Shown: positions 1 through 64,000 of the stretch, piece after piece
Numbering within the stretch: the stretch's first letter is position 1
Layout: the number at the start of each line of letters is the position of its first letter
Source of the DNA: Rhodococcus sp. BP22
GTDB lineage: Bacteria > Actinomycetota > Actinomycetes > Mycobacteriales > Mycobacteriaceae
Direction: 5' to 3'
Length of the DNA stretch: 64,000 bases
Assembly: GCF_014281965.1 (NCBI RefSeq)
Contig: NZ_JACFTB010000002.1
Location: 248,001 to 312,000, forward strand
Notes under the pieces: model-generated
Told to the model about the DNA's origin: nothing
Databases searched by the model: none
Seen by the model: the letters and a program-made list of their open reading frames with translations, nothing else
Made by a program: the position numbers and the translations under genes

Positions 1-107
1 ACGCGGGTGGGCCTGCCGTGGGCATCGATCAGTTGGTCACCCACCATCACTTCACCCATGGTGGTCCAGCCATCGGGCGTAGGCAGGGGAGTATCGAGTG
101 CCAATGC
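1..107 (-). other. N-terminal end of a DnaB intein in the Walker A motif
   Basis: Directly after the lysine codon of GVGK (108-110) the protein reads ALALDTPLPTPDGW followed by TTMGEVMVGDQLIDAHG. This is an intein block-A pattern (xxxDTPL..PdGW..MgeV.vGD.l). The first residue is Ala rather than Cys or Ser, as in the class of inteins that lack an N-terminal nucleophile, which from memory includes the mycobacterial DnaB intein at this same site. Only about 35 residues are in the window, so the class-defining residues, any homing endonuclease and the C-terminal splice junction cannot be checked here. Confidence 0.88.
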
Positions 108-818
108 CTTGCCCACGCCAGGACGTGCGGCAACAATAATCATCTGACCTGGGTGAAGACCGTTGGTGATCTCGTCGAGTTCCGCGAATCCGGTAGGGAC
201 GCCGAGCGAAATTCCTCCGCGGCTGGCGATCGAGTCGATCTCGTCCATGGTGGGCTGGAGTAGCTCTTCGAGGGGGATGAAGTCCTCCGAAGTGCGACGC
301 TCTGTGACCTCGTAGACCTCGGCCTGCGCCCGGTCGACAACCTCGGCCACATCCTGGCCGTCGGCGCCTGCGTAGCCGAACTGAACGATGCGTGTGCCGG
401 CCTGCACGAGCCGCCTCAGAATCGACTTCTCCGCGACGATCTCCGCGTAATAGCCGGCATTGGCAGCCGTCGGCACCGTCTGAGTGAGCGTGATCAGGTA
501 CGGCGGGCCGCCGATCCGCTTCAGTTCGCCGCGCCTGTCCAGTTCGGCCGAGACGGTGACGGGGTCGGCGGGCTCACCGCGGCTGTAGAGGTCGAGAACG
601 GCGTCGTAGATGTTCTGGTGGGCCGGACGGTAGAAGTCGCCGGGTCGAAGCACCTCGAGGACGTCAGCGATGGCGTCCTTACTCAGGAGCATGCCGCCCA
701 GTACCGACTGCTCTGCCGCCATGTCCTGGGGGGGCTGCCGACCGAAGTCCTCGCCTGGGGCCTCTCGTGGCGCCTCGGAGGAGTAATCCGATTGACCTCG
801 ATCATCTACAACAGCCAC
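1..818 (-). CDS. dnaB: Replicative DNA helicase DnaB, 5' part, interrupted by an intein (partial)
   Basis: This is the hexameric helicase that unwinds DNA at the replication fork. The visible part gives 237 extein residues starting at a GTG (818) preceded by GGAAGGA. It contains the N-terminal domain (PQDMAAEQSVLGGM near residue 30) and the start of the RecA-like domain, ending in the Walker A lead-in AARPGVGK. Reading then continues, without a stop, into intein sequence (ALALDTPLPTPDGW) instead of the expected S/T-T of the P-loop. The gene runs off the left edge, so the intein's C-terminal part and the C-extein are not visible. Its place beyond rplI matches the mycobacterial gene order. Identification is very secure. 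Confidence 0.96.
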   Translation of the reverse strand, partial: MAVVDDRGQSDYSSEAPREAPGEDFGRQPPQDMAAEQSVLGGMLLSKDAIADVLEVLRPGDFYRPAHQNIYDAVLDLYSRGEPADPVTVSAELDRRGELKRIGGPPYLITLTQTVPTAANAGYYAEIVAEKSILRRLVQAGTRIVQFGYAGADGQDVAEVVDRAQAEVYEVTERRTSEDFIPLEELLQPTMDEIDSIASRGGISLGVPTGFAELDEITNGLHPGQMIIVAARPGVGKALALDTPLPTPDGWTTMGEVMVGDQLIDAHGRPTR

Positions 819-1024
819 CGAATTCGACCGTCCTTCCTGTCGGAAATCACCATCGTCGTTTTAGCCCGGCGACGCACTGCAACAAGACCTACTGAAACAA
901 GTTGTACCCCTCGACTACGACACCCCTGGGTACAGAGCGCTGCCGCCACCGAACACACCCACCTGTGCGGTGGAGAGACGCTCGAGGGACGTTAGGTGTT
1001 CTCGTCGTCAGTCACAACACGGCC

Positions 1025-1100
1025 TGTGGATGAATCTGTGGAGTAATTGTGGATAGTTCCCACTAACCGTGTTGACCACCTGGGGATAACCTGGGTATAA
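1025..1100. promoter_or_regulatory. Cluster of five DnaA-box-like 9-mers upstream of dnaB
   Basis: Read on the minus strand, five 9-mers resemble the DnaA box TTATCCACA: TCATCCACA (1025-1033), TACTCCACA (1037-1045), CTATCCACA (1048-1056), TTATCCCCA (1081-1089) and TTATACCCA (1092-1100). Each has one or two mismatches. Start-to-start spacings are 12, 11, 33 and 11, so all sit close to one helical phase. They lie about 200 bases upstream of the dnaB start. DnaA binding here is an inference; the sites could control dnaB or titrate DnaA. Confidence 0.5.
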
Positions 1101-1182
1101 CTTTTCCAATTTTGGCCATATCGCCAGCTCAAAGCATGTATATAAAGTTTCTTTCCTGTGTATGGATTAATTCGCGGCGTGT

Positions 1183-1205
1183 CGCCCGAGTTGACAACTC
1201 GGGCG
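1183..1205. repeat. Perfect hairpin, 10-bp stem and 3-base loop
   Basis: CGCCCGAGTT is followed by GAC and then its exact reverse complement AACTCGGGCG. No U-run follows on either strand, so it is not a classic terminator. It could be an RNA stem or a protein-binding palindrome. Nothing nearby fixes its role. Confidence 0.6.
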
Positions 1206-1233
1206 TGTTGAGTAAACAGCAGGTGAATTTAAA

Positions 1234-1249
1234 AGTGAACTAGGTCACA
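1234..1249. promoter_or_regulatory. Crp/GlxR-like operator
   Basis: AGTGA, six bases, TCACA: nine of ten positions match the TGTGA-N6-TCACA pattern of Crp/GlxR-family cAMP-responsive regulators of actinobacteria. It lies more than 400 bases from the dnaB start and 320 from the rplI terminator, so its target is unclear. A single motif match of this kind can arise by chance. Confidence 0.4.
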
Positions 1250-1568
1250 GTGTCTGGGAACACTCACTAAAGCGGGTAGCGGGATTGGTCTGCGCCGGAT
1301 TTACAGATTCACGCACGGATCCGGGCCGAGACTTCTATCGACTCGACTCTCCGAAGCATCGATCTCGGCCTCGACATTCGGCAAGATCCGCCGATTCGAC
1401 GCCAGGTGTCGTCAGATTCCGACCGCCGTGTTGCCCGCCCAGCGGGACCTGACGACACCAACCCGGCCCGGTGATCACCGGAGGCCACGTCCGGCGGCAC
1501 AAGGGCTCAGGCACGACCCCCAGCGCTTCGGCGTCCATGCCCCGCTACTGCAGACCGTCGAGACAAGA

Positions 1569-1602
1569 AAAGGCCCCACGAACGAGAGTTCGTGGGGCCT
1601 TT
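1569..1602 (-). terminator. Intrinsic terminator of the rpsF-ssb-rpsR-rplI operon
   Basis: A perfect 15-bp stem (1569-1583 with 1588-1602) with the tetraloop GAGA lies 29 bases after the rplI stop codon. On the minus strand it is followed by CTTGTC after the A/T-rich stem base (AAAGG/CCTTT). Stem perfection and position make termination very likely. Confidence 0.9.
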
Positions 1603-1630
1603 CTCAGCCGATATGACCGAAAGCTACAAA

Positions 1631-2086
1631 TCAGCTTCCGACGACATCCAGCTTGAACTTTGCGGTCACATCGGGGTGCAGGTTGACGACGATGTCGTGG
1701 CCACCCGTGCTCTTGATGTGAGCCTTCGGCAAATCGATGCTGCGCTTGTCGACGATCGGGCCGCCCGCTGCCTTGAGAGCAGAAGCGACGTCCGCAGCCG
1801 TAACCGAGCCGAACAGCTTGCCCGAATTGCCTGCAGTCTTCACTGCCAGCTTCACGGACTCGAGTCCTTCGATTGCCTGCTTGAGCTCGTTGGCGTGCTC
1901 GAGTCCGCGGACGGCACGAGCTTCCTGAGCGCGGCGAATGCCCTCTACCTGCTTCTCAGCTCCGCGAGTGGCCAGGATGGCCAACTTGCGGGGCAGCAGG
2001 AAGTTGCGGCCGTATCCGTCCTTTACCTCGACGGTGTCGCCCGGCGTACCGAGGTTGTCAACATCAGCGGTGAGGATCAGCTTCAT
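1631..2086 (-). CDS. rplI: 50S ribosomal protein L9
   Basis: L9 binds 23S rRNA at the base of the L1 stalk. The 151-residue length is normal. The N-terminal domain has the family signature [13 protein letters not shown] and [13 protein letters not shown] (residues 24-36), followed by the long connecting helix and the C-terminal domain ending KFKLDVVGS. It is the last gene of the rpsF-ssb-rpsR-rplI operon, starts 15 bases after rpsR, and is followed at once by a strong terminator. Confidence 0.98.
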
Positions 2087-2101
2087 GAGTGATCTCCCTT
2101 T

Positions 2102-2344
2102 CTATCGTGCCGTCGCGGCGTAAGGAAGCAATGCAACCTCACGCGAATTCTTCACGGCAACGGCCACGTCGCGCTGATGCTGGACGCAGTTGCCGGTGAC
2201 TCGACGCGCGCGGATCTTGCCGCGGTCGCTGACGTACTTACGCAGCAGCGTCGTGTCCTTGTAATCGATCGACGCGTCCTTTTCCTTGCAGAAGGAACAC
2301 GCTTTCTTCTTGAGCACCTTGTCGCGCAATGGCGGTTTTGGCAT
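2102..2344 (-). CDS. rpsR: 30S ribosomal protein S18, zinc-binding (C+) form
   Basis: S18 binds next to S6 on the 30S platform. The 80-residue protein keeps a zinc-ribbon set, Cys16-x2-Cys19 (CSFC) and Cys53-x2-His56 (CVQH), so it is the C+ form. Actinobacteria often carry a second, cysteine-free S18 under Zur control; none is in this window. It lies between ssb and rplI in the standard order. Confidence 0.97.
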
Positions 2345-2388
2345 GGTCTTTCTCCGTTACATCTGGGTGTTCTCGATCTTTCAAGGAT

Positions 2389-2940
2389 CTAGAACGGGGG
2401 TTCGTCGTCTCCGCCGCGAGCTCCACCGAACGAACCCGACGCCTGAGGCGCACTGCCCCAAGGGTCGTCTCCGCCGCTGGGTGCCGAGTTGGCGTTGGAC
2501 GACGGGCGTCCGCCGCCTGATCCACCTGAGGAACCGGAGCCGCCGCCGAAGCCGCCGCCTGCTCCACCACCACCGCGATTGGCCTTGTTGACCTTGGCGG
2601 TGGCGTAGCGCAGAGATGGGCCGATCTCATCGACCTCGAGCTCTACGACAGTCCGCTTTTCGCCCTCACGCGTTTCATATGAACGCTGCCTGAGCCGACC
2701 GGTCACGACTACTCGCGCACCGCGGGTCAAGCTCTCGGCCACATTCTCCGCAGCTTCACGCCAGATGTTGCAGCGCATGAAGAGTGCGTCTCCGTCTTTC
2801 CATTCGTTGGACTGACGATCGAACGTGCGGGGAGTGGACGCAACGGTGAAGTTGGCCACGGCCGCACCGGCCGGGGTGAAACGAAGCTCTGGATCTGCCG
2901 TCAAGTTCCCGACGACGGTGATGACGGTCTCGCCTGCCAT
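2389..2940 (-). CDS. ssb: Single-stranded DNA-binding protein
   Basis: SSB coats single-stranded DNA in replication, repair and recombination. The 183-residue protein has an OB fold (about residues 1-115, beginning [20 protein letters not shown]), a Gly/Ser/Asn-rich flexible linker (about 120-175) and the acidic C-terminal tip DDEPPF that recruits partner proteins. It lies between rpsF and rpsR, the usual actinobacterial arrangement. This is the main SSB; a second paralogue may exist elsewhere. Confidence 0.98.
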
Positions 2941-2998
2941 GGTTCCTCTTTCAGTAGAAAGTCATTGTTGATGCCAGCCTAGAGGCGAGCAACGACAA

Positions 2999-3286
2999 TT
3001 ACTTACCCTGTCGCAGGACCTTCGTGCGCAGCACGGACTCGTTGAGTCCGAGCTGGCGGTCGAGTTCCTTGACAGTCGCAGGCTCGGCGTTGATGTTCAC
3101 AACGGCGTAGATGCCCTCGGCGTGCTTCAGGATCTCGTAGGCCAGACGACGCTTGCCCCAGACATCGACCTTGTCGACGCTGCCGCCGTCCTTGCGAACG
3201 ACGTTGAGGAACGTATCGAGAGACGGAGCGACAGTGCGCTCGTCAAGGTTGGGGTCGAGAATGACCATCAATTCGTAATGACGCAT
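2999..3286 (-). CDS. rpsF: 30S ribosomal protein S6
   Basis: S6 pairs with S18 on the small subunit. The 95-residue protein starts [16 protein letters not shown] and has the family core GKRRLAYEI with [11 protein letters not shown]. It is the first gene of the rpsF-ssb-rpsR-rplI operon. The operon promoter must lie in the 163 bases separating it from the divergent GT87 gene, where no clear core promoter could be fixed by eye. Confidence 0.98.
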
Positions 3287-3449
3287 AAGACCTCATCACC
3301 TCCTGTGGACTAGTGAAAACGGCCACGGACTATCCGTGGCAGGAGGGTCGTTGCGTCAGCAACCCTTGGAGGGTACACGGCTATACCCTGACCTGCGAAA
3401 TCAAACGACGGTGCCAGAGCACACTCGGCGGCAACATAGGCTTGTCTTC

Positions 3450-4859
3450 ATGCGATCAGGGCAACGCACGTCGATGGCGACCATGGTCGCAGTGGTGTCC
3501 CTCTGTGCCCTGACCCTGACTCTCGGCTACTTCAACAAGGCCCGCTGCGCCGTCGCTCCATTCCTCGACAACGGTCGCAGTACCGCCTTCGACACGGTCA
3601 AGGACAGTTGGGTCTGCTATTCCGATATCCAATTCTTGTGGCTCGGACGCGATATCGACAATCACGTCTTTCCTTACCTCAGCGGTGGCATCACGCCCAA
3701 CGGAATTCTCACCGGCGGGACCGTCGAATATCCGGTATTGAGCGGTCTATTGATGTGGCTCGGTGCGATCCCATCACATACCGACGCAGAATTTCTGCTC
3801 TATTCGAGTGCACTGCTTGCACCGTTCGGCCTGTTGACAGCGTGGATGCTCGGGCGTCTTGCAGGCAAGCCTGCGCTGTTGTGGTCGGTCGGTCCTCCGC
3901 TGGTGCTCTACGCATTCCACAACTGGGAACTACCGGTGGTGGCAGCGGCCGTCGGCGCCGTATTCGTCATGGCCCTTCGAATTCCGTTGCGCACCAGAGG
4001 GATACTGGCCGCAATTCTGCTCGCGATCGGATTCTGCCTCAAGCTGTATCCGGGTGCATTCGTGCTGCCACTACTCCTCTACGTCGCCTACGGTGGGAAC
4101 GGCGGTCGCGAACTACCAAACACGGTTCGAGGTCGGTTCGACATTCAGGGCGCGCTCGGCGTTGCAATGGCAGCGATCGGCACCGTCGTCGCAATCAACC
4201 TTCCCTTTGCCGTACTGGGCTACGAGGGTTGGCGGGCCTCGTTCGCCTTCCAAACTCTCCGCCAAGCCGATATCACCACCAACTCCGTTTGGTATTGGGG
4301 AGTGCGTCACCTCTACATCACCGATTCCATGACGCCGGAGGATTATCTTCGCGCCGAAGCGTCGTTCCAGGACACCGTCGATGTGTTGTCACCGCTGCTC
4401 GTTTTCATGGCATTCGGGTTGGCACTGTGGCTCGGCCTGCGGAAGATGAAGGTGGAACACACCTACCCCTGGATCGCTGTCAGTGGCTCGATGCTGTGCG
4501 GATTCCTACTCCTGCACAAGGTGCACTCACCGCAGTACACCCTTTGGCTTGTTCCGTTCTTCGTTCTTCTCCGCGTGCCATGGGCCCTGGTCGGTGCGTA
4601 CTTGGTGGCAGACCTGTCGATGGGCATCGGGGTGTTCAAGTACTTCGGAGCGCTGACCGAGGGTTCGGACAGCACTACCGAGAAAGTTTTCGTCGAGGTG
4701 GGGGTCTGGGGACGTGCAGTGTTGCTCGTCGTCTTCTTCTTCGTCTTCCTCCGCGCCGGGCTACGAAACCCCGGGCTGACACAGCCGGCAGACGCTGGCG
4801 GTGGATCTGACACGGGGACGTCGAAGGCGGACATGCGGAGCAACGCGCCGACCCAGTAA
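3450..4859 (+). CDS. GT87-type integral membrane glycosyltransferase (DUF2029), paralogue of the one beside ponA
   Basis: This is a polytopic membrane protein of about 469 residues. It is likely a polyprenyl-phosphate-sugar dependent mannosyl/arabinosyl transferase of family GT87, acting on lipoglycan or arabinogalactan at the outer face of the membrane. Signature patches are CYSDIQFLWLGRDI, VEYPVLSG and LKLYPGAFVLP, and SPQYTLWLVPFF near the C terminus. The open frame extends upstream to 3336, but the family begins at the first membrane segment, so ATG 3450 (MRSGQRTSM) is preferred; its ribosome binding site is weak. It shares the CYSD...FPY...EYPVLSG and SPQY.LWLVP blocks with the protein at 17826-19409. 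Substrate unknown. Confidence 0.85.
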   Translation: MRSGQRTSMATMVAVVSLCALTLTLGYFNKARCAVAPFLDNGRSTAFDTVKDSWVCYSDIQFLWLGRDIDNHVFPYLSGGITPNGILTGGTVEYPVLSGLLMWLGAIPSHTDAEFLLYSSALLAPFGLLTAWMLGRLAGKPALLWSVGPPLVLYAFHNWELPVVAAAVGAVFVMALRIPLRTRGILAAILLAIGFCLKLYPGAFVLPLLLYVAYGGNGGRELPNTVRGRFDIQGALGVAMAAIGTVVAINLPFAVLGYEGWRASFAFQTLRQADITTNSVWYWGVRHLYITDSMTPEDYLRAEASFQDTVDVLSPLLVFMAFGLALWLGLRKMKVEHTYPWIAVSGSMLCGFLLLHKVHSPQYTLWLVPFFVLLRVPWALVGAYLVADLSMGIGVFKYFGALTEGSDSTTEKVFVEVGVWGRAVLLVVFFFVFLRAGLRNPGLTQPADAGGGSDTGTSKADMRSNAPTQ

Positions 4860-4926
4860 CAAACCGACCCCTTGTTCCGACTAGTCGGTAGGCAGCCGAA
4901 GTAGTTGTCGTGAGCGGAGGCGGAGC

Positions 4927-5619
4927 ATGACGCAAGGCTCGGGGGAACCGATGCCGACCGATGGCAACGTTCGACGCAGGATCGGTTTGGTCGAGGATCA
5001 CGAGTCGGTTGCGCTAGGCCTTCGATCCATCCTCGCCGACCAATCGGACCTGGATCTGATAGCCGTCGCTGCCACTGTCGACGAACTTCTGGCGTCGAGT
5101 CCGACGTTGGACCTCGTCGTCCTCGATCTTCGTCTCGGTGACGGGTCTTCACCGCGGTCGAATGTCGAGAAGTTACACGCCGCAGGTGCACAGGTCCTGG
5201 TCTACACCGGTGCGGAGAATCCATTTCTCGTTCGGTCCGCCGCGAGGGCAGGAGTTCTGGGCGTCGTCCGCAAGTCCGAGCCGGCCGCCGCCATCGTCTC
5301 GGCTATCCGACGCGCCGCAGCCGGAGGCCAGGTCGTCACCACCGATTGGGCAGCGGCGATCGACGGCGACCCGCAACTGCCCGATGTCGGCTTGAGTCCA
5401 CGTCAGCGCGAAGTACTGGCGTTGTATGCGTCGGGAGAAAAGGCCGGACGCGTCGCGCGTCTGGCAGGGCTTTCGGAGCAGACTGTCAACGACTACCTGG
5501 TTCGGATCAGAAACAAGTATGCCCAGGCAGGGCGTCCCGCACCGACCAAAACCGACCTCTACAAGCGAGCTGTCGAAGACGGATGGCTTCCGATGCCGGA
5601 AGTTCCGCCGGTGAGCTGA
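4927..5619 (+). CDS. NarL/LuxR-family response regulator
   Basis: A 230-residue two-domain DNA-binding regulator. The receiver domain (about 18-135) has the acidic pair Glu23-Asp24, a candidate phospho-acceptor Asp67 (LVVLDLRLGDG), Thr94 and Lys116 (VVRKSEP). The C-terminal LuxR-type HTH (about 153-205) reads LSPRQREVLALYASG and QTVNDYLVRIRNKYAQ. No histidine kinase gene is adjacent, so it is an orphan regulator by position. It starts 67 bases after the GT87 gene and is followed by two shorter genes with nearly the same HTH. It may control the neighbouring Ter block, which is inference. Confidence 0.9.
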   Translation: MTQGSGEPMPTDGNVRRRIGLVEDHESVALGLRSILADQSDLDLIAVAATVDELLASSPTLDLVVLDLRLGDGSSPRSNVEKLHAAGAQVLVYTGAENPFLVRSAARAGVLGVVRKSEPAAAIVSAIRRAAAGGQVVTTDWAAAIDGDPQLPDVGLSPRQREVLALYASGEKAGRVARLAGLSEQTVNDYLVRIRNKYAQAGRPAPTKTDLYKRAVEDGWLPMPEVPPVS

Positions 5620-5758
5620 GGATCTACGGAGTCAATCGCCCAGGTCGTCAAGGATTCAATGCCCCTAGTTCTGAGGGCAGACAACCCGCCCGCCACCTGT
5701 GAAACTCGAGTCAACGGTTTGTAAAAGGCCACAACCGCACCAGTACGGGGAGAACGCC

Positions 5759-6127
5759 ATGCCACCAGGTTTCGATGCCACAGCTATCTGCTTGTCCGGG
5801 CTTTCGGCACCGATCGTCGAGCGTCCTTCACGCCCACAGATCAGCCTCACACCGCCGGTCCAAGACCGTCCCGTCGCCGGAATGTCGGGCTCGTTTCTGC
5901 CTAAACCGATCTTGACCAGACGCGAGATCCAGGTGCTGACCTGCTGGATACACTGCGACTCCAAAACCGCTGTGGCCAAGTCGCTGTTCCTGTCATTGGG
6001 CACCGTCAACACACATCTGACGCGCATTCGGGCGAAATACGCGGCGGTCGGCCGCCCGGCCTCGACCAAAGCATCGCTGGTAGCGCGGGCGCTGCAGGAC
6101 GGGATGATCGATATCGCGGAGCTGTAG
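5759..6127 (+). CDS. Small LuxR-type HTH protein, receiver lost (paralogue 2)
   Basis: About 122 residues. The C-terminal half is a LuxR HTH (LTRREIQVLTCWIHCDSK, then LGTVNTHLTRIRAKYAAVGR). The N-terminal half has no receiver signature and no recognisable domain. ATG 5759 is chosen over 5699 because GGGGAG lies just upstream. The end PASTKASLVARALQDG is almost identical to the next gene and close to the response regulator before it, so the three genes are tandem paralogues. Without a receiver it cannot be a phosphorylation-controlled regulator; its signal is unknown. Confidence 0.8.
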   Translation: MPPGFDATAICLSGLSAPIVERPSRPQISLTPPVQDRPVAGMSGSFLPKPILTRREIQVLTCWIHCDSKTAVAKSLFLSLGTVNTHLTRIRAKYAAVGRPASTKASLVARALQDGMIDIAEL

Positions 6128-6284
6128 GTACTTCCGCGCCGACCGACGTATTGATTGTGTACAGATTTCGGTACACCCCTTCTCAGATGCCGGTTGCGCG
6201 CGCAGTATCGACGGGGGCGGTCGGGCGCTCGGCATGGGGGAAGAACGTCTCTGGTGCTGGATTTCTTACTGCAGGAGGTACACG

Positions 6285-6611
6285 TTGTCGAGTTCGCCAC
6301 GTCCACCCACGATTGCGCGGGATACAGGAGCGGAGTCTGCATGCTATTCGGTGTCGACCAGCGAACTCGATGGATACCTGTATCGCAGACCCGCACTCAG
6401 CGCCCGCGAAGTCGAAGTCATGCTTGCGTGGTTCTCATCGGATTCGAAAGCCGACGCCGCATCTACGGTCCGCATTTCTGTCGGCACCGTCAACACTCAT
6501 CTCACTCGCATTCGACACAAGTACGCGGTGGTAGGTAGACCTGCATCGACGAAGGCCGCCCTGTTCGCTCGCGCGTTACAGGACGGCCACACCAAGCTCA
6601 ACCATTGGTGA
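6285..6611 (+). CDS. Small LuxR-type HTH protein, receiver lost (paralogue 3)
   Basis: About 108 residues. An AGGAGG (6273-6278) six bases before TTG 6285 decides the start, although the frame is open from ATG 6234. The HTH is LSAREVEVMLAWFSSDSK with VGTVNTHLTRIRHKYAVVGR, followed by PASTKAALFARALQDG. It is the third of three tandem paralogues and closest to the second. The N terminus (about 45 residues) is unlike any family I know. It ends 21 bases before the convergent DUF475 gene. Confidence 0.78.
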   Translation: MSSSPRPPTIARDTGAESACYSVSTSELDGYLYRRPALSAREVEVMLAWFSSDSKADAASTVRISVGTVNTHLTRIRHKYAVVGRPASTKAALFARALQDGHTKLNHW

Positions 6612-6632
6612 CGGAGGGCTTTCGCCTACTCG

Positions 6633-7730
6633 TTACACCGTGAGTTTCGTGTCCTCACCCTGCTCGACCAGCTTCTTGTTGCGCCTGATACTGCTGATCA
6701 GAGCAGCGCCGATGAACAGAATGCCGACGAAGCCGGTGATCAGCTCGTTGATCTCCACTCCGATCGACACCAGCAAAATTATCGCCAGTGCGCCGATGGC
6801 CCAGTGCGCACCATGTTCGAGGTAGACGTAATCGGACAGCGTGCCCTTGCGGACCAGGAACACCGTGATGGATCGGACGAACATCGCACCGATGAATCCG
6901 AGGCCGAGGGCGATGATGATCGGGTCCGCGGTGATCGCGAAAGCGCCGATGACACCGTCGAACGAGAACGACGCGTCGAGGACCTCGAGGTAGAGGAACA
7001 GGAAGAACCCGGCCTTGCCGGTCGCCTTGGCCAGTTCGCTCGGACCACTCGATCCCTCTTCGCCCTCTTCGTCGGTATGGAACAACTCACCCAGTCCGTT
7101 GACGGCGATGTAGGTGATCATGCCGAGCACGCCGGCGACCATGACCGTGGAAATCTTGTCGTCGTCGGCGAGGAACTCCGCGCTGAGCACCAGCAGCAGA
7201 CCTGCCACGACGACAGCGAGCTGGTCGAGCTTGCCGATCCTGGCCAACGGCTTCTCGAGCCAGCTCAGCCAGGTGATCTCGCGGTGCTCGAAAATGAATC
7301 CGAGGAACAGCATCAGCAGGAACATGCCACCGAACGCAGCAATCTGAGGATGCGCGTCGGTGAGGAGGGTCTCGTAGCTGGGACTGCCGTCGGGGAAGGT
7401 CGCAGCATCGTTCTCCGGCGGATTGAGTGCAAGTTGAATCGCTGCGACGGGTCCGAGACCGGATGCGGCCCAGACGATGACGAGCGGGAAGAGCAACCGC
7501 ATACCGAACACCGCGATGACAATGCCGACGGTCAAGAATATCTTCTGCCAGAATTCGCTCATCCGGCGAAGCACGGTGGCATTGATGACCGCGTTGTCGA
7601 ACGACAACGACACTTCGAGGACACCAAGAATCAAGACGAGAATCATCGCCTCGAGACCGCCGTAGAGGAAGGCGACGATCACCGAAACAATCGTGACTCC
7701 GATGGACCATCCGAATATCCGTAGAACCAC
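6633..7730 (-). CDS. DUF475 (TerC-like) integral membrane protein
   Basis: About 365 residues and eight or more membrane segments. Two related half-site motifs, LEVSLSFDNAV near the N terminus and LDASFSFDGVIGAF in the C-terminal half, carry the acidic residues typical of the TerC superfamily, which is linked to metal-ion export or to anchoring TerD-type proteins. GTG 7730 (MVLRIFGWSIG) is preferred over ATG 7766, because AGAAAGG precedes it and the family begins this way. The gene lies downstream of terD in the same orientation, but a terminator-like hairpin separates them. Role in tellurite or metal stress is by family only. Confidence 0.9.
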   Translation of the reverse strand: MVLRIFGWSIGVTIVSVIVAFLYGGLEAMILVLILGVLEVSLSFDNAVINATVLRRMSEFWQKIFLTVGIVIAVFGMRLLFPLVIVWAASGLGPVAAIQLALNPPENDAATFPDGSPSYETLLTDAHPQIAAFGGMFLLMLFLGFIFEHREITWLSWLEKPLARIGKLDQLAVVVAGLLLVLSAEFLADDDKISTVMVAGVLGMITYIAVNGLGELFHTDEEGEEGSSGPSELAKATGKAGFFLFLYLEVLDASFSFDGVIGAFAITADPIIIALGLGFIGAMFVRSITVFLVRKGTLSDYVYLEHGAHWAIGALAIILLVSIGVEINELITGFVGILFIGAALISSIRRNKKLVEQGEDTKLTV

Positions 7731-7766
7731 TGTCGGTGGCCTTTCTCTTGGCGGCAATAAAAACAA

Positions 7767-7818
7767 ATAGGGGAGAACCCCGATACATCATGAATGATGC
7801 GGCGGGATTTTCCCCTAT
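7767..7818 (-). terminator. Terminator-like hairpin between terD and the DUF475 gene
   Basis: A long imperfect inverted repeat centred at 7792/7793: ATAGGGGA (7767-7774) pairs with TCCCCTAT (7811-7818), and the inner arms CCCG/CGGG and CATCAT/ATGATG share the same centre. On the minus strand it is followed by TTTGTTTTTATT. That is a complete intrinsic terminator after terD. The DUF475 start (7730) lies 37 bases further on, leaving little room for a separate promoter, so read-through or attenuation is likely. Confidence 0.75.
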
Positions 7819-7838
7819 CGAAGTACGACTTACGAACC

Positions 7839-8414
7839 CTAGACGTTCACGCCGAAGTCACGAGCGATTCCGGCGAGGCCGGAGGCGTAGCCCTGGCCCA
7901 CGGCACGGAACTTCCACTCGGCACCGTTGCGGTACAGCTCACCGAAAACCATGGCGGTCTCGGTGGAGGCGTCCTCGCTGAGGTCGTAGCGAGCGAGTTC
8001 GGAGTTGTCGGCCTGGTTCAGTACGCGAATGAACGCGTTGCGCACCTGCCCGAACGACTGCGAACGCGCATCGGCGTCGTAGATCGAGACGGGGAAGGTG
8101 ATCGTTTCGATCTCCGGCGGGACAGCGGCAAGATCGACCTTGATCTGCTCGTCGTCGCCCTCACCCTCACCTGTGGTGTTGTCACCGGTGTGCTCGATCG
8201 AACCGTCGGGGGACTTGAGGTTGTTGAAGAACACGAAGTGTCCGTCGCTCAGTGCCTTCTTCGTCGAGTTCAGCGCAATGGCGCTGGCGTCGAGGTCGAA
8301 GTCCGTTCCGGTCGTCGTTCGAATGTCCCAACCGAGTCCGACCGTGACCGCGGTCAGGTTCGGAGCTGCCTTGGTGAGTGAAACATTGCCGCCCTTGCTG
8401 AGGCTGACGCCCAT
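7839..8414 (-). CDS. terD: TerD-family calcium-binding stress protein
   Basis: A 191-residue cytoplasmic protein of the TerD/TerE/TerZ family of tellurite and general stress proteins. It starts [15 protein letters not shown], the classic family opening. It keeps both calcium-binding motifs: [10 protein letters not shown] (about residue 39) and the loop [13 protein letters not shown] (about 77-89), plus [10 protein letters not shown] near the end. It is transcribed away from the helical-protein gene at 8581, with a 166-base divergent promoter region between them. It may equally be called terE or terZ; these paralogues cannot be told apart by reading. Confidence 0.95.
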
Positions 8415-8580
8415 GTCTGTCCTTTCGTGTGGATTCCGCTACGACTTTCCACCGTAGTGGTCATCTGTCCGATTTGTGAGGAGCTCGCGGTCACACCGCA
8501 GGCCCGATCCTGTTTGTCACAGTTGCACTACGGCAACGTGCACACCACGGCGGGAAGTTCCCGTCAGTACTATCGAGCGG

Positions 8581-9780
8581 GTGACAAGTCGCTGGCCTGG
8601 GGCCTTCCGCCGCGGAGGTGGATCGGAGTCTGCTGCGCGCGCAGCACAGGAGAGCGCCGTCGCTGCCTTCCTCGACATGGACAAACGACAGTCGATCGCA
8701 TCCACGGGTGTCGACGCAATCCGGGCATTGACTCCGGCACGCGACATAACGTCGTTATGGAACAAGACCGAGAAGAAGTGTTTCGAAGCCGGGGCCGCCT
8801 ACTTGGCGGCGGTGGATCAGTTCGACGGCCTCACCACTCCCGCAGCACAGAACGCATTCGACGCGGCGACGCGTGCGCTGGGCGAGGCATGCCACGCTGT
8901 CGACGAGTTCTACCAAGCGCACCGAATCGACCTCGAACAAGCACGTTCCGCGCTCGCCGCTACCCCGCGCCTTGCTCAGGATGCCAAGGCTCTTGCCGAG
9001 AAGGCCCAGTTGGCCGTCGCTGCCGCCGACGACAGCTTCACCGACTACCCGTCGATACGAGCGGCATGGCAGACACTCGACGCCGGCGTGGCCACCCTCG
9101 ACCGCGCCACCGCGGCGAACGACGCTCTGGGCGTCCGAAATGCCGCCGCCGCAGTTCGTGAAGCCGCAGCAGCGCTGGAGGCTGCAGTCGAGGCCGCTCC
9201 GGCCCGGGCCAAGGAAGCGCGCTCGGCTCTCTCGTCGGTCCGCACCCGCCTCGAGGCTGTCCGCACACGCTTCGAACGACTCGCACCCGCCTTCTCGACG
9301 TTGCTCCGCGAGTTCAATGTCGCCAGCTCGGCCGACCTCTCGGCCAACGAGCACATGAGCGCCCGATACATCGAGCAGGCCTCGGAAGACCTCGCCGCCG
9401 CGCGGGCGGCCGCCGACGCCGGCAACCCCGAACAGACTCTCGACTACATCGCGCAGGCTCGCGCGCGCCTCTCCGACGCCGAGGCCCTTGTCGACGCCGT
9501 CACCGATCGGGTCGAATTGCTGCGTGCGGTGAAGGCGAACCCACGGGAGAAGGAACGGGCGGTACGTTTCACGTTGCGAGACGCACAACAGTTGGCTGTG
9601 AACCGTGGTCTGGTTGCCGAGTGGGGATCGGTGTTGGATGCTCAGCTGGCTCGAATCGAGAGAGCGAGCACTGCGTTGTCCGGCACTCACCCCGATTACT
9701 GGTCCTATCTGCAAGATCTGAATACCATTTCGGGCTTCATCTCCGGGGTTGTCGACAGGATGCGAGGCTCGGCTCGCTGA
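8581..9780 (+). CDS. Alpha-helical protein of unknown function in the Ter block
   Basis: About 399 residues, very rich in Ala, Arg, Glu and Asp. Long heptad-like helices run from about 60 to 330 (ARSALAATPRLAQDAKALAE, DLAAARAAADAGNPEQTLDY). No signal peptide, membrane segment or catalytic motif is seen. The C-terminal 60 residues (HPDYWSYLQDLNTISGFISG) look like a separate, more conserved patch. The frame is open from 8476; GTG 8581 (MTSRWPGAFRRGGG) is a reasonable start but is not backed by a strong ribosome binding site. It stands first in a run of co-directional genes that continues with the CitE-like lyase 47 bases later. I do not recognise the family. Confidence 0.75.
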   Translation: MTSRWPGAFRRGGGSESAARAAQESAVAAFLDMDKRQSIASTGVDAIRALTPARDITSLWNKTEKKCFEAGAAYLAAVDQFDGLTTPAAQNAFDAATRALGEACHAVDEFYQAHRIDLEQARSALAATPRLAQDAKALAEKAQLAVAAADDSFTDYPSIRAAWQTLDAGVATLDRATAANDALGVRNAAAAVREAAAALEAAVEAAPARAKEARSALSSVRTRLEAVRTRFERLAPAFSTLLREFNVASSADLSANEHMSARYIEQASEDLAAARAAADAGNPEQTLDYIAQARARLSDAEALVDAVTDRVELLRAVKANPREKERAVRFTLRDAQQLAVNRGLVAEWGSVLDAQLARIERASTALSGTHPDYWSYLQDLNTISGFISGVVDRMRGSAR

Positions 9781-9827
9781 TTGCCGAACTCCAGAATTCA
9801 TTTGCTCACGAACGCTAAGGACGCCCG

Positions 9828-10985
9828 GTGCAACACTTTCGACATCTCGATCCCGCAGTGCACGACGCACTGTTCTTCCGGCCACCCAAGAACATTCCCG
9901 TCGACGCGGACATCGTCAGTGTCGCAACGGCACTCGGCGCGACGCTGTATATGCCGGCAACACGAACCGATCTGACGGCGACGTTGATCAAACGCAGCCG
10001 CATGGGCGTCTGCTCCTTGGTCATCGACCTCGAAGATGCCGTAGCCGATCACGATCTCGAAGAAGCACTCACCAACGCCGTGCGGACACTCGACGAGCTG
10101 GCCACGGACGAGGACCTCACCGCGTTGGTCTTCGTCCGGGCCCGTACTCCGGAGCACATTCGCAGGATCTGTTCCGAGATCGCTCACGGTGCCGCCTCCC
10201 TCGCCGGTTTCGTGGTGCCCAAGTTCACCGCAGCCAACGGCGCCTCCTTCCTCGACGCCATCGCCGCCGGTTCGAGCGAGCACGGCAAGCGACTGTTCGC
10301 GATGCCAGTTCTCGAATCCGCCGAGGTCGTATTCCGAGAGACTCGCGACACCGAACTCGTCGCGGTACGAGAACTGCTTCTGGCACACAGTGACCGAGTA
10401 CTCGCGGTGCGCATCGGCGCCACCGACATGTGCGGCATGTTCGGTATCCGCCGCGACCGGGACCTGACCATCTACGACGTACGCGTCGTCGCCGACGTCA
10501 TCAGCGCCATCGTCAACCACCTCGGGCGCAACAACGGAACCGGATTCGTCATCACCGGACCGGTATGGGAGTACTTCGCCGATCACGAACGCATGTTCCG
10601 TCCCATGCTCAGACAGACCCCGTTCGTCGAACCCGGGGCAGTGCGATTTCGGCAGCAGCTCGTCAGCAGTGACCTCGATGCTCTCCTTCGCGAAGTCGCA
10701 TTGGACCGCGCCAACGGTGTTCAAGGAAAGACGGTAATTCACCCGTCTCACGTTCCAGCTGTACATGCACTGTCCGCAGTCACACACGAGGAGTACCACG
10801 ATGCGCTCGACATCTTGGAATCCGACACCGGCGGTGTCCGAGCTTCGGGTTACGGTAACAAGATGAACGAGCTTGGACCACATCGCAACTGGGCGAGCCA
10901 AACATTGCTGCGTGCCGATGCTTTCGGCGTCACCAACGAAAAGATCACATTCGTGGACGTACTCACCGCTCTGGCGGACCGATGA
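9828..10985 (+). CDS. CitE/HpcH-like TIM-barrel C-C bond lyase of the Ter-associated type
   Basis: A 385-residue protein with the acid-rich signature VIDLEDAVADHD (about 65-76), an internal PVLESAEVVFRE block, RIGATDMCGMFG and a C-terminal QGKTVIHPSHV that is typical of citrate-lyase beta-subunit enzymes. These use a divalent metal to make or break C-C bonds of acyl compounds. The GTG start at 9828 follows CTAAGGA. It overlaps the phosphoribosyltransferase gene by ATGA, so the two are translationally coupled. Pairing with PRTases and a HAD phosphatase beside terD is the arrangement described for Ter-linked biosynthetic modules (Pfam C-C_Bond_Lyase). The substrate is unknown. Confidence 0.85.
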   Translation: MQHFRHLDPAVHDALFFRPPKNIPVDADIVSVATALGATLYMPATRTDLTATLIKRSRMGVCSLVIDLEDAVADHDLEEALTNAVRTLDELATDEDLTALVFVRARTPEHIRRICSEIAHGAASLAGFVVPKFTAANGASFLDAIAAGSSEHGKRLFAMPVLESAEVVFRETRDTELVAVRELLLAHSDRVLAVRIGATDMCGMFGIRRDRDLTIYDVRVVADVISAIVNHLGRNNGTGFVITGPVWEYFADHERMFRPMLRQTPFVEPGAVRFRQQLVSSDLDALLREVALDRANGVQGKTVIHPSHVPAVHALSAVTHEEYHDALDILESDTGGVRASGYGNKMNELGPHRNWASQTLLRADAFGVTNEKITFVDVLTALADR

Positions 10986-13309
10986 ACAACCCGACCGACG
11001 GAATCAGAGTCACCGGCACCGGGACGTCCTCGGAGTGGTCGGTAGAGCAACTCGTCCGCCCCGGATTGCGTCGAAACCCCAGGCGTGCACATCTGTTGGT
11101 GTCCGAGGTGCTCGGAAAACACATACCGGTCGACCCCGAACTCGTGACCGCCGCGGCGGACCAACTGGGGACGCTCGTACTCGACGCGGTCGGCGGATCG
11201 GACGTCGTCGTGCTCGGGTTCGCCGAAACTGCAACAGGTTTGGGACATGGCGTCGCAGCGCGACTCAACGCATATTCCTACCTCCATTCGACGCGTCGCG
11301 ATGTGCCGGGCCTCGAGGTGTACGGCGAGTTCCAAGAAGGCCATTCACACGCGACGGATCACAAACTGCTGCCGACGTCCGCGGATGTCCTGGCCGTCCC
11401 ACTTCCGCTAGTGCTTGTCGACGACGAGATATCCACCGGTAAAACGGCACTGGAAGCAATCCGTTCGGTCCACGCCGTTACGCCGCGGGCACATTACGTG
11501 ATCGCCTCGCTCGTCGACATGCGAAGCGAGGAGCACATTCTCGAGACCGAAGCCGTCGCGACCGAACTCGGCGTCACCATCGTCAGCGTGAGCCTCGCGC
11601 AGGGCAGCGTCGAGCTGGCCGACGGACTCGTCGGTGACGTGACCGGACTACCGGACCCGACGTTCAATCCTGCCGCGGAGACGGCGGGCACCGTGACCCG
11701 CCTCGATGTGGATTGGCCCGCAACCGTTCCCGACGGCGGCCGTCACGGCTTCCTCTCCTTCGACACTCCGGCCTTCGAGAACGCGATCGCTCACGTTGCC
11801 ACGCGAGTCGAGACCGTCGTGCCCGCCGGCAGACCCGTAGTGGTCCTCGGTCACGAGGAATTGATGTACCTGCCACTTCGCCTCGCGCTGATCCTCCGCG
11901 CGGGTGGCCATCCGGCATTGTTCCAAACTACCACTCGCTCACCTGCTTACGTTCTCGATACACCGAACTATCCGCTGCGTCGCGGCTTCCAGTTTCTGGC
12001 GCCGGAGGACGGCGAACCCGAGGCTCGGTATGTCTACAACGCCGACGGCCCGGAGAATGCGTTGCTGATTCTCGTGGTCGACGAGCCTGCAGACACCGAC
12101 CGTCTGTTCGGCGAAGGTGGTGCCGCTCGCACTCTCGCCGCGTCCGGCGCCGATGTCCTCGTCGTCGTCATCACCGGTGCCGATCCGGTGGCTCTCGCAG
12201 TATCGCGCCGGGCAGTGCCCCTGACCGGGCCCGCATTCGGTTCCTACGCCCCTGGTGAGGTGACGTGGCTGCTCAAGGACCTCTCCGGCATCGAGCTCGA
12301 AGCCGATGTCGGTGAGCGAGAGAAGCGAATTCAGGCCGGCACAGCGCACTATGCCGAATCGCTGCCCGTAGAGTTTCAGCCCGATCTCGCGTACCGTGAA
12401 TTGTTCGAAGAAGTCCTGCAGGACAGTGCTTCTCGTCTGGCAGTCGCAGTCGGCACCGTCACCGAACTCGTTCTGGCCGAGCGCGGGCACGACATCGCCC
12501 TCGCCTCCTTGGCACGGGCCGGCACACCGATCGGGATCCTGATGCGCCGATGGGCACACCATGCGCACGGACTCGAACTGCCGCACTATGCCCTCTCGAT
12601 CGTCCGCGACCGTGGAATCGATACTGTCGCACTCAAATACCTCGCAGACAATCATGATCCCCGGTCGGTCGTCTTCGTGGACGGCTGGACGGGCAAAGGT
12701 GCCATCGCCCGCGAATTGACAGCTGCGCTCGCGGCATTCGAGGGCGCAGAGTTCAACAGCGAACTCGCAGTTCTGGCCGACCCCGGCCACTGCGCGCGGA
12801 CCTACGGCACGCGCGATGATTTCCTCATCGCATCTGCCTGCCTCAATTCGACGGTCTCCGGTCTCGTCTCCCGGACGGTCCTCAACCGCGACCTGATCGA
12901 CGACGGCGAATTCCACGGTGCCAAGTACTACGCCGACCTTGCACCGGACGACGTGTCCAATCACCTTCTCGACACCGTGTCAGCACAATTCGATGCGGTA
13001 CGCGAGGATGTCGCCCGATCGGTCACCGCAGTATCGAACTCCGATCGCACCCCGACCTGGACCGGATGGGCTTCGGTGGAGAAGGTCCGCGAAGAGTTCG
13101 GGATCTCGCATGTCAATTTCGTCAAACCCGGTGTAGGAGAAACCACACGAGTACTTCTCCGGCGAATTCCATGGCGGATTCTCGTGCGCGAGCTCGACGC
13201 CCCCGAGCACCGGCATATCCGAATGTTGGCTGCCGCCAGAGATGTTCCGGTGCTCGAGGTACCGGACCTCGCATATTCGTGCATGGGCCTGATCAAGGAT
13301 GTCACGTGA
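10982..13309 (+). CDS. Double phosphoribosyltransferase fusion (PRTase_2-TRSP plus PRTase_1/StiP-PELOTA_1)
   Basis: A 775-residue fusion. The first half is a PRTase with the PRPP-binding loop VLVDDEISTGKTA (about 145-156) and a following domain containing the literal TRSP motif (318-321). The second half starts near 459 (ESLPVEFQP, typical of the PRTase_1/StiP family). It has a second nucleotide-sugar loop VFVDGWTGKG (about 564-573) and ends in a small domain (about 690-775, FGISHVNFVKPG to the C terminus) that fits PELOTA_1. These are more often separate proteins. It overlaps the lyase gene by 4 bases and the HAD gene by 4 bases. A nucleoside-like product is predicted from the families, not shown. 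Confidence 0.88.
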   Translation: MNNPTDGIRVTGTGTSSEWSVEQLVRPGLRRNPRRAHLLVSEVLGKHIPVDPELVTAAADQLGTLVLDAVGGSDVVVLGFAETATGLGHGVAARLNAYSYLHSTRRDVPGLEVYGEFQEGHSHATDHKLLPTSADVLAVPLPLVLVDDEISTGKTALEAIRSVHAVTPRAHYVIASLVDMRSEEHILETEAVATELGVTIVSVSLAQGSVELADGLVGDVTGLPDPTFNPAAETAGTVTRLDVDWPATVPDGGRHGFLSFDTPAFENAIAHVATRVETVVPAGRPVVVLGHEELMYLPLRLALILRAGGHPALFQTTTRSPAYVLDTPNYPLRRGFQFLAPEDGEPEARYVYNADGPENALLILVVDEPADTDRLFGEGGAARTLAASGADVLVVVITGADPVALAVSRRAVPLTGPAFGSYAPGEVTWLLKDLSGIELEADVGEREKRIQAGTAHYAESLPVEFQPDLAYRELFEEVLQDSASRLAVAVGTVTELVLAERGHDIALASLARAGTPIGILMRRWAHHAHGLELPHYALSIVRDRGIDTVALKYLADNHDPRSVVFVDGWTGKGAIARELTAALAAFEGAEFNSELAVLADPGHCARTYGTRDDFLIASACLNSTVSGLVSRTVLNRDLIDDGEFHGAKYYADLAPDDVSNHLLDTVSAQFDAVREDVARSVTAVSNSDRTPTWTGWASVEKVREEFGISHVNFVKPGVGETTRVLLRRIPWRILVRELDAPEHRHIRMLAAARDVPVLEVPDLAYSCMGLIKDVT

Positions 13310-14154
13310 ACACCCTCGTAGCGGTCGACCTGGACCGAACGATGATCTTCTCCGCAGCCGCGTTGGGGTTCGAGGTCGACGACACCGTGGTCTGCGTCGA
13401 AATGTTCGAGAGAGCGCCACTGTCCTACATGACCACCGCTGCCGCCGAGTCGCTCCGCACCCTGACTGCCGATGCCGTCGTGGTGCCGACGACGACACGC
13501 ACGATCGAGCAATTCCAGCGAATCTCACTGCCCGGTGCGCCGTGGCGATTCTCGATCACGAGCAACGGCGGCAACATCCTCGTCGACGGTGAACCCGACC
13601 GTGCATGGCGCGCCGGTTTCTCGGACATCGATCTCGGCGGGGTCCGCGAGGAACTGACGCGTCGAACGGGCGGCGACTGGGTTCTCAAGCGTCGGACTGC
13701 GGACGATCTTTTCTGCTACCTCGTCGTCGAACCCGCAGCGGTTCCGCCCGAATTTCTCGCGGACTGGTCTTCGTGGTGTGCCGCGCGTGGATGGAACGTC
13801 TCGCAACAGGGACGCAAGATTTACACGATGCCCGACGTCGTCTGCAAGAATCGCGCCGTCGCCGAAGTTCTCACGCGCTGCATCGACGACGGCGTTCTCG
13901 ACGTCGGGGCCCTCACGCTTGCTGCGGGCGACGGCGCACTCGATGCAGACATGCTCATTACCGCCGACCGGTCCATCAGGCCGCGGCACGGAGAGCTGGA
14001 GGCGATGAACTTCCAGCACGACGGGTTGGTGGTCACGACGTCGGCGGGTGGTCTCGCAGGCGAGGAGATCCTCACCTGGCTGCATGCCGAGACGGCTCGA
14101 GAAGTCGATGGAACCATCCATGCGTCCGCTGCGTCGAACAAGGCAAGGGGTTGA
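13306..14154 (+). CDS. HAD-superfamily phosphatase of the Ter-associated module
   Basis: 282 residues. HAD motif I is AVDLDRT (nucleophile Asp8, general acid Asp10), motif II is PTTTR (61-65), Lys181 fits motif III, and motif IV is GDGALDADM (208-216). The insert between motifs II and III resembles the cap of sugar- or nucleotide-phosphate phosphatases. The GTG start at 13306 overlaps the PRTase stop (GTGA). It likely removes a phosphate from the product of the two upstream enzymes. The frame is open from 13066, but that part is only the shadow of the previous gene. Confidence 0.87.
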   Translation: MNTLVAVDLDRTMIFSAAALGFEVDDTVVCVEMFERAPLSYMTTAAAESLRTLTADAVVVPTTTRTIEQFQRISLPGAPWRFSITSNGGNILVDGEPDRAWRAGFSDIDLGGVREELTRRTGGDWVLKRRTADDLFCYLVVEPAAVPPEFLADWSSWCAARGWNVSQQGRKIYTMPDVVCKNRAVAEVLTRCIDDGVLDVGALTLAAGDGALDADMLITADRSIRPRHGELEAMNFQHDGLVVTTSAGGLAGEEILTWLHAETAREVDGTIHASAASNKARG

Positions 14155-14282
14155 CGCACACACGGGGGTACAGGCATGGGCTGGGGAAGAACGGGCTCGA
14201 AAGGTAGGCCCTGGACGGGCGCGGATCGTGTTGCATCCGCGGAATCGGGTTCTACGCCGACGCATGTTCCGGAGCACCAGGC

Positions 14283-15743
14283 ATGAGCGGTGATCCTTCG
14301 GAAGAACTGCAGCAGACCCTGCGCACACTCGAGAGCATCAGCGGGTTCGGTGACATGTCGGCGCAGGAGTTCGGCGATCTGACTCGCGCCGTCATCTATC
14401 AAGAGCGAGACAGTTACGCGTACGGCGGAGGCTACGAGCCCAAGGCAGTGTTCGACGACGACCCGTTCGATGCAATGTCGCATGGGGAGATCTTCGGGAA
14501 AGTCGAGCAGTTCCAACCTGAACGGGCCGGGGAGTCCTCCAACAACTGGCGAGCGATCGGAGCCCACGCGGCCGAGGGCGCCGATCAGTTCGCTCAGGCA
14601 ATGGCCACGGTGAACAGCACCAGCTGGCAGGGCCCATCAGCCACCGCCGCAGTCGACGGTGTGCAGGCGTACACGAAGTCGACCGCAGAGTTGAAGACGA
14701 CTGCGCATCTCGTGGCGAACAAGCTGCTCGAGGCATATACGGGTCTTCAGCAGACCAAGGCGAGCGTTCCGCCTCCGCTGCCTACCGGCCCGTTCGAGAA
14801 AGTGCTCGACGCGACTCCTGGTTTTCTCGTGCCCGGTGCGTTGAAGCAGGCCCAATACGCACGTGAAGAGGCCGAAGAAGCTGCGCGCCAGGTCATGCGC
14901 AGTGTGTACATGCCGGTCGTGCATCAATCCGACGACCAAGTTCCGATTCTGCCGACCGCGCTCGATCCGGTCACCGACGGTGGCGCGGGTGACGCTGGCA
15001 GGTACCGACCGGGTACCAAGGGCCTCGGCTTCGATGCGCAACCCATTCCTCGAGCGGACGCTTCGGCCACCGGGCCCGGATCCGGCAATGGTGCTTCGGG
15101 GCAGACCGGTTCACCTGCCTCCGACGGCGGTGCTCTTCGATCTCCCGCATCGGATGCTCGGGACACCGGGACAGAGGCGTCGAGTTGGGCGCCCGGTGAG
15201 GCACCACAGTCGACGCAGCCGCCGACCGGTCCGGCAGGGGCGCAGCAAGGGTCCAATGCCCCCTCCGGATCATCACCAGCGGGGTCCTCACCCGGTGGCT
15301 CGGTTCTGGGCAGCCCACTCGGTGGTCCCCGAGCTTCTGGTCCAGGCGGTTCTGGTCCAGGCGGGTCAGGTGCCGGCGGCTCAGGTTCCCGGGGCGGCAG
15401 TTCAGGCGGTACCGGTTCTCGGTTCGGCGGGGGCTCCGGCGGTACGGGCTCGGGGTCGGGCATGGGTGGGTTCAATCGCCCTGGGGTCGGCGGCTCGGTT
15501 CTCGGGGCTCCTGGCCAGGGCGGTACCGCGGCTGGGGGCCAGGGATCGACCGGAGGATCCGGTACGGCCGCCGGCCGTGCCGGTACCCCGGGAATGGGCG
15601 GAATGTCGCCTGGCGCAGGTCGCGGTGGGCCGGGGGGCGCAGACGACGTCCACAAGACGCCCGGCTATCTGGTCGATGCCGTCAATGGAGACGAATTGAT
15701 CGGCACGCTGCCACTTGTCGTTCCACCGGTGCTCGGCGGGTGA
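14283..15743 (+). CDS. PPE/WXG-like protein with a long Gly/Ser/Pro-rich tail, predicted type VII secretion substrate
   Basis: 486 residues. The N-terminal 210 residues are helical, with a WXG-type turn STSWQGPSA (Trp115, Gly117) and the helices around it expected of PPE-like proteins (MSHGEIFGKVEQFQPERAGE before, SATAAVDGVQAYTKS after). Residues about 240-455 are low-complexity Gly/Ser/Pro/Ala. A short conserved-looking tail, TPGYLVDAVNGDELIGTLP, ends the protein. No Sec signal is seen. Its stop overlaps the start of an EspG-type gene, the chaperone of PPE proteins, which strongly supports the assignment. No ESX core gene is in the window. Confidence 0.75.
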   Translation: MSGDPSEELQQTLRTLESISGFGDMSAQEFGDLTRAVIYQERDSYAYGGGYEPKAVFDDDPFDAMSHGEIFGKVEQFQPERAGESSNNWRAIGAHAAEGADQFAQAMATVNSTSWQGPSATAAVDGVQAYTKSTAELKTTAHLVANKLLEAYTGLQQTKASVPPPLPTGPFEKVLDATPGFLVPGALKQAQYAREEAEEAARQVMRSVYMPVVHQSDDQVPILPTALDPVTDGGAGDAGRYRPGTKGLGFDAQPIPRADASATGPGSGNGASGQTGSPASDGGALRSPASDARDTGTEASSWAPGEAPQSTQPPTGPAGAQQGSNAPSGSSPAGSSPGGSVLGSPLGGPRASGPGGSGPGGSGAGGSGSRGGSSGGTGSRFGGGSGGTGSGSGMGGFNRPGVGGSVLGAPGQGGTAAGGQGSTGGSGTAAGRAGTPGMGGMSPGAGRGGPGGADDVHKTPGYLVDAVNGDELIGTLPLVVPPVLGG

Positions 15744-16516
15744 AAGAGCGCGAGTGGACCATGACCGGCCTCGAGTTTCGGGTCATGATGGAACAGTTCG
15801 GGCGCGATCGATTGCCGTTCCCACTGCAAATTCGTGCGACGGCAAGCTCGGCAGCCGAATATCACCGTCAATGCCACGAGGCGTCGATAGGCATCGCGAC
15901 GAAGATGGACGAAGACCTGCGCGAGGCCGGACGGATCCTTCTCGACCCGCGGTTTCGAATCGAAGTCGTCGGCCATACGAGGAGCACGAGTGCAGCCGAC
16001 GGTTCCGGGGACGTCAAGATCCGTGGCCATGCCGCGATCCGACACGACAGTGCAGCGGTGCTGATCCAACAACCCGGACTCGATGATTCCTCCGGCGGCC
16101 CGGTGACGGTTCGCTTGGTCGCCTCGTATCGCGCCGTGAATCGAGTGCTGGACGCACTGCCCGAAGCCCCGAAGGGCACCAACCCCCGCATCGACATCCC
16201 GCGGTCTTCTCCGATCGGACAATCGACCGCGAACTCGGTCGTGTTCGAGAACGCCACAGGGTCGACCTCCAAGGAGCACTTCGATCGGCTTCTGGGCCGA
16301 CGTCGAACCAGCGCAGGCGAAATCCTCGTCTGCCCTGGCAAAGCCACCGACAATCGAGTGGAAAAGGACTTGGCTGGTTTTCACTGGGTGGACAACGCCG
16401 ATGACGGTCGATACCTGGTCCGGTCCGGTTCTACTGTCAGCGTCATTCCCGCCTCCGATTCCGACGTGGCCGCGGAAGTCCGAAGGCTGGCCACAGAGTT
16501 GGCAGCCGAGACCTGA
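15740..16516 (+). CDS. EspG-type ESX secretion chaperone
   Basis: 258 residues, the usual EspG length. The N terminus (WTMTGLEFRVMMEQFGRDRL) and the pattern of alternating strands (FRIEVVGHTR, IRGHAAIRHDSAAVLIQQ) and C-terminal helix (VAAEVRRLATELAAE) fit the EspG fold. EspG binds the tip of PPE-type substrates in the cytosol and delivers them to the type VII machinery. The start GTG 15740 overlaps the stop of the PPE-like gene (GTGA), so the pair is translationally coupled. It sits inside the Ter block, away from any ESX locus. Confidence 0.8.
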   Translation: MKEREWTMTGLEFRVMMEQFGRDRLPFPLQIRATASSAAEYHRQCHEASIGIATKMDEDLREAGRILLDPRFRIEVVGHTRSTSAADGSGDVKIRGHAAIRHDSAAVLIQQPGLDDSSGGPVTVRLVASYRAVNRVLDALPEAPKGTNPRIDIPRSSPIGQSTANSVVFENATGSTSKEHFDRLLGRRRTSAGEILVCPGKATDNRVEKDLAGFHWVDNADDGRYLVRSGSTVSVIPASDSDVAAEVRRLATELAAET

Positions 16517-16608
16517 AGCCGGGAACTTCGTCCACAGCATTCGGACATTTCGACCCAGTACATTGGTGTGCGCACTTCACGACCCGCTCTCATCGAAAAG
16601 GACACACA

Positions 16609-17829
16609 TTGTCTGCTCCAGCCGGTCAGCCCTTGGCGAAGGGACAAAACGGTCCGATCACCGTGAACAACGTGGTCGTATCCGTGCAGCTCAGCGCTCC
16701 TGCCGACCTGTCGGCACTTCTGGTAACCGGGGACGGCAAAGTCCGCACCGACGCGGACTTCGTCTTCTTCAATCAGCCGACCGGACCTGGTGTTCGTCTG
16801 GCCCCCGGTGCCGCTGGACAACCCGGACAGTTGTCGATTGCGCTGACCGAGATCCCCGCCGACATCGAACAGATCCGCGCAGTCATCACCCTCGACGACG
16901 CTTCGAGCAGCTTCGGCCGAGCCGCCCCACCGACCGCTCGCATCGCCGACGCGCAGGGCAATGTGTTGTACGAGTACGTCGTCGACGGCCTGAGCAGTGA
17001 GTCCATCGTGATCGCTGTGGAGGTGTACCGACGCTCGGGCACGTGGAAAGTTCGGGCAGTAGGACAGGGCTACTCCGGTGGTTTCGCCGCATTGGTCACC
17101 GACCACGGTGTGTCCGTCGACGATGCTCCCACCGCGCAACCGGCAACCCCGGCTCCTCCCGTACCGACACCACCCGCACCGACACCACCCGCACCGACAC
17201 CACCGCCGTCAGGCCCATCCGAGGTCAGTTTGACGAAAGCCCGTCCGGTCAGCTTGACCAAGGGTCAGAAGGTCACCCTGCGCAAGGACGGTGGCGTCGC
17301 GCTGACGAAGATCCGGATGGGTCTGGGATGGGACCCGGTGGCCGCACCCAAGAAGACCGGCTTCTTCGGCGGTGGCGGACGCAGTGGGGCCATCGACCTG
17401 GACGCGTCGGCGATCATGTTCGCCGGGCGCAACGTGGCAGACGTCGTGTATTACGGCCAGCTGAAGGCCAAGGACGGGTCGATCCTGCATCAGGGCGACA
17501 ACCTGACCGGCGCCGGCGAGGGCGACGACGAGGTAGTGAACGTCGACCTCACTCGTGTTCCCGCGAATGTGACGGCGATCGTGTTCACGGTGACCTCGTA
17601 CCGAGGACAAACTTTCGAGCAGGTCGAGAACGCATTCTGCCGCCTCGTCGACGACACCAACAACGCCGAGCTCGCCCGCTTCACGCTCCAGGGCGGGATG
17701 CCGTTCACCGGCCTCGTCATGGCAAAGGTCTACCGCGAGGGTGGTAACTGGAAGCTTCAGGCAATCGGTGACGGCATCGCCGCCAAGCACGCAGGCGAAG
17801 CCGTTCCGCATCTCGGCAAGTACATCTAG
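16609..17829 (+). CDS. terA: TerA-like protein with two TerD domains
   Basis: 406 residues. The TTG start at 16609 follows AAAGGACACACA. Domain 1 (about 1-170) keeps the TerD shape (DADFVFFNQ, VRAVGQGYSGG) but lacks both calcium motifs. A Pro/Thr/Ala linker (PTPPAPTPPAPTPP, about 184-204) follows. Domain 2 (about 205-406) is complete, with AIDLDASAIMF and GDNLTGAGEGDDE. This degenerate-plus-intact pair matches TerA-type members. Its TAG stop shares CTAG with the stop of the convergent GT87 gene. It likely acts with the TerD protein at 7839 in stress protection. Confidence 0.88.
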   Translation: MSAPAGQPLAKGQNGPITVNNVVVSVQLSAPADLSALLVTGDGKVRTDADFVFFNQPTGPGVRLAPGAAGQPGQLSIALTEIPADIEQIRAVITLDDASSSFGRAAPPTARIADAQGNVLYEYVVDGLSSESIVIAVEVYRRSGTWKVRAVGQGYSGGFAALVTDHGVSVDDAPTAQPATPAPPVPTPPAPTPPAPTPPPSGPSEVSLTKARPVSLTKGQKVTLRKDGGVALTKIRMGLGWDPVAAPKKTGFFGGGGRSGAIDLDASAIMFAGRNVADVVYYGQLKAKDGSILHQGDNLTGAGEGDDEVVNVDLTRVPANVTAIVFTVTSYRGQTFEQVENAFCRLVDDTNNAELARFTLQGGMPFTGLVMAKVYREGGNWKLQAIGDGIAAKHAGEAVPHLGKYI

Positions 17830-19409
17830 TCCACTCGCATGGGCACGGAAACCGCCTGCGGTGCGGTGGTTTTCGTGACCCGATGCGTATCCGGCGCATG
17901 GTCGAGCACTCCGCCCACCGGATCGTCCACCCCGCCCAGTCTCACGAGATCCTCGTCCGGACGATAGATCTGCCGAACTATCAACGCGCACAGTGCGATC
18001 ACGGCAATGTCACGCACGACGACGGTAGCGGTGAACCACTGCTCCGGGACGCCCTTGTCGGCGACACCGAGGTAGTAGTACATCCGGGGGAACCAGACGA
18101 AGGCGTCGATCGCCATCCAGGCCAACAGCACTCTTCGATGCGGTAGCGCGAGCACAGCCAGCGGCACGAGCCACAGTGAGTACTGCGGACTCCACACCTT
18201 GTTGGTCAGCAGGAACCCGGCGACGACGAGGAAGCTCAGCTGCGCCAATCGCGGACGCATCGGAGCATTCATCGCGATGTAGGCGATACCGGCGCACACG
18301 GCAACGAACAGCACCATTGTGACGGTGTTGAGAAACAGCGGTTTGTCACCCGGGTACAAGGTTCCGTCGAATCCACTCCATCCGGTGAACGACGAGATGA
18401 CGTTGTAGATCGAATCCGGGTCGGCAGCGCGCGTGGAGTTGAGCCGAAAGAACTCCGACCATCCGCTCGGAAACAGGAGTGCGATAGGAAGATTGACAGC
18501 CAGCCACGCCCCCAGCGCGGCACCGGCGGTCAGAGACCATTCGCGCATTTTCCCAGCGCGCCAACACAATACGAGCAGCGGGCCGAGGAGAAGCAGGGGA
18601 TACAACTTGGTCGCGCCGCCGAGACCGAGCAGAACACCGGCCAGTACGGGTCGCTTCTTACCCCAAGCCAAGATTCCTACGGCAGCGAAAGCTGTTGCCA
18701 AAGCATCGAAATTGGTGAAACCGTGCACGATGACCAGTGGTGAACCTGCCACGAGGGCCGCATCCCAGATGCGCCGGCCGGCCGACATCGCTGTCGCCCA
18801 GACGGTGACCAACCATGCAAGGGCCAACCCGATCGCGACGACATTGAAGTAGATCACCACCGAGAGCGCCTGCGGCAGCCAGGAGATCGAGCTCCATGCC
18901 TTGGCCACGACCATCGAGCCGTACTGATACATCCCCGACAGGACCGGATACTCCATGTAGCGAATCTGAGTGGTTCCGTCCGCGGCCACTTCTTCCCACG
19001 ACTTCTTGTACGGGAAGGCACCCTGATCCAAGCGCTCTGCGCCGTACAACGGAACTGTGTCGGAATAGCACATTGCAACGTACTGGCGGCTGCCACTCCA
19101 GTCGAGACCGAGCGATCCCTCTGGTCCGTTGGGCGCCTGTTGAATACAGCCGGCCTTGGCGAACCAACCGAAGCTCAGGAACAGCACGGCGAGGAGCAAC
19201 ACCACCCGAAGCGGCGTCAGAAATCGCTGCCGGCCGATCAGTGCGTGCTTCCCCGCCGATCCACCGATGACCGCAGCGAACTCTGCGGTCATCGGGTCGT
19301 TCGCGCCCGGGAGATCTCGGGCTACGTTCGAGGAGCGGTCGGGTGCCAACGGCCCCGGGCTCGCGACGACTTTCCTCGCCCCGGGTTCGATGGCTCTGTC
19401 GTCGCTCAC
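17826..19409 (-). CDS. GT87-type membrane glycosyltransferase beside ponA (Rv0051-like)
   Basis: 527 residues with about ten membrane segments after a polar N terminus of about 60 residues. Conserved blocks are CYSDTVPLYG, YMEYPVLSGMY, ATKLYPLLLLGP and WSPQYSLWLVPLAVL, shared with the paralogue at 3450-4859. By family it is a polyprenyl-phosphosugar-dependent transferase of cell-envelope glycan or lipoglycan synthesis. It starts 9 bases after the ponA stop, in the same orientation, as Rv0051 follows ponA1 in M. tuberculosis. Donor and acceptor are not known. Confidence 0.88.
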   Translation of the reverse strand: MSDDRAIEPGARKVVASPGPLAPDRSSNVARDLPGANDPMTAEFAAVIGGSAGKHALIGRQRFLTPLRVVLLLAVLFLSFGWFAKAGCIQQAPNGPEGSLGLDWSGSRQYVAMCYSDTVPLYGAERLDQGAFPYKKSWEEVAADGTTQIRYMEYPVLSGMYQYGSMVVAKAWSSISWLPQALSVVIYFNVVAIGLALAWLVTVWATAMSAGRRIWDAALVAGSPLVIVHGFTNFDALATAFAAVGILAWGKKRPVLAGVLLGLGGATKLYPLLLLGPLLVLCWRAGKMREWSLTAGAALGAWLAVNLPIALLFPSGWSEFFRLNSTRAADPDSIYNVISSFTGWSGFDGTLYPGDKPLFLNTVTMVLFVAVCAGIAYIAMNAPMRPRLAQLSFLVVAGFLLTNKVWSPQYSLWLVPLAVLALPHRRVLLAWMAIDAFVWFPRMYYYLGVADKGVPEQWFTATVVVRDIAVIALCALIVRQIYRPDEDLVRLGGVDDPVGGVLDHAPDTHRVTKTTAPQAVSVPMRVD

Positions 19410-19418
19410 CCCGTCACG

Positions 19419-22190
19419 TTACCGAGCCGGAGCAGGTTCGAGCTCTTTTTGGGGCGTCTGTGGTGTGGCGGGTTCGGTCGTCTGCGACTGCGCCGGCGCC
19501 GGTGCGAGACCAGGTAGCGGAATCGTCACCCCTGGAAGGATCTCGACCTGGCGCGGTGTGATCACGACGGGCGGCGAAATCTCCGTCGGGATCGGCAACG
19601 TGATCGGCGGTGGTGGCGTCACCACTGCTGCGCTGGGTGGTGTCGTGGACGGGGCTGCGGGAGCGGAGTACTGCGGCACACCGGCCTGACCGGCGATCGG
19701 CTCCGGCGTCGGGAAGGACTCGTTGGACGTTCCTTCCAACGCACCGTCCATAGTGTCCTTCCAGATGTCCGACGGGAGTCCGGAACCGTAGATCGATCCG
19801 CCGTAGCTGTTCTGCAGCGGAAGTCCCTGTTCGGTTCCAACCCATACTGCCGTCGACAGTGACGGGGTGTACCCGACCATCCAGGCATCCTTGTTCTCGC
19901 CGGTGTCGCCGAGTTGCGCAGTGCCAGTCTTCGCGGCGGATTGACGGCCGCCGTCCAGATTGTGGCCCTTGGAGTATCCGGCAATCGGCCGCATCGCAGC
20001 GGTGACGTTGTCCGCAACAGCAGCGGAAGTGACCTGCTCGCCTGCCTCTGCGCCCCGATCCAACAGGACCGTTCCGTCGGCCGTCACGACGCGCTGCACG
20101 AAGTGCGGTGCGTGGTAGACGCCGGACGCAGCGAGCGTCGCATAGGCGGAGGCCATGTCGATCACGCGAGACTGGTACTGGCCGAGCACGATTCCGTTGT
20201 TCGGTCCGGCACCGTTCGGCTCGGTCAACGTGGGACCAACGCCCGGGATTTCCTCGGGAATTCCGAGCTTGTGTGCCATGTCGGCGATCGCCTGCGAACC
20301 GTTGTCCATCGACAACTGCAAGCGGTAGAAGCTCGTGTTGAGAGAGCGTTTGAGCGCCTCTGCAATGGTGCACGTTCCGCAGGATTCGCCCTCGACGTTG
20401 CTGATGGGGATGCCGTTGACGGTAAGCGGTGAGCTGTCGAACATCTGCGAAAGCGGAATACCCTGATCCAGTGCCGCCGCAAGGCCGAAGACCTTGAACG
20501 AGGACCCCGTCTGCAGGCCCGACTGGGCGAAGTCGAATCCGCCGCCGTCCGAGCCGCCGTAGTAAGACTTGACCGCACCCGTGCGTGGGTCGATCGAAAC
20601 GGACGCCGCGCGCAGCTCGGAGGGCTCGCCCTCCATGTTCGAATCGACCGCATCGATCACTGCAGCCTGCGCCACCGGATCGATCGTCGTGGTGATCTGC
20701 AATCCCTCGGTGTTGAGGTCCTGCTCACTGACGCCCGCCGCGGACAATTCACGCAGGACCTGGGACTTGATCAGCCCGTTGGGGCCGGAGTCACTGTCAC
20801 CGGCGTCGGCCTGCGCACCTGGAATCCACCGTGGATACTGCATCTCCGCACGCTGCGCCTGCTCCAGGCTGCCCTGCGCGACCATGCCGTCGAGCACGTA
20901 GTTCCACCGAGTCTGAGCTCCGGTCGGGTTGAACTCGGGGTCGAGGTTCGACGGCTGCTGGATGGTGGCCGCCAGCATGGCACCTTCTTCGACGGTCAAC
21001 TGATCGACCGGCTTGTCGAAATACGCCGTCGACGCGGCCGCGATGCCGTACGCACCTCGGCCGAAGTAGATCGTGTTCAGGTATGCAGCCAGGATGTCGT
21101 CCTTGGACCACTGACGAGCCATCTTCGATGAGATGACCAGCTCACGCATCTTTCGTGTCAAGCTGCGTTCGGATCCGACGAGGGCATTCTTGACGTACTG
21201 CTGGGTGATGGTCGAGCCACCGCCTGCACTGTCGCGTCCGAGAACGTTGTCACGCAATGCGCGTCCGAATCCGGTGACCGAGAAGCCGGGATTCGAATAG
21301 AAATCCCTGTCCTCCGCTGACAGCACTGCGTTTCGCACGTGCAACGGCACCTGCTCGATCGAGACATCGGTGCGATTGCCCTCGGGGGGCACGACCTTAC
21401 CGAGCACACTCGAACCATCGGACGCCAGAATGGTGGCGACCTGGTTGGTCTTGATGTCACCCGGGCGTGGGACGTCCTCGACCGTGTAGGCGACCATGAA
21501 CGTCAGAATCGGAATGATCATCCCCAACGCGATCAGCGCGTACAGCGTTCGACGGGCGACCCGCCACTTGGACTTCTTCTTCGTGTTCGCGGCGGAACCT
21601 CTCTCGGGCGGTTCGGGCGGTTCGTTGCCCGAGGAACGTGGGGGCGGGTTGTCCGGCGGTCCGGTCGGTGGAAGCCCACCGGCACCGCGCGCAATGGGCG
21701 GACCCGTTTCAGGGCCGCGATTGGGCAGCGGAGGGCGCCCGGGCAGTGGACCAGCCGGGCCGTTGCCCGTAGGTGGACGGCCTGTCGGTGGACGGCCTGC
21801 GGGTGGACCGCTCGTCGGTCGGCCCGCTTGCGAAGGCCCGCCCGGTACGGGTCGACCGGCCTGCGGCTGGGGGCCCTGTGGTCGTAGCGGCGGACCCTGT
21901 TGGCCTCCTGGCGGCGGACCCTGCGGCCGACCCGGAGGCGGACCCTGCGGCCGACCCGGGGGCGGACCCTGCGGCCGACCCGCGGGCGGTCCTTGCGGAC
22001 GACCCGGAGGCGGACCCTGCGGTCGACCCGGAGGCGGACCCAGTGGTCGACCCTGCGCGTCCCGTCGAACACCGGGAGGTGGGCCCATGGGAGGACGGCC
22101 GGGAGGCGGGCCGCCTGCGCCGGGGGTGTTGTCGCTGCCGCCAGGTGTGTTGTCGCTGCCACCAGGCGTGTTGTCGTAGGGGGAACTCAC
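19419..22190 (-). CDS. ponA: Bifunctional class A penicillin-binding protein PonA
   Basis: About 923 residues from GTG 22190, chosen because GGAG lies 8 bases upstream; the open frame runs to 22340. An N-terminal cytoplasmic tail of about 190 residues is made of Pro/Gly/Arg repeats (GPPPGRPQ units). One membrane segment follows. The glycosyltransferase domain has EDRDFYSNPG (about 291) and GGSTITQQYVKN (about 323). The transpeptidase domain has SSFK (about 562), SLN (about 617) and KTGTAQ (about 753). The C-terminal tail is Pro/Thr-rich, as in mycobacterial PonA1. It polymerises and cross-links peptidoglycan at the outer membrane face. It is followed 9 bases later by the GT87 gene. Confidence 0.96.
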   Translation of the reverse strand: MSSPYDNTPGGSDNTPGGSDNTPGAGGPPPGRPPMGPPPGVRRDAQGRPLGPPPGRPQGPPPGRPQGPPAGRPQGPPPGRPQGPPPGRPQGPPPGGQQGPPLRPQGPQPQAGRPVPGGPSQAGRPTSGPPAGRPPTGRPPTGNGPAGPLPGRPPLPNRGPETGPPIARGAGGLPPTGPPDNPPPRSSGNEPPEPPERGSAANTKKKSKWRVARRTLYALIALGMIIPILTFMVAYTVEDVPRPGDIKTNQVATILASDGSSVLGKVVPPEGNRTDVSIEQVPLHVRNAVLSAEDRDFYSNPGFSVTGFGRALRDNVLGRDSAGGGSTITQQYVKNALVGSERSLTRKMRELVISSKMARQWSKDDILAAYLNTIYFGRGAYGIAAASTAYFDKPVDQLTVEEGAMLAATIQQPSNLDPEFNPTGAQTRWNYVLDGMVAQGSLEQAQRAEMQYPRWIPGAQADAGDSDSGPNGLIKSQVLRELSAAGVSEQDLNTEGLQITTTIDPVAQAAVIDAVDSNMEGEPSELRAASVSIDPRTGAVKSYYGGSDGGGFDFAQSGLQTGSSFKVFGLAAALDQGIPLSQMFDSSPLTVNGIPISNVEGESCGTCTIAEALKRSLNTSFYRLQLSMDNGSQAIADMAHKLGIPEEIPGVGPTLTEPNGAGPNNGIVLGQYQSRVIDMASAYATLAASGVYHAPHFVQRVVTADGTVLLDRGAEAGEQVTSAAVADNVTAAMRPIAGYSKGHNLDGGRQSAAKTGTAQLGDTGENKDAWMVGYTPSLSTAVWVGTEQGLPLQNSYGGSIYGSGLPSDIWKDTMDGALEGTSNESFPTPEPIAGQAGVPQYSAPAAPSTTPPSAAVVTPPPPITLPIPTEISPPVVITPRQVEILPGVTIPLPGLAPAPAQSQTTEPATPQTPQKELEPAPAR

Positions 22191-22260
22191 GTACAGGTCT
22201 CCAGTGGTTGCGGCTGGCACATCCGTATGCCGACCGGGGTTGTCAGCGACGCGATGTGTG

Positions 22261-22692
22261 TCACTCGCTCGCTGTTCGACGGTTCGGTTCGCGAGATCCC
22301 GATCGGGGCCGTCGCGGTTGCTTCGGGGTGGGAACTGCACCTAGTACATAGGACTGAACCAGGTGATTCCAACTGCAGGAACGACAGACTTCCACGACGT
22401 GAACCGAGAACTCCTCCTGCGTCGCCGCAAGGCGAACGAGTTCGTCAGCTGTGCGCGCCGAACCCGAGAGTGTCCCCAGCTTCTCGCCGAACACCCACGA
22501 GACGAGGGTGAGCTGCTCCTTGCGGCAGATCGGGCATGCGACGTCGCTACCGCGGCCGTGGAACTTGGCCGCACGCAGTAGATAGGGATCGGCATCACAC
22601 ACTGCGGCCACGCCGGTCCTGCCCGAATACACCTCGGCGAGCAGTGACCGTCGCTGAAGGGCGTAGTCCACCACCTGTCGCTGAAGTCGCAC
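22261..22692 (-). CDS. DUF5318 zinc-ribbon protein (Rv0049-like)
   Basis: About 143 residues starting at GTG 22692 (MRLQRQVVDYALQRR); the frame is open a little further to 22722. It has a CPIC...CRSC zinc-ribbon set around residues 52-110, and the block ADPYLLRAAKFHGR. From memory this is the conserved Rv0049-type protein that precedes ponA1 in mycobacteria; its function is unknown. The Arg-rich C terminus (PRRPRSGSREPNRR) is probably disordered. It lies upstream of ponA in the same orientation and divergent from the padR-like gene. Confidence 0.85.
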   Translation of the reverse strand: MRLQRQVVDYALQRRSLLAEVYSGRTGVAAVCDADPYLLRAAKFHGRGSDVACPICRKEQLTLVSWVFGEKLGTLSGSARTADELVRLAATQEEFSVHVVEVCRSCSWNHLVQSYVLGAVPTPKQPRRPRSGSREPNRRTASE

Positions 22693-22885
22693 GAGGACCA
22701 GAGTACGTGCGGCGCCAGACACGCGAACCGGGCATCCCGACTCTTATGCGACAACGACGAGCAATCTCTCGCTGAAATTGACTCCGCCCACGAGGCTTCA
22801 CCTGTGCCGAAGCGTTTACCTGTGGCGATGCGCACAGGTCTCGCGGGCGACCTTCGAGCTGCATTTCGGCGAACCAGCGGCACGG

Positions 22886-22925
22886 ATATGTCGACGCATA
22901 TATCGGCTCGATACATTCTGTGTAT
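22886..22925. promoter_or_regulatory. Two adjacent palindromes, candidate PadR operator
   Basis: ATATG-N6-CATAT (22886-22901) and ATACA-N5-TGTAT (22911-22925) are both perfect inverted repeats of the AT-rich type bound by PadR-family repressors. They lie 56-96 bases upstream of the PadR gene and would control the padR-ino1 operon by autoregulation. Confidence 0.5.
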
Positions 22926-22981
22926 ATGCTTGGGAATCGCATCAGCAAATTGCGGTACAGACATCAGAGGAGGAGGGTCGC

Positions 22982-23569
22982 ATGCTCGAACTCGCAATCC
23001 TCGGTTTGCTCCTCGAAGCACCGATGCACGGATACGAACTCCGCAAGCGTCTGACCGGACTCCTCGGTGCATTTCGAGCCTTCTCGTACGGCTCGTTGTA
23101 TCCAGCCTTACGCCGCCTGCAGGCGGACGGGTTGATTGCCGAGGATGCGGGGCCGGACACCCTCGTGAAACGTCGGGCACGGCGTGTGTACGAGCTCACT
23201 CCGCAAGGTAAGAAGCGCTTTGCAGAGTTGGTTGCCGACACCGGACCACAGAACTACACCGACGACGGATTCGGCGTTCACCTCGCCTTCTTCAGTCGCA
23301 CACCGGCAGAAGCCCGGGTGCGCATCCTCGAAGGCAGGCGACGTCAGGTCGAGGAGCGCCGTGAAGGACTCCGCGACGCCGTGGGGCGAGCCAACGGGAC
23401 GCTCGACCGGTACACCAGTCAGCTTCACCAACTCGGCCTCGAATCGAGCGATCGCGAAGTGCGGTGGCTCAACGAAGTAATCGCAGCCGAGCAGGCGGGC
23501 CCGTCCGCCACCTCCACCACGAATCCGAACAATGTTTCCAAGACAGAAGGAGAACCCGACCATGGGTGA
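22982..23569 (+). CDS. PadR-family transcriptional regulator (Rv0047c-like)
   Basis: About 195 residues. The winged-helix domain is typical: [19 protein letters not shown], then [19 protein letters not shown], and [18 protein letters not shown] in the wing. A C-terminal helical dimerisation domain (about 90-180, [17 protein letters not shown]) follows. The start at 22982 follows GAGGAGG. Its stop lies inside the beginning of ino1 (ATGGGTGA overlap), so the two are coupled. It probably represses the operon, possibly through the palindromes at 22886-22925; the ligand is unknown. Confidence 0.92.
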
Positions 23570-24644
23570 GAACAGCAACGCCATCCGCGTGGCCATTGTG
23601 GGTGTGGGCAACTGCGCCTCATCCCTGGTCCAGGGCGTGGAGTACTACAGGAATGCCGACGAGAACACCACCGTTCCCGGCCTCATGCACGTCAAGTTCG
23701 GCAAGTACCACGTCCGCGACGTCGAGTTCGTCGCTGCGTTCGACGTAGACGCCAAGAAGGTCGGCTTCGATCTCTCCGACGCGATCTTCTCCAGCGAGAA
23801 CAACACGATCAAGATCGCCGACGTGCCGCCGAAGAACGTTCAGGTACTGCGCGGACCGACCCTCGACGGACTCGGCAAGTACTACCGCGAGACCATCACC
23901 GAGGCCGACGCCGAAGCAGTCGACGTTGCCCAGGCCCTCCGCGACGCGAAGGTCGACGTCCTCGTCTCCTACCTTCCCGTCGGATCCGAAGAAGCCGACA
24001 AGTTCTACGCGCAGGCATCGATCGACGCAGGCGTCGCATTCGTCAACGCTCTCCCCGTCTTCATCGCCAGCGACCCCGTCTGGGCCAAGAAGTTCGAAGA
24101 CGCGGGCGTCCCCATCGTCGGCGACGACATCAAGAGCCAGGTCGGCGCCACCATCACGCACCGCGTCATGGCAAAGCTGTTCGAAGATCGCGGCGTCCAG
24201 CTCGACCGGACCATGCAGCTCAACGTCGGCGGCAACATGGACTTCCTCAACATGCTCGAGCGCACCCGCCTCGAGTCGAAGAAGATCTCCAAGACCCAGG
24301 CCGTAACGTCGAACCTCCAGAAGGAGTTCAACGCCAAGGACGTTCACATCGGACCTTCGGATCACGTCGGCTGGCTCGACGACCGCAAGTGGGCCTACGT
24401 TCGCCTCGAAGGCCGCGCCTTCGGCGACGTGCCACTGAGCCTGGAATACAAGCTCGAGGTATGGGACTCGCCCAACTCGGCCGGCGTCATCATCGATGCG
24501 GTTCGCGCAGCGAAGATCGCCCTCGATCGTGGCATCGGCGGACCGGTCATCCCGGCGTCTGCTTACCTGATGAAGAGCCCGCCCAAGCAGCTTGCCGACG
24601 ACATCGCGCGCACGCAGCTCGAAGCGTTCATCATCGACGCGTAA
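23562..24644 (+). CDS. ino1: Inositol-1-phosphate synthase
   Basis: 360 residues. It converts glucose-6-phosphate to inositol-1-phosphate with NAD, the first step to phosphatidylinositol, lipomannan and mycothiol. The NAD-binding motif is [16 protein letters not shown] (about 10-25); [29 protein letters not shown] and [12 protein letters not shown] form the active site. ATG 23562 follows AGAAGGAG. It overlaps the end of the PadR gene and is followed by a strong hairpin. Gene order matches Rv0047c-Rv0046c of mycobacteria. Confidence 0.97.
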
Positions 24645-24658
24645 TCAGCTTCACTTCC

Positions 24659-24709
24659 TGCCCGGGTGCGCATGGTCGGTCTCAACTGACGACCATGCGC
24701 ACCCGGGCA
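24659..24709 (+). terminator. Hairpin terminator after ino1
   Basis: A perfect 20-bp stem (24659-24678 with 24690-24709) with an 11-base loop lies 14 bases after the ino1 stop. No U-run follows, as is common in actinobacteria. It is nearly symmetrical, so it could also stop the convergent sugar-transporter operon. Confidence 0.85.
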
Positions 24710-24766
24710 GAATGCTGTGTAGTGGAAGATTTCACCGCCCACGAACCTCGGGCAGGAGCGAAGATC

Positions 24767-24949
24767 CTAGCGTGGGACCTTCAGCTTGCGGATGACGAAG
24801 GCAAGGGCGACAAGCAGTCCGAGTAGGACGACCGACGCCCATACGCTCGGATCGCCACCGACGATGCCTGCTACTGCAGCCACGAACGCCATCAGCGCGA
24901 AGAACCCCAGAATGCCCGCCAGCATTTGGAGATGATCGCCCGCTGTCAC
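24767..24949 (-). CDS. Small membrane protein coupled to the sugar permease
   Basis: 60 residues. The GTG start overlaps the permease stop (GTGA at 24946-24949), with GGAG 8 bases upstream. It has two hydrophobic helices, MLAGILGFFALMAFVAAVAG and SVVLLGLLVALAFVI, and a basic end RKLKVPR. It is the last gene of the lpqY-sugAB-like operon, in the position where an ATPase gene would be expected. No family recognised; it could stabilise or regulate the permease complex. Confidence 0.72.
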   Translation of the reverse strand: MTAGDHLQMLAGILGFFALMAFVAAVAGIVGGDPSVWASVVLLGLLVALAFVIRKLKVPR

Positions 24950-25782
24950 GACTTGACTCCGCCTGCAGTCAGGCCGGAGATGATGCGACGTTGGAACAGC
25001 AGCACCATGATCACCAGCGGGATCGCGACGATGGTGCCTGCCGCCATGATCGCCGCGTACGGAACCACATGCGGGTCGTTGCCGGAGAACCGAGCAATGG
25101 CCACCGTCACTGGTTCGGTCTTGTCGCTGGAGAGCTGACTTGCCAAAAGATATTCGTTGACTGCCGCGATGAAGGCCAGGATGGCAGTGGTGAACAATGC
25201 CGGTGCTGCGAGAGGCAACATGACCAGCCGGAACGCCTGAAAGCGTCCTGCGCCGTCGATACGGGCGGCTTCTTCGAGCTCCCAAGGCAATTCGGCGAAG
25301 AACGCGGCCAGGGTGTAAATGGTCAGCGGCAACACGAACGAAATGTTCGGGATGATCATCGCCTGGTAGGTACCGATCCACCCGATGTCGGTGAAGAATT
25401 GAAACAGCGGCGTCACCAATGCCACAACCGGGAACATCGAGGCGCCGAGCACGATACCGACGACGATGTACTTGAACCGAAAGTCGATCCGCGAGAGCGC
25501 ATACGCGGAAAAAATGCCGATGACAAGCGCAACGAGAGTGGTTGCACCGCCGATGATCAGACTGTTGATCACTGCTCGAATGAAGTTGTTGCCGTTGCTC
25601 GTCGACAACGCGTTGGAGAAGTTCTCCATCGTCACATGCGTCGGCCACGGCGTCGTATCGAAGGTGTAGCGCGGATCTCGTAGCGCGGTCACCACCATCC
25701 AGTAGAACGGTGCCAGGCCCCAGATCAGGATGATCGCCACGCCGAGATAGATGCGAGCGGTTTTCATCGCAGTACTCTTCAT
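24946..25782 (-). CDS. Sugar ABC transporter permease (SugB/MalG type)
   Basis: 278 residues with six membrane segments. The EAA loop that docks to the ATPase is EAARIDGAGRFQAFRLVMLP (about residues 170-189). It forms the translocation pore with the upstream permease, which it overlaps by ATGA (25779-25782). By family and by the LpqY-like binding protein it probably imports trehalose or a related disaccharide. The operon order (binding protein, permease, permease) matches lpqY-sugA-sugB. Confidence 0.92.
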   Translation of the reverse strand: MKSTAMKTARIYLGVAIILIWGLAPFYWMVVTALRDPRYTFDTTPWPTHVTMENFSNALSTSNGNNFIRAVINSLIIGGATTLVALVIGIFSAYALSRIDFRFKYIVVGIVLGASMFPVVALVTPLFQFFTDIGWIGTYQAMIIPNISFVLPLTIYTLAAFFAELPWELEEAARIDGAGRFQAFRLVMLPLAAPALFTTAILAFIAAVNEYLLASQLSSDKTEPVTVAIARFSGNDPHVVPYAAIMAAGTIVAIPLVIMVLLFQRRIISGLTAGGVKS

Positions 25783-26828
25783 CGGACCACACCCTTACGC
25801 TGATTCTCCTGCGTGGCAACCGCATTGGCTCCGAGGAACTTCACCAGAATGAACGCGACCATGAAGATCATGATGAACGAGATGGTCGAGAGCGACGCGG
25901 CACTGTTGAATCCCTGCCGGATCTGCTCCACCACCAGAATGGAAATGGTGCGGGTAGCCGGGTTGCCTTCGGTGAGAATGGCAGGCAGGTCGTACATTCT
26001 GAGCGCATCCATCGTGCGGAACAGGATCGCCACCATCAGGGCCGGTTTCACCAGCGGCAACGTGATCTTCGTCAGCCGCTGCCACGCCGACGCACCGTCC
26101 ACTCGGGCAGCTTCGTAGACGTCGGCCGGAATCATCTGCAACCCGGCAAGAATGAGCAGCGCCATGAACGGCGTCGTCTTCCATACGTCGGCGATGATGA
26201 CCGCGAAACGTGCGGGCCAGGCATCACCGGTCCACAGAATGTTGGTGCCGAGAAGCTTGTTGGCGATACCGTCGTAGGCGAAGATGAAGTACCAGAGCTT
26301 CGCTGTCACAGCCGTCGGGATAGCCCACGGAATCAGGATCGCGGCGCGCAGCAGTGCGCGTCCGGCGAAAGTCTTACCCATGATGACAGCCATCCCGAAG
26401 CCGATGACGACCTCGATGGATACCGTCACCACCGTGAAGAAGGCGGTGTTGCCTACCGCTCCCCAGAACTGGGAGCCGAGCGTGCCGGGCGGGCACGGAA
26501 CAAGCGTCCCCGACGCGGAAGTGCACTGCTGCAGAATCCAATGCGTGTAGTTGGAGAACCCTGCACTGCCTCCCTTGACGAACATGCCGGTCGCCGGGTC
26601 CAGGCCCGCGTCCTTCTGAAAGGACATGATGACCGCACGTACGACGGGGTACGCGATGACTATGGCCAGGATGATCAGCGTCGGTGCTATCAGTAGCCAC
26701 GCTCGCCCACTGGAGAGCCCGAACTTTGCTTTCTTCTCGGTGCTTGTATGCCGACCGCGGCCGGGGGATTCTCCCCCGGCCGCGGTCGTGTCTACAGCCC
26801 CACTGGCTTGACCAGTAGGTACAGCCAT
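25779..26828 (-). CDS. Sugar ABC transporter permease (SugA/MalF type)
   Basis: 349 residues. A polar N terminus of about 45 residues precedes six membrane segments (WLLIAPTLIILAIVIAYPVV is the first). The EAA loop is EAARVDGASAWQRLTKITLP. A large outside loop after segment 1 contains CTSASGTLVPCPPG, with two cysteines that could form a disulfide. It follows the binding-protein gene by 48 bases and overlaps the second permease by 4. Confidence 0.92.
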   Translation of the reverse strand: MAVPTGQASGAVDTTAAGGESPGRGRHTSTEKKAKFGLSSGRAWLLIAPTLIILAIVIAYPVVRAVIMSFQKDAGLDPATGMFVKGGSAGFSNYTHWILQQCTSASGTLVPCPPGTLGSQFWGAVGNTAFFTVVTVSIEVVIGFGMAVIMGKTFAGRALLRAAILIPWAIPTAVTAKLWYFIFAYDGIANKLLGTNILWTGDAWPARFAVIIADVWKTTPFMALLILAGLQMIPADVYEAARVDGASAWQRLTKITLPLVKPALMVAILFRTMDALRMYDLPAILTEGNPATRTISILVVEQIRQGFNSAASLSTISFIMIFMVAFILVKFLGANAVATQENQRKGVVR

Positions 26829-26876
26829 CGTGTGTTCTCCTGTAATGCTTCGAAAGAACGGCGGTGAACGGACGAG

Positions 26877-28148
26877 CTAGTTGGAACCGGCGGACTCGAT
26901 GCCGGCCTGCATGTCCGTGATGGCCTGGTCGACCGACTTCTCACCCTTGATTGCTGCAAACGTGTTGTCCTGCACGGCCTTCGAGACGGCCGGGTAGAAC
27001 GGGCTGACGGGACGAGGAACAGCGTTCTCGATCGACAGCTTCAGCGCCGGCAGGTACGGCATCTCGGCGATGAGGGCCGGGTCGTCGTAGAGCGAGCTGA
27101 GCACGGGCGGAAGTGCACCCTCGGCGATGATGCGCTGAGCCTGCTCACCCTGAAGGAATCGCAAGAAGTCGGCGGAAGTTGCCTTGTTCTCGGAGAATTC
27201 GCTGATGGCAGCGTTGTAGCCGCCGAGCGTCGAGGTTCCGACGCCGGTTGCGCCGGGCAGCGGTGCTACGGCGTACTTGCCTGCAACGGCGGAGCCTTCC
27301 TTGGCTGCGGTGCCGTAGACGTACGGCCAGTTACGCAGGAACAGGGCCTTCCCGTCCTCGAATGCCTGCTGACTCTCGGGCTCCTTGAACGTGGTGTCCT
27401 GCGCCGGGATGACTCCGGTCTCGAAAGCGGTGACGAGAGCCTGCAGACCCGCCTTGGCTTCCGGGCTGTCGACGGTGGGAGTCTTGCCGTCTTCGCCGAC
27501 GAACGATCCGCCGTATGCGTTGATGATCTCCGACGTGTTGACCGTAAGACCCTCGTACGACGCGAACTGACCTGCGTAGCAGTCGATGTTGTTGGTCTTG
27601 GCGACCGCACAGTCGTTGGTCAGCTCGGCCCACGTGGTGGGCGCCTTCGGCAGCAGGTCGCTGCGGTAGAACAGCAGACCGCCATTGGTGTTCTTCGGAG
27701 CGGCATACTGCGTGCCGTTGTAGGTGGCGCTCTTGACGGTCGACGGCAGGATGCCCGCATTGTCGAGCGCGAACTCACCTTCGAGCGGAACGAGCCATCC
27801 CTTGGCTGCAAACTCTGCGGTCCAGATGACGTCGAGCGCCATCACGTCGTAGTCGCTCTGCTCAGCCTGAAGATGCTGGACCAGGTCGTCGTGGGCCTGG
27901 TCGGCGTCGTTGGACTGCTCCTTGAACGTGACCTGCTCGTCCGGGTGAGTCGAGTTCCACTCGTCGATGATCTGCTTGACGACACCGGTTTCGGTGGTGT
28001 CCTTGCCTTCGACGTAGGTGATGGGGCCGCGGCCGTCGGTGTTTTCCGACGCAGAATCGCTGGAACCGCTGTCACTGGAACACGCGGTCAGCGTCAGCAG
28101 CGTTGCGGCTGTCGCCAGCACCGCCACCTTCGAGATCAAAGACGCCAT
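26877..28148 (-). CDS. lpqY: LpqY-type sugar-binding lipoprotein
   Basis: 423 residues. The lipoprotein signal peptide ends in LTLTAC (Cys23), so the protein is anchored to the outer face of the membrane. The fold is that of solute-binding proteins for oligosaccharides: DVMALDVIWTAEFAAKGWL, LLFYRSDLLPKAPTTW, FLRNWPYVYGTA. It captures the sugar for the two permeases downstream. Trehalose is the likely ligand from similarity to mycobacterial LpqY, but this was not tested. No ATPase gene accompanies it. Three 16-base repeats lie 60-110 bases upstream of the start. Confidence 0.88.
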   Translation of the reverse strand: MASLISKVAVLATAATLLTLTACSSDSGSSDSASENTDGRGPITYVEGKDTTETGVVKQIIDEWNSTHPDEQVTFKEQSNDADQAHDDLVQHLQAEQSDYDVMALDVIWTAEFAAKGWLVPLEGEFALDNAGILPSTVKSATYNGTQYAAPKNTNGGLLFYRSDLLPKAPTTWAELTNDCAVAKTNNIDCYAGQFASYEGLTVNTSEIINAYGGSFVGEDGKTPTVDSPEAKAGLQALVTAFETGVIPAQDTTFKEPESQQAFEDGKALFLRNWPYVYGTAAKEGSAVAGKYAVAPLPGATGVGTSTLGGYNAAISEFSENKATSADFLRFLQGEQAQRIIAEGALPPVLSSLYDDPALIAEMPYLPALKLSIENAVPRPVSPFYPAVSKAVQDNTFAAIKGEKSVDQAITDMQAGIESAGSN

Positions 28149-28207
28149 TAGTTTGTCTCTCCACTAACTTCGTACAGGTTGGTATGCGCAGGGACGGTCT
28201 CGGCGTT

Positions 28208-28254
28208 ATCGACCCACGGTGTGATCGACCCACGGTGAGGTCGACCACAGTGAG
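28208..28254. repeat. Three tandem 16-base repeats upstream of lpqY
   Basis: TCGACCCACGGTG begins at 28209 and again at 28225, and the variant TCGACCACAGTG begins at 28241. The period is exactly 16 bases. They lie between the divergent lpqY and DUF2786 genes. They may be an operator array; no known regulator site is recognised. Confidence 0.6.
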
Positions 28255-28384
28255 ACACCGAGTGTGCTGCCCCCGACGCACATGTCGATACGCACTCTGG
28301 CACACAACTCACCCGATGGGCGTGATTTCGTCCCTCCTGAATCGGTCAACCGAGTTGTCGGTGGGGCGTTGTAGCGTCCTACCG

Positions 28385-29203
28385 GTGAGTTCGGACAAGA
28401 TGTTGACCCGCATCGGCGGACTGCTGCGCCAAGCCGAGTCCACCGACAACCCCCACGAGGCCGAGGCCTTTATGGAGGCCGCCCAGCGGTTGGCAACGGC
28501 GACGTCGATCGACCTTGCCGTTGCGCGTTCGCACAACGCTTCCCGCGAGAAGCAGGTGGCACCGGCCCAACGCGTCATCAGGATCGGCGAGGCCGGCAAG
28601 AAGGGGCTTCGCACGTTCGTGAAGTTGTTCCTCGTCATCGCCTTCGCGAACGACGTCAAGTGCGACATCTCGCGATCGTCGACTCAGGTGTTCGCGTACG
28701 GCTTCGACTCCGACATCGACACCTGCGAGGCGCTGTATTCGAGCCTGCTGATCCAGATGGTCCGAGCCTCGGACGCGTACATCAAGTCAGGTGCCTACCG
28801 GAACGAAACGGCCGTACGCACTGTCACGGAAACCATCGGTCGGAAAAAGTACAAACGCCAAGAAGTTGTCGTCGTTGCCGGCGTCACCGCCAGGATCAAC
28901 TTCCAGACGGCTTTTGCCGAGCGCATCGGAAAGCGGCTCGAGAGCGTCAAGCAGGAGGCCGAGACAAAGGCAATCGAAGAGGAGAGCCGCGGCGCCGGAA
29001 CCGCAGTGGTGTTGCGTAACAAAGCAATCGAACTGAAGGACTTCTATACCTCGACGTCGAAGGCGCGAGGATCGTGGCAGAGCCAGTCCGCCAATGCCGG
29101 ATACTCCCGTGGTGCACGCGCCGCAGGCGACCGGGCAGGACGCGCTGCGCGCCTGGGCGGTGAGCCCGAGCTGGGGCGCGGTTCAACGCAGCTCGGAAGG
29201 TGA
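28385..29203 (+). CDS. DUF2786 domain protein
   Basis: About 272 residues from GTG 28385 (MSSDKMLTRIGGLLRQAEST); the frame is open to 28103, but the upstream part is the non-coding side of the lpqY promoter. The N-terminal DUF2786 motif (LTRIGGLLRQAESTDNPHEA) is followed by a helical domain and a Lys/Glu-rich region. The C terminus is Arg/Gly-rich (SRGARAAGDRAGRAARLGG), possibly nucleic-acid binding. Function unknown. Confidence 0.85.
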   Translation: MSSDKMLTRIGGLLRQAESTDNPHEAEAFMEAAQRLATATSIDLAVARSHNASREKQVAPAQRVIRIGEAGKKGLRTFVKLFLVIAFANDVKCDISRSSTQVFAYGFDSDIDTCEALYSSLLIQMVRASDAYIKSGAYRNETAVRTVTETIGRKKYKRQEVVVVAGVTARINFQTAFAERIGKRLESVKQEAETKAIEEESRGAGTAVVLRNKAIELKDFYTSTSKARGSWQSQSANAGYSRGARAAGDRAGRAARLGGEPELGRGSTQLGR

Positions 29204-29331
29204 TGGGCCAGCTCGTCGACGGCAAATGCACCGTGTGGGTAGTCGCCGACGGCGTTCGCGCGATCGGGCCCCACTCGATGGAACAGCCTGCAACACTGAA
29301 TGTGGCCGCTCTCCTACCACCGGAAGATTGA
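29203..29331 (+). CDS. Possible small protein, 42 residues
   Basis: The ATG overlaps the DUF2786 stop. The reading MGQLVDGKCTVWVVADGVRA looks protein-like and GGAAGG precedes it, though closely. It fills the gap before the TfoX-like gene. No family recognised. It may be a chance ORF. Confidence 0.3.
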   Translation: MGQLVDGKCTVWVVADGVRAIGPHSMEQPATLNVAALLPPED

Positions 29332-29336
29332 CGCCG

Positions 29337-29666
29337 ATGTCCTACGACGAACAGCTCGCGGAACGGATTCGCTCAGCGCTTGCCTCGGTATCGGTCGTCG
29401 AAAAGAAGATGTTCGGCGGCCTGCAGTTCCTGGTCGACGGAAAGATCGCTATCGGCGCCACAGTTGATGGCGATCTACTGGTCAGATGCGACCCGTCGCG
29501 CACCGATGACCTGATCGGTAGGCCAGGAGCCCAACGTGCCGACATGCGTGGCCGGAAGATGAGCGCCGGGTGGATCACCGTCTCGCCAGAGGAAACCCGG
29601 GGCGCCGACTTGCAGTTCTGGGTCGCGGTTGCGTTGGAGAACAGGGCACTGGACCACAGGCCGTGA
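29337..29666 (+). CDS. TfoX N-terminal domain protein
   Basis: 109 residues from ATG 29337 (MSYDEQLAERIRSAL). It has the TfoX_N signature EKKMFGGLQFLVDGKIAIG and GDLLVRCDPS. In actinobacteria such single-domain proteins are common and are not linked to competence; the role is unknown. Its stop overlaps the start of the metallohydrolase gene (GTGA). Confidence 0.9.
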   Translation: MSYDEQLAERIRSALASVSVVEKKMFGGLQFLVDGKIAIGATVDGDLLVRCDPSRTDDLIGRPGAQRADMRGRKMSAGWITVSPEETRGADLQFWVAVALENRALDHRP

Positions 29667-30190
29667 GCTCACGCCGGGTGAACAACAGGGACTCCCAACG
29701 ATCGAAGGTCTACGACGCCGAAGCCATGGTTCGCGTCATGTTCGATCGTGCAGACGAGCGCGGACTACGCACCGTCGAGATGTTCGGTTCGACCATCACG
29801 CTGCCGATCGAACGGAAGTTCGCGTCGCTCGAGTCGGTGCAGAGCTACGTCGACGCGGTCTTGGCGTTGAACTGGGTTCGTGAAACCTGGCCGCATGCCG
29901 GATCGGTAGTACAGGTCCGTGAACGTTCGGGCACCGGCGCTTCGCACTACGAGCGGGATACCCACACCATCGCGGTGCCGCTACACCGCAACAACGACGC
30001 GTGGGCGCTGCGCGAACTGGTCGTCCTGCACGAGCTCGCGCACCACTTCGAACCTGCTGAACTCGATGCTGCGTCTCACGGCGGGGAGTTCGTCGATCGA
30101 TTCGTCACGTTGGTCGGGGAAATCATCGGTCAGGAAGCTGGTTTCGTACTGCGCGCCACCATGGCCGAGAACGGTGTGAAGATCGGTTGA
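29663..30190 (+). CDS. Putative zinc metallohydrolase (TIGR04338 type)
   Basis: 175 residues from GTG 29663, which overlaps the previous stop. The zinc-binding motif is VVLHELAHHFEP, followed by a third ligand candidate in SHGGEFVDRF. The family is actinobacterial and uncharacterised. No signal peptide, so the protein is cytoplasmic. Coupling to the TfoX-like gene suggests a shared process. Confidence 0.85.
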   Translation: MSSRRVNNRDSQRSKVYDAEAMVRVMFDRADERGLRTVEMFGSTITLPIERKFASLESVQSYVDAVLALNWVRETWPHAGSVVQVRERSGTGASHYERDTHTIAVPLHRNNDAWALRELVVLHELAHHFEPAELDAASHGGEFVDRFVTLVGEIIGQEAGFVLRATMAENGVKIG

Positions 30191-30217
30191 TGCGGATGCG
30201 CTACGAGGAAGCGCATC

Positions 30218-30991
30218 ATGGAAATCATGACTATCAAAATCGGCGTTCAGCTCCAGCCCCAGCACGCACCCGACTACCAGATCATTCGTGACGCGGTTCT
30301 GCGCGCGGAGGACGCCGGCGTCGATATCGTCTTCAACTGGGATCACTTCTATCCGCTGTACGGCGACCTCGACGGTGCCCACTTCGAATGTTGGACGATG
30401 CTGGGCGCTTGGGCGGAGCAGACGTCCAACGTAGAGATCGGGGCCCTGGTCACCGGCGGTGGTTACCGCAACCCGGATCTTCTCGCCGATATGGCCCGCA
30501 CCGTCGACCACATCAGTGGTGGCCGGTTGATCCTCGGCATCGGTGCCGGCTGGAACCAGAAGGATTACGACAACTTCGGCTACGACTTCGGCACAGCGGG
30601 TTCGCGCCTGAAGTTGTTGAGCGAAAACCTCGCTCGCATCAGCAATCGCCTGGCTGTCGGCAATCCCGCACCGACACGTGAGATTCCCATCCTCATCGGT
30701 GGGGGCGGGGAGAAGAAGACGCTCAAGATGGTCGCCGAGTATGCGCACATCTGGCACAGCTTCGCCGACCTCGAAGAGCTGAAGCGCAAGTCCGGGATTC
30801 TCGCCGAGCACGGAGTCACCGTCGGACGCGATACCTCGGTGATCACGAAGTCGGTGCCGTGGCCCGGGGCCGACAAAGCGCCGGAGTTTCTCGACGCCGG
30901 AGCCACCTTGTTCACCGTCGGAATCGGCGGTCCGGAGTACGACATGAAGGAGCTGAACGACGCCATCGGGTGGCGCAACAGCCAGCGGTGA
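30218..30991 (+). CDS. LLM-class F420-dependent oxidoreductase
   Basis: 257 residues with the luciferase-like TIM barrel: VFNWDHFYPLYGD near the start, GALVTGGGYRNPDLLADMA, and GRLILGIGAGWNQKDYDNFG. The last block is diagnostic for F420-dependent members of the family. The substrate is unknown. ATG at 30218 or 30230 are both possible. It is a single gene by spacing. Confidence 0.9.
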   Translation: MEIMTIKIGVQLQPQHAPDYQIIRDAVLRAEDAGVDIVFNWDHFYPLYGDLDGAHFECWTMLGAWAEQTSNVEIGALVTGGGYRNPDLLADMARTVDHISGGRLILGIGAGWNQKDYDNFGYDFGTAGSRLKLLSENLARISNRLAVGNPAPTREIPILIGGGGEKKTLKMVAEYAHIWHSFADLEELKRKSGILAEHGVTVGRDTSVITKSVPWPGADKAPEFLDAGATLFTVGIGGPEYDMKELNDAIGWRNSQR

Positions 30992-31117
30992 AGACCGGTC
31001 GGGAATGGACTGCGGTGAGTACTGGTTGAGCTTGGCGGCAATCTGATTTCCGAGTGCTCACGGCTTCGCGATAGCCTCGGACGTCATTTCACTTGTTTCG
31101 CACCGAGGAGTTCACTC

Positions 31118-32056
31118 TTGACCAGTCGACGTTTACGCGGCCGCGCCCTGGCCGCAGTAGCTGCCACGCTCGCACTCACGCTCGGGGCCGTCGCATGTTC
31201 GAGTGACAACAGCTCGGGCGGAACGGGCGAGAACGCCCTTGCCGGCTCTGACCAGACTTCCCTCGACAAGTACACGACGGACGATGTCACCCCGCTCGAT
31301 CAGATCGATACCTCGAACATCGGTCTGATCGAGCCCGGCAAGCTGTACGTCGGCACCTTGTCCGACGCTCCGCCGAACATTTTCATCGACCCGTCGGGCA
31401 AGTTCACCGGCTTCGACAACGAGCTGCTCCGCGCCGTCGCCGCCAAGCTGAACCTGACCGTCGAGTTCTCGGCCACCGAGTTCTCCAGCTTGCTCGCCGC
31501 GGTGAACAACAAGGTCTACGACGCTGGTTCCTCGTCGATCTCCACCACCGATGCGCGTCGCCAGACCGTCGGGTTCACCAACGGTTACGACTTCGGTGAG
31601 ATGGCGCTCGTCGCCAAGAACGACTACGCGATCAAGACCATCGCCGATCTGGACACCGAGCAGCGCATCGGCGTGGTTCAGGGCACTGTCCAGGACGATT
31701 ACGTCACCAACACCCTCGGTATCGAGCCCGTACGTTTCCCGGATTACAACACCGCGTACGCGAATGTGAAGTCCGGCCAGATCGACGCATGGGTCGCGCC
31801 GTCGCAGCAGGCTTCCGGCCAGGTCAAGGCCGAGGACGGCGTCGCAATCCTCGAGAAGACGATCAACACCACCAACTTCACGGCATACGCGGTGAACAAG
31901 GACAATCAGCCGTTGATCGACGCTCTCAACTCCGGTCTCGACGCCGTCGTCGCCGATGGGACGTGGAACACCCTCGAGAACGAGTGGTACCCCGAGCGCC
32001 AGGTTCCCGCCGACTGGAAGCCGGGCAGCAAGGCTTCCGTCCTGCCTGCAAGCTGA
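31118..32056 (+). CDS. Polar amino-acid ABC transporter binding lipoprotein
   Basis: 312 residues. The TTG start follows GAGGAG at a good distance. The lipobox is LGAVAC (Cys27). The fold is family 3 solute-binding: IDPSGKFTGFDNELLRAVA, DAGSSSISTTDARRQTVGF and GVVQGTVQDDYV. It captures a polar amino acid or similar compound for the permease and ATPase that follow. The ligand cannot be read from the sequence. Confidence 0.92.
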   Translation: MTSRRLRGRALAAVAATLALTLGAVACSSDNSSGGTGENALAGSDQTSLDKYTTDDVTPLDQIDTSNIGLIEPGKLYVGTLSDAPPNIFIDPSGKFTGFDNELLRAVAAKLNLTVEFSATEFSSLLAAVNNKVYDAGSSSISTTDARRQTVGFTNGYDFGEMALVAKNDYAIKTIADLDTEQRIGVVQGTVQDDYVTNTLGIEPVRFPDYNTAYANVKSGQIDAWVAPSQQASGQVKAEDGVAILEKTINTTNFTAYAVNKDNQPLIDALNSGLDAVVADGTWNTLENEWYPERQVPADWKPGSKASVLPAS

Positions 32057-32057
32057 T

Positions 32058-32819
32058 ATGAGCACACTGTCGAATCTGTACGACACGTTCTTCGATTGGG
32101 ACCTCATCTGGGACACCGTTCCCAAGCTGATCACCGTCGGATTGCCGAACACCCTGATTCTCGCTGCTTCGTCCGGGGTGATCGGCACGGTGATCGGGAT
32201 CGGGTTGGCGGTAGCGGGCATCTCCCGCTCCCGCTGGCTCCGATGGCCGGCGCGGATGTACACAGATATCTTTCGCGGACTTCCAGCGGCGGTCGTCATT
32301 CTTCTCATCGGCCTCGGTTTTGGTCCGACGCTGACCCAATTGACCGGCAGCCGAAACCCTTTCCCGCTTGGCATCGCGGCATTGGCGCTGATGTCGGCCG
32401 CATACTTCGGTGAAATCTTCCGTTCCGGCATTCAAAGTGTCGATCCGGGTCAGATGGAAGCCTCACGCGCACTGGGCTTCAGCTACCGCCGTTCGATGGC
32501 CCTGGTCGTGATGCCTCAGGGCATCCGACGCGTACTGCCTGCCACGGTCAATCAGTTCATCTCGCTGATCAAAGACAGCTCGCTGATCTATTTCCTCGGT
32601 TTGCTGGCCTCGCAACGCGAGTTGTTTCGAGTCGGACAGGACACCGCCGCACAGACCGGTAACCTCTCACCGCTGCTGGCGGCGGGCGTGTTCTATCTGA
32701 TCCTGACCATCCCGCTGACGCACCTCGTCAACTTCATCGACAAGCGCATGCGCTCCGGTAAGGCCGATACTTCGGGCACGCTCGATCCCTTGGAAGTATC
32801 AATCGTGGTGGAGAGGTAA
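32058..32819 (+). CDS. Polar amino-acid ABC transporter permease
   Basis: 253 residues, His/Glu/Gln/Arg-opine type permease: LPNTLILAASSGVIGTVIG in the first segment, FRGLPAAVVILLIGLGFG, and the EAA loop MEASRALGFSYRRSMALVVM. ATG 32058 lies 1 base after the binding-protein stop; the upstream open frame is a shadow. It forms the membrane pore, probably as a homodimer. Confidence 0.93.
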   Translation: MSTLSNLYDTFFDWDLIWDTVPKLITVGLPNTLILAASSGVIGTVIGIGLAVAGISRSRWLRWPARMYTDIFRGLPAAVVILLIGLGFGPTLTQLTGSRNPFPLGIAALALMSAAYFGEIFRSGIQSVDPGQMEASRALGFSYRRSMALVVMPQGIRRVLPATVNQFISLIKDSSLIYFLGLLASQRELFRVGQDTAAQTGNLSPLLAAGVFYLILTIPLTHLVNFIDKRMRSGKADTSGTLDPLEVSIVVER

Positions 32820-32822
32820 GTA

Positions 32823-33548
32823 ATGGCTGTCTCATTGACCGGCACCGACATTCATCTCGCTTTCGGTGCCAACAAGGTGCTCAGGGGCGTGAACATTCAC
32901 GTCGATGCGGGCCGCACCACCACCGTGATCGGGCCTTCGGGATCAGGCAAGTCGACGTTGCTCCGTGCGCTCAACCGCCTCCATGAACCCGACCAGGGCG
33001 ACGTTCTGCTCGACGGAAAATCGGTGTTGAAGGACAACCCGGACGAGTTGCGCCAGCGCATCGGCATGGTGTTCCAACAGTTCAACCTGTTCCCACACAA
33101 GACGGTCGCGGACAATGTCTCGCTCGGCCTCCGCAAGCTCAAAGGTCAGTCGAAGGACGAGGCACGCGCTGCGGCGATGGAGCAACTCGAGCTCGTCGGT
33201 CTGTCGAACAAAGCAGATTCGCGCCCGGGCAACCTCTCCGGCGGCCAGCAGCAACGCGTCGCCATCGCTCGGGCACTCGCCATGAAACCCGAGGTGATGT
33301 TCTTCGACGAGGCGACATCGGCTCTGGACCCCGAGCTTGTCAAGGGTGTGCTCGCACTGATGGCCGACCTCGCCTCCGGCGGTATGACGATGGTCGTCGT
33401 CACGCACGAAATGGGTTTCGCGCGTTCGGTGTCGAACAAGGTGTTGTTCATGGATCACGGTAGTGCCATCGAAACCGGTACCCCGGAACAACTTTTCGAC
33501 GACCCGCATACCGATCGGCTGAAGCAGTTTCTCTCGCAGGTCCTGTAG
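32823..33548 (+). CDS. Polar amino-acid ABC transporter ATPase (GlnQ type)
   Basis: 241 residues. Walker A is GPSGSGKST, the Q-loop is [13 protein letters not shown], the signature is [16 protein letters not shown], Walker B is [14 protein letters not shown], and the H-loop is VVTHEMGFA. It is third in the operon, 3 bases after the permease. It powers the importer above. Confidence 0.96.
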
Positions 33549-33630
33549 GGAACTGCGCGGCACTTCGATATCGCCTACCGTTCACCTCGGCGTTTCCCCG
33601 CTTTCGTTTCGACCTGTCACCGTTCGCGGC

Positions 33631-35673
33631 ATGAAGCTTCTTCCGATCCTTTCGGCCCATGACGGCAGCTCCGCGCGCTCTTCCTTGACGTGCAAGTACA
33701 AGTGCGGTGACGCCTGCTTCCACGAGATCCCGAACACCTCGAAGGGCCAGTACTTCGGCGACATCGTCAAAACTGCGATGACGCGCCGCGGCGTCCTGCG
33801 CGGAGGAGCGATGGCCGTGGTGGCGGTCGGTGCCGGAAGCGTCCTTGCTGCGTGCAGCACGGACGAGGCAGGCCCGACGGGTTCGAGCGGCGAGATGAGC
33901 ACACCACCGGTCGACGGCGTCGACTTCATCGCCGTCGAGCCCAACACCGAAGATGCCGTCGTGGTTCCTCAGGGCTACGAGCAGGGGGTCATCATTCGAT
34001 GGGGTGATCCGGTCCTCGAGGGTGCCCCCGCGTTCGATTTCGACAATCAAACCGCCGCCGCGCAGAACATGCAGTTCGGCTACAACAATGATTTCGCCGG
34101 ACTGTTGCCGATCGAGGGCACACCGAATGCCTACCTTCTCGTGGTCAATCACGAGTACACGACCGAGCCGTTCCTCTTCAAGGGATACGACGCGGAGAAC
34201 CCGACACGTGAACAGTTCGATATCGCCCTTGCCGCACATGGACTTTCCGTGGTCCAGGTGACGGGTCGGTCCGGTTCCGGCGCACTGACGCCGGGGCTCG
34301 GCAAGTACAACCGTCGCATCACCGGCACGACGGAGTTTCTCCTGACCGGCCCCGCAGCGGGCAGTGACTTTCTCAGGACGAGCGTCGATCCGACCGGCAC
34401 CAAGGTCTTCGGAACGTTCAACAACTGTTCCGGGGGCCTCACCCCCTGGGGCACCGTGCTGTCCGGTGAAGAGAACATCAACCAGTACTTCGGCAATGCC
34501 GAATCCGTCACCGATCCTGTTGCCGCAGAGCGACTCGCCCGCTATGGCATCGAGGGCGCGGCCAGTGATCGCAAGTGGGAGCGTTTCGACAAGCGGTTCG
34601 ATTTGGCCCAGGAACCCAATGAGGCCAACCGGTTCGGCTATGTCGTCGAGGTCGACCCGTGGGATCCGACCGGGGTTCCGATCAAGCACACGGCACTGGG
34701 TCGGTTCAAGCACGAGGCCGCAACCATCTACGTCACCGATGACGGCACCGTCGTCGCATACAGCGGTGACGACGAGCGGTTCGACTACATGTACAAGTTC
34801 GTCTCCAGCCGAAAGATGATGCCCGGCAACGGTCAAGCAGCGATGCGTCACAATCTGACGATTCTCGATGCGGGCACGTTGCATGTCGCTGTACTCACCG
34901 GCGACGCCCCCGACGAGATCGACGGCACCGGCACGCTGCCGAAGGCCGGTAAGTTCGCCGGGAAGGGCGAGTGGATTCCGCTCCTTCGTACCGGCGACGA
35001 CGGCCGTGGCGAATCGCTGGTCGACGGGATGTCCGCCGAAGAGGTGGCGGTGTTCACCCGTCAGGCCGGTGACAAGGTGGGTGCGACGAAGATGGACCGG
35101 CCCGAGGATTTCGAGCCGAACCCGGTGACCGGGAAGGTCTATGTAGCCCTGACCAACAACACCAAGCGCGGCACCGATGGGAAAGCAGCCCCCGACGAGG
35201 CCAACCCACGCGCGAAGAACAAGAACGGCCAGATCCTCGAGATCGACGACGACCATGCGGGCACCACGTTCGTGTGGAACCTCCTCATCGTCGCGGGTGA
35301 TCCGAACGAGGCCGACACCTATTTCGGCGGCTTCGACAAAACTCAGGTCAGTCCCATCTCGTGCCCGGACAACCTGGCTTTCGACTCCAAGGGCAACCTG
35401 TGGATCTCCACGGACGGCAACGCTCTGGAGTCGAACGACGGCTTGTTCGCGGTGGTTCTCGACGGCGAACGACGAGGAGAGACGCGTCAGTTCCTGACTG
35501 TCCCTGCCGGGGGCGAGACGTGCGGTCCGATCATCTCCGACGAGCGCGTCGTCGTCGCAGTCCAGCATCCAGGTGAGTTCGACGAGGCTTCTGCCGACAA
35601 CCCGATGTCGCACTGGCCCGATGGCGGCGATTCTCAGCCGCGTCCGTCCATGGTTGCGGTCTGGAAGTCCTAG
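33631..35673 (+). CDS. PhoX-family phosphatase (DUF839), Tat-exported lipoprotein
   Basis: 680 residues. A long PhoX-type N terminus (CKYKCGDACFHEIPNT) precedes a Tat signal, TRRGVLRGG (Arg52-Arg53), that ends in a lipobox-like LAAC (Cys75). The mature part has the calcium/iron beta-propeller blocks WGDPVLEG, NHEYTTEPFLF, FGTFNNCSGGLTPWGT and SCPDNLAFDSKGNLW. PhoX enzymes release phosphate from organic esters outside the membrane. It stands alone, followed by a strong terminator; no Pho box was recognised. Confidence 0.93.
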   Translation: MKLLPILSAHDGSSARSSLTCKYKCGDACFHEIPNTSKGQYFGDIVKTAMTRRGVLRGGAMAVVAVGAGSVLAACSTDEAGPTGSSGEMSTPPVDGVDFIAVEPNTEDAVVVPQGYEQGVIIRWGDPVLEGAPAFDFDNQTAAAQNMQFGYNNDFAGLLPIEGTPNAYLLVVNHEYTTEPFLFKGYDAENPTREQFDIALAAHGLSVVQVTGRSGSGALTPGLGKYNRRITGTTEFLLTGPAAGSDFLRTSVDPTGTKVFGTFNNCSGGLTPWGTVLSGEENINQYFGNAESVTDPVAAERLARYGIEGAASDRKWERFDKRFDLAQEPNEANRFGYVVEVDPWDPTGVPIKHTALGRFKHEAATIYVTDDGTVVAYSGDDERFDYMYKFVSSRKMMPGNGQAAMRHNLTILDAGTLHVAVLTGDAPDEIDGTGTLPKAGKFAGKGEWIPLLRTGDDGRGESLVDGMSAEEVAVFTRQAGDKVGATKMDRPEDFEPNPVTGKVYVALTNNTKRGTDGKAAPDEANPRAKNKNGQILEIDDDHAGTTFVWNLLIVAGDPNEADTYFGGFDKTQVSPISCPDNLAFDSKGNLWISTDGNALESNDGLFAVVLDGERRGETRQFLTVPAGGETCGPIISDERVVVAVQHPGEFDEASADNPMSHWPDGGDSQPRPSMVAVWKS

Positions 35674-35689
35674 TCGCCGGTGCCCCTGA

Positions 35690-35730
35690 GGCCCGCATAG
35701 CTGCTGGATGGCAGCTATGCGGGCCTTCCT
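35690..35730 (+). terminator. Intrinsic terminator after phoX
   Basis: A perfect 15-bp stem (35690-35704 with 35711-35725), six-base loop TGGATG, then TTCCT. It begins 17 bases after the PhoX stop. The 230 bases from here to the NRPS start hold a possible TTGACC (-35, 35808-35813) with TAAACC 16 bases on, and no other feature I can name. Confidence 0.88.
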
Positions 35731-35959
35731 CGCTAGTAGTCGTCATTTAAACCGTCGACGCGTCCTGTGACTTCTCTCGAGGGGCAGCGGCGTGTTCCCA
35801 TTTCCGGTTGACCCTTGGTAACGGTTGTGTAAACCTCGGTAGGACAGACCGGCAGTTGGGTTTCACCACATAATGCAAATGGCGTATCGGGCAACGTCCA
35901 GTTTGCGATGACTCAGCGTTTCATTCCGGTACCGATGCTCCCGACTGAGAGAGCACACT

Positions 35960-38900
35960 GTGGATTCGGTTGAATCACTGGAAGTACGTTCGGACGACAT
36001 CGATCGTGCATCCGCCGCTGACGCCGCACCTTTCCCGCTCACCGCGGCGCAAAGAGGATTGTGGTTTGCGCAGCACTTGATGCCCGAAGTCCCGATTACG
36101 ATTGCGAACTATCTCGATATTCGCGGAACCGTCGATATCGAGTTGATGCTGTACGCAGTTCGACGCACCGTTCGCGAGCTCGGGGCGGGATCGCTTCGCC
36201 TGGTCGAGATCGACGGGGAGCCCCACCAATACGTCGACGCCGCACAGGACGAGGACACGGTCCGGATCGACTTCAGCGACTCCGCCGATCCTGAACAATC
36301 CGCACTGGACTGGATGCAGGCCGCGTACTGCGAACCGATCGATCTCGTCAGTGGCCCACTCACCCGCCTCGCAATCATCCGTATCTCCCCGGACCGCATC
36401 TTCTGGTATTCCCACAGCCACCACATCGCACTCGATGGCTTCGGGGCAGTCCAGCTGATCAATCGTGCCGCCGAGATCTACTCTGCCGCCGTCGCGGGCC
36501 AGGATCCTTCGCCGTCGAAGGCAGGGGCCCTCGTGGACATCTACGGGGCGGAAGCGGAGTACCGGGCTTCGCCGCGGTTCGGCAAGGATCGGCAGTACTG
36601 GATGGACAAGACTCGCAATATGCCGGCGCCGGCCAGCCCAGCCGGGATGGCCGCTCCGCCGTCGCCGCGGTCGCGAATCTGCGGGGACCCGCTGCCGGAG
36701 ATGCTCGAGGTGGCGTTGGCACGTACCGCGGACCGGCTGGATTCTGCTTTCGCGCCGATAGCCGTCGCTGCTGTCGCGGCATTCCTCTCCGCGCTCACCG
36801 GGGCCGAGGACATCGTGTTGAGCCTGCCGGTTGCGGGCCGCACCACTGCGTTGCTCCGCCGCTCGGGCGGCATGGTCTCCAACGTGCTGCCGATCCGTGT
36901 TCGCATCGGCAGCGACACCACCGTCGCAGGTCTGGTCGCGGACGTTCAACTCGAGCTGACGGGCGCACTGCGTCACCAGCGATACCGCGCCGAAGACATC
37001 CGCCGCGACGCCGATATGCCGCGCGAGCAACGCGGTTTCTTCGGACCCGCGATCAACATCATGGCGTACGACGAAAAAGTGCAGCTGGGTTCTGTGACCG
37101 GGTTGTTCAACGTGCTGTCCACCGGACCGGTCGAGGATCTGTCGGTCAACCTCTACCCGTCCGTCGGGGGCGGAAGATCTCGCATCGACTTCGAGGCGAA
37201 CCCGAACCTCTACAGCGAAGAGGCTTTTCACGACCTTCACCGTCGTTTCCTCGGGCTCCTGGCACAGTTCCTCGGCAGCGAACCGTCGGCCCCGATTATC
37301 GGCTTCGACATCCTCGATGTCGAAGAAGTACGAGCGCTCGTGCCTGCACGCGGACCCGTCGCCGCGGCGCCTGCCTCCCTCCCGGACATCCTCACCGCGG
37401 GTACGGCCCGCAATCACGACGGTATTGCGCTGATCACCGGGGTGGAGACGCTCACCTACCGCGAACTGGACCTCTCCAGCAACGCTCTCGCGCGTGGTCT
37501 CATCGCTCGGGGCGCCGGGCCTGACACCGTCGTCGCGGTGTCGTTCCCACGGTCGATCAACTCGGTTCTCGCATTCTGGGCGGTCGCCAAGTCGGGCGCA
37601 TCTTTCGTCCCGATCGATCCGACGTATCCGCGAGAACGCATCGTCCACGTGGTCGGTGAGTCCGGGGTGCTGATCGGTCTCACCACCCGTGCACTGGCCG
37701 CGTCACTCCCCGACAGCGTCCACTGGTTGGCCCTCGACGAGAAGGCGCTGACCGAAGAACTCGCCGAACGTAGCTCGGCTCCGATCACCGACGCCGATCG
37801 CCGGTGCACTCTCGATCTCGATCACGCCGCCTACACGATCTACACCTCGGGCTCGACAGGTACGCCGAAGGGCGTCCTGGTCACCCATCGCGGACTGAGC
37901 GCATTCACCACCGCGGAGCGCCCCGAGCTCGGGCTGACTACTGCCTCCAGAGTTCTGCGCTTCTCCTCCTCCAGCTTCGACGCGTCGATCTTCGAAATGA
38001 TCGCTGCATTCAGCGCCGGTGCGACCATGGTCATCGCACCGCCCGAGGTGTACGGCGGGCGTGAGCTGACACAATTGATGTCCGAGCACTCCGTCACTCA
38101 TGTCATCACCGCTCCCGCCCTCCTGTCGACCGTTGCCGTCGAAGAGGTCGCCTCGCTCGAGTCCGTCGTCGTCGGTGGCGACGTCTGTCCACCGGATCTG
38201 GTCGAGCGCCTGGCCGGTGTTGCCGATCTTCGAAACAGTTACGGCCCCACCGAGTCCACCATCGTCATCACGATGACCGAGCCGCAGCACGACCCGCACT
38301 CCATCACCATCGGCCGTCCACTCCAAGGCGCATCGGCAGTCGTACTCGACCGCTGGTTACGCCCCGTTCCGTCCGGAACTACGGGTGAGTTGTACGCCGG
38401 CGGGCCTGGCCTGGCTCGCGGTTACCACCGCCGCTTCGATCTGACGGCTGTGCGATTCGTTGCCGATCCGTTCGGGTCCGGAACCCGGCTGTACCGGACC
38501 GGTGACCTAGTACGGTGGCGTGGCGCCGACGTCGCTCGGGCCGAACTCGAGTTCGTGGGCCGCAGCGACTTCCAAGTTCAATTGCACGGGCTGCGTATCG
38601 AGTTGGGCGAAGTGGACGCAGTACTGGCGTGGCATGCCTCGACCGACTTCGCCGTCTCGACCATCTTCCGTCACGGCGGTCAGTCCCAACTCGTCTCCTA
38701 TGTCAAGATCAAGCCGGATCACACTTTCGATCGCGAGTCCTTACTTGCTCTGGCTTCGGATTTCCTTCCGACACAAATGATTCCGGTACACCTGATCGAA
38801 CTCGAGGCGGTGCCACTCACGGCCACTGGCAAGGTGGACCGCTCGGCACTGCCCGATCCCATCGACACCGGGACCACTACTTCCTTCCGCCCGGCAACCG

Positions 38901-41900
38901 GCCTCGTCGAACTGGCTATCGCCGACTCGATGGCTGCCGTCCTCGGTCTCGACTGCGTCGGCGTCGACGATTCGTTCTTCGCACTCGGTGGCGACAGCAT
39001 CGTCGCCATTCAACTCGTCTCTCGGGCAAAAGAATCCGGTGTGATCTTTACCCCGCGCGATGTTTTCGAGCACCGTACCGTCGCCGCCCTCGCCGAGGTT
39101 GCGGCGAATACGGCCGATCGAGTCGAACTCGCGGAGCTCGACGGCGGTGGCGTCGGCCCGATGCCGCTGCTTCCGATCGCACGCAGCGTGTGCGCCCGCG
39201 CCGCCGAACCTGCGGACCTCGACAGCTTCTACCAGGCACTGGTCCTGACCTCGCCGCCCGACCTCGACCCGACAAGGCTCCGCCGTACCGTCGCTGCCGT
39301 CCTCGATCAGCACGACATGCTGCGGGCACGCTGGGTGGGGGAGAACTTGGTCGTCGCCGAGCCCGGAACCATTTCCCCGGAATCGGTGATCTCGTACGAA
39401 ACAGTCGGTGCCGACACCGAATTCGGTTCGGCGATCCAGTCGGTCGCCCAGCGCGCGGGCCGCCGACTCCGTCCACGCGACGGTGTCATGCTCCAACTGG
39501 TCTCCGTAGTCGGCGACGGCTGGGCCCGGCTCGTCATCGTCGCTCACCACCTGGTGATCGACGGCGTGTCCTGGCGCATTCTCGTGCCGGACCTGGCGTC
39601 GGCATGGTTACAGAGCGGCGACGCGATCACGCTCGCACCAACTGGAACCTCGATGCGGCGATGGACGCATGGTCTCGCCGAACTCGACTTCACGGACGAA
39701 CGTGAAAAATGGATTTCGATCCTCGACGGTGAAAGCACCCCGATCGGGTCCCGACCGCTCGATCCGAAGCGCGACACCGGCGCAAGCACACGAACCGTCC
39801 AGCTCGACATCGACGCCGACGTCACCGCCGCCGTGTTGGGCCCGCTCACCGCTGCGTACCGGATGGGCCCAGAAGACGCCCTTCTGACGGCATTGGCGCT
39901 GGCTCTTCACCGTTGGCGCGGAACGTCACAGTTGGTGTCGATCGAGAGTCACGGCCGCGACGAAGAACTGCTTCCCGGCGCCGATCTGACACGGACAATC
40001 GGGTGGTTCACCACCGTGCACCCCGTCAGGCTCTCGGTGCCCGACGCGGCCGATCCGTCTGCGGTGGTGAAGGCGGTCAAGGAACAGCTCCGTTCGATCC
40101 CCGCCCGCGGCACCGGGTACGGGTTGCTGCGCGCAGCCGGGGCTCTGGACGGCCTTCCCACCCCGCAGATCAGCTTCAACTACCTCGGACGGGTAGCGGA
40201 CACTCCCGACACCCTCCTCGGCGTCGGATGGATTCCCGATACGACGGCCGAGGTGCATGGCGGAAGTGGTGCCGATCTTGCAACCGACGTGGTGATCGAC
40301 ATCAACGTCGTTCTTGCGGGGAAACGGCTTTCAACTCGAATCGGCTACCCGGACGGGGTGCTGACCGACGCCGAGGTCCGTGAGTTCGCATCGCTGTGGG
40401 CCGTTGCGATCGGTGAACTGTCCGCGCACGCCAACGACCCGTCGGCCGGCGGTCTGACTCCCGCCGACGCGGCATTGGTCCAGGTCGATCAGCATCGAAT
40501 CGACCTGTGGGAGGACAGCTTCGGTCGAATCGATGACATATGGCCACTGGCGCCGTTGCAACGCGGACTGATGTTCCATGCCGATCTGACCCGTGACAGT
40601 GTGGACGTCTACGCCGCGCAGATCGTGTTCGAGCTCGACGGGGACATCGACGGCCCGCGGTTACGTCGCGCAGCGCAGCGCCTGCTCGATCGCCACGACA
40701 ACCTTCGCTCTGCGTTCGTTCACGACGCACGCGGTTTGCCGGTGCAGGTGATCCTCGCTGATGTCGACGTGCCGTGGCGTGAGGAGACCGTCGCCGATCC
40801 GGAGCGAATCATCGCCGAGGAACGACTGCGAAGATTCGACATGGCAGCGGCCCCACTGGTCCGGTTTGCGTTGCTGCACAGCACCGGCCGCACACAACTG
40901 GTCGTCACCAACCACCACATCCTGTTCGACGGCTGGTCGATGCCGATCTTCATCAAGGATCTGCTGGTCCTGTACGGCACCGACGCCCCGATCCCGACCC
41001 CTGCCAGGGCGTACCGCAACTATCTCGAATGGCTCTCCCGACGCGACCACGATGCTGCCCGCGAGCGTTGGGTCACCGCGCTGGAGGGGCTCGACGAACC
41101 GACTCTCCTCGCGCCCGCAACCAGCTCCGCGGACGGCACGTCGGTGTTGCCGCGCGAGGTGTCCGTTCGCGTCCACCGCGACGCCATCGCGGCGCTGGCG
41201 AAGGATGCAGCGGTGACGGTCAATACCGTCGTCCAGGTCGCATGGTCGATCGTGTTGTCTTCCTTGCTCACTCGCAACGACGTCGTGTTCGGCGCGACGG
41301 TGTCGGGCAGGCCCGCCGAGGTACCCGGCGCGACGGACACTCTCGGACTGTTCATCAACACGCTGCCCGTGCGGGTGCGATCGAGCGCTACCGATTCTGT
41401 TCGGACGGTGATGGCTCGGCTGCAAAGTGAGCAGGTCGAACTGCTCGACGTCCATCACGTCGGACTTGCCGATATTCAGGGAGCGGCAGGCCCCGGGGCG
41501 ATGTTCGATACGTTGACGGTCTTCGAGTCCTACCCGATCGATCGCAGTGCCTTGCGGTCCGATACCGATATCGACGGGATGCGAGTGCTCGACGTCGCGG
41601 TCGAGGATGCAACGCACTATCCGTTGACGCTCGTCACGGTATTGGAACCGGATCTGACCATGATGTTGAGGTTCTCACCCGACGCGTTCTCGCCCGGGCA
41701 GGTCACGACGATAACCGAGCGTTTGCAGCGTGTACTGACGGCGATGACCGACCGTCCCGATGGCGCCCTCATCGATATCGACGTGTTGGGGGAGCTCGAA
41801 CGCGAAGCGCTGACCCTGGACTGGAATGCCACCGACCGCGAGATCGAACCAACGACGCTCACGGAACTTCTGAGCGCGGCATCCCGCACGTACGCGTCCG

Positions 41901-44900
41901 AGACCTGCGTGGTGTTCGAAGAGTATTCGTTGACCTACGGCAGTTTCGCCGCAAGGGTTCACTGCCTGACGCGTTTCCTATTCTCCCGCGGTGTCGGTCC
42001 GGAGTCGGTCGTCGCCGTCGCGCTGCCGCGATCCATCGATCAACTCGTCGCCATCCACGCCGTCGTGCACGCAGGTGCTGCGTACTTACCACTGGACCCG
42101 ACCCTTCCCAGCACACGCATCGCCTACATGATCGATACCTGTTCTCCCACTCTGATATTGGGTTCCCACATCGAAGCGACTGCACCGGTCATCGACCCCC
42201 GCACTCTCGACCTGTCACGGTTCGGTACCGGGCCCATCGCTCCGCGGGAACGAAAGGCTGCCCCCCGCGGGGAGAACGCGGCATACGTCATCTTCACCTC
42301 GGGGTCCACCGGTATGCCGAAAGGCGTTGCGGTATCGCATGCCTCGATCGTCAACCGTCTGCTCTGGATGCAGGACACCTATCCGTTGGACGAATCCGAC
42401 GTCGTACTGCACAAGACGCCGACGACGTTCGACGTCTCGGTGTGGGAACTGTTCTGGCCCCATCTCACGGGCGCCCGAACCGTCATCGCCGAGCCCGAAG
42501 GCCACCGCGATCCCAAGTACCTCTCGGGCCTCGTCCAGGAGCAGGGCATCACCGCCGCCCACTTCGTTCCGTCGATGCTCGATCTGTTCCTCGAGTACGG
42601 TGACACCGCAGCCTGCACGTCGTTGCGGCACGTCTTCGCGAGCGGTGAAGCACTGCAGCGATCAACGGTTCGACGGTTCCATGCCGCGCTGGATACCTCG
42701 CTGCACAATCTCTACGGACCTACCGAGGCCGCTGTCGACGTCACGTTCCACGAGACCGAACCCGGTGCCGACTCGCTGGTTCCGATCGGCGTCCCGGTGT
42801 GGAACACCCAGCTGCGAGTTCTCGATCCGGTTCTACGTCTCGTCCCCATCGGCGCAGTCGGCGAGTTGTACCTCGCCGGTGCACAACTTGCACGCGGCTA
42901 TCTCCGGCGGGCCGCGCTGACCTCGGAACGATTCGTGCCCGACCCGTTCGGTAGCGGCACTCGACTCTACCGAACCGGCGACCTCGTTCGATGGACCCTC
43001 GACGGTGAACTGGAATATCTGGGCCGCAACGACTTTCAGGTCAAGCTCCGCGGACAGCGCCTCGAACTCGGTGACATCGAAGCTTCTATCCTGCGCACAC
43101 CCGGCGTCGCGTCGACCGTCGTCACCGTCCACGGATCCGGCGCCGCCCACGTGAGTCATTCCGCAGGCTCCACTCCCGCCGAGACACTCGTCGCCTACGT
43201 ATGCGGAACGGCGTCGATCGAGGAGATCCGCAGCGGAGCAGAAGCCGAACTACCGGCCTATATGGTTCCGACCGTCTACGTGCGGCTGACGCGCATGCCC
43301 CTCGGCCGCAACGGCAAACTCGATCGGTCGGCGTTGCCGGAGCCGGTCGGTGAGTCGTCCGAGGTGATCTCCCCGGCCGACGACACCGAAGCAGCCGTGG
43401 CCGCAATCTTCGCCGATGTACTCGGTCGATCCGACGTCGGTGTGACTATCGGTTGGTTCGAACTCGGCGGGAATTCGCTGACGGCCACCCAGGTCGTCGC
43501 GCGGGTCAACTCCGAGCTCGGCAGCAACATCGGCGTGCGAGCCCTCTTCGATCACCCCACCGTCCGGTCACTGTCGGCGCAACTGGCAGACGGGCACCGC
43601 GGTCCCGCCCTCGGCACCACAGTGCGCCCCGAGTCGATTCCGCTCGCACCCAACCAGCACCGCATGTGGTTGCTGAACCGCTTCGACCCGGGTTCAGGGG
43701 CGTACAACATCGCGGGCGCCATTCGCCTGACCGGAGACCTCGACACCAACGCGCTTCGGCAGGCAGTGTTCGACGTCGTCGAGCGGCACGAAGCGCTGCG
43801 GACCGTCTACCCCGACTCCCCGGACGGCCCACGCCAGGTCGTGCTGGAGTCGGCCGCACTGGAGGTGCCGACGACCGACACCACCGAGCGCGATCTCGCC
43901 GGGGCGCTGGCGAGCATGGCGATGCGCGGCTTCGACGTCACCGCGCAACCACCGATCCGGGCCGCTGTGCTCCGGCTCAGCCCTACCGAACACGTGCTGA
44001 TGGTAATTACCCATCACATCGCCGCGGACGGCTGGTCGATGCGTCCACTGGCTCGGGATGTCATGGCGGCCTATACCTCCCGGACTCACGGGACCGCACC
44101 GATGTGGACGCCGCTACCGATCCAGTACGCCGATTACGCATTGTGGAAGATCGAGGTACTGGGATCGGAGTCCGATCCGGACTCGATGATCTCCCAGCAA
44201 CTCGCCTTCTGGAAGAACGAGCTCCGCGGCGTCCCCGAACGACTGCCGCTGCCGACGGACCGCCCCCACCCCGCCGCCGCGTCGCACCGCGGTGCTACCG
44301 CCGAATTCACTGTCACCGACGACACCAGCCGCGCCGTCACGGCGCTCGCGCAACGCACAGGGACGACGCCGTTCATGGTTCTGCATGCAGCGCTGACCGT
44401 GCTGTTGGCGAGAGTGTCCGGAGAACGCGACATCACCATAGGCACGCCCGTCGCAGGTCGCGGTGAAGAGGCGCTCGACGAGATGGTCGGCATGTTCGTG
44501 GGCACCCTTACCCTGCGGACCGAGATCGATCTCGCGGCGAGCTTCACCGAGCTGCTGCACCGGGTTCGTGACCGCGACCTCGCTGCCTACAGCAATGCCG
44601 ACGTCCCGTTCGATCGACTTGTCGAGATCCTGGCTCCCACCCGGTCGACCGCCCATCACCCCCTGTTCCAGGTCATGCTGTCCGTGGACGACGCTGCGCC
44701 GACGGTAGAACTGCCCGGGCTCGTCGTCGCTCCGGTCACCGGTGTCGCGCCCGTCGCGAAGTTCGATCTGCAACTCGAAATCGATCCCAGCGATTTCCAC
44801 GGAACATTCACCTACGCAACAGATCTGTTCGACGCCGCGACGGTCGTCTCCTTCGCCCGGCACTTCGTGAATATTCTCGCCACTGCCACCGCCGATCCCG

Positions 44901-47900
44901 ACGCAGTGATCGGCGACATCGATCTTGCCGATCCCACAGTGCTGCAGGGCAGCCCCGCACTACGCCGACGCACTTTGCCGCAGCTACTGGCATCGGCTGT
45001 AGTCAACTCGACCGGCGCCGCGGCACTCGAGGACGGCGATATCGTCTGGACCTACCCTGAACTCGACGACGCATCCACCCGCATCGCTCGACAACTGATC
45101 GCACGCGGCGCAGGTCCTGAGACTTCGGTTGCAATCATGCTGGGACGCAGTGCGACTGCCGTTCTGATGCTGTGGGCGGTGGCCAAGACAGGCGCCGCGT
45201 TCGTCCCGATCGATCCGCGCTATCCGGCAGGCAGAATCGAACACATGCTGGCCGATTCCGGTGCACAACTGGGCATCGGTGAGCCCGGAGTCGGATCCGT
45301 GCACTGGGTTCGCCCCAGCGAGCTGGACCACTCGGTTGGATCGGCGGCGCCGATCACCGACGCCGACCGGATTCTCACGCTGCGCCCGGAGCACCGTGCG
45401 TACATCATCTACACCTCCGGTTCGACGGGTACACCGAAGGGTGTGGCGGTCACCCACAACGGCCTCGCCAACTTCAGCGCCGAATTGTGTGAACGATTGC
45501 GGCTGGACAACGGCAGTCGCACATTCCATTTCGCGTCGGCCAGTTTCGACGCCTCGATACTGGAAATGCTGCTCCCTCTCGGCACCGGTTGCACTATGGT
45601 CATCGCCGAACCCGACATCTACGGCGGCGCCGAACTGACTCGGGCCCTACGCGGAGTCACCCACGCCTTCGTGACTCCGGCCGCACTCGCCACGGTGGAT
45701 CCCGACGCCTTACCCGAGCTGAGCACCGTCGTCGTCGGGGGAGAAGCCAGTGGGACCGAGCTGGTTAGGACTTGGGCAGGCCGGGTCGCGATGTTCAATG
45801 CGTACGGCCCAACCGAGGCCACCATCGCCGCGACCATCGACGGGCCACTGGACCCAGAGCTACGTTTCGGAATCGGCGGACCGATACGTGGAGTCAGCGC
45901 GTACGTTCTCGATTCTCGACTCCATCCGGTACCCAGCGGGGTGATCGGCGAGCTCTACATCGGCGGCGACTCCCTCGCTCGTGGCTACCACGGCAAGGTC
46001 GGTACGACAGCGGCCAGCTTCGTGGCCGATCCCTTCTCGCGACGCGGCACCCGCCTCTACCGCACCGGTGACCGAGTCCGCAGTCTCGGTGGTTCGTTCG
46101 AGTTCCTCGGCCGCGCCGACGCACAGGTCAAGGTTCGCGGCTTCCGCATCGAACTGGGCGAGATCGACGCAGTGCTCACCCAGCATCCCGACGTCGACAA
46201 CGCCGTCTCCGATATCGATTCCGATGCCGTCGTCAGCTATGTCGTTCCGGCAGTAGACCGTTCACCGATTCCGGCCGACCTTCTCGAACATGCCCGTCGC
46301 ACTCTGCCGTCGCACATGGTTCCTCGATCGGTGACGATCATCGAATCGGTCCCGGTAACAGCGGCGGGCAAGCTCGATCGGTCGGCGCTACCCGCACCGG
46401 TGAAAGTAGAGCGAGAATTCCTCGCACCGAGAACCGACAGCGAAATACTCGTTGCCGAGGTGTTCGCCACCGTCTTCGATCTCGACCGAGTGGGGGCCGA
46501 CGAGGACTTCTTCGACCTCGGCGGTAATTCGCTCGTCGCCACGCGCGTGGTCGGGCGCATCAACGAACGTGCCGGAACCTCACTGCCGGTGCGGTCTCTG
46601 TTCGATTCCCCCACCGTCGCAGGCATTGCCGTCGCTCTCGATACCGCCGATCGTTCGCAGCTTCCAATGCTGACGGCAGGCCCGCGACCGCCGCGCATTC
46701 CGTTGTCTGCGGCGCAGGCCAGGATGTGGCTGCTCAACCGGGCCGATCCCGACTCCGCCGCATACAACATCGCGTTGGCCGTCAGGTTGACCGGCACGCT
46801 CGATGCGGCGGCGCTCGCGCTTGCCGTGCAGGACGTGCTCGACCGGCACGAATCCCTGCGCACGACGTACCCGGGCGGCTACGAGCCCGAGCAGGTGATC
46901 CTCGATGCCGATGAGGTCGGGTTGGACCTGACGCCCGTCGACATCGACGAACATGCCGTGCTCGCCGAGACCGCGAAGGTTCTGGGGCGGGGCTTCGACG
47001 TCACGGCTGGGGTGCCGCTACGTGGATCGCTTCTGCGCACACAGGCCGGCGAGTACGTACTCCTGCTCGTAGTGCATCACATTGCGGCCGACGGGATCTC
47101 GATGATTCCACTGACTCGCGACATCCTCACCGCCTACACGGCACGACTACACGGAGCGCCTGCGCCCTGGGGTCCGCTGCCCGCGCAATACGCCGACTAC
47201 GCACTGTGGCAGCACCGCGTCCTGGGGTCCACCGAGGATCCGGATTCGGTGGCCTCCCGCCAACTCGACTATTGGCGAACAACATTGGACGGTCTGCCGG
47301 ATCTGCTCGATCTCCCATCCGACCGTCGCAGACCTGCGGTCGCATCGCAACGCGGCGACCAAGTCACCTTCGAACTCGACGATCGCACGTTCGCCGCCGC
47401 ACGGTCCCTCGCCCACCGTCACGGTGCGTCGACCTTCATGGTCATGAACGCGGCATACGCGATACTGCTCGCACGGTTGTCGGGTACCAGCGACATCGCC
47501 GTCGGGACGACGGTGTCCGGCCGCGGGGCCGGTGTGCTCGACGACGTCGTCGGCATGTTCGTCGGGACTCTCGTGCTACGCAACGAGGTACGGCCCTCGG
47601 CAAGCTTCGCGGAGCTGCTCGCCGAGTTCCGAGAGCGCAACCTCGACGCATTCGCCAACGCCGACATTCCGTTCGAGAAAGTCGTCGAAGCGTTGCGTCC
47701 CACCAGGTCGACTTCGCACTCGCCGCTGTTCCAGGCGCTTCTGGCATATGAGCACGAGCGCCCGAGCACCATCGAGCTACCGGGTCTGACCGTTTCGGAG
47801 TTCCCCTACGAACCCGGGGTCACACGTTTCGATCTGGCGCTGACACTGACCGAGACCGACCACGGACTTCGTGGCGCTCTGCGCTACAGCACCGACCTGT

Positions 47901-50551
47901 TCGACGCCGATACCGTCGCCGGATTCGTCCGAAGGTTCGAGATGATCCTCGACGCCGCTGTTGCCGAGCCGTCGCGTCCCGTCGGCGACATCGACATCCT
48001 CGACGCCGCCGAACGCAGTGCGCTGGCACCGGTACTCGGCGCCGATGCACCGGCGCCATATACCTTCTCGGAGCTGATCGCGTCGGCGGTATCGCAGAAT
48101 CCCGACGGCGTGGCCGTGCGCTGGCGAGGCCGTGATTACACCTATGCCGACGCCGACGCCGCATCGACACAGCTTGCTCGCGTGCTTCTCGGCTACGGTG
48201 TCGGTCCGGAAACAGTGGTGGCACTTGGTCTTCCACGTTCGATAGAATCTGTCCTCGCGGTGTGGGCGGTCACCAAGACCGGTGCCGCGTACGTTCCCGT
48301 CGATCCCGCGTACCCGGCCGACCGCCTCGAGCACATGGTCACCGATTCCGGTGCCGTCATGGGAATCACCCTCGCCGAGCATGTGTCGGCACTGCCGACC
48401 GAAATCAGCTGGCTCGAACTCGACTCGGAAGAGCATGTCGCCGAACAGGAAAGTGCACCGAAGACTCCGATAGGCTCCACCGAATCGAACGGTTATGTCG
48501 ACCTCGACACGGCTGCATACATGATCTACACCTCGGGATCCACCGGCATGCCCAAGGGAGTGGTGGTGAGCCATCGCGGTCTCGCCAATCTGGCGTCATC
48601 GCGGCGCGAGCTCCACCGGGTGCAGTCCTCCTCGCGCTTCTTGCACAACACTTCACCGAGCTTCGACATGGCCGTCGGCGAGATGGTGTCGGCTCTGTCC
48701 TCCGCAGCCACGCTCGTCATCTCACCGCCGGAGATCCTCGGCGGCGACGAACTGACGGACTTCCTGCGAGCGGAGCGCGTCACGCACGCCTTGATGACGC
48801 CTTCGGCATTGTCGACCCTCGATCCCGAGAACCTGACAGACCTCGAAGTCGTCTGCGTCGGTGGGGAAGCATGCAGCCCGGAACTGGTGTCCCGGTGGGC
48901 ACCTGGGCGGCTCATGCTCAACGGCTACGGACCCACGGAAGCTACGGACATCTCCACGCTCGGCCCAGTCGAGAACGGAGTACCGATCGACATAGGCGCA
49001 CCGATCACCGGGTTCGAAGCAATCGTCCTCGACAACCGCCTGCACCCCGTACCGGTCGGCGTGCCCGGTGAGCTCTACGTCGCCGGCCCCGCACTCGCCC
49101 GCGGCTACCACGGCCGACCTGGTCTGAGCAGCGAACGATTTGTCGCACATCCATTCGGGCACGGCCGGATGTATCGAACCGGCGACATCGTTCGGTGGAC
49201 GGCCGCCGGCACACTCCGCTACAGCGGTCGGCTCGATCACCAGGTGAAAGTGCGCGGCTTCCGCGTCGAACTCGGTGAAATCGATGCAGCGCTGTCGACA
49301 CATCCCGGTGTCGACTTCGCCGTCACGCTCGGCCGTCCAGGTCCATCGGGGGATACCGCGCTCGTCTCGTACGTTCTCGTCACCCAGGACGGGCTCGCCG
49401 GTCACGATGTCCTGCGCAGCCACGTACGGGCACTACTGCCCGGCTACATGATTCCCGCCGCCATCATGGTTCTGACCACCATCCCGAGGACTCCCACCGG
49501 GAAACTCGATGTCGACGCGTTGCCGGAACCGGACTTCTCCGGCCTCCGCAGCGCATACCGGCCCCCGGCAACCGCCACAGAAGCTACTGTCGTTCGATCG
49601 TTCTCGGAGGTTCTGAAAGTGGACAATGTGTCGGTCACCGACAACTTCTTCGAACTGGGAGGAACCTCGCTCAGCGCAATGCGTATGCTCACCGTCCTAC
49701 GCGAGTCGACGGGTACCACGCTCTCACTCCAGTCGCTCTTGGCCGACCCGGTTCCCGAATCTCTTGCATCACTCCTGGATTCGGGCGCCGACGTCGGTAG
49801 CTCCTTCGACGTAGTGTTCCCGATTCGCGAAGGTGGGCCCAAGGCAGTGCTGTTCTGCATTCACCCGATCATCGGATTGTCCTGGTGTTACGCCGGTTTG
49901 GACAAGTACACGGACGGACCCATCTACGGAATTCAGACACCCGGGCTCACCGACCTTCCCGGTTCCCTCGACGATCTGGCACAGCGGTACATCGAGGAGA
50001 TCGAACGGATCGCACCCGACGGCCCGTACCACCTGCTCGGCTGGTCGCTCGGCGGCACGATCGCACACGCGATTGCCGTCGGCCTACGGGCTTCCGGCAA
50101 GGAAGTTCATTCGCTCATCTTGTTGGACGCTCACGCCGTTGCGCCCGAGGATGTCTGGGACACCGACATGGCCGCATCGGATCTGATGCACGCAGTAGGA
50201 GTTGCCCTGCCCGGCATCGACGATCAGCAAATATCGCTGGACTCGTTGCCGGATCTCGTCTCGGGCTCCGGCGTACTCAGCCGCGACGAGGTCGAACGAC
50301 TTCTCGGCTCCGCACGCCACAACCACGACATCTCCACCCGGCACCAGCCCGGCGTGTACGACGGCGACGTGCTGTACGTCGCTGCCGGCCACGAAGAACG
50401 GCAAGGACTCGCAACATGGCACCCCTACATTCGAGGCGAAATCACCACAGTGTCGATACCGAACACCCACTGGCAGATGACATCGGAGGCTGCACTGAAA
50501 TCCATCGGATCGCTGATCGATCACTACATCCGACGCGGGGTGCAGCGATGA
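35960..50551 (+). CDS. Four-module non-ribosomal peptide synthetase, C-A-T-E / C-A-T / C-A-T / C-A-T-TE
   Basis: 4863 residues; GTG start after GAGAGAG. Module 1: an EntF-like C domain (HHIALDG at 154, FGPAINI), an A domain ([11 protein letters not shown] at 628), T (LGGDS, Ser1013) and E (HHLVIDG at 1196). Module 2: a D-accepting C domain (HHILFDG near 1652), an A domain with serine code D-V-W-H-F-S-L-V-D-K (core at 2158) and T (Ser2506). Module 3: C (HHIAADG at 2685), A (code read as D-A-L-V-V-G-A-I-A-K, aromatic-like) and T (Ser3524). Module 4: C (3706), A (code D-M-G-M-C-G-G-D-I-K, unassigned), T (Ser4570) and TE (GWSLGG, Ser4696). The A1 code reads D-A-F-T-V-G-S-I-V-K. Predicted: capped D-X1-L-Ser-X3-X4. 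No MbtH or PPTase gene is nearby. Confidence 0.95.
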
Positions 50552-51543
50552 AAACTGTGCGACGGCTGATCCTGGCGATCACTGCGGTACTTCTCCTCGC
50601 TCCGACGACCGTGGCGGTCGCCGAACCCGCCACTGCGGCTGTGGGAACGCTCGACCGGATCGAGCAGGTGGACGACACCCGCTGGGATGTCTACGTCTAC
50701 TCGCCGTCCATGGACCGCGTCATCCAACTCCAAGTTCTCCGGCCCGCAGACACGTCGGTACCGCGTCCGACGCTGTACATGCTCAACGGCGCAGGCGGCG
50801 GTGAAGACGGCGCGAATTGGCTCAAGCAGACCGACATGGCCGCCTTCTTCGCCGACAAGAACGTCAACGTCGTCATTCCCGTCGGCGGGTACCTGAGCTA
50901 CTACACCGACTGGGAACGCGACGACCCAGCACTCGGCCGCAACAAGTGGCAGACCTTCCTCACCCAGGAACTACCGCCCGTCCTCGATGATGCACTGAAC
51001 GCCAACGGCGTCAACGCGATCGGCGGGTTGTCCATGTCCGCCGGTTCGGTCCTCGACCTGGCGATCCAGGCGCCAGGCCTCTACCGCGGAGTGGCGTCGT
51101 ACAGCGGTTGTGCGCAAACTTCGGACCCGTTGGGACGCAACTTCATTCGCCTGGTGGTGGAAGCTCGCGGCAAGGGCGATGTCGACAACATGTGGGGACC
51201 GGACAGTGATCCACGCTGGGTCGAGCACGACCCCTACGTCAACGCCGAGAAGCTACGTGGACTGGAACTGTTCGTCTCCAATTCCACCGGTCTGCCCGGA
51301 CGGTACGACATGCCAGGAGTGGTCCGACCCGTCGGCGCGCCTCCACTGCCCGACCAGGTCGTCATCGGTGGTGTCATCGAAGCAGTGACCAACGGATGCT
51401 CCGAGCGACTCGAGCGACGACTCGACGAACTGGGTATCCCCGCACAGTTCGATCTCGGTTCCAACGGCACACATTCGTGGATGTACTGGCAGGACGCGTT
51501 GCGCGCATCGTGGCCGACGTTGGAGCGCGCGCTGACCGGCTAA
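50548..51543 (+). CDS. Secreted Ag85-like esterase/mycolyltransferase coupled to the NRPS
   Basis: 331 residues. ATG 50548 overlaps the NRPS stop (ATGA). A Sec signal peptide (about 1-31, [20 protein letters not shown]) is followed by an alpha/beta-hydrolase of the antigen-85 type. Nucleophile elbow GGLSMSAGS (Ser162), [16 protein letters not shown], and the histidine block [10 protein letters not shown] all match mycolyltransferases that transfer mycolate to trehalose or arabinogalactan. Translational coupling to a peptide synthetase is unusual and suggests it acylates, de-acylates or releases the peptide outside the cell. It could also be a simple esterase. Confidence 0.88.
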
Positions 51544-51831
51544 CGGAGGTAGGCGCTCGGCGGTACCCCGATCAGGTCAGTGAACTCACGAGTGAAATGC
51601 GCCTGAGCGTCGATGACCGTGCTCGATACTCAACGTGCAGGCCGGGTGCGGCAGCGTCGAGCTGCTGTGGGTCGTACCGGCCGGCAACTCCCACCGCAGG
51701 AGCCAGTAGTTCTCGACCCACGGATCCAGTGACGGTGCGCAGGGCAAACGCATCAGGTCGACGTGCTGCGCCAACTCTTCGGGTCGCAGCACGCCCGCAT
51801 GTGTTGCTGTCGCGTTTTTCCTATCCACCAC
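51540..51831 (-). pseudogene. Remnant of an AraC-family regulator with a large internal deletion
   Basis: The N-terminal 75 or so codons (from ATG 51831) read as the sensor domain of an AraC regulator: PWVENYWLLRWELPAGTTHS, then HPACTLSIEHGHR. After that the same frame stops at once, but the next frame reads DAQAHFTREFTDLIGVPPS and AYLR, the classic C-terminal end of an AraC HTH, ending at TAG 51540-51542. The middle of the protein, including the first HTH, is missing. It lies beside the divergent VOC gene it probably once controlled. Confidence 0.82.
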
Positions 51832-51881
51832 AAGCCGAGTCTAGGAGTCTGGACCGACACACCGTTGGCAGGAGAGAGCAG

Positions 51882-52265
51882 ATGACGAAGACACCTATCG
51901 CGACGCTGAAGATGGTCACCCTGGACTGCCCCGACCCGCCGACCAGCGCGAAGTTCTGGTCGGAACTACTCGGCTGGAGCGTCGTCCATTCCGAGAGGGA
52001 CTACGCGATGCTCGACGGCCCGAGCAGTGCGCTCGGGTTCGGCCGCGTCGAAGACTACGTTGCGCCGGCGTGGCCCAATGCGCACGGCAGCAAGCAGTAT
52101 CACTTCGATCTCGCCGTGACGGACCTCGACGATGCTGCGAAGAAAGCCGTCGACCTCGGCGCGAGCCTCCCCGAGGATCAACCGGGCGAGACCTGGCGGG
52201 TACTGCTGGACCCGGCCGGTCATCCGTTCTGTCTGACGAAGGCCGAGAACTGGGGAAGTAGCTAA
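51882..52265 (+). CDS. VOC/glyoxalase-fold protein
   Basis: 127 residues from ATG 51882 after GGAGAG. The vicinal-oxygen-chelate fold is seen in MVTLDCPDPPTSAKFWSELL, YHFDLAVTDLDDAAKKAVDL and LLDPAGHPFCLTK. Whether it is an enzyme or a binding protein cannot be told. Its stop overlaps that of the convergent glycosidase gene (CTAA). It is divergent from the AraC remnant. Confidence 0.9.
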   Translation: MTKTPIATLKMVTLDCPDPPTSAKFWSELLGWSVVHSERDYAMLDGPSSALGFGRVEDYVAPAWPNAHGSKQYHFDLAVTDLDDAAKKAVDLGASLPEDQPGETWRVLLDPAGHPFCLTKAENWGSS

Positions 52266-53599
52266 CCGAGCCAGTCCAGTACCGCTGCCGCCGTCCACGA
52301 CTGCTGCATGCTGCCGAGCGGTTCACCGGTGAACGGCTCGTAGTACTCGGCGAAACTCCCGTCACTGGCCTGCCGCAGGCCTTCCTCGCGCAGCGTCAAC
52401 GACCGCTCGGCCCATCCGCGCCTCGAGAATGCCCACGAGAACAGCCAGGTCATGACCGGCCACACCGGCCCACGCCAATACTCCCGTGCGCGAAAGTCTT
52501 TCGAGACCGGTGAGGTCGACGGCGGAACAGCGAACAGCAGATCCGGATGTCCGCAGAATCGGGTTCCTTCGAACATGCGCAGCAGAGTGCGTTCCTGCTC
52601 GCGGGGCAACCCTCCGCACAGTAGGGGAGCGAACATCGCGATCGTGTCGGTGGAGATCCAGCGGCCCGCCCGGACGTCGTAGTCTCGGGCCGCCCCGGAA
52701 CGGGGATCGGTCGTCGCAACTACGCCCTTGCGAAACTTCTCGGCCCACTCGCGCAGGTCTCGGACGTCGGAGTGCGGTTTGGAGTGTTCCTCACCGATGG
52801 TCGCGAGCACATCGCATGCCATCGAGAAGATGGCGCTGACGAAAACGTCCTCCACGGCGAAGCTCATCTTCTCCGCCAGAGCCGCGTCGTCGTAACCCAC
52901 TTGTTTCATCTCTTCGACCAACCAGATGTAGCGGTCGTATTCACTGTTGCTCGGACGCATCGACAGATCGGTGATCACCGCGTGGTCCTCGCGGATGTAG
53001 GCGGGCATCTCCCCGGCGACGACATTGGCATACGAGCCATCCCAGCGCGGGGAGTTGTCCATGCCCGACTCCCAGCCGTGGAACAGCGTGATGCGACCGC
53101 TGCCCTGGATGTCGCGCGCCGTGGCGAGCCACCGATGCCATCGGACGAGGTTCTCCCACCGACGATCCAGGAACTCCTCGGCGACGGCCCGGGTGGTCCG
53201 GCCGTGTCGCCTGGAGTGATCGAGGATGCGCTGCACCGCAATGGCGTGCACCGGCGGCTGCGTGATCCCCGATGTCTGCGGCCCGACGGGCGCGTGCACG
53301 GCCAGCTCCCGTGTCTCCCACCGCGCAGGTCCAGGGAAGTAACCGTCGACGCCGTTGGCGAAGACGATGTGCGGGATCATGCCGTTCTTCCACTGCGCGG
53401 ACAGCAGAGTATCGAGCTCCACCACGGCTCGTTCGACGCTGAGCGGTGCGAGCCCGACCGCCACGAACGCCGCGTCCCAGCTCCACATGTGCGGATACAG
53501 CCGCGGTGCGGCGCTGGTCATGGTGCCCAAGTCGTTGCCGCGCAGAAGATAGGCAGCTCGAGCGGCCAGTTGTGTCGAAGTGAATCCACGGTCGCCCAT
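52262..53599 (-). CDS. Glucosylglycerate/mannosylglycerate hydrolase (GH63 type)
   Basis: 445 residues from ATG 53599; an upstream ATG at 53668 is open but adds only a basic stretch. Family blocks are HMWSWDAAFVAVGLA, GWESGMDNSPRWD with the catalytic Asp near 181, REYWRGPVWP and EYYEPFTGEPLG with the catalytic Glu near 420. These positions agree with my recollection of the mycobacterial hydrolase MgH. It would break down glucosylglycerate, a compatible solute and methylglucose-lipopolysaccharide precursor, when nitrogen returns. It is a single gene. Confidence 0.85.
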   Translation of the reverse strand: MGDRGFTSTQLAARAAYLLRGNDLGTMTSAAPRLYPHMWSWDAAFVAVGLAPLSVERAVVELDTLLSAQWKNGMIPHIVFANGVDGYFPGPARWETRELAVHAPVGPQTSGITQPPVHAIAVQRILDHSRRHGRTTRAVAEEFLDRRWENLVRWHRWLATARDIQGSGRITLFHGWESGMDNSPRWDGSYANVVAGEMPAYIREDHAVITDLSMRPSNSEYDRYIWLVEEMKQVGYDDAALAEKMSFAVEDVFVSAIFSMACDVLATIGEEHSKPHSDVRDLREWAEKFRKGVVATTDPRSGAARDYDVRAGRWISTDTIAMFAPLLCGGLPREQERTLLRMFEGTRFCGHPDLLFAVPPSTSPVSKDFRAREYWRGPVWPVMTWLFSWAFSRRGWAERSLTLREEGLRQASDGSFAEYYEPFTGEPLGSMQQSWTAAAVLDWLG

Positions 53600-53710
53600 G
53601 GTTCTAGTTTGCGTCTGTTTCTTCTTTCGCGCGCATCGGAGTCGATCGAGGACCGGATATGTCCGCATTGGCTCGTACCGTTGCCTCTACCAGCAACGAA
53701 GGGAACTTTC

Positions 53711-54235
53711 ATGACACTCACCGATGAGAAGGCCGATATTGCAAGAATGCTCGCCGACCAGCGCAAGAACTTTCTGTACACGGTTCGGGGAATCACCGAT
53801 GAGCAGGCCAGGCAACGAACAACCGTCAGCGACCTCACCCTCGGCGGACTGCTCAATCACGTCATGAACAACGAGCGCTCCTGGATGGGAATCCTCGCTG
53901 CTATGGATGAAACCGCCGAGTTCGACATGTCGCGGATGGGGACCGAATACGTGATGAGTCCGGGCCAGAGCGTCGCCGACCTCGTCGAGGAGTACGCCCT
54001 CGTCGCCGCCGCGACCGAAGGTGCCATCACCGATCTCGATCTCGACGCCCAGGTACCGCTACCGACCGCGCCCTGGGCTCCCGAGCGCGCGTGGCAATCA
54101 GCGCGCTACACCCTGCTGCACATCCTGCGCGAAGTTGCCCAGCACGCCGGCCACGCCGACATCATCAGAGAATCTCTCGACGGCGGGAACACGACGATGT
54201 CCATGGGGGCCGAAGCAGGCATGACGTTCGACTAG
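53711..54235 (+). CDS. DinB-family (DUF664) protein
   Basis: 174 residues from ATG 53711 after GAAGGGA. A four-helix bundle with three histidines: GLLNHVMNNERSW, and LREVAQHAGHADIIRE. Such proteins may be metal-dependent thiol transferases that use mycothiol or bacillithiol, but most are uncharacterised. It is divergent from the glycosidase gene and 26 bases before the SDR gene. Confidence 0.9.
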   Translation: MTLTDEKADIARMLADQRKNFLYTVRGITDEQARQRTTVSDLTLGGLLNHVMNNERSWMGILAAMDETAEFDMSRMGTEYVMSPGQSVADLVEEYALVAAATEGAITDLDLDAQVPLPTAPWAPERAWQSARYTLLHILREVAQHAGHADIIRESLDGGNTTMSMGAEAGMTFD

Positions 54236-54261
54236 GTCAGCGCAATGACTAGTTTGGACTC

Positions 54262-54948
54262 ATGACTGCAACAGCATTGACTCGTACAGCTTTGGTGACG
54301 GGTGCGAGTCGAGGCCTCGGCGCCGCGATTGCGCGGACACTCGCACCCGATCACCACGTGTACCTCGGCGGACGATCCACCGAGTCACTCGCTTCGATCG
54401 CGAACGAACTCGGGACCGGCACGCCCTGGCCGGTGGATCTCACCGATCACGACGCCGTCGCCGCCGCAGTGCAGCCGATGGAGTCGCTCGACGTTCTGGT
54501 CCACAACGCCGGGGTCGCGGCACTCGGCACTATCGAGGAGTCGTCGATCGAGGATTGGCGTCGCCAGTACGAGAGCAACGTCCTGTCGGTGGTAGCACTG
54601 ACCCAGCTCTTGCTGCCGGCGCTGCGGCGTGCGGGCGGACATGTAGTGCTGATCAATTCGGGTGCCGGCATCCGGGCCAACCCTGGGTGGGGCGGGTATG
54701 CGGCGTCGAAATTCGCGTTGCGGGCCTTCGCCGATGCGTTGCGCCAGGAAGAACCTACGCTGCGTGTGACGTCGGTGCATCCCGGGAGAATCGACACCGA
54801 TATGCAGCGCGACATAGTCGAGCACGAGGGCGGGGAGTACGACGGATCGAAGTTTCTGCAGGCCGGGTCCGTCGCGCTGGCCGTTCGGAATGCGATCGAC
54901 ACCCCCGCTGACACGCATCCGACCGAAATCGTGCTCCGGTCGCGGTAG
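54262..54948 (+). CDS. Short-chain dehydrogenase/reductase
   Basis: 228 residues, a classical SDR. The cofactor motif is TGASRGLGAAIA (about 14-25), NAG is at about 82, and the catalytic set is Ser in LINSGAG and YAASK. The substrate is unknown. It probably shares a transcript with the DinB gene. Confidence 0.93.
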   Translation: MTATALTRTALVTGASRGLGAAIARTLAPDHHVYLGGRSTESLASIANELGTGTPWPVDLTDHDAVAAAVQPMESLDVLVHNAGVAALGTIEESSIEDWRRQYESNVLSVVALTQLLLPALRRAGGHVVLINSGAGIRANPGWGGYAASKFALRAFADALRQEEPTLRVTSVHPGRIDTDMQRDIVEHEGGEYDGSKFLQAGSVALAVRNAIDTPADTHPTEIVLRSR

Positions 54949-55023
54949 ACAGTCCGGTGGAGATCGAAGTCGAGCATGGCATCCAGCTCATCGCCGTACT
55001 CGACCTCGATCTCACCGAGATCG

Positions 55024-55677
55024 TCAGGCCAGAACCGCACCCAACGACGGGAACCAGATGTTCGACGTCTGGTAGTGCCAGTCACCCTTACCTTCGAGTG
55101 CGGCCGGATCCCACCAGCGGTGCAGGATACTGCCGTAGATACCGGCAACTACCAATCCACCCTTTGCCTCCGGGATGGGCTTGGTGGAAATAACTGTCGG
55201 ACCGGCGATATCGCGGACATCGAGGACATTGGTGCCGCTCTTGCCCGTCGCGGCGTTGACCCACAGGACGTTCAACTTCGCCGCGCCTTGATTCGGTGCG
55301 ATTTCTCCTGGGCCACCGAAGAATCCGAAACGGAACTCACTGTTCAGGTTGGTCGCGATACCGGAACCGTGAACTTGGCCCGTGACCGGGTTGCCCGCGC
55401 CCGTATCCGAATAGGCCGGGATGGGGAAGATCTGGGCCGGGACCCGTGGGCCTTCGGCGACATCGGTGCGCGGAACGGCCGCATTCGGATCCGCCAACAC
55501 CCGCTCGAGCGCCGCCTGGGCGTCTGGATTTCCTTCTGCAACCGCCAGCAGCTGCTCTGCTGCCGTCACCGGATTCACCGGCGCGGCTACGGGTTCCGCA
55601 GTCGCACTACCTACAAAAACAAGAGCACTGGCTGCTGCAATCGCAATCGCAGAACCCAGCTTTCGACTTGTACGCAT
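55024..55677 (-). CDS. Secreted protein of unknown function
   Basis: 217 residues from ATG 55677, chosen for GGGGGA five bases upstream; the open frame runs to 55746. A signal peptide (about 1-28, SAIAIAAASALVFVGSATAE) is followed by a short helical linker and a domain of about 160 residues (FRFGFFGGPGEIAPNQGAAK, GGLVVAGIYGSILHRWWDP). No cysteines remain in the mature part. I do not recognise the family; similar small secreted proteins occur in Rhodococcus and Nocardia. Confidence 0.85.
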   Translation of the reverse strand: MRTSRKLGSAIAIAAASALVFVGSATAEPVAAPVNPVTAAEQLLAVAEGNPDAQAALERVLADPNAAVPRTDVAEGPRVPAQIFPIPAYSDTGAGNPVTGQVHGSGIATNLNSEFRFGFFGGPGEIAPNQGAAKLNVLWVNAATGKSGTNVLDVRDIAGPTVISTKPIPEAKGGLVVAGIYGSILHRWWDPAALEGKGDWHYQTSNIWFPSLGAVLA

Positions 55678-56023
55678 AAATTCCCCCTTGTGCATGGTGT
55701 GTTTACCTTCCGCGGTGACGGTAACGAATCGGGCGGGCCGCCGCATCTCTTACCCATGAACCAGATCCGGTCCATGAATCATGAATTACCACTATGTAAT
55801 TCAATAAAGTAGCGCCTACAGGCCCGAGCAGCCTGAGCAGGGATTTCGCCCGGAAAGATCTACGGATCCGGTCTTTCTGCACCGCGATCATGGAATAATC
55901 GATGAGATGCAGGTAACACCTGCGCCTCCGGCGGCGACATACTCGTCGATCGGCGCATACGAACTTCACAGGTTGTTCGCACTCGCTCCGAATGACCGAA
56001 GACTTTGATCCCGGAGGCTCAGT
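55678..56023. other. Intergenic stretch with a palindrome between divergent genes
   Basis: No coding sequence is supported. GCAGGT-AAC-ACCTGC (55909-55923) is a perfect 6-3-6 palindrome about 100 bases before the thioesterase start, and may be an operator. The left part must hold the promoter of the secreted protein. It is AT-richer than the surroundings at 55780-55810. Confidence 0.5.
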
Positions 56024-56755
56024 ATGACCGTCGTCAACGATCTCTCGCACCCCTTCGTCACCGATGCCGTCGACCGGTCGCCCACCGCGTATTCGAGGCC
56101 GACCATCCTGCCGATCCGCACCACCGGCACTCGCGCACCCGTCTTCTGCATCCATCCGATCGACGGACTCGCCTCCTGCTACACCTCATTGGCTGGACAC
56201 GTGAACGCGGAGCACCCCATCTACGGTGTCCAGGCACCCACGCCCGGGGAAGATTCGAAGTCCCTGACGGCACTCGCGGCGTATTACGCAGATGAGATTC
56301 TCGCCGCCGACAGTGTGGGACCGATCCACCTTCTCGGACTCTCCTTCGGTGGCCTTCTCGCCCACGCCGTTGCTGTCGACATGCAGGGACGCGGCGTCGC
56401 AGTGGACAGCTTGACCCTGCTCAACAGCGATCCGCTGCAGTCCCGCACCGTCGGCACCCCCACTGAGCTTGCGCACCAATTGTTGGCAGGCATGAGCGAC
56501 GACATCGATCGAAGCCACGCCGAGGAACTCCTCGCCGTCGCTACCCACAATGGGGCCCTGGCGCACCGACACTTCCCCGGGGTCTACGTCGGCGACGCTA
56601 TGGTCGTGTCCTCGGACGGATCCGACGCCGGACCGGCATGGCACACCTTCGTCAGTGGGACGGTCGTGAAGTACCTGGTCCCCGACGCTTCGGCCTTCGG
56701 CATCGTCGGGTCGTTGGTGAACAAGTTCGTCTCCAGGATGCGTACCGGTTCCTGA
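56024..56755 (+). CDS. Free-standing thioesterase related to the NRPS terminal TE
   Basis: 243 residues. ATG after CGGAGGC. The alpha/beta-hydrolase fold of NRPS thioesterases: PVFCIHPIDGLASCYTSL, PIYGVQAPTP, and nucleophile GLSFGGLLAHA. The blocks FCIHPI-x-GL and PIYG-x-Q-x-P are shared with the TE at the end of the NRPS, so the two are close paralogues. Two roles are possible: removing misloaded groups from carrier domains (type II TE), or a dedicated release step. It lies 5.5 kb from the NRPS. Confidence 0.87.
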   Translation: MTVVNDLSHPFVTDAVDRSPTAYSRPTILPIRTTGTRAPVFCIHPIDGLASCYTSLAGHVNAEHPIYGVQAPTPGEDSKSLTALAAYYADEILAADSVGPIHLLGLSFGGLLAHAVAVDMQGRGVAVDSLTLLNSDPLQSRTVGTPTELAHQLLAGMSDDIDRSHAEELLAVATHNGALAHRHFPGVYVGDAMVVSSDGSDAGPAWHTFVSGTVVKYLVPDASAFGIVGSLVNKFVSRMRTGS

Positions 56756-56808
56756 TTTCGATGGTGCAAAACTACCGTTGACCACTGTTCTTCGCGCGTA
56801 CCGTTGGT

Positions 56809-57780
56809 GTGGTGACGGCAGCGGTCCATCAGGCAGATCTGGTCTGTGAGGGCGGCGGGGTCAAAGGCATCGGCCTCGTCGGAGCTGTCCATGCGCTCGC
56901 CGAGTCAGGCTATGGTTTTCCGCGCGTCGCCGGGTCCAGCGCCGGCGCCGTCGTCGCGGCCTTGGTGGCTGCGCTGCAGCACGCCAAGGAGCCCTTGACA
57001 CGATTGCCGGAGATTGCGCAGCGCGTCGACTACCGCAAACTGACCGACCCGTCACTGCTCGGGCGTGTGCCGCTGATCGGCGGGGTCCTTTCGTTGCTCA
57101 CCTCGAACGGTCTTTACCAGGGGGCCTATCTCGAAGACCTCCTCACCGATACTCTCGCCGAGTTCGGAGTCCACACTTTCGGCGATCTACGCACCGGCGA
57201 GGAACCGCTGAGCTACGCATATTCGCTGGTAGTGACCGCCAGCGACCTCTCCCGGAAACGTCTTGTCCGGATCCCGTGGGACCTACCGCAGTACGGTATC
57301 GACCCCGATACGTTCCCAGTCGCAAAGGCGGTGCGAGCATCGGCGGCGATCCCGTTCCTGTTCCGACCCGTCCAAGTTTCGGGCGCGACCTGGGTCGACG
57401 GCGGACTGCTCTCCGACTTCCCCGTCGGATTGTTCGACCGGACCGACACCGTAGAGCCTCGATGGCCGACATTCGGTGTACGGCTCACCGCACGACCGGG
57501 GACACCCCCGGCGACCCATCACGTGCGCGGGCCCCTGGCCCTTGGCATAGCCGCGATCGACACCTTGTTCACCAACCAGGACGCCGCCTACGTCGATTCA
57601 CCCTGCACGGTGCGGCGCACGGTGTTCGTACCCACCGAGTCGATCAGCGCCGTCGATTTCGACATCACCGACGCGCAAAGACTCACCCTCTACAGCAACG
57701 GTGTCCGCGCTGCACAGCAGTTCCTGAGCACCTGGGACTTCGCCGACTACCTCACCGCCTGTCGTACACCGCCAGTCTGA
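56809..57780 (+). CDS. Patatin-like phospholipase
   Basis: 323 residues. The oxyanion motif is CEGGGVKGIGL, the nucleophile elbow is AGSSAGAVVAAL, and the second dyad residue lies in WVDGGLLSDFP. These Ser-Asp acyl hydrolases cleave phospholipids or other lipids. No signal peptide is seen. Start GTG 56809 lacks a clear ribosome binding site; the next codon is also GTG. It follows the thioesterase by 53 bases. Confidence 0.92.
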   Translation: MVTAAVHQADLVCEGGGVKGIGLVGAVHALAESGYGFPRVAGSSAGAVVAALVAALQHAKEPLTRLPEIAQRVDYRKLTDPSLLGRVPLIGGVLSLLTSNGLYQGAYLEDLLTDTLAEFGVHTFGDLRTGEEPLSYAYSLVVTASDLSRKRLVRIPWDLPQYGIDPDTFPVAKAVRASAAIPFLFRPVQVSGATWVDGGLLSDFPVGLFDRTDTVEPRWPTFGVRLTARPGTPPATHHVRGPLALGIAAIDTLFTNQDAAYVDSPCTVRRTVFVPTESISAVDFDITDAQRLTLYSNGVRAAQQFLSTWDFADYLTACRTPPV

Positions 57781-57812
57781 AATCCGGGACTACATGACGG
57801 GAAAATTCACTC

Positions 57813-59387
57813 CTACACAGCGCGGTCGCTGGTCTCCCAGTACCGCGCGCGCAGCGCCTTCTTGTCGAGTTTACCGAGCGGTGTCAGCGGCAGGCTGTCC
57901 ACGAAATCAATGCTCTTGGGCGCGTGCACCGACCCCTTGGTTGCTTTCACCCGCTCGACCAACTCTTCCGTCGCTACAGTCAGCCCGCCGCGCAGAACCA
58001 CGCACGCCTTGACGGCTTCACCCCACTTGTCGTCCGGTACACCCACAACCGCCACGGAGGCGACGGACGGGTGCGCGGAGATCACGTCCTCGATCTCGCG
58101 CGGAAATACGTTGAAGCCGCCGGTCACGATCATGTCTTTCTTGCGATCGACGATGGACAGAAAGCCGTCGACGTCTTTGCGCGCGATGTCGCCGGTGTGC
58201 AGCCAGCCGCCGCGGACGGCTTCTGCGGTCTCGGCAGGTTTCTTCCAGTACCCCTTCATGACCAACGGACCTCGGACGCAGATCTCGCCCAGTTCGCCCT
58301 GCGGTACTTCGTTCAGGTCGTCGTCGAGCAGTCGGACGTCGAGCCACGGCACCGGACGGCCACACGTGGCAAGTCGGGCGGGGTCGTCGGCGAGGTGCTC
58401 TTCCTTTCGGAGCACCGAGATGGTCATGCCGCACTCGGTCTGACCGTAGAACTGGAAGAAGATCTGACCGAACTTCTTGATGCCTTCCTGCAAACGTGCC
58501 GGCGACATCGCGGATGCCCCGTAGAAAAGCGTCTGCAGACTGGAGACGTCCCGTTTCTCGAGGTCCGGATGGTCCATGAGCATGTAGATCATGGTGGGCA
58601 CCAACATGGTTGCGGTGATCTTGTGCTTTTCGATCGCCGCGAGAACTGCTCCGGGTTCGAAGGCGGGCAGGACGATCAGCGCGCCACCGCGCAGCAGCGT
58701 CGGAATGAAGAACGCGGCACCGGCATGGGATAGCGGCGTGCAGATGAGGAAACGGTTCTCCTCGGGCCATTGCCATTCCGACATCTGGATCTGATTGAGC
58801 GCCGCGCCCGAACGGAACGATCCGACAACACCTTTGGGCTTTCCTGTGGTGCCACCGGTGTACACCATGCTGCTGGCGTCCTCGGCATCGACGTGCGCGG
58901 CTGTGAGAGCTGCAGGCTCGAATGTGGCCGCGAGAGCCAGAATGTCGATACCCACATCGGAGGGCCCCATCGACAGGATCGTGGTCAACGACGGCGACGA
59001 CGCCTTCAACTCTGCGGCGCGGTCCTCGAAAGAGTCGGGGTCGAAGATGAGGGTCTCGATCTCGGCGTCGTCGACGATGTACTTGTGGTCGTCGAGTGAA
59101 CCCATAGGATTGAGGGCGCTGGCGCGGCAACCGGTGATCATGGTTGCGCCCATGCTGACGAGCACCTCGGGACGGTTCTTGGACAGCATCGCCGTGCTGG
59201 TGCCCCGGGTGATTCCGAGCGACGCGAGTGCTTGGGCGAAGCAGCTGATCTGATCACGCATCTGTCCGCCCGTGAGAACAACGTCGCCGATGTACAACGC
59301 CGGCCTGTCGTGGTTCCGTTCGAGAGCGGTGATGAGCAGGTCCGGAGCGTAAATCGGCCGGTGGAGGTCAGCAAACTCGTCTGGCAT
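57813..59387 (-). CDS. Acyl-CoA synthetase (FadD-type AMP-binding enzyme)
   Basis: 524 residues from ATG 59387 after GAAGGAAG; the frame is open to 59570. The AMP-binding motif is SMVYTGGTTGKPKG, then FYGQTECGM, GWLHTGDIARKD and the acyl-adenylate lysine in PLTPLGKLDKKAL. It activates a fatty or aromatic acid as AMP and then CoA ester. From memory FadD8-like. It is transcribed in the same direction as the iron transporter but separated by 109 bases. Confidence 0.92.
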   Translation of the reverse strand: MPDEFADLHRPIYAPDLLITALERNHDRPALYIGDVVLTGGQMRDQISCFAQALASLGITRGTSTAMLSKNRPEVLVSMGATMITGCRASALNPMGSLDDHKYIVDDAEIETLIFDPDSFEDRAAELKASSPSLTTILSMGPSDVGIDILALAATFEPAALTAAHVDAEDASSMVYTGGTTGKPKGVVGSFRSGAALNQIQMSEWQWPEENRFLICTPLSHAGAAFFIPTLLRGGALIVLPAFEPGAVLAAIEKHKITATMLVPTMIYMLMDHPDLEKRDVSSLQTLFYGASAMSPARLQEGIKKFGQIFFQFYGQTECGMTISVLRKEEHLADDPARLATCGRPVPWLDVRLLDDDLNEVPQGELGEICVRGPLVMKGYWKKPAETAEAVRGGWLHTGDIARKDVDGFLSIVDRKKDMIVTGGFNVFPREIEDVISAHPSVASVAVVGVPDDKWGEAVKACVVLRGGLTVATEELVERVKATKGSVHAPKSIDFVDSLPLTPLGKLDKKALRARYWETSDRAV

Positions 59388-59496
59388 CTGGTCTTCCTTC
59401 TGCTCGGCCTGCCCGGTTCCGAAACGGATACCAAAACCCGAACGGTGAGACGGGCAGGTACCCACGGTCCGGTGACGACTTCGAGGGTAAGCGAAG

Positions 59497-60360
59497 TCAC
59501 ACCTGGCTCGAGGCTCGGGTCGAGCAAATAGCAGCGGTACCGCGGACAGGCTGGGTGGACGACTCGACATGGTGCCGACCCAGGGGAAGCATGAGCGGCT
59601 TTCCGGATGTCGGGTCGACGATGATGCGGTTGTCCAACCCGAAGACAGTACGCACGCAGTCCTCTGTCAACACTTCACTGGGACTGCCCGAGGCATGAAT
59701 GTGTCCGTCCGCCAATGCAATCAGGTGGTCCGAGTAACGGGCGGCGAGATTCAGATCGTGCAGCACCATCACGATCGTCGTGCCGCGTCCGCGGTTGAGG
59801 TCGGTGAGCAGATCGAGTACTTCCACCTGGTGGCTGACGTCGAGGAACGTCGTCGGTTCGTCGAGCAGCAGCAGATCGGTATGTTGGGCGAGGGCCATGG
59901 CGATCCACACTCGTTGGCGCTGACCACCGGACAGCTCGTCGACGGCGCGGTCGGCCAACGCTGCGGTCTGGGTGAGATCGAGCGCGTCGGCGACTGCGAC
60001 GTCGTCGTCATGGGACCACCGCGCGAACATTCCCTGATGTGGATGGCGTCCACGGCCGACGAGATCGCTGACGGTGATGCCCTCGGGAGCGATCGGTGAC
60101 TGTGGGAGCAGACCGAGGACGCGAGCCAATGCCTTCGCCGGCAATCGATGCACGTCGCGGCCGTCGAGCAGGACATGCCCTTGCTGCGGTTTCAGCAGAC
60201 GCGACATCGACCGCAGCAGAGTCGATTTGCCGCAGGCGTTCGCCCCGACGATCGAGGTGATCTTCCCCGGAGACACCGACAGATCGAGGTCGCCGATCAC
60301 GGTTCGGTCCCCGTAGCCGAGGGTCAGATGCTCGATCTCGAGTGAATGGGTGGTGGTCAC
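59497..60360 (-). CDS. Iron-siderophore ABC transporter ATPase (FepC type)
   Basis: 287 residues. Walker A is GANACGKST (with Ala-Cys in place of the usual Gly-Ser), signature LSGGQRQRVWIAMALAQ, Walker B LLLLDEPTTFLD, H-loop VLHDLNLAARY. The LLPQSP Q-loop is typical of siderophore importers. It overlaps the upstream permease by GTGA and ends the operon. Confidence 0.95.
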   Translation of the reverse strand: MTTTHSLEIEHLTLGYGDRTVIGDLDLSVSPGKITSIVGANACGKSTLLRSMSRLLKPQQGHVLLDGRDVHRLPAKALARVLGLLPQSPIAPEGITVSDLVGRGRHPHQGMFARWSHDDDVAVADALDLTQTAALADRAVDELSGGQRQRVWIAMALAQHTDLLLLDEPTTFLDVSHQVEVLDLLTDLNRGRGTTIVMVLHDLNLAARYSDHLIALADGHIHASGSPSEVLTEDCVRTVFGLDNRIIVDPTSGKPLMLPLGRHHVESSTQPVRGTAAICSTRASSQV

Positions 60361-61400
60361 ACTGTGCCTCCGACGCGGTTGCTACGGATGATGAGGTAGA
60401 TGAGGTACGGCGCACCGAGGACACCGGTGACGATCCCCACCGGATAGCGGGTGCCCAATCCGTACTGACCGAAAAAATCTGCCACGAGAACAAGCAGCGC
60501 ACCGACGAGCCCAGCGGGAACCAGCAAGGACCCGGCTGCTCCGGCGATGCGTGCGGCTATGGGACCGGACAGGAAGGCCACGAACGCAATCGGTCCCGTC
60601 GCCGCCGTCGCGAAAGCTATGAGCCCGACGGCCGCCACTATGACGATCAGCCGTGTTCGACTGACCCGTACGCCGAGAGCAGGAGCCATATCGTCACCGA
60701 GCTGTGTGACGGCAAGGTTCCGGCTCTGCATCAGCAGCACTGGCGTCAGAATGGCCATGGCCACGAGAACGGGTACTACGGAAGACCAGCTTGTTCCGTT
60801 GAGACTGCCCGTCAACCACCGCGTCGCCTCCTGCAGATCCCATTGACCTGCGCGGGAGAGGATGTAGGCGGTGACACTGTCGAGCATCGCGGCAATGCCG
60901 ATACCGATGAGAATCAAGCGGGTTCCGACGATCCCGTCCTTGAACGAGAGCACGTAGACCATCAGCGCCACCGCCAACCCGCTGACGATGGCGAAAATCG
61001 ATACCTGCGTCGAACCGAGTCCGAGAGTGACGATCGCGAATGCGGCTGCGGCACTGGACCCGGCGCTGATTCCGATGATGTCGGGGCTGGCGAGTGGATT
61101 GCGCAGCATCGTCTGAAAGGTCACGCCGGCGATGCCGAAGCAGAACCCGGCGGTGATCGCGAGGACCGCGCGGGGAAGACGAAGGCGGCCGACGGTATAG
61201 CTTGCCCCGGCCACGTCCTGACCGAGAAGAACGCGGACCACCTCGGCCGGTGGGTAGAAAGTCCGACCCACCATCAGGGTGACCGCGAAACCCAGGACGA
61301 TGAACAGTGCCAACACTGCAATCGTCGTTCGTCGACGTTTCGAGCGGCTGCTGCGGCCGCGGGCCACCATCTCGACGGTGGACCGATCTACGACGCTCAC
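60357..61400 (-). CDS. Iron-siderophore ABC transporter permease (FecCD type), second
   Basis: 347 residues from GTG 61400, which overlaps the previous stop; the longer frame to 61661 is a shadow. FecCD signature blocks: RLPRAVLAITAGFCFGIAG, FQTMLRNPLASPDIIGISAG and GPIAFVAFLSGPIAARIAG. Ten membrane segments are expected. It forms the pore with the neighbour permease. Confidence 0.95.
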   Translation of the reverse strand: MSVVDRSTVEMVARGRSSRSKRRRTTIAVLALFIVLGFAVTLMVGRTFYPPAEVVRVLLGQDVAGASYTVGRLRLPRAVLAITAGFCFGIAGVTFQTMLRNPLASPDIIGISAGSSAAAAFAIVTLGLGSTQVSIFAIVSGLAVALMVYVLSFKDGIVGTRLILIGIGIAAMLDSVTAYILSRAGQWDLQEATRWLTGSLNGTSWSSVVPVLVAMAILTPVLLMQSRNLAVTQLGDDMAPALGVRVSRTRLIVIVAAVGLIAFATAATGPIAFVAFLSGPIAARIAGAAGSLLVPAGLVGALLVLVADFFGQYGLGTRYPVGIVTGVLGAPYLIYLIIRSNRVGGTV

Positions 61401-62431
61401 AATGCGGATACCTTCTGGCGTCGAACGATGTAGATGAAAAACGGAGCTCCGACGAGGGCGGTGATGATGCCGACGTCGATCTCTGCCGGCCGGGCGACGA
61501 TGCGTCCGAGGATGTCCCCAGCAGTCAGAAGTACCGCCCCACCGAGAGCCGAATACGGCAACAACCACCGATGGTCGACGCCGACGATCAGGCGGCATAC
61601 GTGCGGAACCACGAGGCCGACAAAGCCGATCGGGCCCGTGACAGCGGTGACTGCCCCGCACAAAATGACCGCACCGGCCGCCGCGGCCGCACGGGTGAGT
61701 GCGACGCGTTCACCAAGACCGGCAGCGAGCTCGTCGCCCAGTGCCAGCGAGTTGAGACCACGAGCCGAAGCGAGGGAGATCGCGAACCCGAGGAGTAGGA
61801 ACGGCAGGATCATCCAGATTCTGTCGAAGACCGCACCGCCGACACCACCGATCTGCCACGACCGGATACCGCCTGCCAGGTCACTGCGCGGCAATGCGAT
61901 TGCACTGACGAAGGAGATGAGCGCAGCCGAGGTGACGGCACCGGCCAACGCCAACTTCAACGGCGTCGCACCACCGCGACCGAGGGACCCGATGGCGTAG
62001 ACGAATGTCGCGGTCACGGCAGCTCCGAGGATGGCCACCCAGACGAAACTCGTTGCCGCAGCGAGACCGAAAAACGTTATGCCACTGACAACTGCCAGGG
62101 AAGCGCCCATGTTCACACCCAGAATTCCGGGGTCCGCCAACGGATTACGCGTCACGCCCTGCATGACCGCACCGGAGACACCCAACGCTGCACCGGCCAG
62201 GAGGGCCAGCACCGTGCGCGGAAGTCGAGTGGCCACCGCGGCCTGGTCGAACCCTTCCTTGGATCCACCCAGGGCCGCGATGATGTCGTCGAACCCGACC
62301 TCACGTGAACCGATCGTGATCGAGGCGAGAACCAACGCCACGAGCACTGCGGTGAGCACGATCAGTCCGGTCGACCTCAGCACTGCCGGCTTTCGAACGG
62401 ATGCTGTTTCCGCCGTCAGGGTCTGCGTCAC
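61397..62431 (-). CDS. Iron-siderophore ABC transporter permease (FecCD type), first
   Basis: 344 residues from GTG 62431. Blocks: RLPRTVLALLAGAALGVSG, MQGVTRNPLADPGILGVNMG and GPIGFVGLVVPHVCRLIVG, followed by the last segment ALVGAPFFIYIVRRQK. It overlaps the binding-protein gene and the second permease by GTGA each. Confidence 0.95.
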   Translation of the reverse strand: MTQTLTAETASVRKPAVLRSTGLIVLTAVLVALVLASITIGSREVGFDDIIAALGGSKEGFDQAAVATRLPRTVLALLAGAALGVSGAVMQGVTRNPLADPGILGVNMGASLAVVSGITFFGLAAATSFVWVAILGAAVTATFVYAIGSLGRGGATPLKLALAGAVTSAALISFVSAIALPRSDLAGGIRSWQIGGVGGAVFDRIWMILPFLLLGFAISLASARGLNSLALGDELAAGLGERVALTRAAAAAGAVILCGAVTAVTGPIGFVGLVVPHVCRLIVGVDHRWLLPYSALGGAVLLTAGDILGRIVARPAEIDVGIITALVGAPFFIYIVRRQKVSAL

Positions 62432-63456
62432 TTCGCGGAGTCAGCTGCTCGATCCAGAAGATCCAGGTAGTCCTCCAGAACCCAGGAGATCGACAAAGGA
62501 GTCGGGTTCGATGCGGTGCCGATCGGGCCGTCACTGGGAAGTGCGACGATCGCGTCGTTCTTCACTGCGGGCATCTGCGAGAGCAGTGGATCGGCCCCGA
62601 GCGCACTGACCAGCTCGTCGCCGCCGTAGGTGATGATGATCTCGACGTCGCTGAACGCATCGGCCTGCTCGGCGCTCTGCTTCAGGCTGAATTTGTCGGT
62701 CGACGCCGACGCCGCAGCGACGCTCGGCGGGGTGACCATCCCCAGGTCCTCGAAGAACTTCGCGCGTGTGTCGTGCGTGGTGTAGAAGCTGACCTCGCTC
62801 AAATTCGTCGTATCGACGTGGGTGAGGAACATTGCCGACTTGCCGGCGATCGCCGGATGCTGTGCCACAGCGTCGTCGATCTGTGCGTCGAGGTCGGCGA
62901 TCAGCTGTTGGCCTTCCTCTGCCATGCCGAGCGCCTTACTGCTGACCGAGATCATGTCGCGCCACGGCGTACCCCACGCGGTTTCCGGGTACGCGACGAC
63001 CGGTGCGATATCGCTGAGCTGATCGTAAACCTCCTGCGTCAGACCGGAATACGCTGCCAGGATGACGTCGGGCTCAGTGTCGGCAACTGCTTCGAAGTCG
63101 ACACCGTCGGTCTCGTCGAAGAGGACGGGTGCGTCGCCGCCGAGTTCGTCGAGCTTCTTGCTGACCCAGGGGAGGATGCCGTCGCCGTCGTCGTCACCGA
63201 AGTTCGCCGCGGCCATGCCGACCGGCACGATCCCGAGCGCCAGCGGCACCTCTTGGTTGGCCCAGTTGACGGTGGCGACGCGCTCGGGCTTGTTCTCGAT
63301 CTTCGTCGTGCCGAGAGCATGCTCGATGGTGACGGGCGTCCAGTCCGCGCTGGTCGTCGGCGCGCCTTCGTCCGAGCTGCTGGATGAGCAAGAGGCCAGA
63401 CCGACCGTGAGCGCGGCGGCCGCGGACAGAACGAAAAAGCGGGAGACGTTGGACAT
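62428..63456 (-). CDS. Iron-siderophore binding lipoprotein (FepB/CdtB type)
   Basis: 342 residues from ATG 63456 after GAAGGAA. The lipobox is VGLASC (Cys22). The class III binding-protein fold reads ATVNWANQEVPLALGIVPVG, PDVILAAYSGLTQEVYDQLS and VEIIITYGGDELV. It captures a ferric siderophore outside the cell. It heads the four-gene operon and lies behind an IdeR-like half site. The siderophore is unknown. Confidence 0.92.
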   Translation of the reverse strand: MSNVSRFFVLSAAAALTVGLASCSSSSSDEGAPTTSADWTPVTIEHALGTTKIENKPERVATVNWANQEVPLALGIVPVGMAAANFGDDDGDGILPWVSKKLDELGGDAPVLFDETDGVDFEAVADTEPDVILAAYSGLTQEVYDQLSDIAPVVAYPETAWGTPWRDMISVSSKALGMAEEGQQLIADLDAQIDDAVAQHPAIAGKSAMFLTHVDTTNLSEVSFYTTHDTRAKFFEDLGMVTPPSVAAASASTDKFSLKQSAEQADAFSDVEIIITYGGDELVSALGADPLLSQMPAVKNDAIVALPSDGPIGTASNPTPLSISWVLEDYLDLLDRAADSAK

Positions 63457-63564
63457 GAGTTCCTTCGGGGTTCTGACGCAGGGCGTCGCGCATAGTCCTG
63501 CGGCAGTGCAGGTTTGGAAACCCAGCGGACATCGATGCCGACGCAGCGACTCCAACGAAGCAAG

Positions 63565-63579
63565 GGTTACCTCACCTAA
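63565..63579 (-). promoter_or_regulatory. IdeR/DtxR-like iron box, one half well conserved
   Basis: On the minus strand TTAGGTGAGGTAACC compares with the box TTAGGTTAGGCTAACC: the left half matches at eight of nine positions and the right half matches with a one-base deletion. It lies about 110 bases upstream of the binding-protein start, where the operon promoter should be. It fits iron repression of siderophore uptake. Confidence 0.55.
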
Positions 63580-63656
63580 GGTAGTGCACCCTCAGTAAGT
63601 ACGCAATCACGCCAAATGGACAGCCGTTGTCGCCGAACGGACACGCCGTAGCCGGA

Positions 63657-64000
63657 CTACTGGGCTCGAAACTGTCCAGGGCTCATACCGCTGACTCTCC
63701 GAAACGACGCACCGAACGCGCTCACGGACCGGAAGCCCACCGCGGCGGCTATCTCCTCGATCGCATCGCCTCGAGCCAACATGGACATCGCATGTTGCGT
63801 CCGAACACCCGCGACCCACTCCCTGAAGCTCGAGCCCGTCTCGGCGTGAAAAACGCGGGTGATGGTTCGAGTGCTCACGTTCAGTCGAAGCGCCCACTGC
63901 TCGAGCGTCGTCGAATCGTCGGGCCGATCTCGAACAGTGCTCACGATAGGTGCCAGCAGCTCGGACTGCGGTATGCGGATGAGCAGTTCCCGGGCTGTGG
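63657..64000 (-). CDS. AraC-family transcriptional regulator, C-terminal part (partial)
   Basis: The 3' end of a gene that runs off the right edge; about 113 codons are seen with no stop upstream. Two HTH motifs are complete: LEQWALRLNVSTRTITRVFH, and IEEIAAAVGFRSVSAFGASF with the end RRVSGMSPGQFRAQ. It precedes the iron-transport operon in the same orientation and may regulate it, as AraC-type siderophore sensors do in other bacteria. Confidence 0.9.
   Translation of the reverse strand, partial: TARELLIRIPQSELLAPIVSTVRDRPDDSTTLEQWALRLNVSTRTITRVFHAETGSSFREWVAGVRTQHAMSMLARGDAIEEIAAAVGFRSVSAFGASFRRVSGMSPGQFRAQ

Follow-up and report, generated by a model that had tools for sequence, protein, structure and literature searches.

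Does a Ter-linked enzyme module with no ATP-grasp gene represent a reduced system peculiar to its host, and what might such a module produce? The question was raised by a locus of Rhodococcus sp. BP22 (contig NZ_JACFTB010000002.1) lying in the 64,000 nucleotides from 248,001 to 312,000 of the forward strand, hereafter the window. Here six plus-strand genes are bounded on one side by a minus-strand TerC-like/TerD pair and on the other by a plus-strand gene with two TerD stretches (TerA-like); the features are as follows (positions are those of the window).

6633..7766, minus strand: TerC-like membrane protein (DUF475/TerC; Pfam PF04332, 441.7 bits, cut-off 27; PF03741, 53.7 bits, cut-off 27.8)
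7839..8414, minus strand: TerD (Pfam PF02342, 280.7 bits)
8581..9780, plus strand: HEL, an all-helical protein of 399 aa (alignment and structure model)
9828..10985, plus strand: CitE-like lyase (C-C_Bond_Lyase; Pfam PF15617, 399.7 bits)
10982..13309, plus strand: four-domain fusion PRTase_2-TRSP-StiP-PELOTA, 775 aa (Pfam, every domain above cut-off)
11051..11605, plus strand: PRTase_2 domain (211.3 bits; APRT/XPRT-type fold, PRPP loop VDDExSTGxT)
11732..12106, plus strand: TRSP domain (PF12500, 103.3 bits)
12239..12979, plus strand: StiP domain (PF11202, 344.6 bits)
13058..13297, plus strand: PELOTA_1 domain (PF15608, 115.4 bits)
13306..14154, plus strand: HAD phosphatase, MPGP/trehalose-phosphatase-like (weak NCBIfam match, PDB match and motifs)
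14283..15743, plus strand: PPE-domain protein with a Gly/Pro-rich tail, predicted type VII substrate (PF00823, 28.3 bits, cut-off 26)
15740..16516, plus strand: EspG-family chaperone (PF14011, 80.8 bits)
16609..17829, plus strand: TerA-like protein (PF02342, 268.2 bits over two TerD stretches)

The ORF listing bore out the reading frames at the positions given in the first-pass annotation, and the Ter-linked biosynthetic module predicted there was upheld, as the lyase, PRTase_2, StiP, TRSP, PELOTA_1, TerD and DUF475/TerC families were all matched above curated Pfam cut-offs beside Ter genes. The proposed coupling by 4-base overlaps was present at the lyase/fusion (10982-10985) and fusion/HAD (13306-13309) junctions, and these overlaps recurred in 41 of the 53 lyase-PRTase pairs that were compared and in 40 of the 55 PELOTA-HAD pairs. 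HEL, described as an unrecognised helical protein leading the run, had indeed no Pfam family above cut-off and an all-helical model, but it did not overlap the lyase gene, from which 47 bases separated it; HEL-lyase overlap was found elsewhere in 7 of 35 comparable pairs. The claimed adjacency to Ter genes held for terD and the TerC-like gene, whereas the TerA-like gene, on the same strand, was split off by the PPE and EspG genes (14283-16516). Linked TerD, TerC and TerA genes recurred across the rhodococcal loci read, and no TerB was detected in these or in the window locus with a local profile of few seeds. Promoter and terminator scans of the locus gave signals at or below chance level.

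No ATP-grasp gene was matched in the block by Pfam or by a local profile, and one hidden between genes, which the first-pass annotation had named as evidence against its own reading, was excluded because the intergenic gaps from 8581 to 17829 (47, 128 and 92 bases) are too short. We compared 54 actinobacterial loci after de-duplication, a set outside which lay short loci L001-L031, repeat loci of counted genomes, plasmid loci L032-L035, Firmicutes loci and divergent loci L070-L072; L089 and L091 were tiny cut contigs, leaving 52. HEL, lyase, PRTase, StiP and HAD were present in all 52 uncut loci, and with the local profile an ATP-grasp gene was found beside the module in none of them (0/52, all with full-length StiP). 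A second ATP-grasp profile (6 seeds; ORFs searched from loci up to L101) matched only Shewanella, Pseudomonas and Paenibacillus genes, together with a weak match in L001. The absence of ATP-grasp is thus usual in the phylum, and the suggestion of a reduced or alternative version, in so far as it implies something peculiar to this locus, was not sustained. HEL, the lyase, the PRTase_2-TRSP-StiP-PELOTA fusion and HAD make up a single conserved set, which adjoins the TerD, TerC-like and TerA genes and has no ATP-grasp. In the divergent actinobacterial loci L070-L072, a TerD run, a PRTase and a partial, divergent StiP were seen, and no lyase, HEL or ATP-grasp was found.

Outside Actinobacteria the sample was small, with four loci from Firmicutes and three from Proteobacteria. 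ATP-grasp adjoined the module in both gammaproteobacterial loci and in one of the four Firmicutes loci, was absent beside it in the other three, and was also missing from a Rhizobium plasmid locus carrying PRTase, StiP-PELOTA and HAD only. The gammaproteobacterial module of the Shewanella (L034) and Pseudomonas (L035) plasmids shares the run of PRTase, HAD, StiP-PELOTA and C-C_Bond_Lyase by TerD, TerB and TerC; unlike in the window, ATPgrasp_Ter (126 and 138 bits, respectively) comes first in the run, PRTase and StiP are unfused, the gene order is different and no HEL was found. The Pseudomonas locus also carries, at L035:13700-14839 and adjoining the ATP-grasp gene, a trypsin-like peptidase with a fused TerD stretch. 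Closer to the window, Prescottella equi plasmid p1-WH99 (L032) shares HEL (as a 'hypothetical protein'), lyase, PRTase, StiP, HAD, TerD and DUF475, likewise without ATP-grasp, but there PRTase and StiP are encoded separately, TerB is present together with a VWA protein of TerF-like type, and PPE-EspG is absent. Firmicutes loci of Bacillus (L095) and Paenibacillus (L097) share lyase, PRTase, StiP-PELOTA and HAD with TerD genes; they carry YceG and TelA in the former and ATP-grasp and TelA in the latter (TelA 366 and 107 bits, respectively), and no HEL was found in them. Taken together, the survey makes ATP-grasp look like an optional tailoring enzyme.

The pathway might instead be finished in trans by an ATP-grasp whose gene lies outside the locus, which we consider very improbable. 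StiP occurred in 37/37 genomes of the Rhodococcus/Rhodococcoides genus, and no ATP-grasp was found near it in any of them. PF15632 scored above cut-off in 6 of the 37, always away from StiP: four matches were in ORFs of more than 1100 aa on a contig other than that of StiP, and the remaining two (G010, 36.3 bits; G024, 29.9 bits) were more than 370 kb from it. The search for the ATPgrasp_Ter family gave no convincing copy in the window's genus. Among 17 other StiP-positive genomes of the phylum, nine were above cut-off, seven of them strongly (≥117 bits), and all copies were distant from StiP or on another contig. Completion in trans is favoured by the genus that we call Streptomyces-type (its gene order equals that of Streptomyces loci L087-L090), where StiP was present in 100 of 101 genomes and a strong ATPgrasp_Ter match (E ≤1e-20) in 35 of 101, 34 of these being StiP-positive. 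However, 66 of the 100 StiP-positive genomes lacked such a match, the StiP-negative genome G461 had one, and the copy of G059 lay 4.7 Mb from StiP. With local profiles, the surroundings of the four copies that were read (L102-L105) gave no Ter gene; the scanned neighbours of the L104 copy were a GH4 glycosidase, a calcineurin-like metallophosphoesterase and regulators.

The enzymes of the set were recognised with different degrees of clarity. In the PDB, the lyase came closest to citrate and malyl-CoA lyases (E 8e-4 against 3qll, 'citrate lyase'), and its LED and KTxIHP motifs are conserved. The fusion was a single ORF in 39 of the 52 uncut actinobacterial loci and was split in two ORFs in the other 13. 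What had been called a double PRTase retains one such domain, PRTase_2, with a type I PRTase fold and a PRPP loop; the remainder of the chain is TRSP, StiP and PELOTA, and the first domain alone tests as a PRTase. By eye, the StiP motifs RAG, HYxxSIxR and DGWTGKG resemble PRTase loops, although DGWTGKG keeps one acid as compared to two in the PRPP loop of type I PRTases; hhalign against PRTase_2 and a PDB profile search were both empty, and matches of the first domain took up the list of PDB relatives obtained with the model of the entire fusion. As a second PRTase, StiP is at most a candidate, its PRPP-like motif having gained no profile support. No invariant Cys column occurred among 15 diverse StiP sequences, the two common Cys being replaced in some Proteobacteria and one of them also in Gordonia L086, which makes the name 'cysteine protease StiP' of PF11202 doubtful. 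The assignment of the last enzyme as a HAD phosphatase stands at the level of the superfamily, by the conserved motifs D8xD10xT12 (DxDxT) and GD209xxxD213 (GDxxxD) and by a PDB match (6cj0/6d3v, deposited as trehalose phosphatase; E 4.7e-6). All family scores fell below cut-off, with no Pfam family at E 0.1 and a best NCBIfam match to TIGR01486 of E 1.4e-4 (21.3 bits vs. a cut-off of 164.75). A structure has been solved for a relative of the Ter HAD family, since the HAD of the Shewanella Ter module matches 6d3v/6cj0 at E 3e-45.

From these families, the locus can tentatively be read as the actinobacterial, ATP-grasp-free form of the Ter biosynthetic module, making a nucleoside- or nucleotide-like signal with HEL as a scaffold, a reading that we place a little short of even likelihood. 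The APRT/XPRT-type PRTase would couple PRPP to a purine-like or related base, the base or side chain would be remodelled by StiP and the CitE-like lyase, and HAD would take off a phosphate to leave the signal. In the Gammaproteobacteria read and one Firmicutes locus, ATP-grasp would next attach an amino-acid-like group; in Actinobacteria, where this tailoring step is absent, the simpler core product would be used. The signal may be sensed at the membrane by the TerD and TerA proteins together with the TerC-like protein, HEL serving as a sub-membrane scaffold, the role that TelA, missing here, is thought to fill elsewhere. PRTases catalyse reversible reactions, and the module might conversely repair, salvage or destroy a nucleotide- or RNA-derived compound, with PELOTA bringing RNA, PRTase and StiP acting on the base, HAD dephosphorylating and the lyase degrading the carbon skeleton. 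Such a function, consistent with that reversibility, with the description of the PELOTA_1 family as RNA-binding and with citrate and malyl-CoA lyases as nearest relatives of the lyase, appears somewhat unlikely, as linkage to TerD, TerC and TerA suits a sensed product better and biosynthesis is the published model of the Ter module in the part of PMC7824862 drawn on here. The claim that the product has not been identified agrees with the portion of the literature covered, which has the founding 2012 paper outside its scope and reports none.

As to the scaffold proposed in the biosynthetic reading, HEL was conserved in a 20-row alignment and its model (pLDDT 92) was helical throughout. Alignment A3 corresponds to A1 minus L092 (part out-of-frame) and five further rows. 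The GTG start at 8581 agrees with the onset of conservation, an alternative in-frame start being at 8476. HEL was present in each of the 52 uncut loci compared above, and its distribution was that of the lyase, with the identical 16 of 396 phylum genomes positive for both (4 candidates scored per genome). In Actinobacteria, HEL regularly accompanies the module and is not an odd extra. Its all-helical model rules out an ATP-grasp. The nearest solved fold was EzrA, the spectrin-like protein of Firmicutes cell division, and a hydrophobic N-terminal segment occurs in HEL of many Streptomyces-type genomes; the Z score was nevertheless that of the background for helical models, the match to EzrA Pfam PF06160 (13.8 bits) was below the cut-off of 39.6, and there was no sign of a division role. 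A PADLOC match of HEL to JetC (2.2e-5) was attributed to coiled-coil similarity and homology was not accepted. HEL could also be a strongly diverged TelA, since both occur in Ter loci and are long, helical and of 360-400 aa, with TelA (2-seed profile) turning up in two of the four Firmicutes loci, which lack HEL, and in no other locus searched. This is nonetheless quite unlikely, and TelA was rejected as an identity for HEL: Pfam TelA (PF05816) did not match it and the hhalign profile comparison gave a probability of 0.1% (two TelA rows).

The PPE and EspG genes within the Ter run, of type VII substrate and chaperone kinds, did not figure in the first-pass annotation. They overlap by 4 bases in the window, as in 14 of 19 loci. 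EspG was found in 37/37 genomes of the genus, and in 29 of them it lay no more than 6 kb from StiP; the eight rhodococci without EspG near StiP include one with broken contigs (G018). A single EccB was found in the window's genome, on a different contig. A second EspG-PPE pair lies 218 kb off on the window's contig (about 481860-482594, L106), near a histidine-phosphatase gene. In the part of PMC4791881 considered, the acquisition of espG, pe and ppe is placed after the Rhodococcus split and each of three rhodococci has one mark, read here as ESX-4; the presence of EspG in 37/37 rhodococci does not fit easily with that timing. A literature search for such a connection listed no paper joining Ter loci to type VII secretion. 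It is conceivable, albeit decidedly improbable, that the pair is the working end of the locus, with Ter stress signalling tuning the export of one predicted type VII substrate in rhodococci; the shared strand, the overlap within the pair, its proximity to StiP and terminator-like sites no commoner than chance are in favour. The pair was, however, seen neither in those loci of Nocardia, Gordonia and the Streptomyces-type genus that were read nor close to StiP in those eight rhodococci; being patchy across loci, it is therefore not the core function of the module. A fuller version of the biosynthetic reading, a distinct actinobacterial Ter circuit with an unligated nucleotide-like signal, an obligate HEL scaffold replacing TelA, rhodococcal control of a dedicated PPE-EspG pair and chemical-stress sensing tied to export across the mycomembrane, would be unlikely as a whole.

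The setting of the locus looks like a settled, chromosomal one with one side fixed. On the TerA side of 23 rhodococcal loci, a GT87 gene came next in 22 and a PBP gene was present in 21, and the arrangement found on the window's TerC side (a second GT87 gene and rpsF) recurred in 14 of 23. The GT87-like genes flanking the locus in the window (3336-4859 and 17826-19409) share weak similarity (33% over 133 aa). At 4927-6611, convergent with the TerC-like gene, lie three plus-strand ORFs whose ends were recognised by eye as HTH regions of NarL/LuxR type; they comprise one full response regulator, present in 10 of 23 rhodococcal loci, and two short ORFs, at least one of which occurred in 23/23. 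They are possible candidate regulators.

The module itself was known as a prediction. What appears to be new is that HEL regularly accompanies it, that the StiP label is doubtful and that a PPE-EspG pair sits within the run. The chemical product of Ter systems is a long-standing question, and the ATP-grasp-free version occurs in all sampled rhodococci (StiP in 37/37), a tractable genus, and nearly all Streptomyces-type genomes (100/101). Its lyase, fusion and HAD appear to be the minimal group of enzymes with which to look for the core compound. HEL provides this version of the module with a defined, unnamed partner, and the PPE-EspG pair points toward a connection of Ter loci with type VII secretion.
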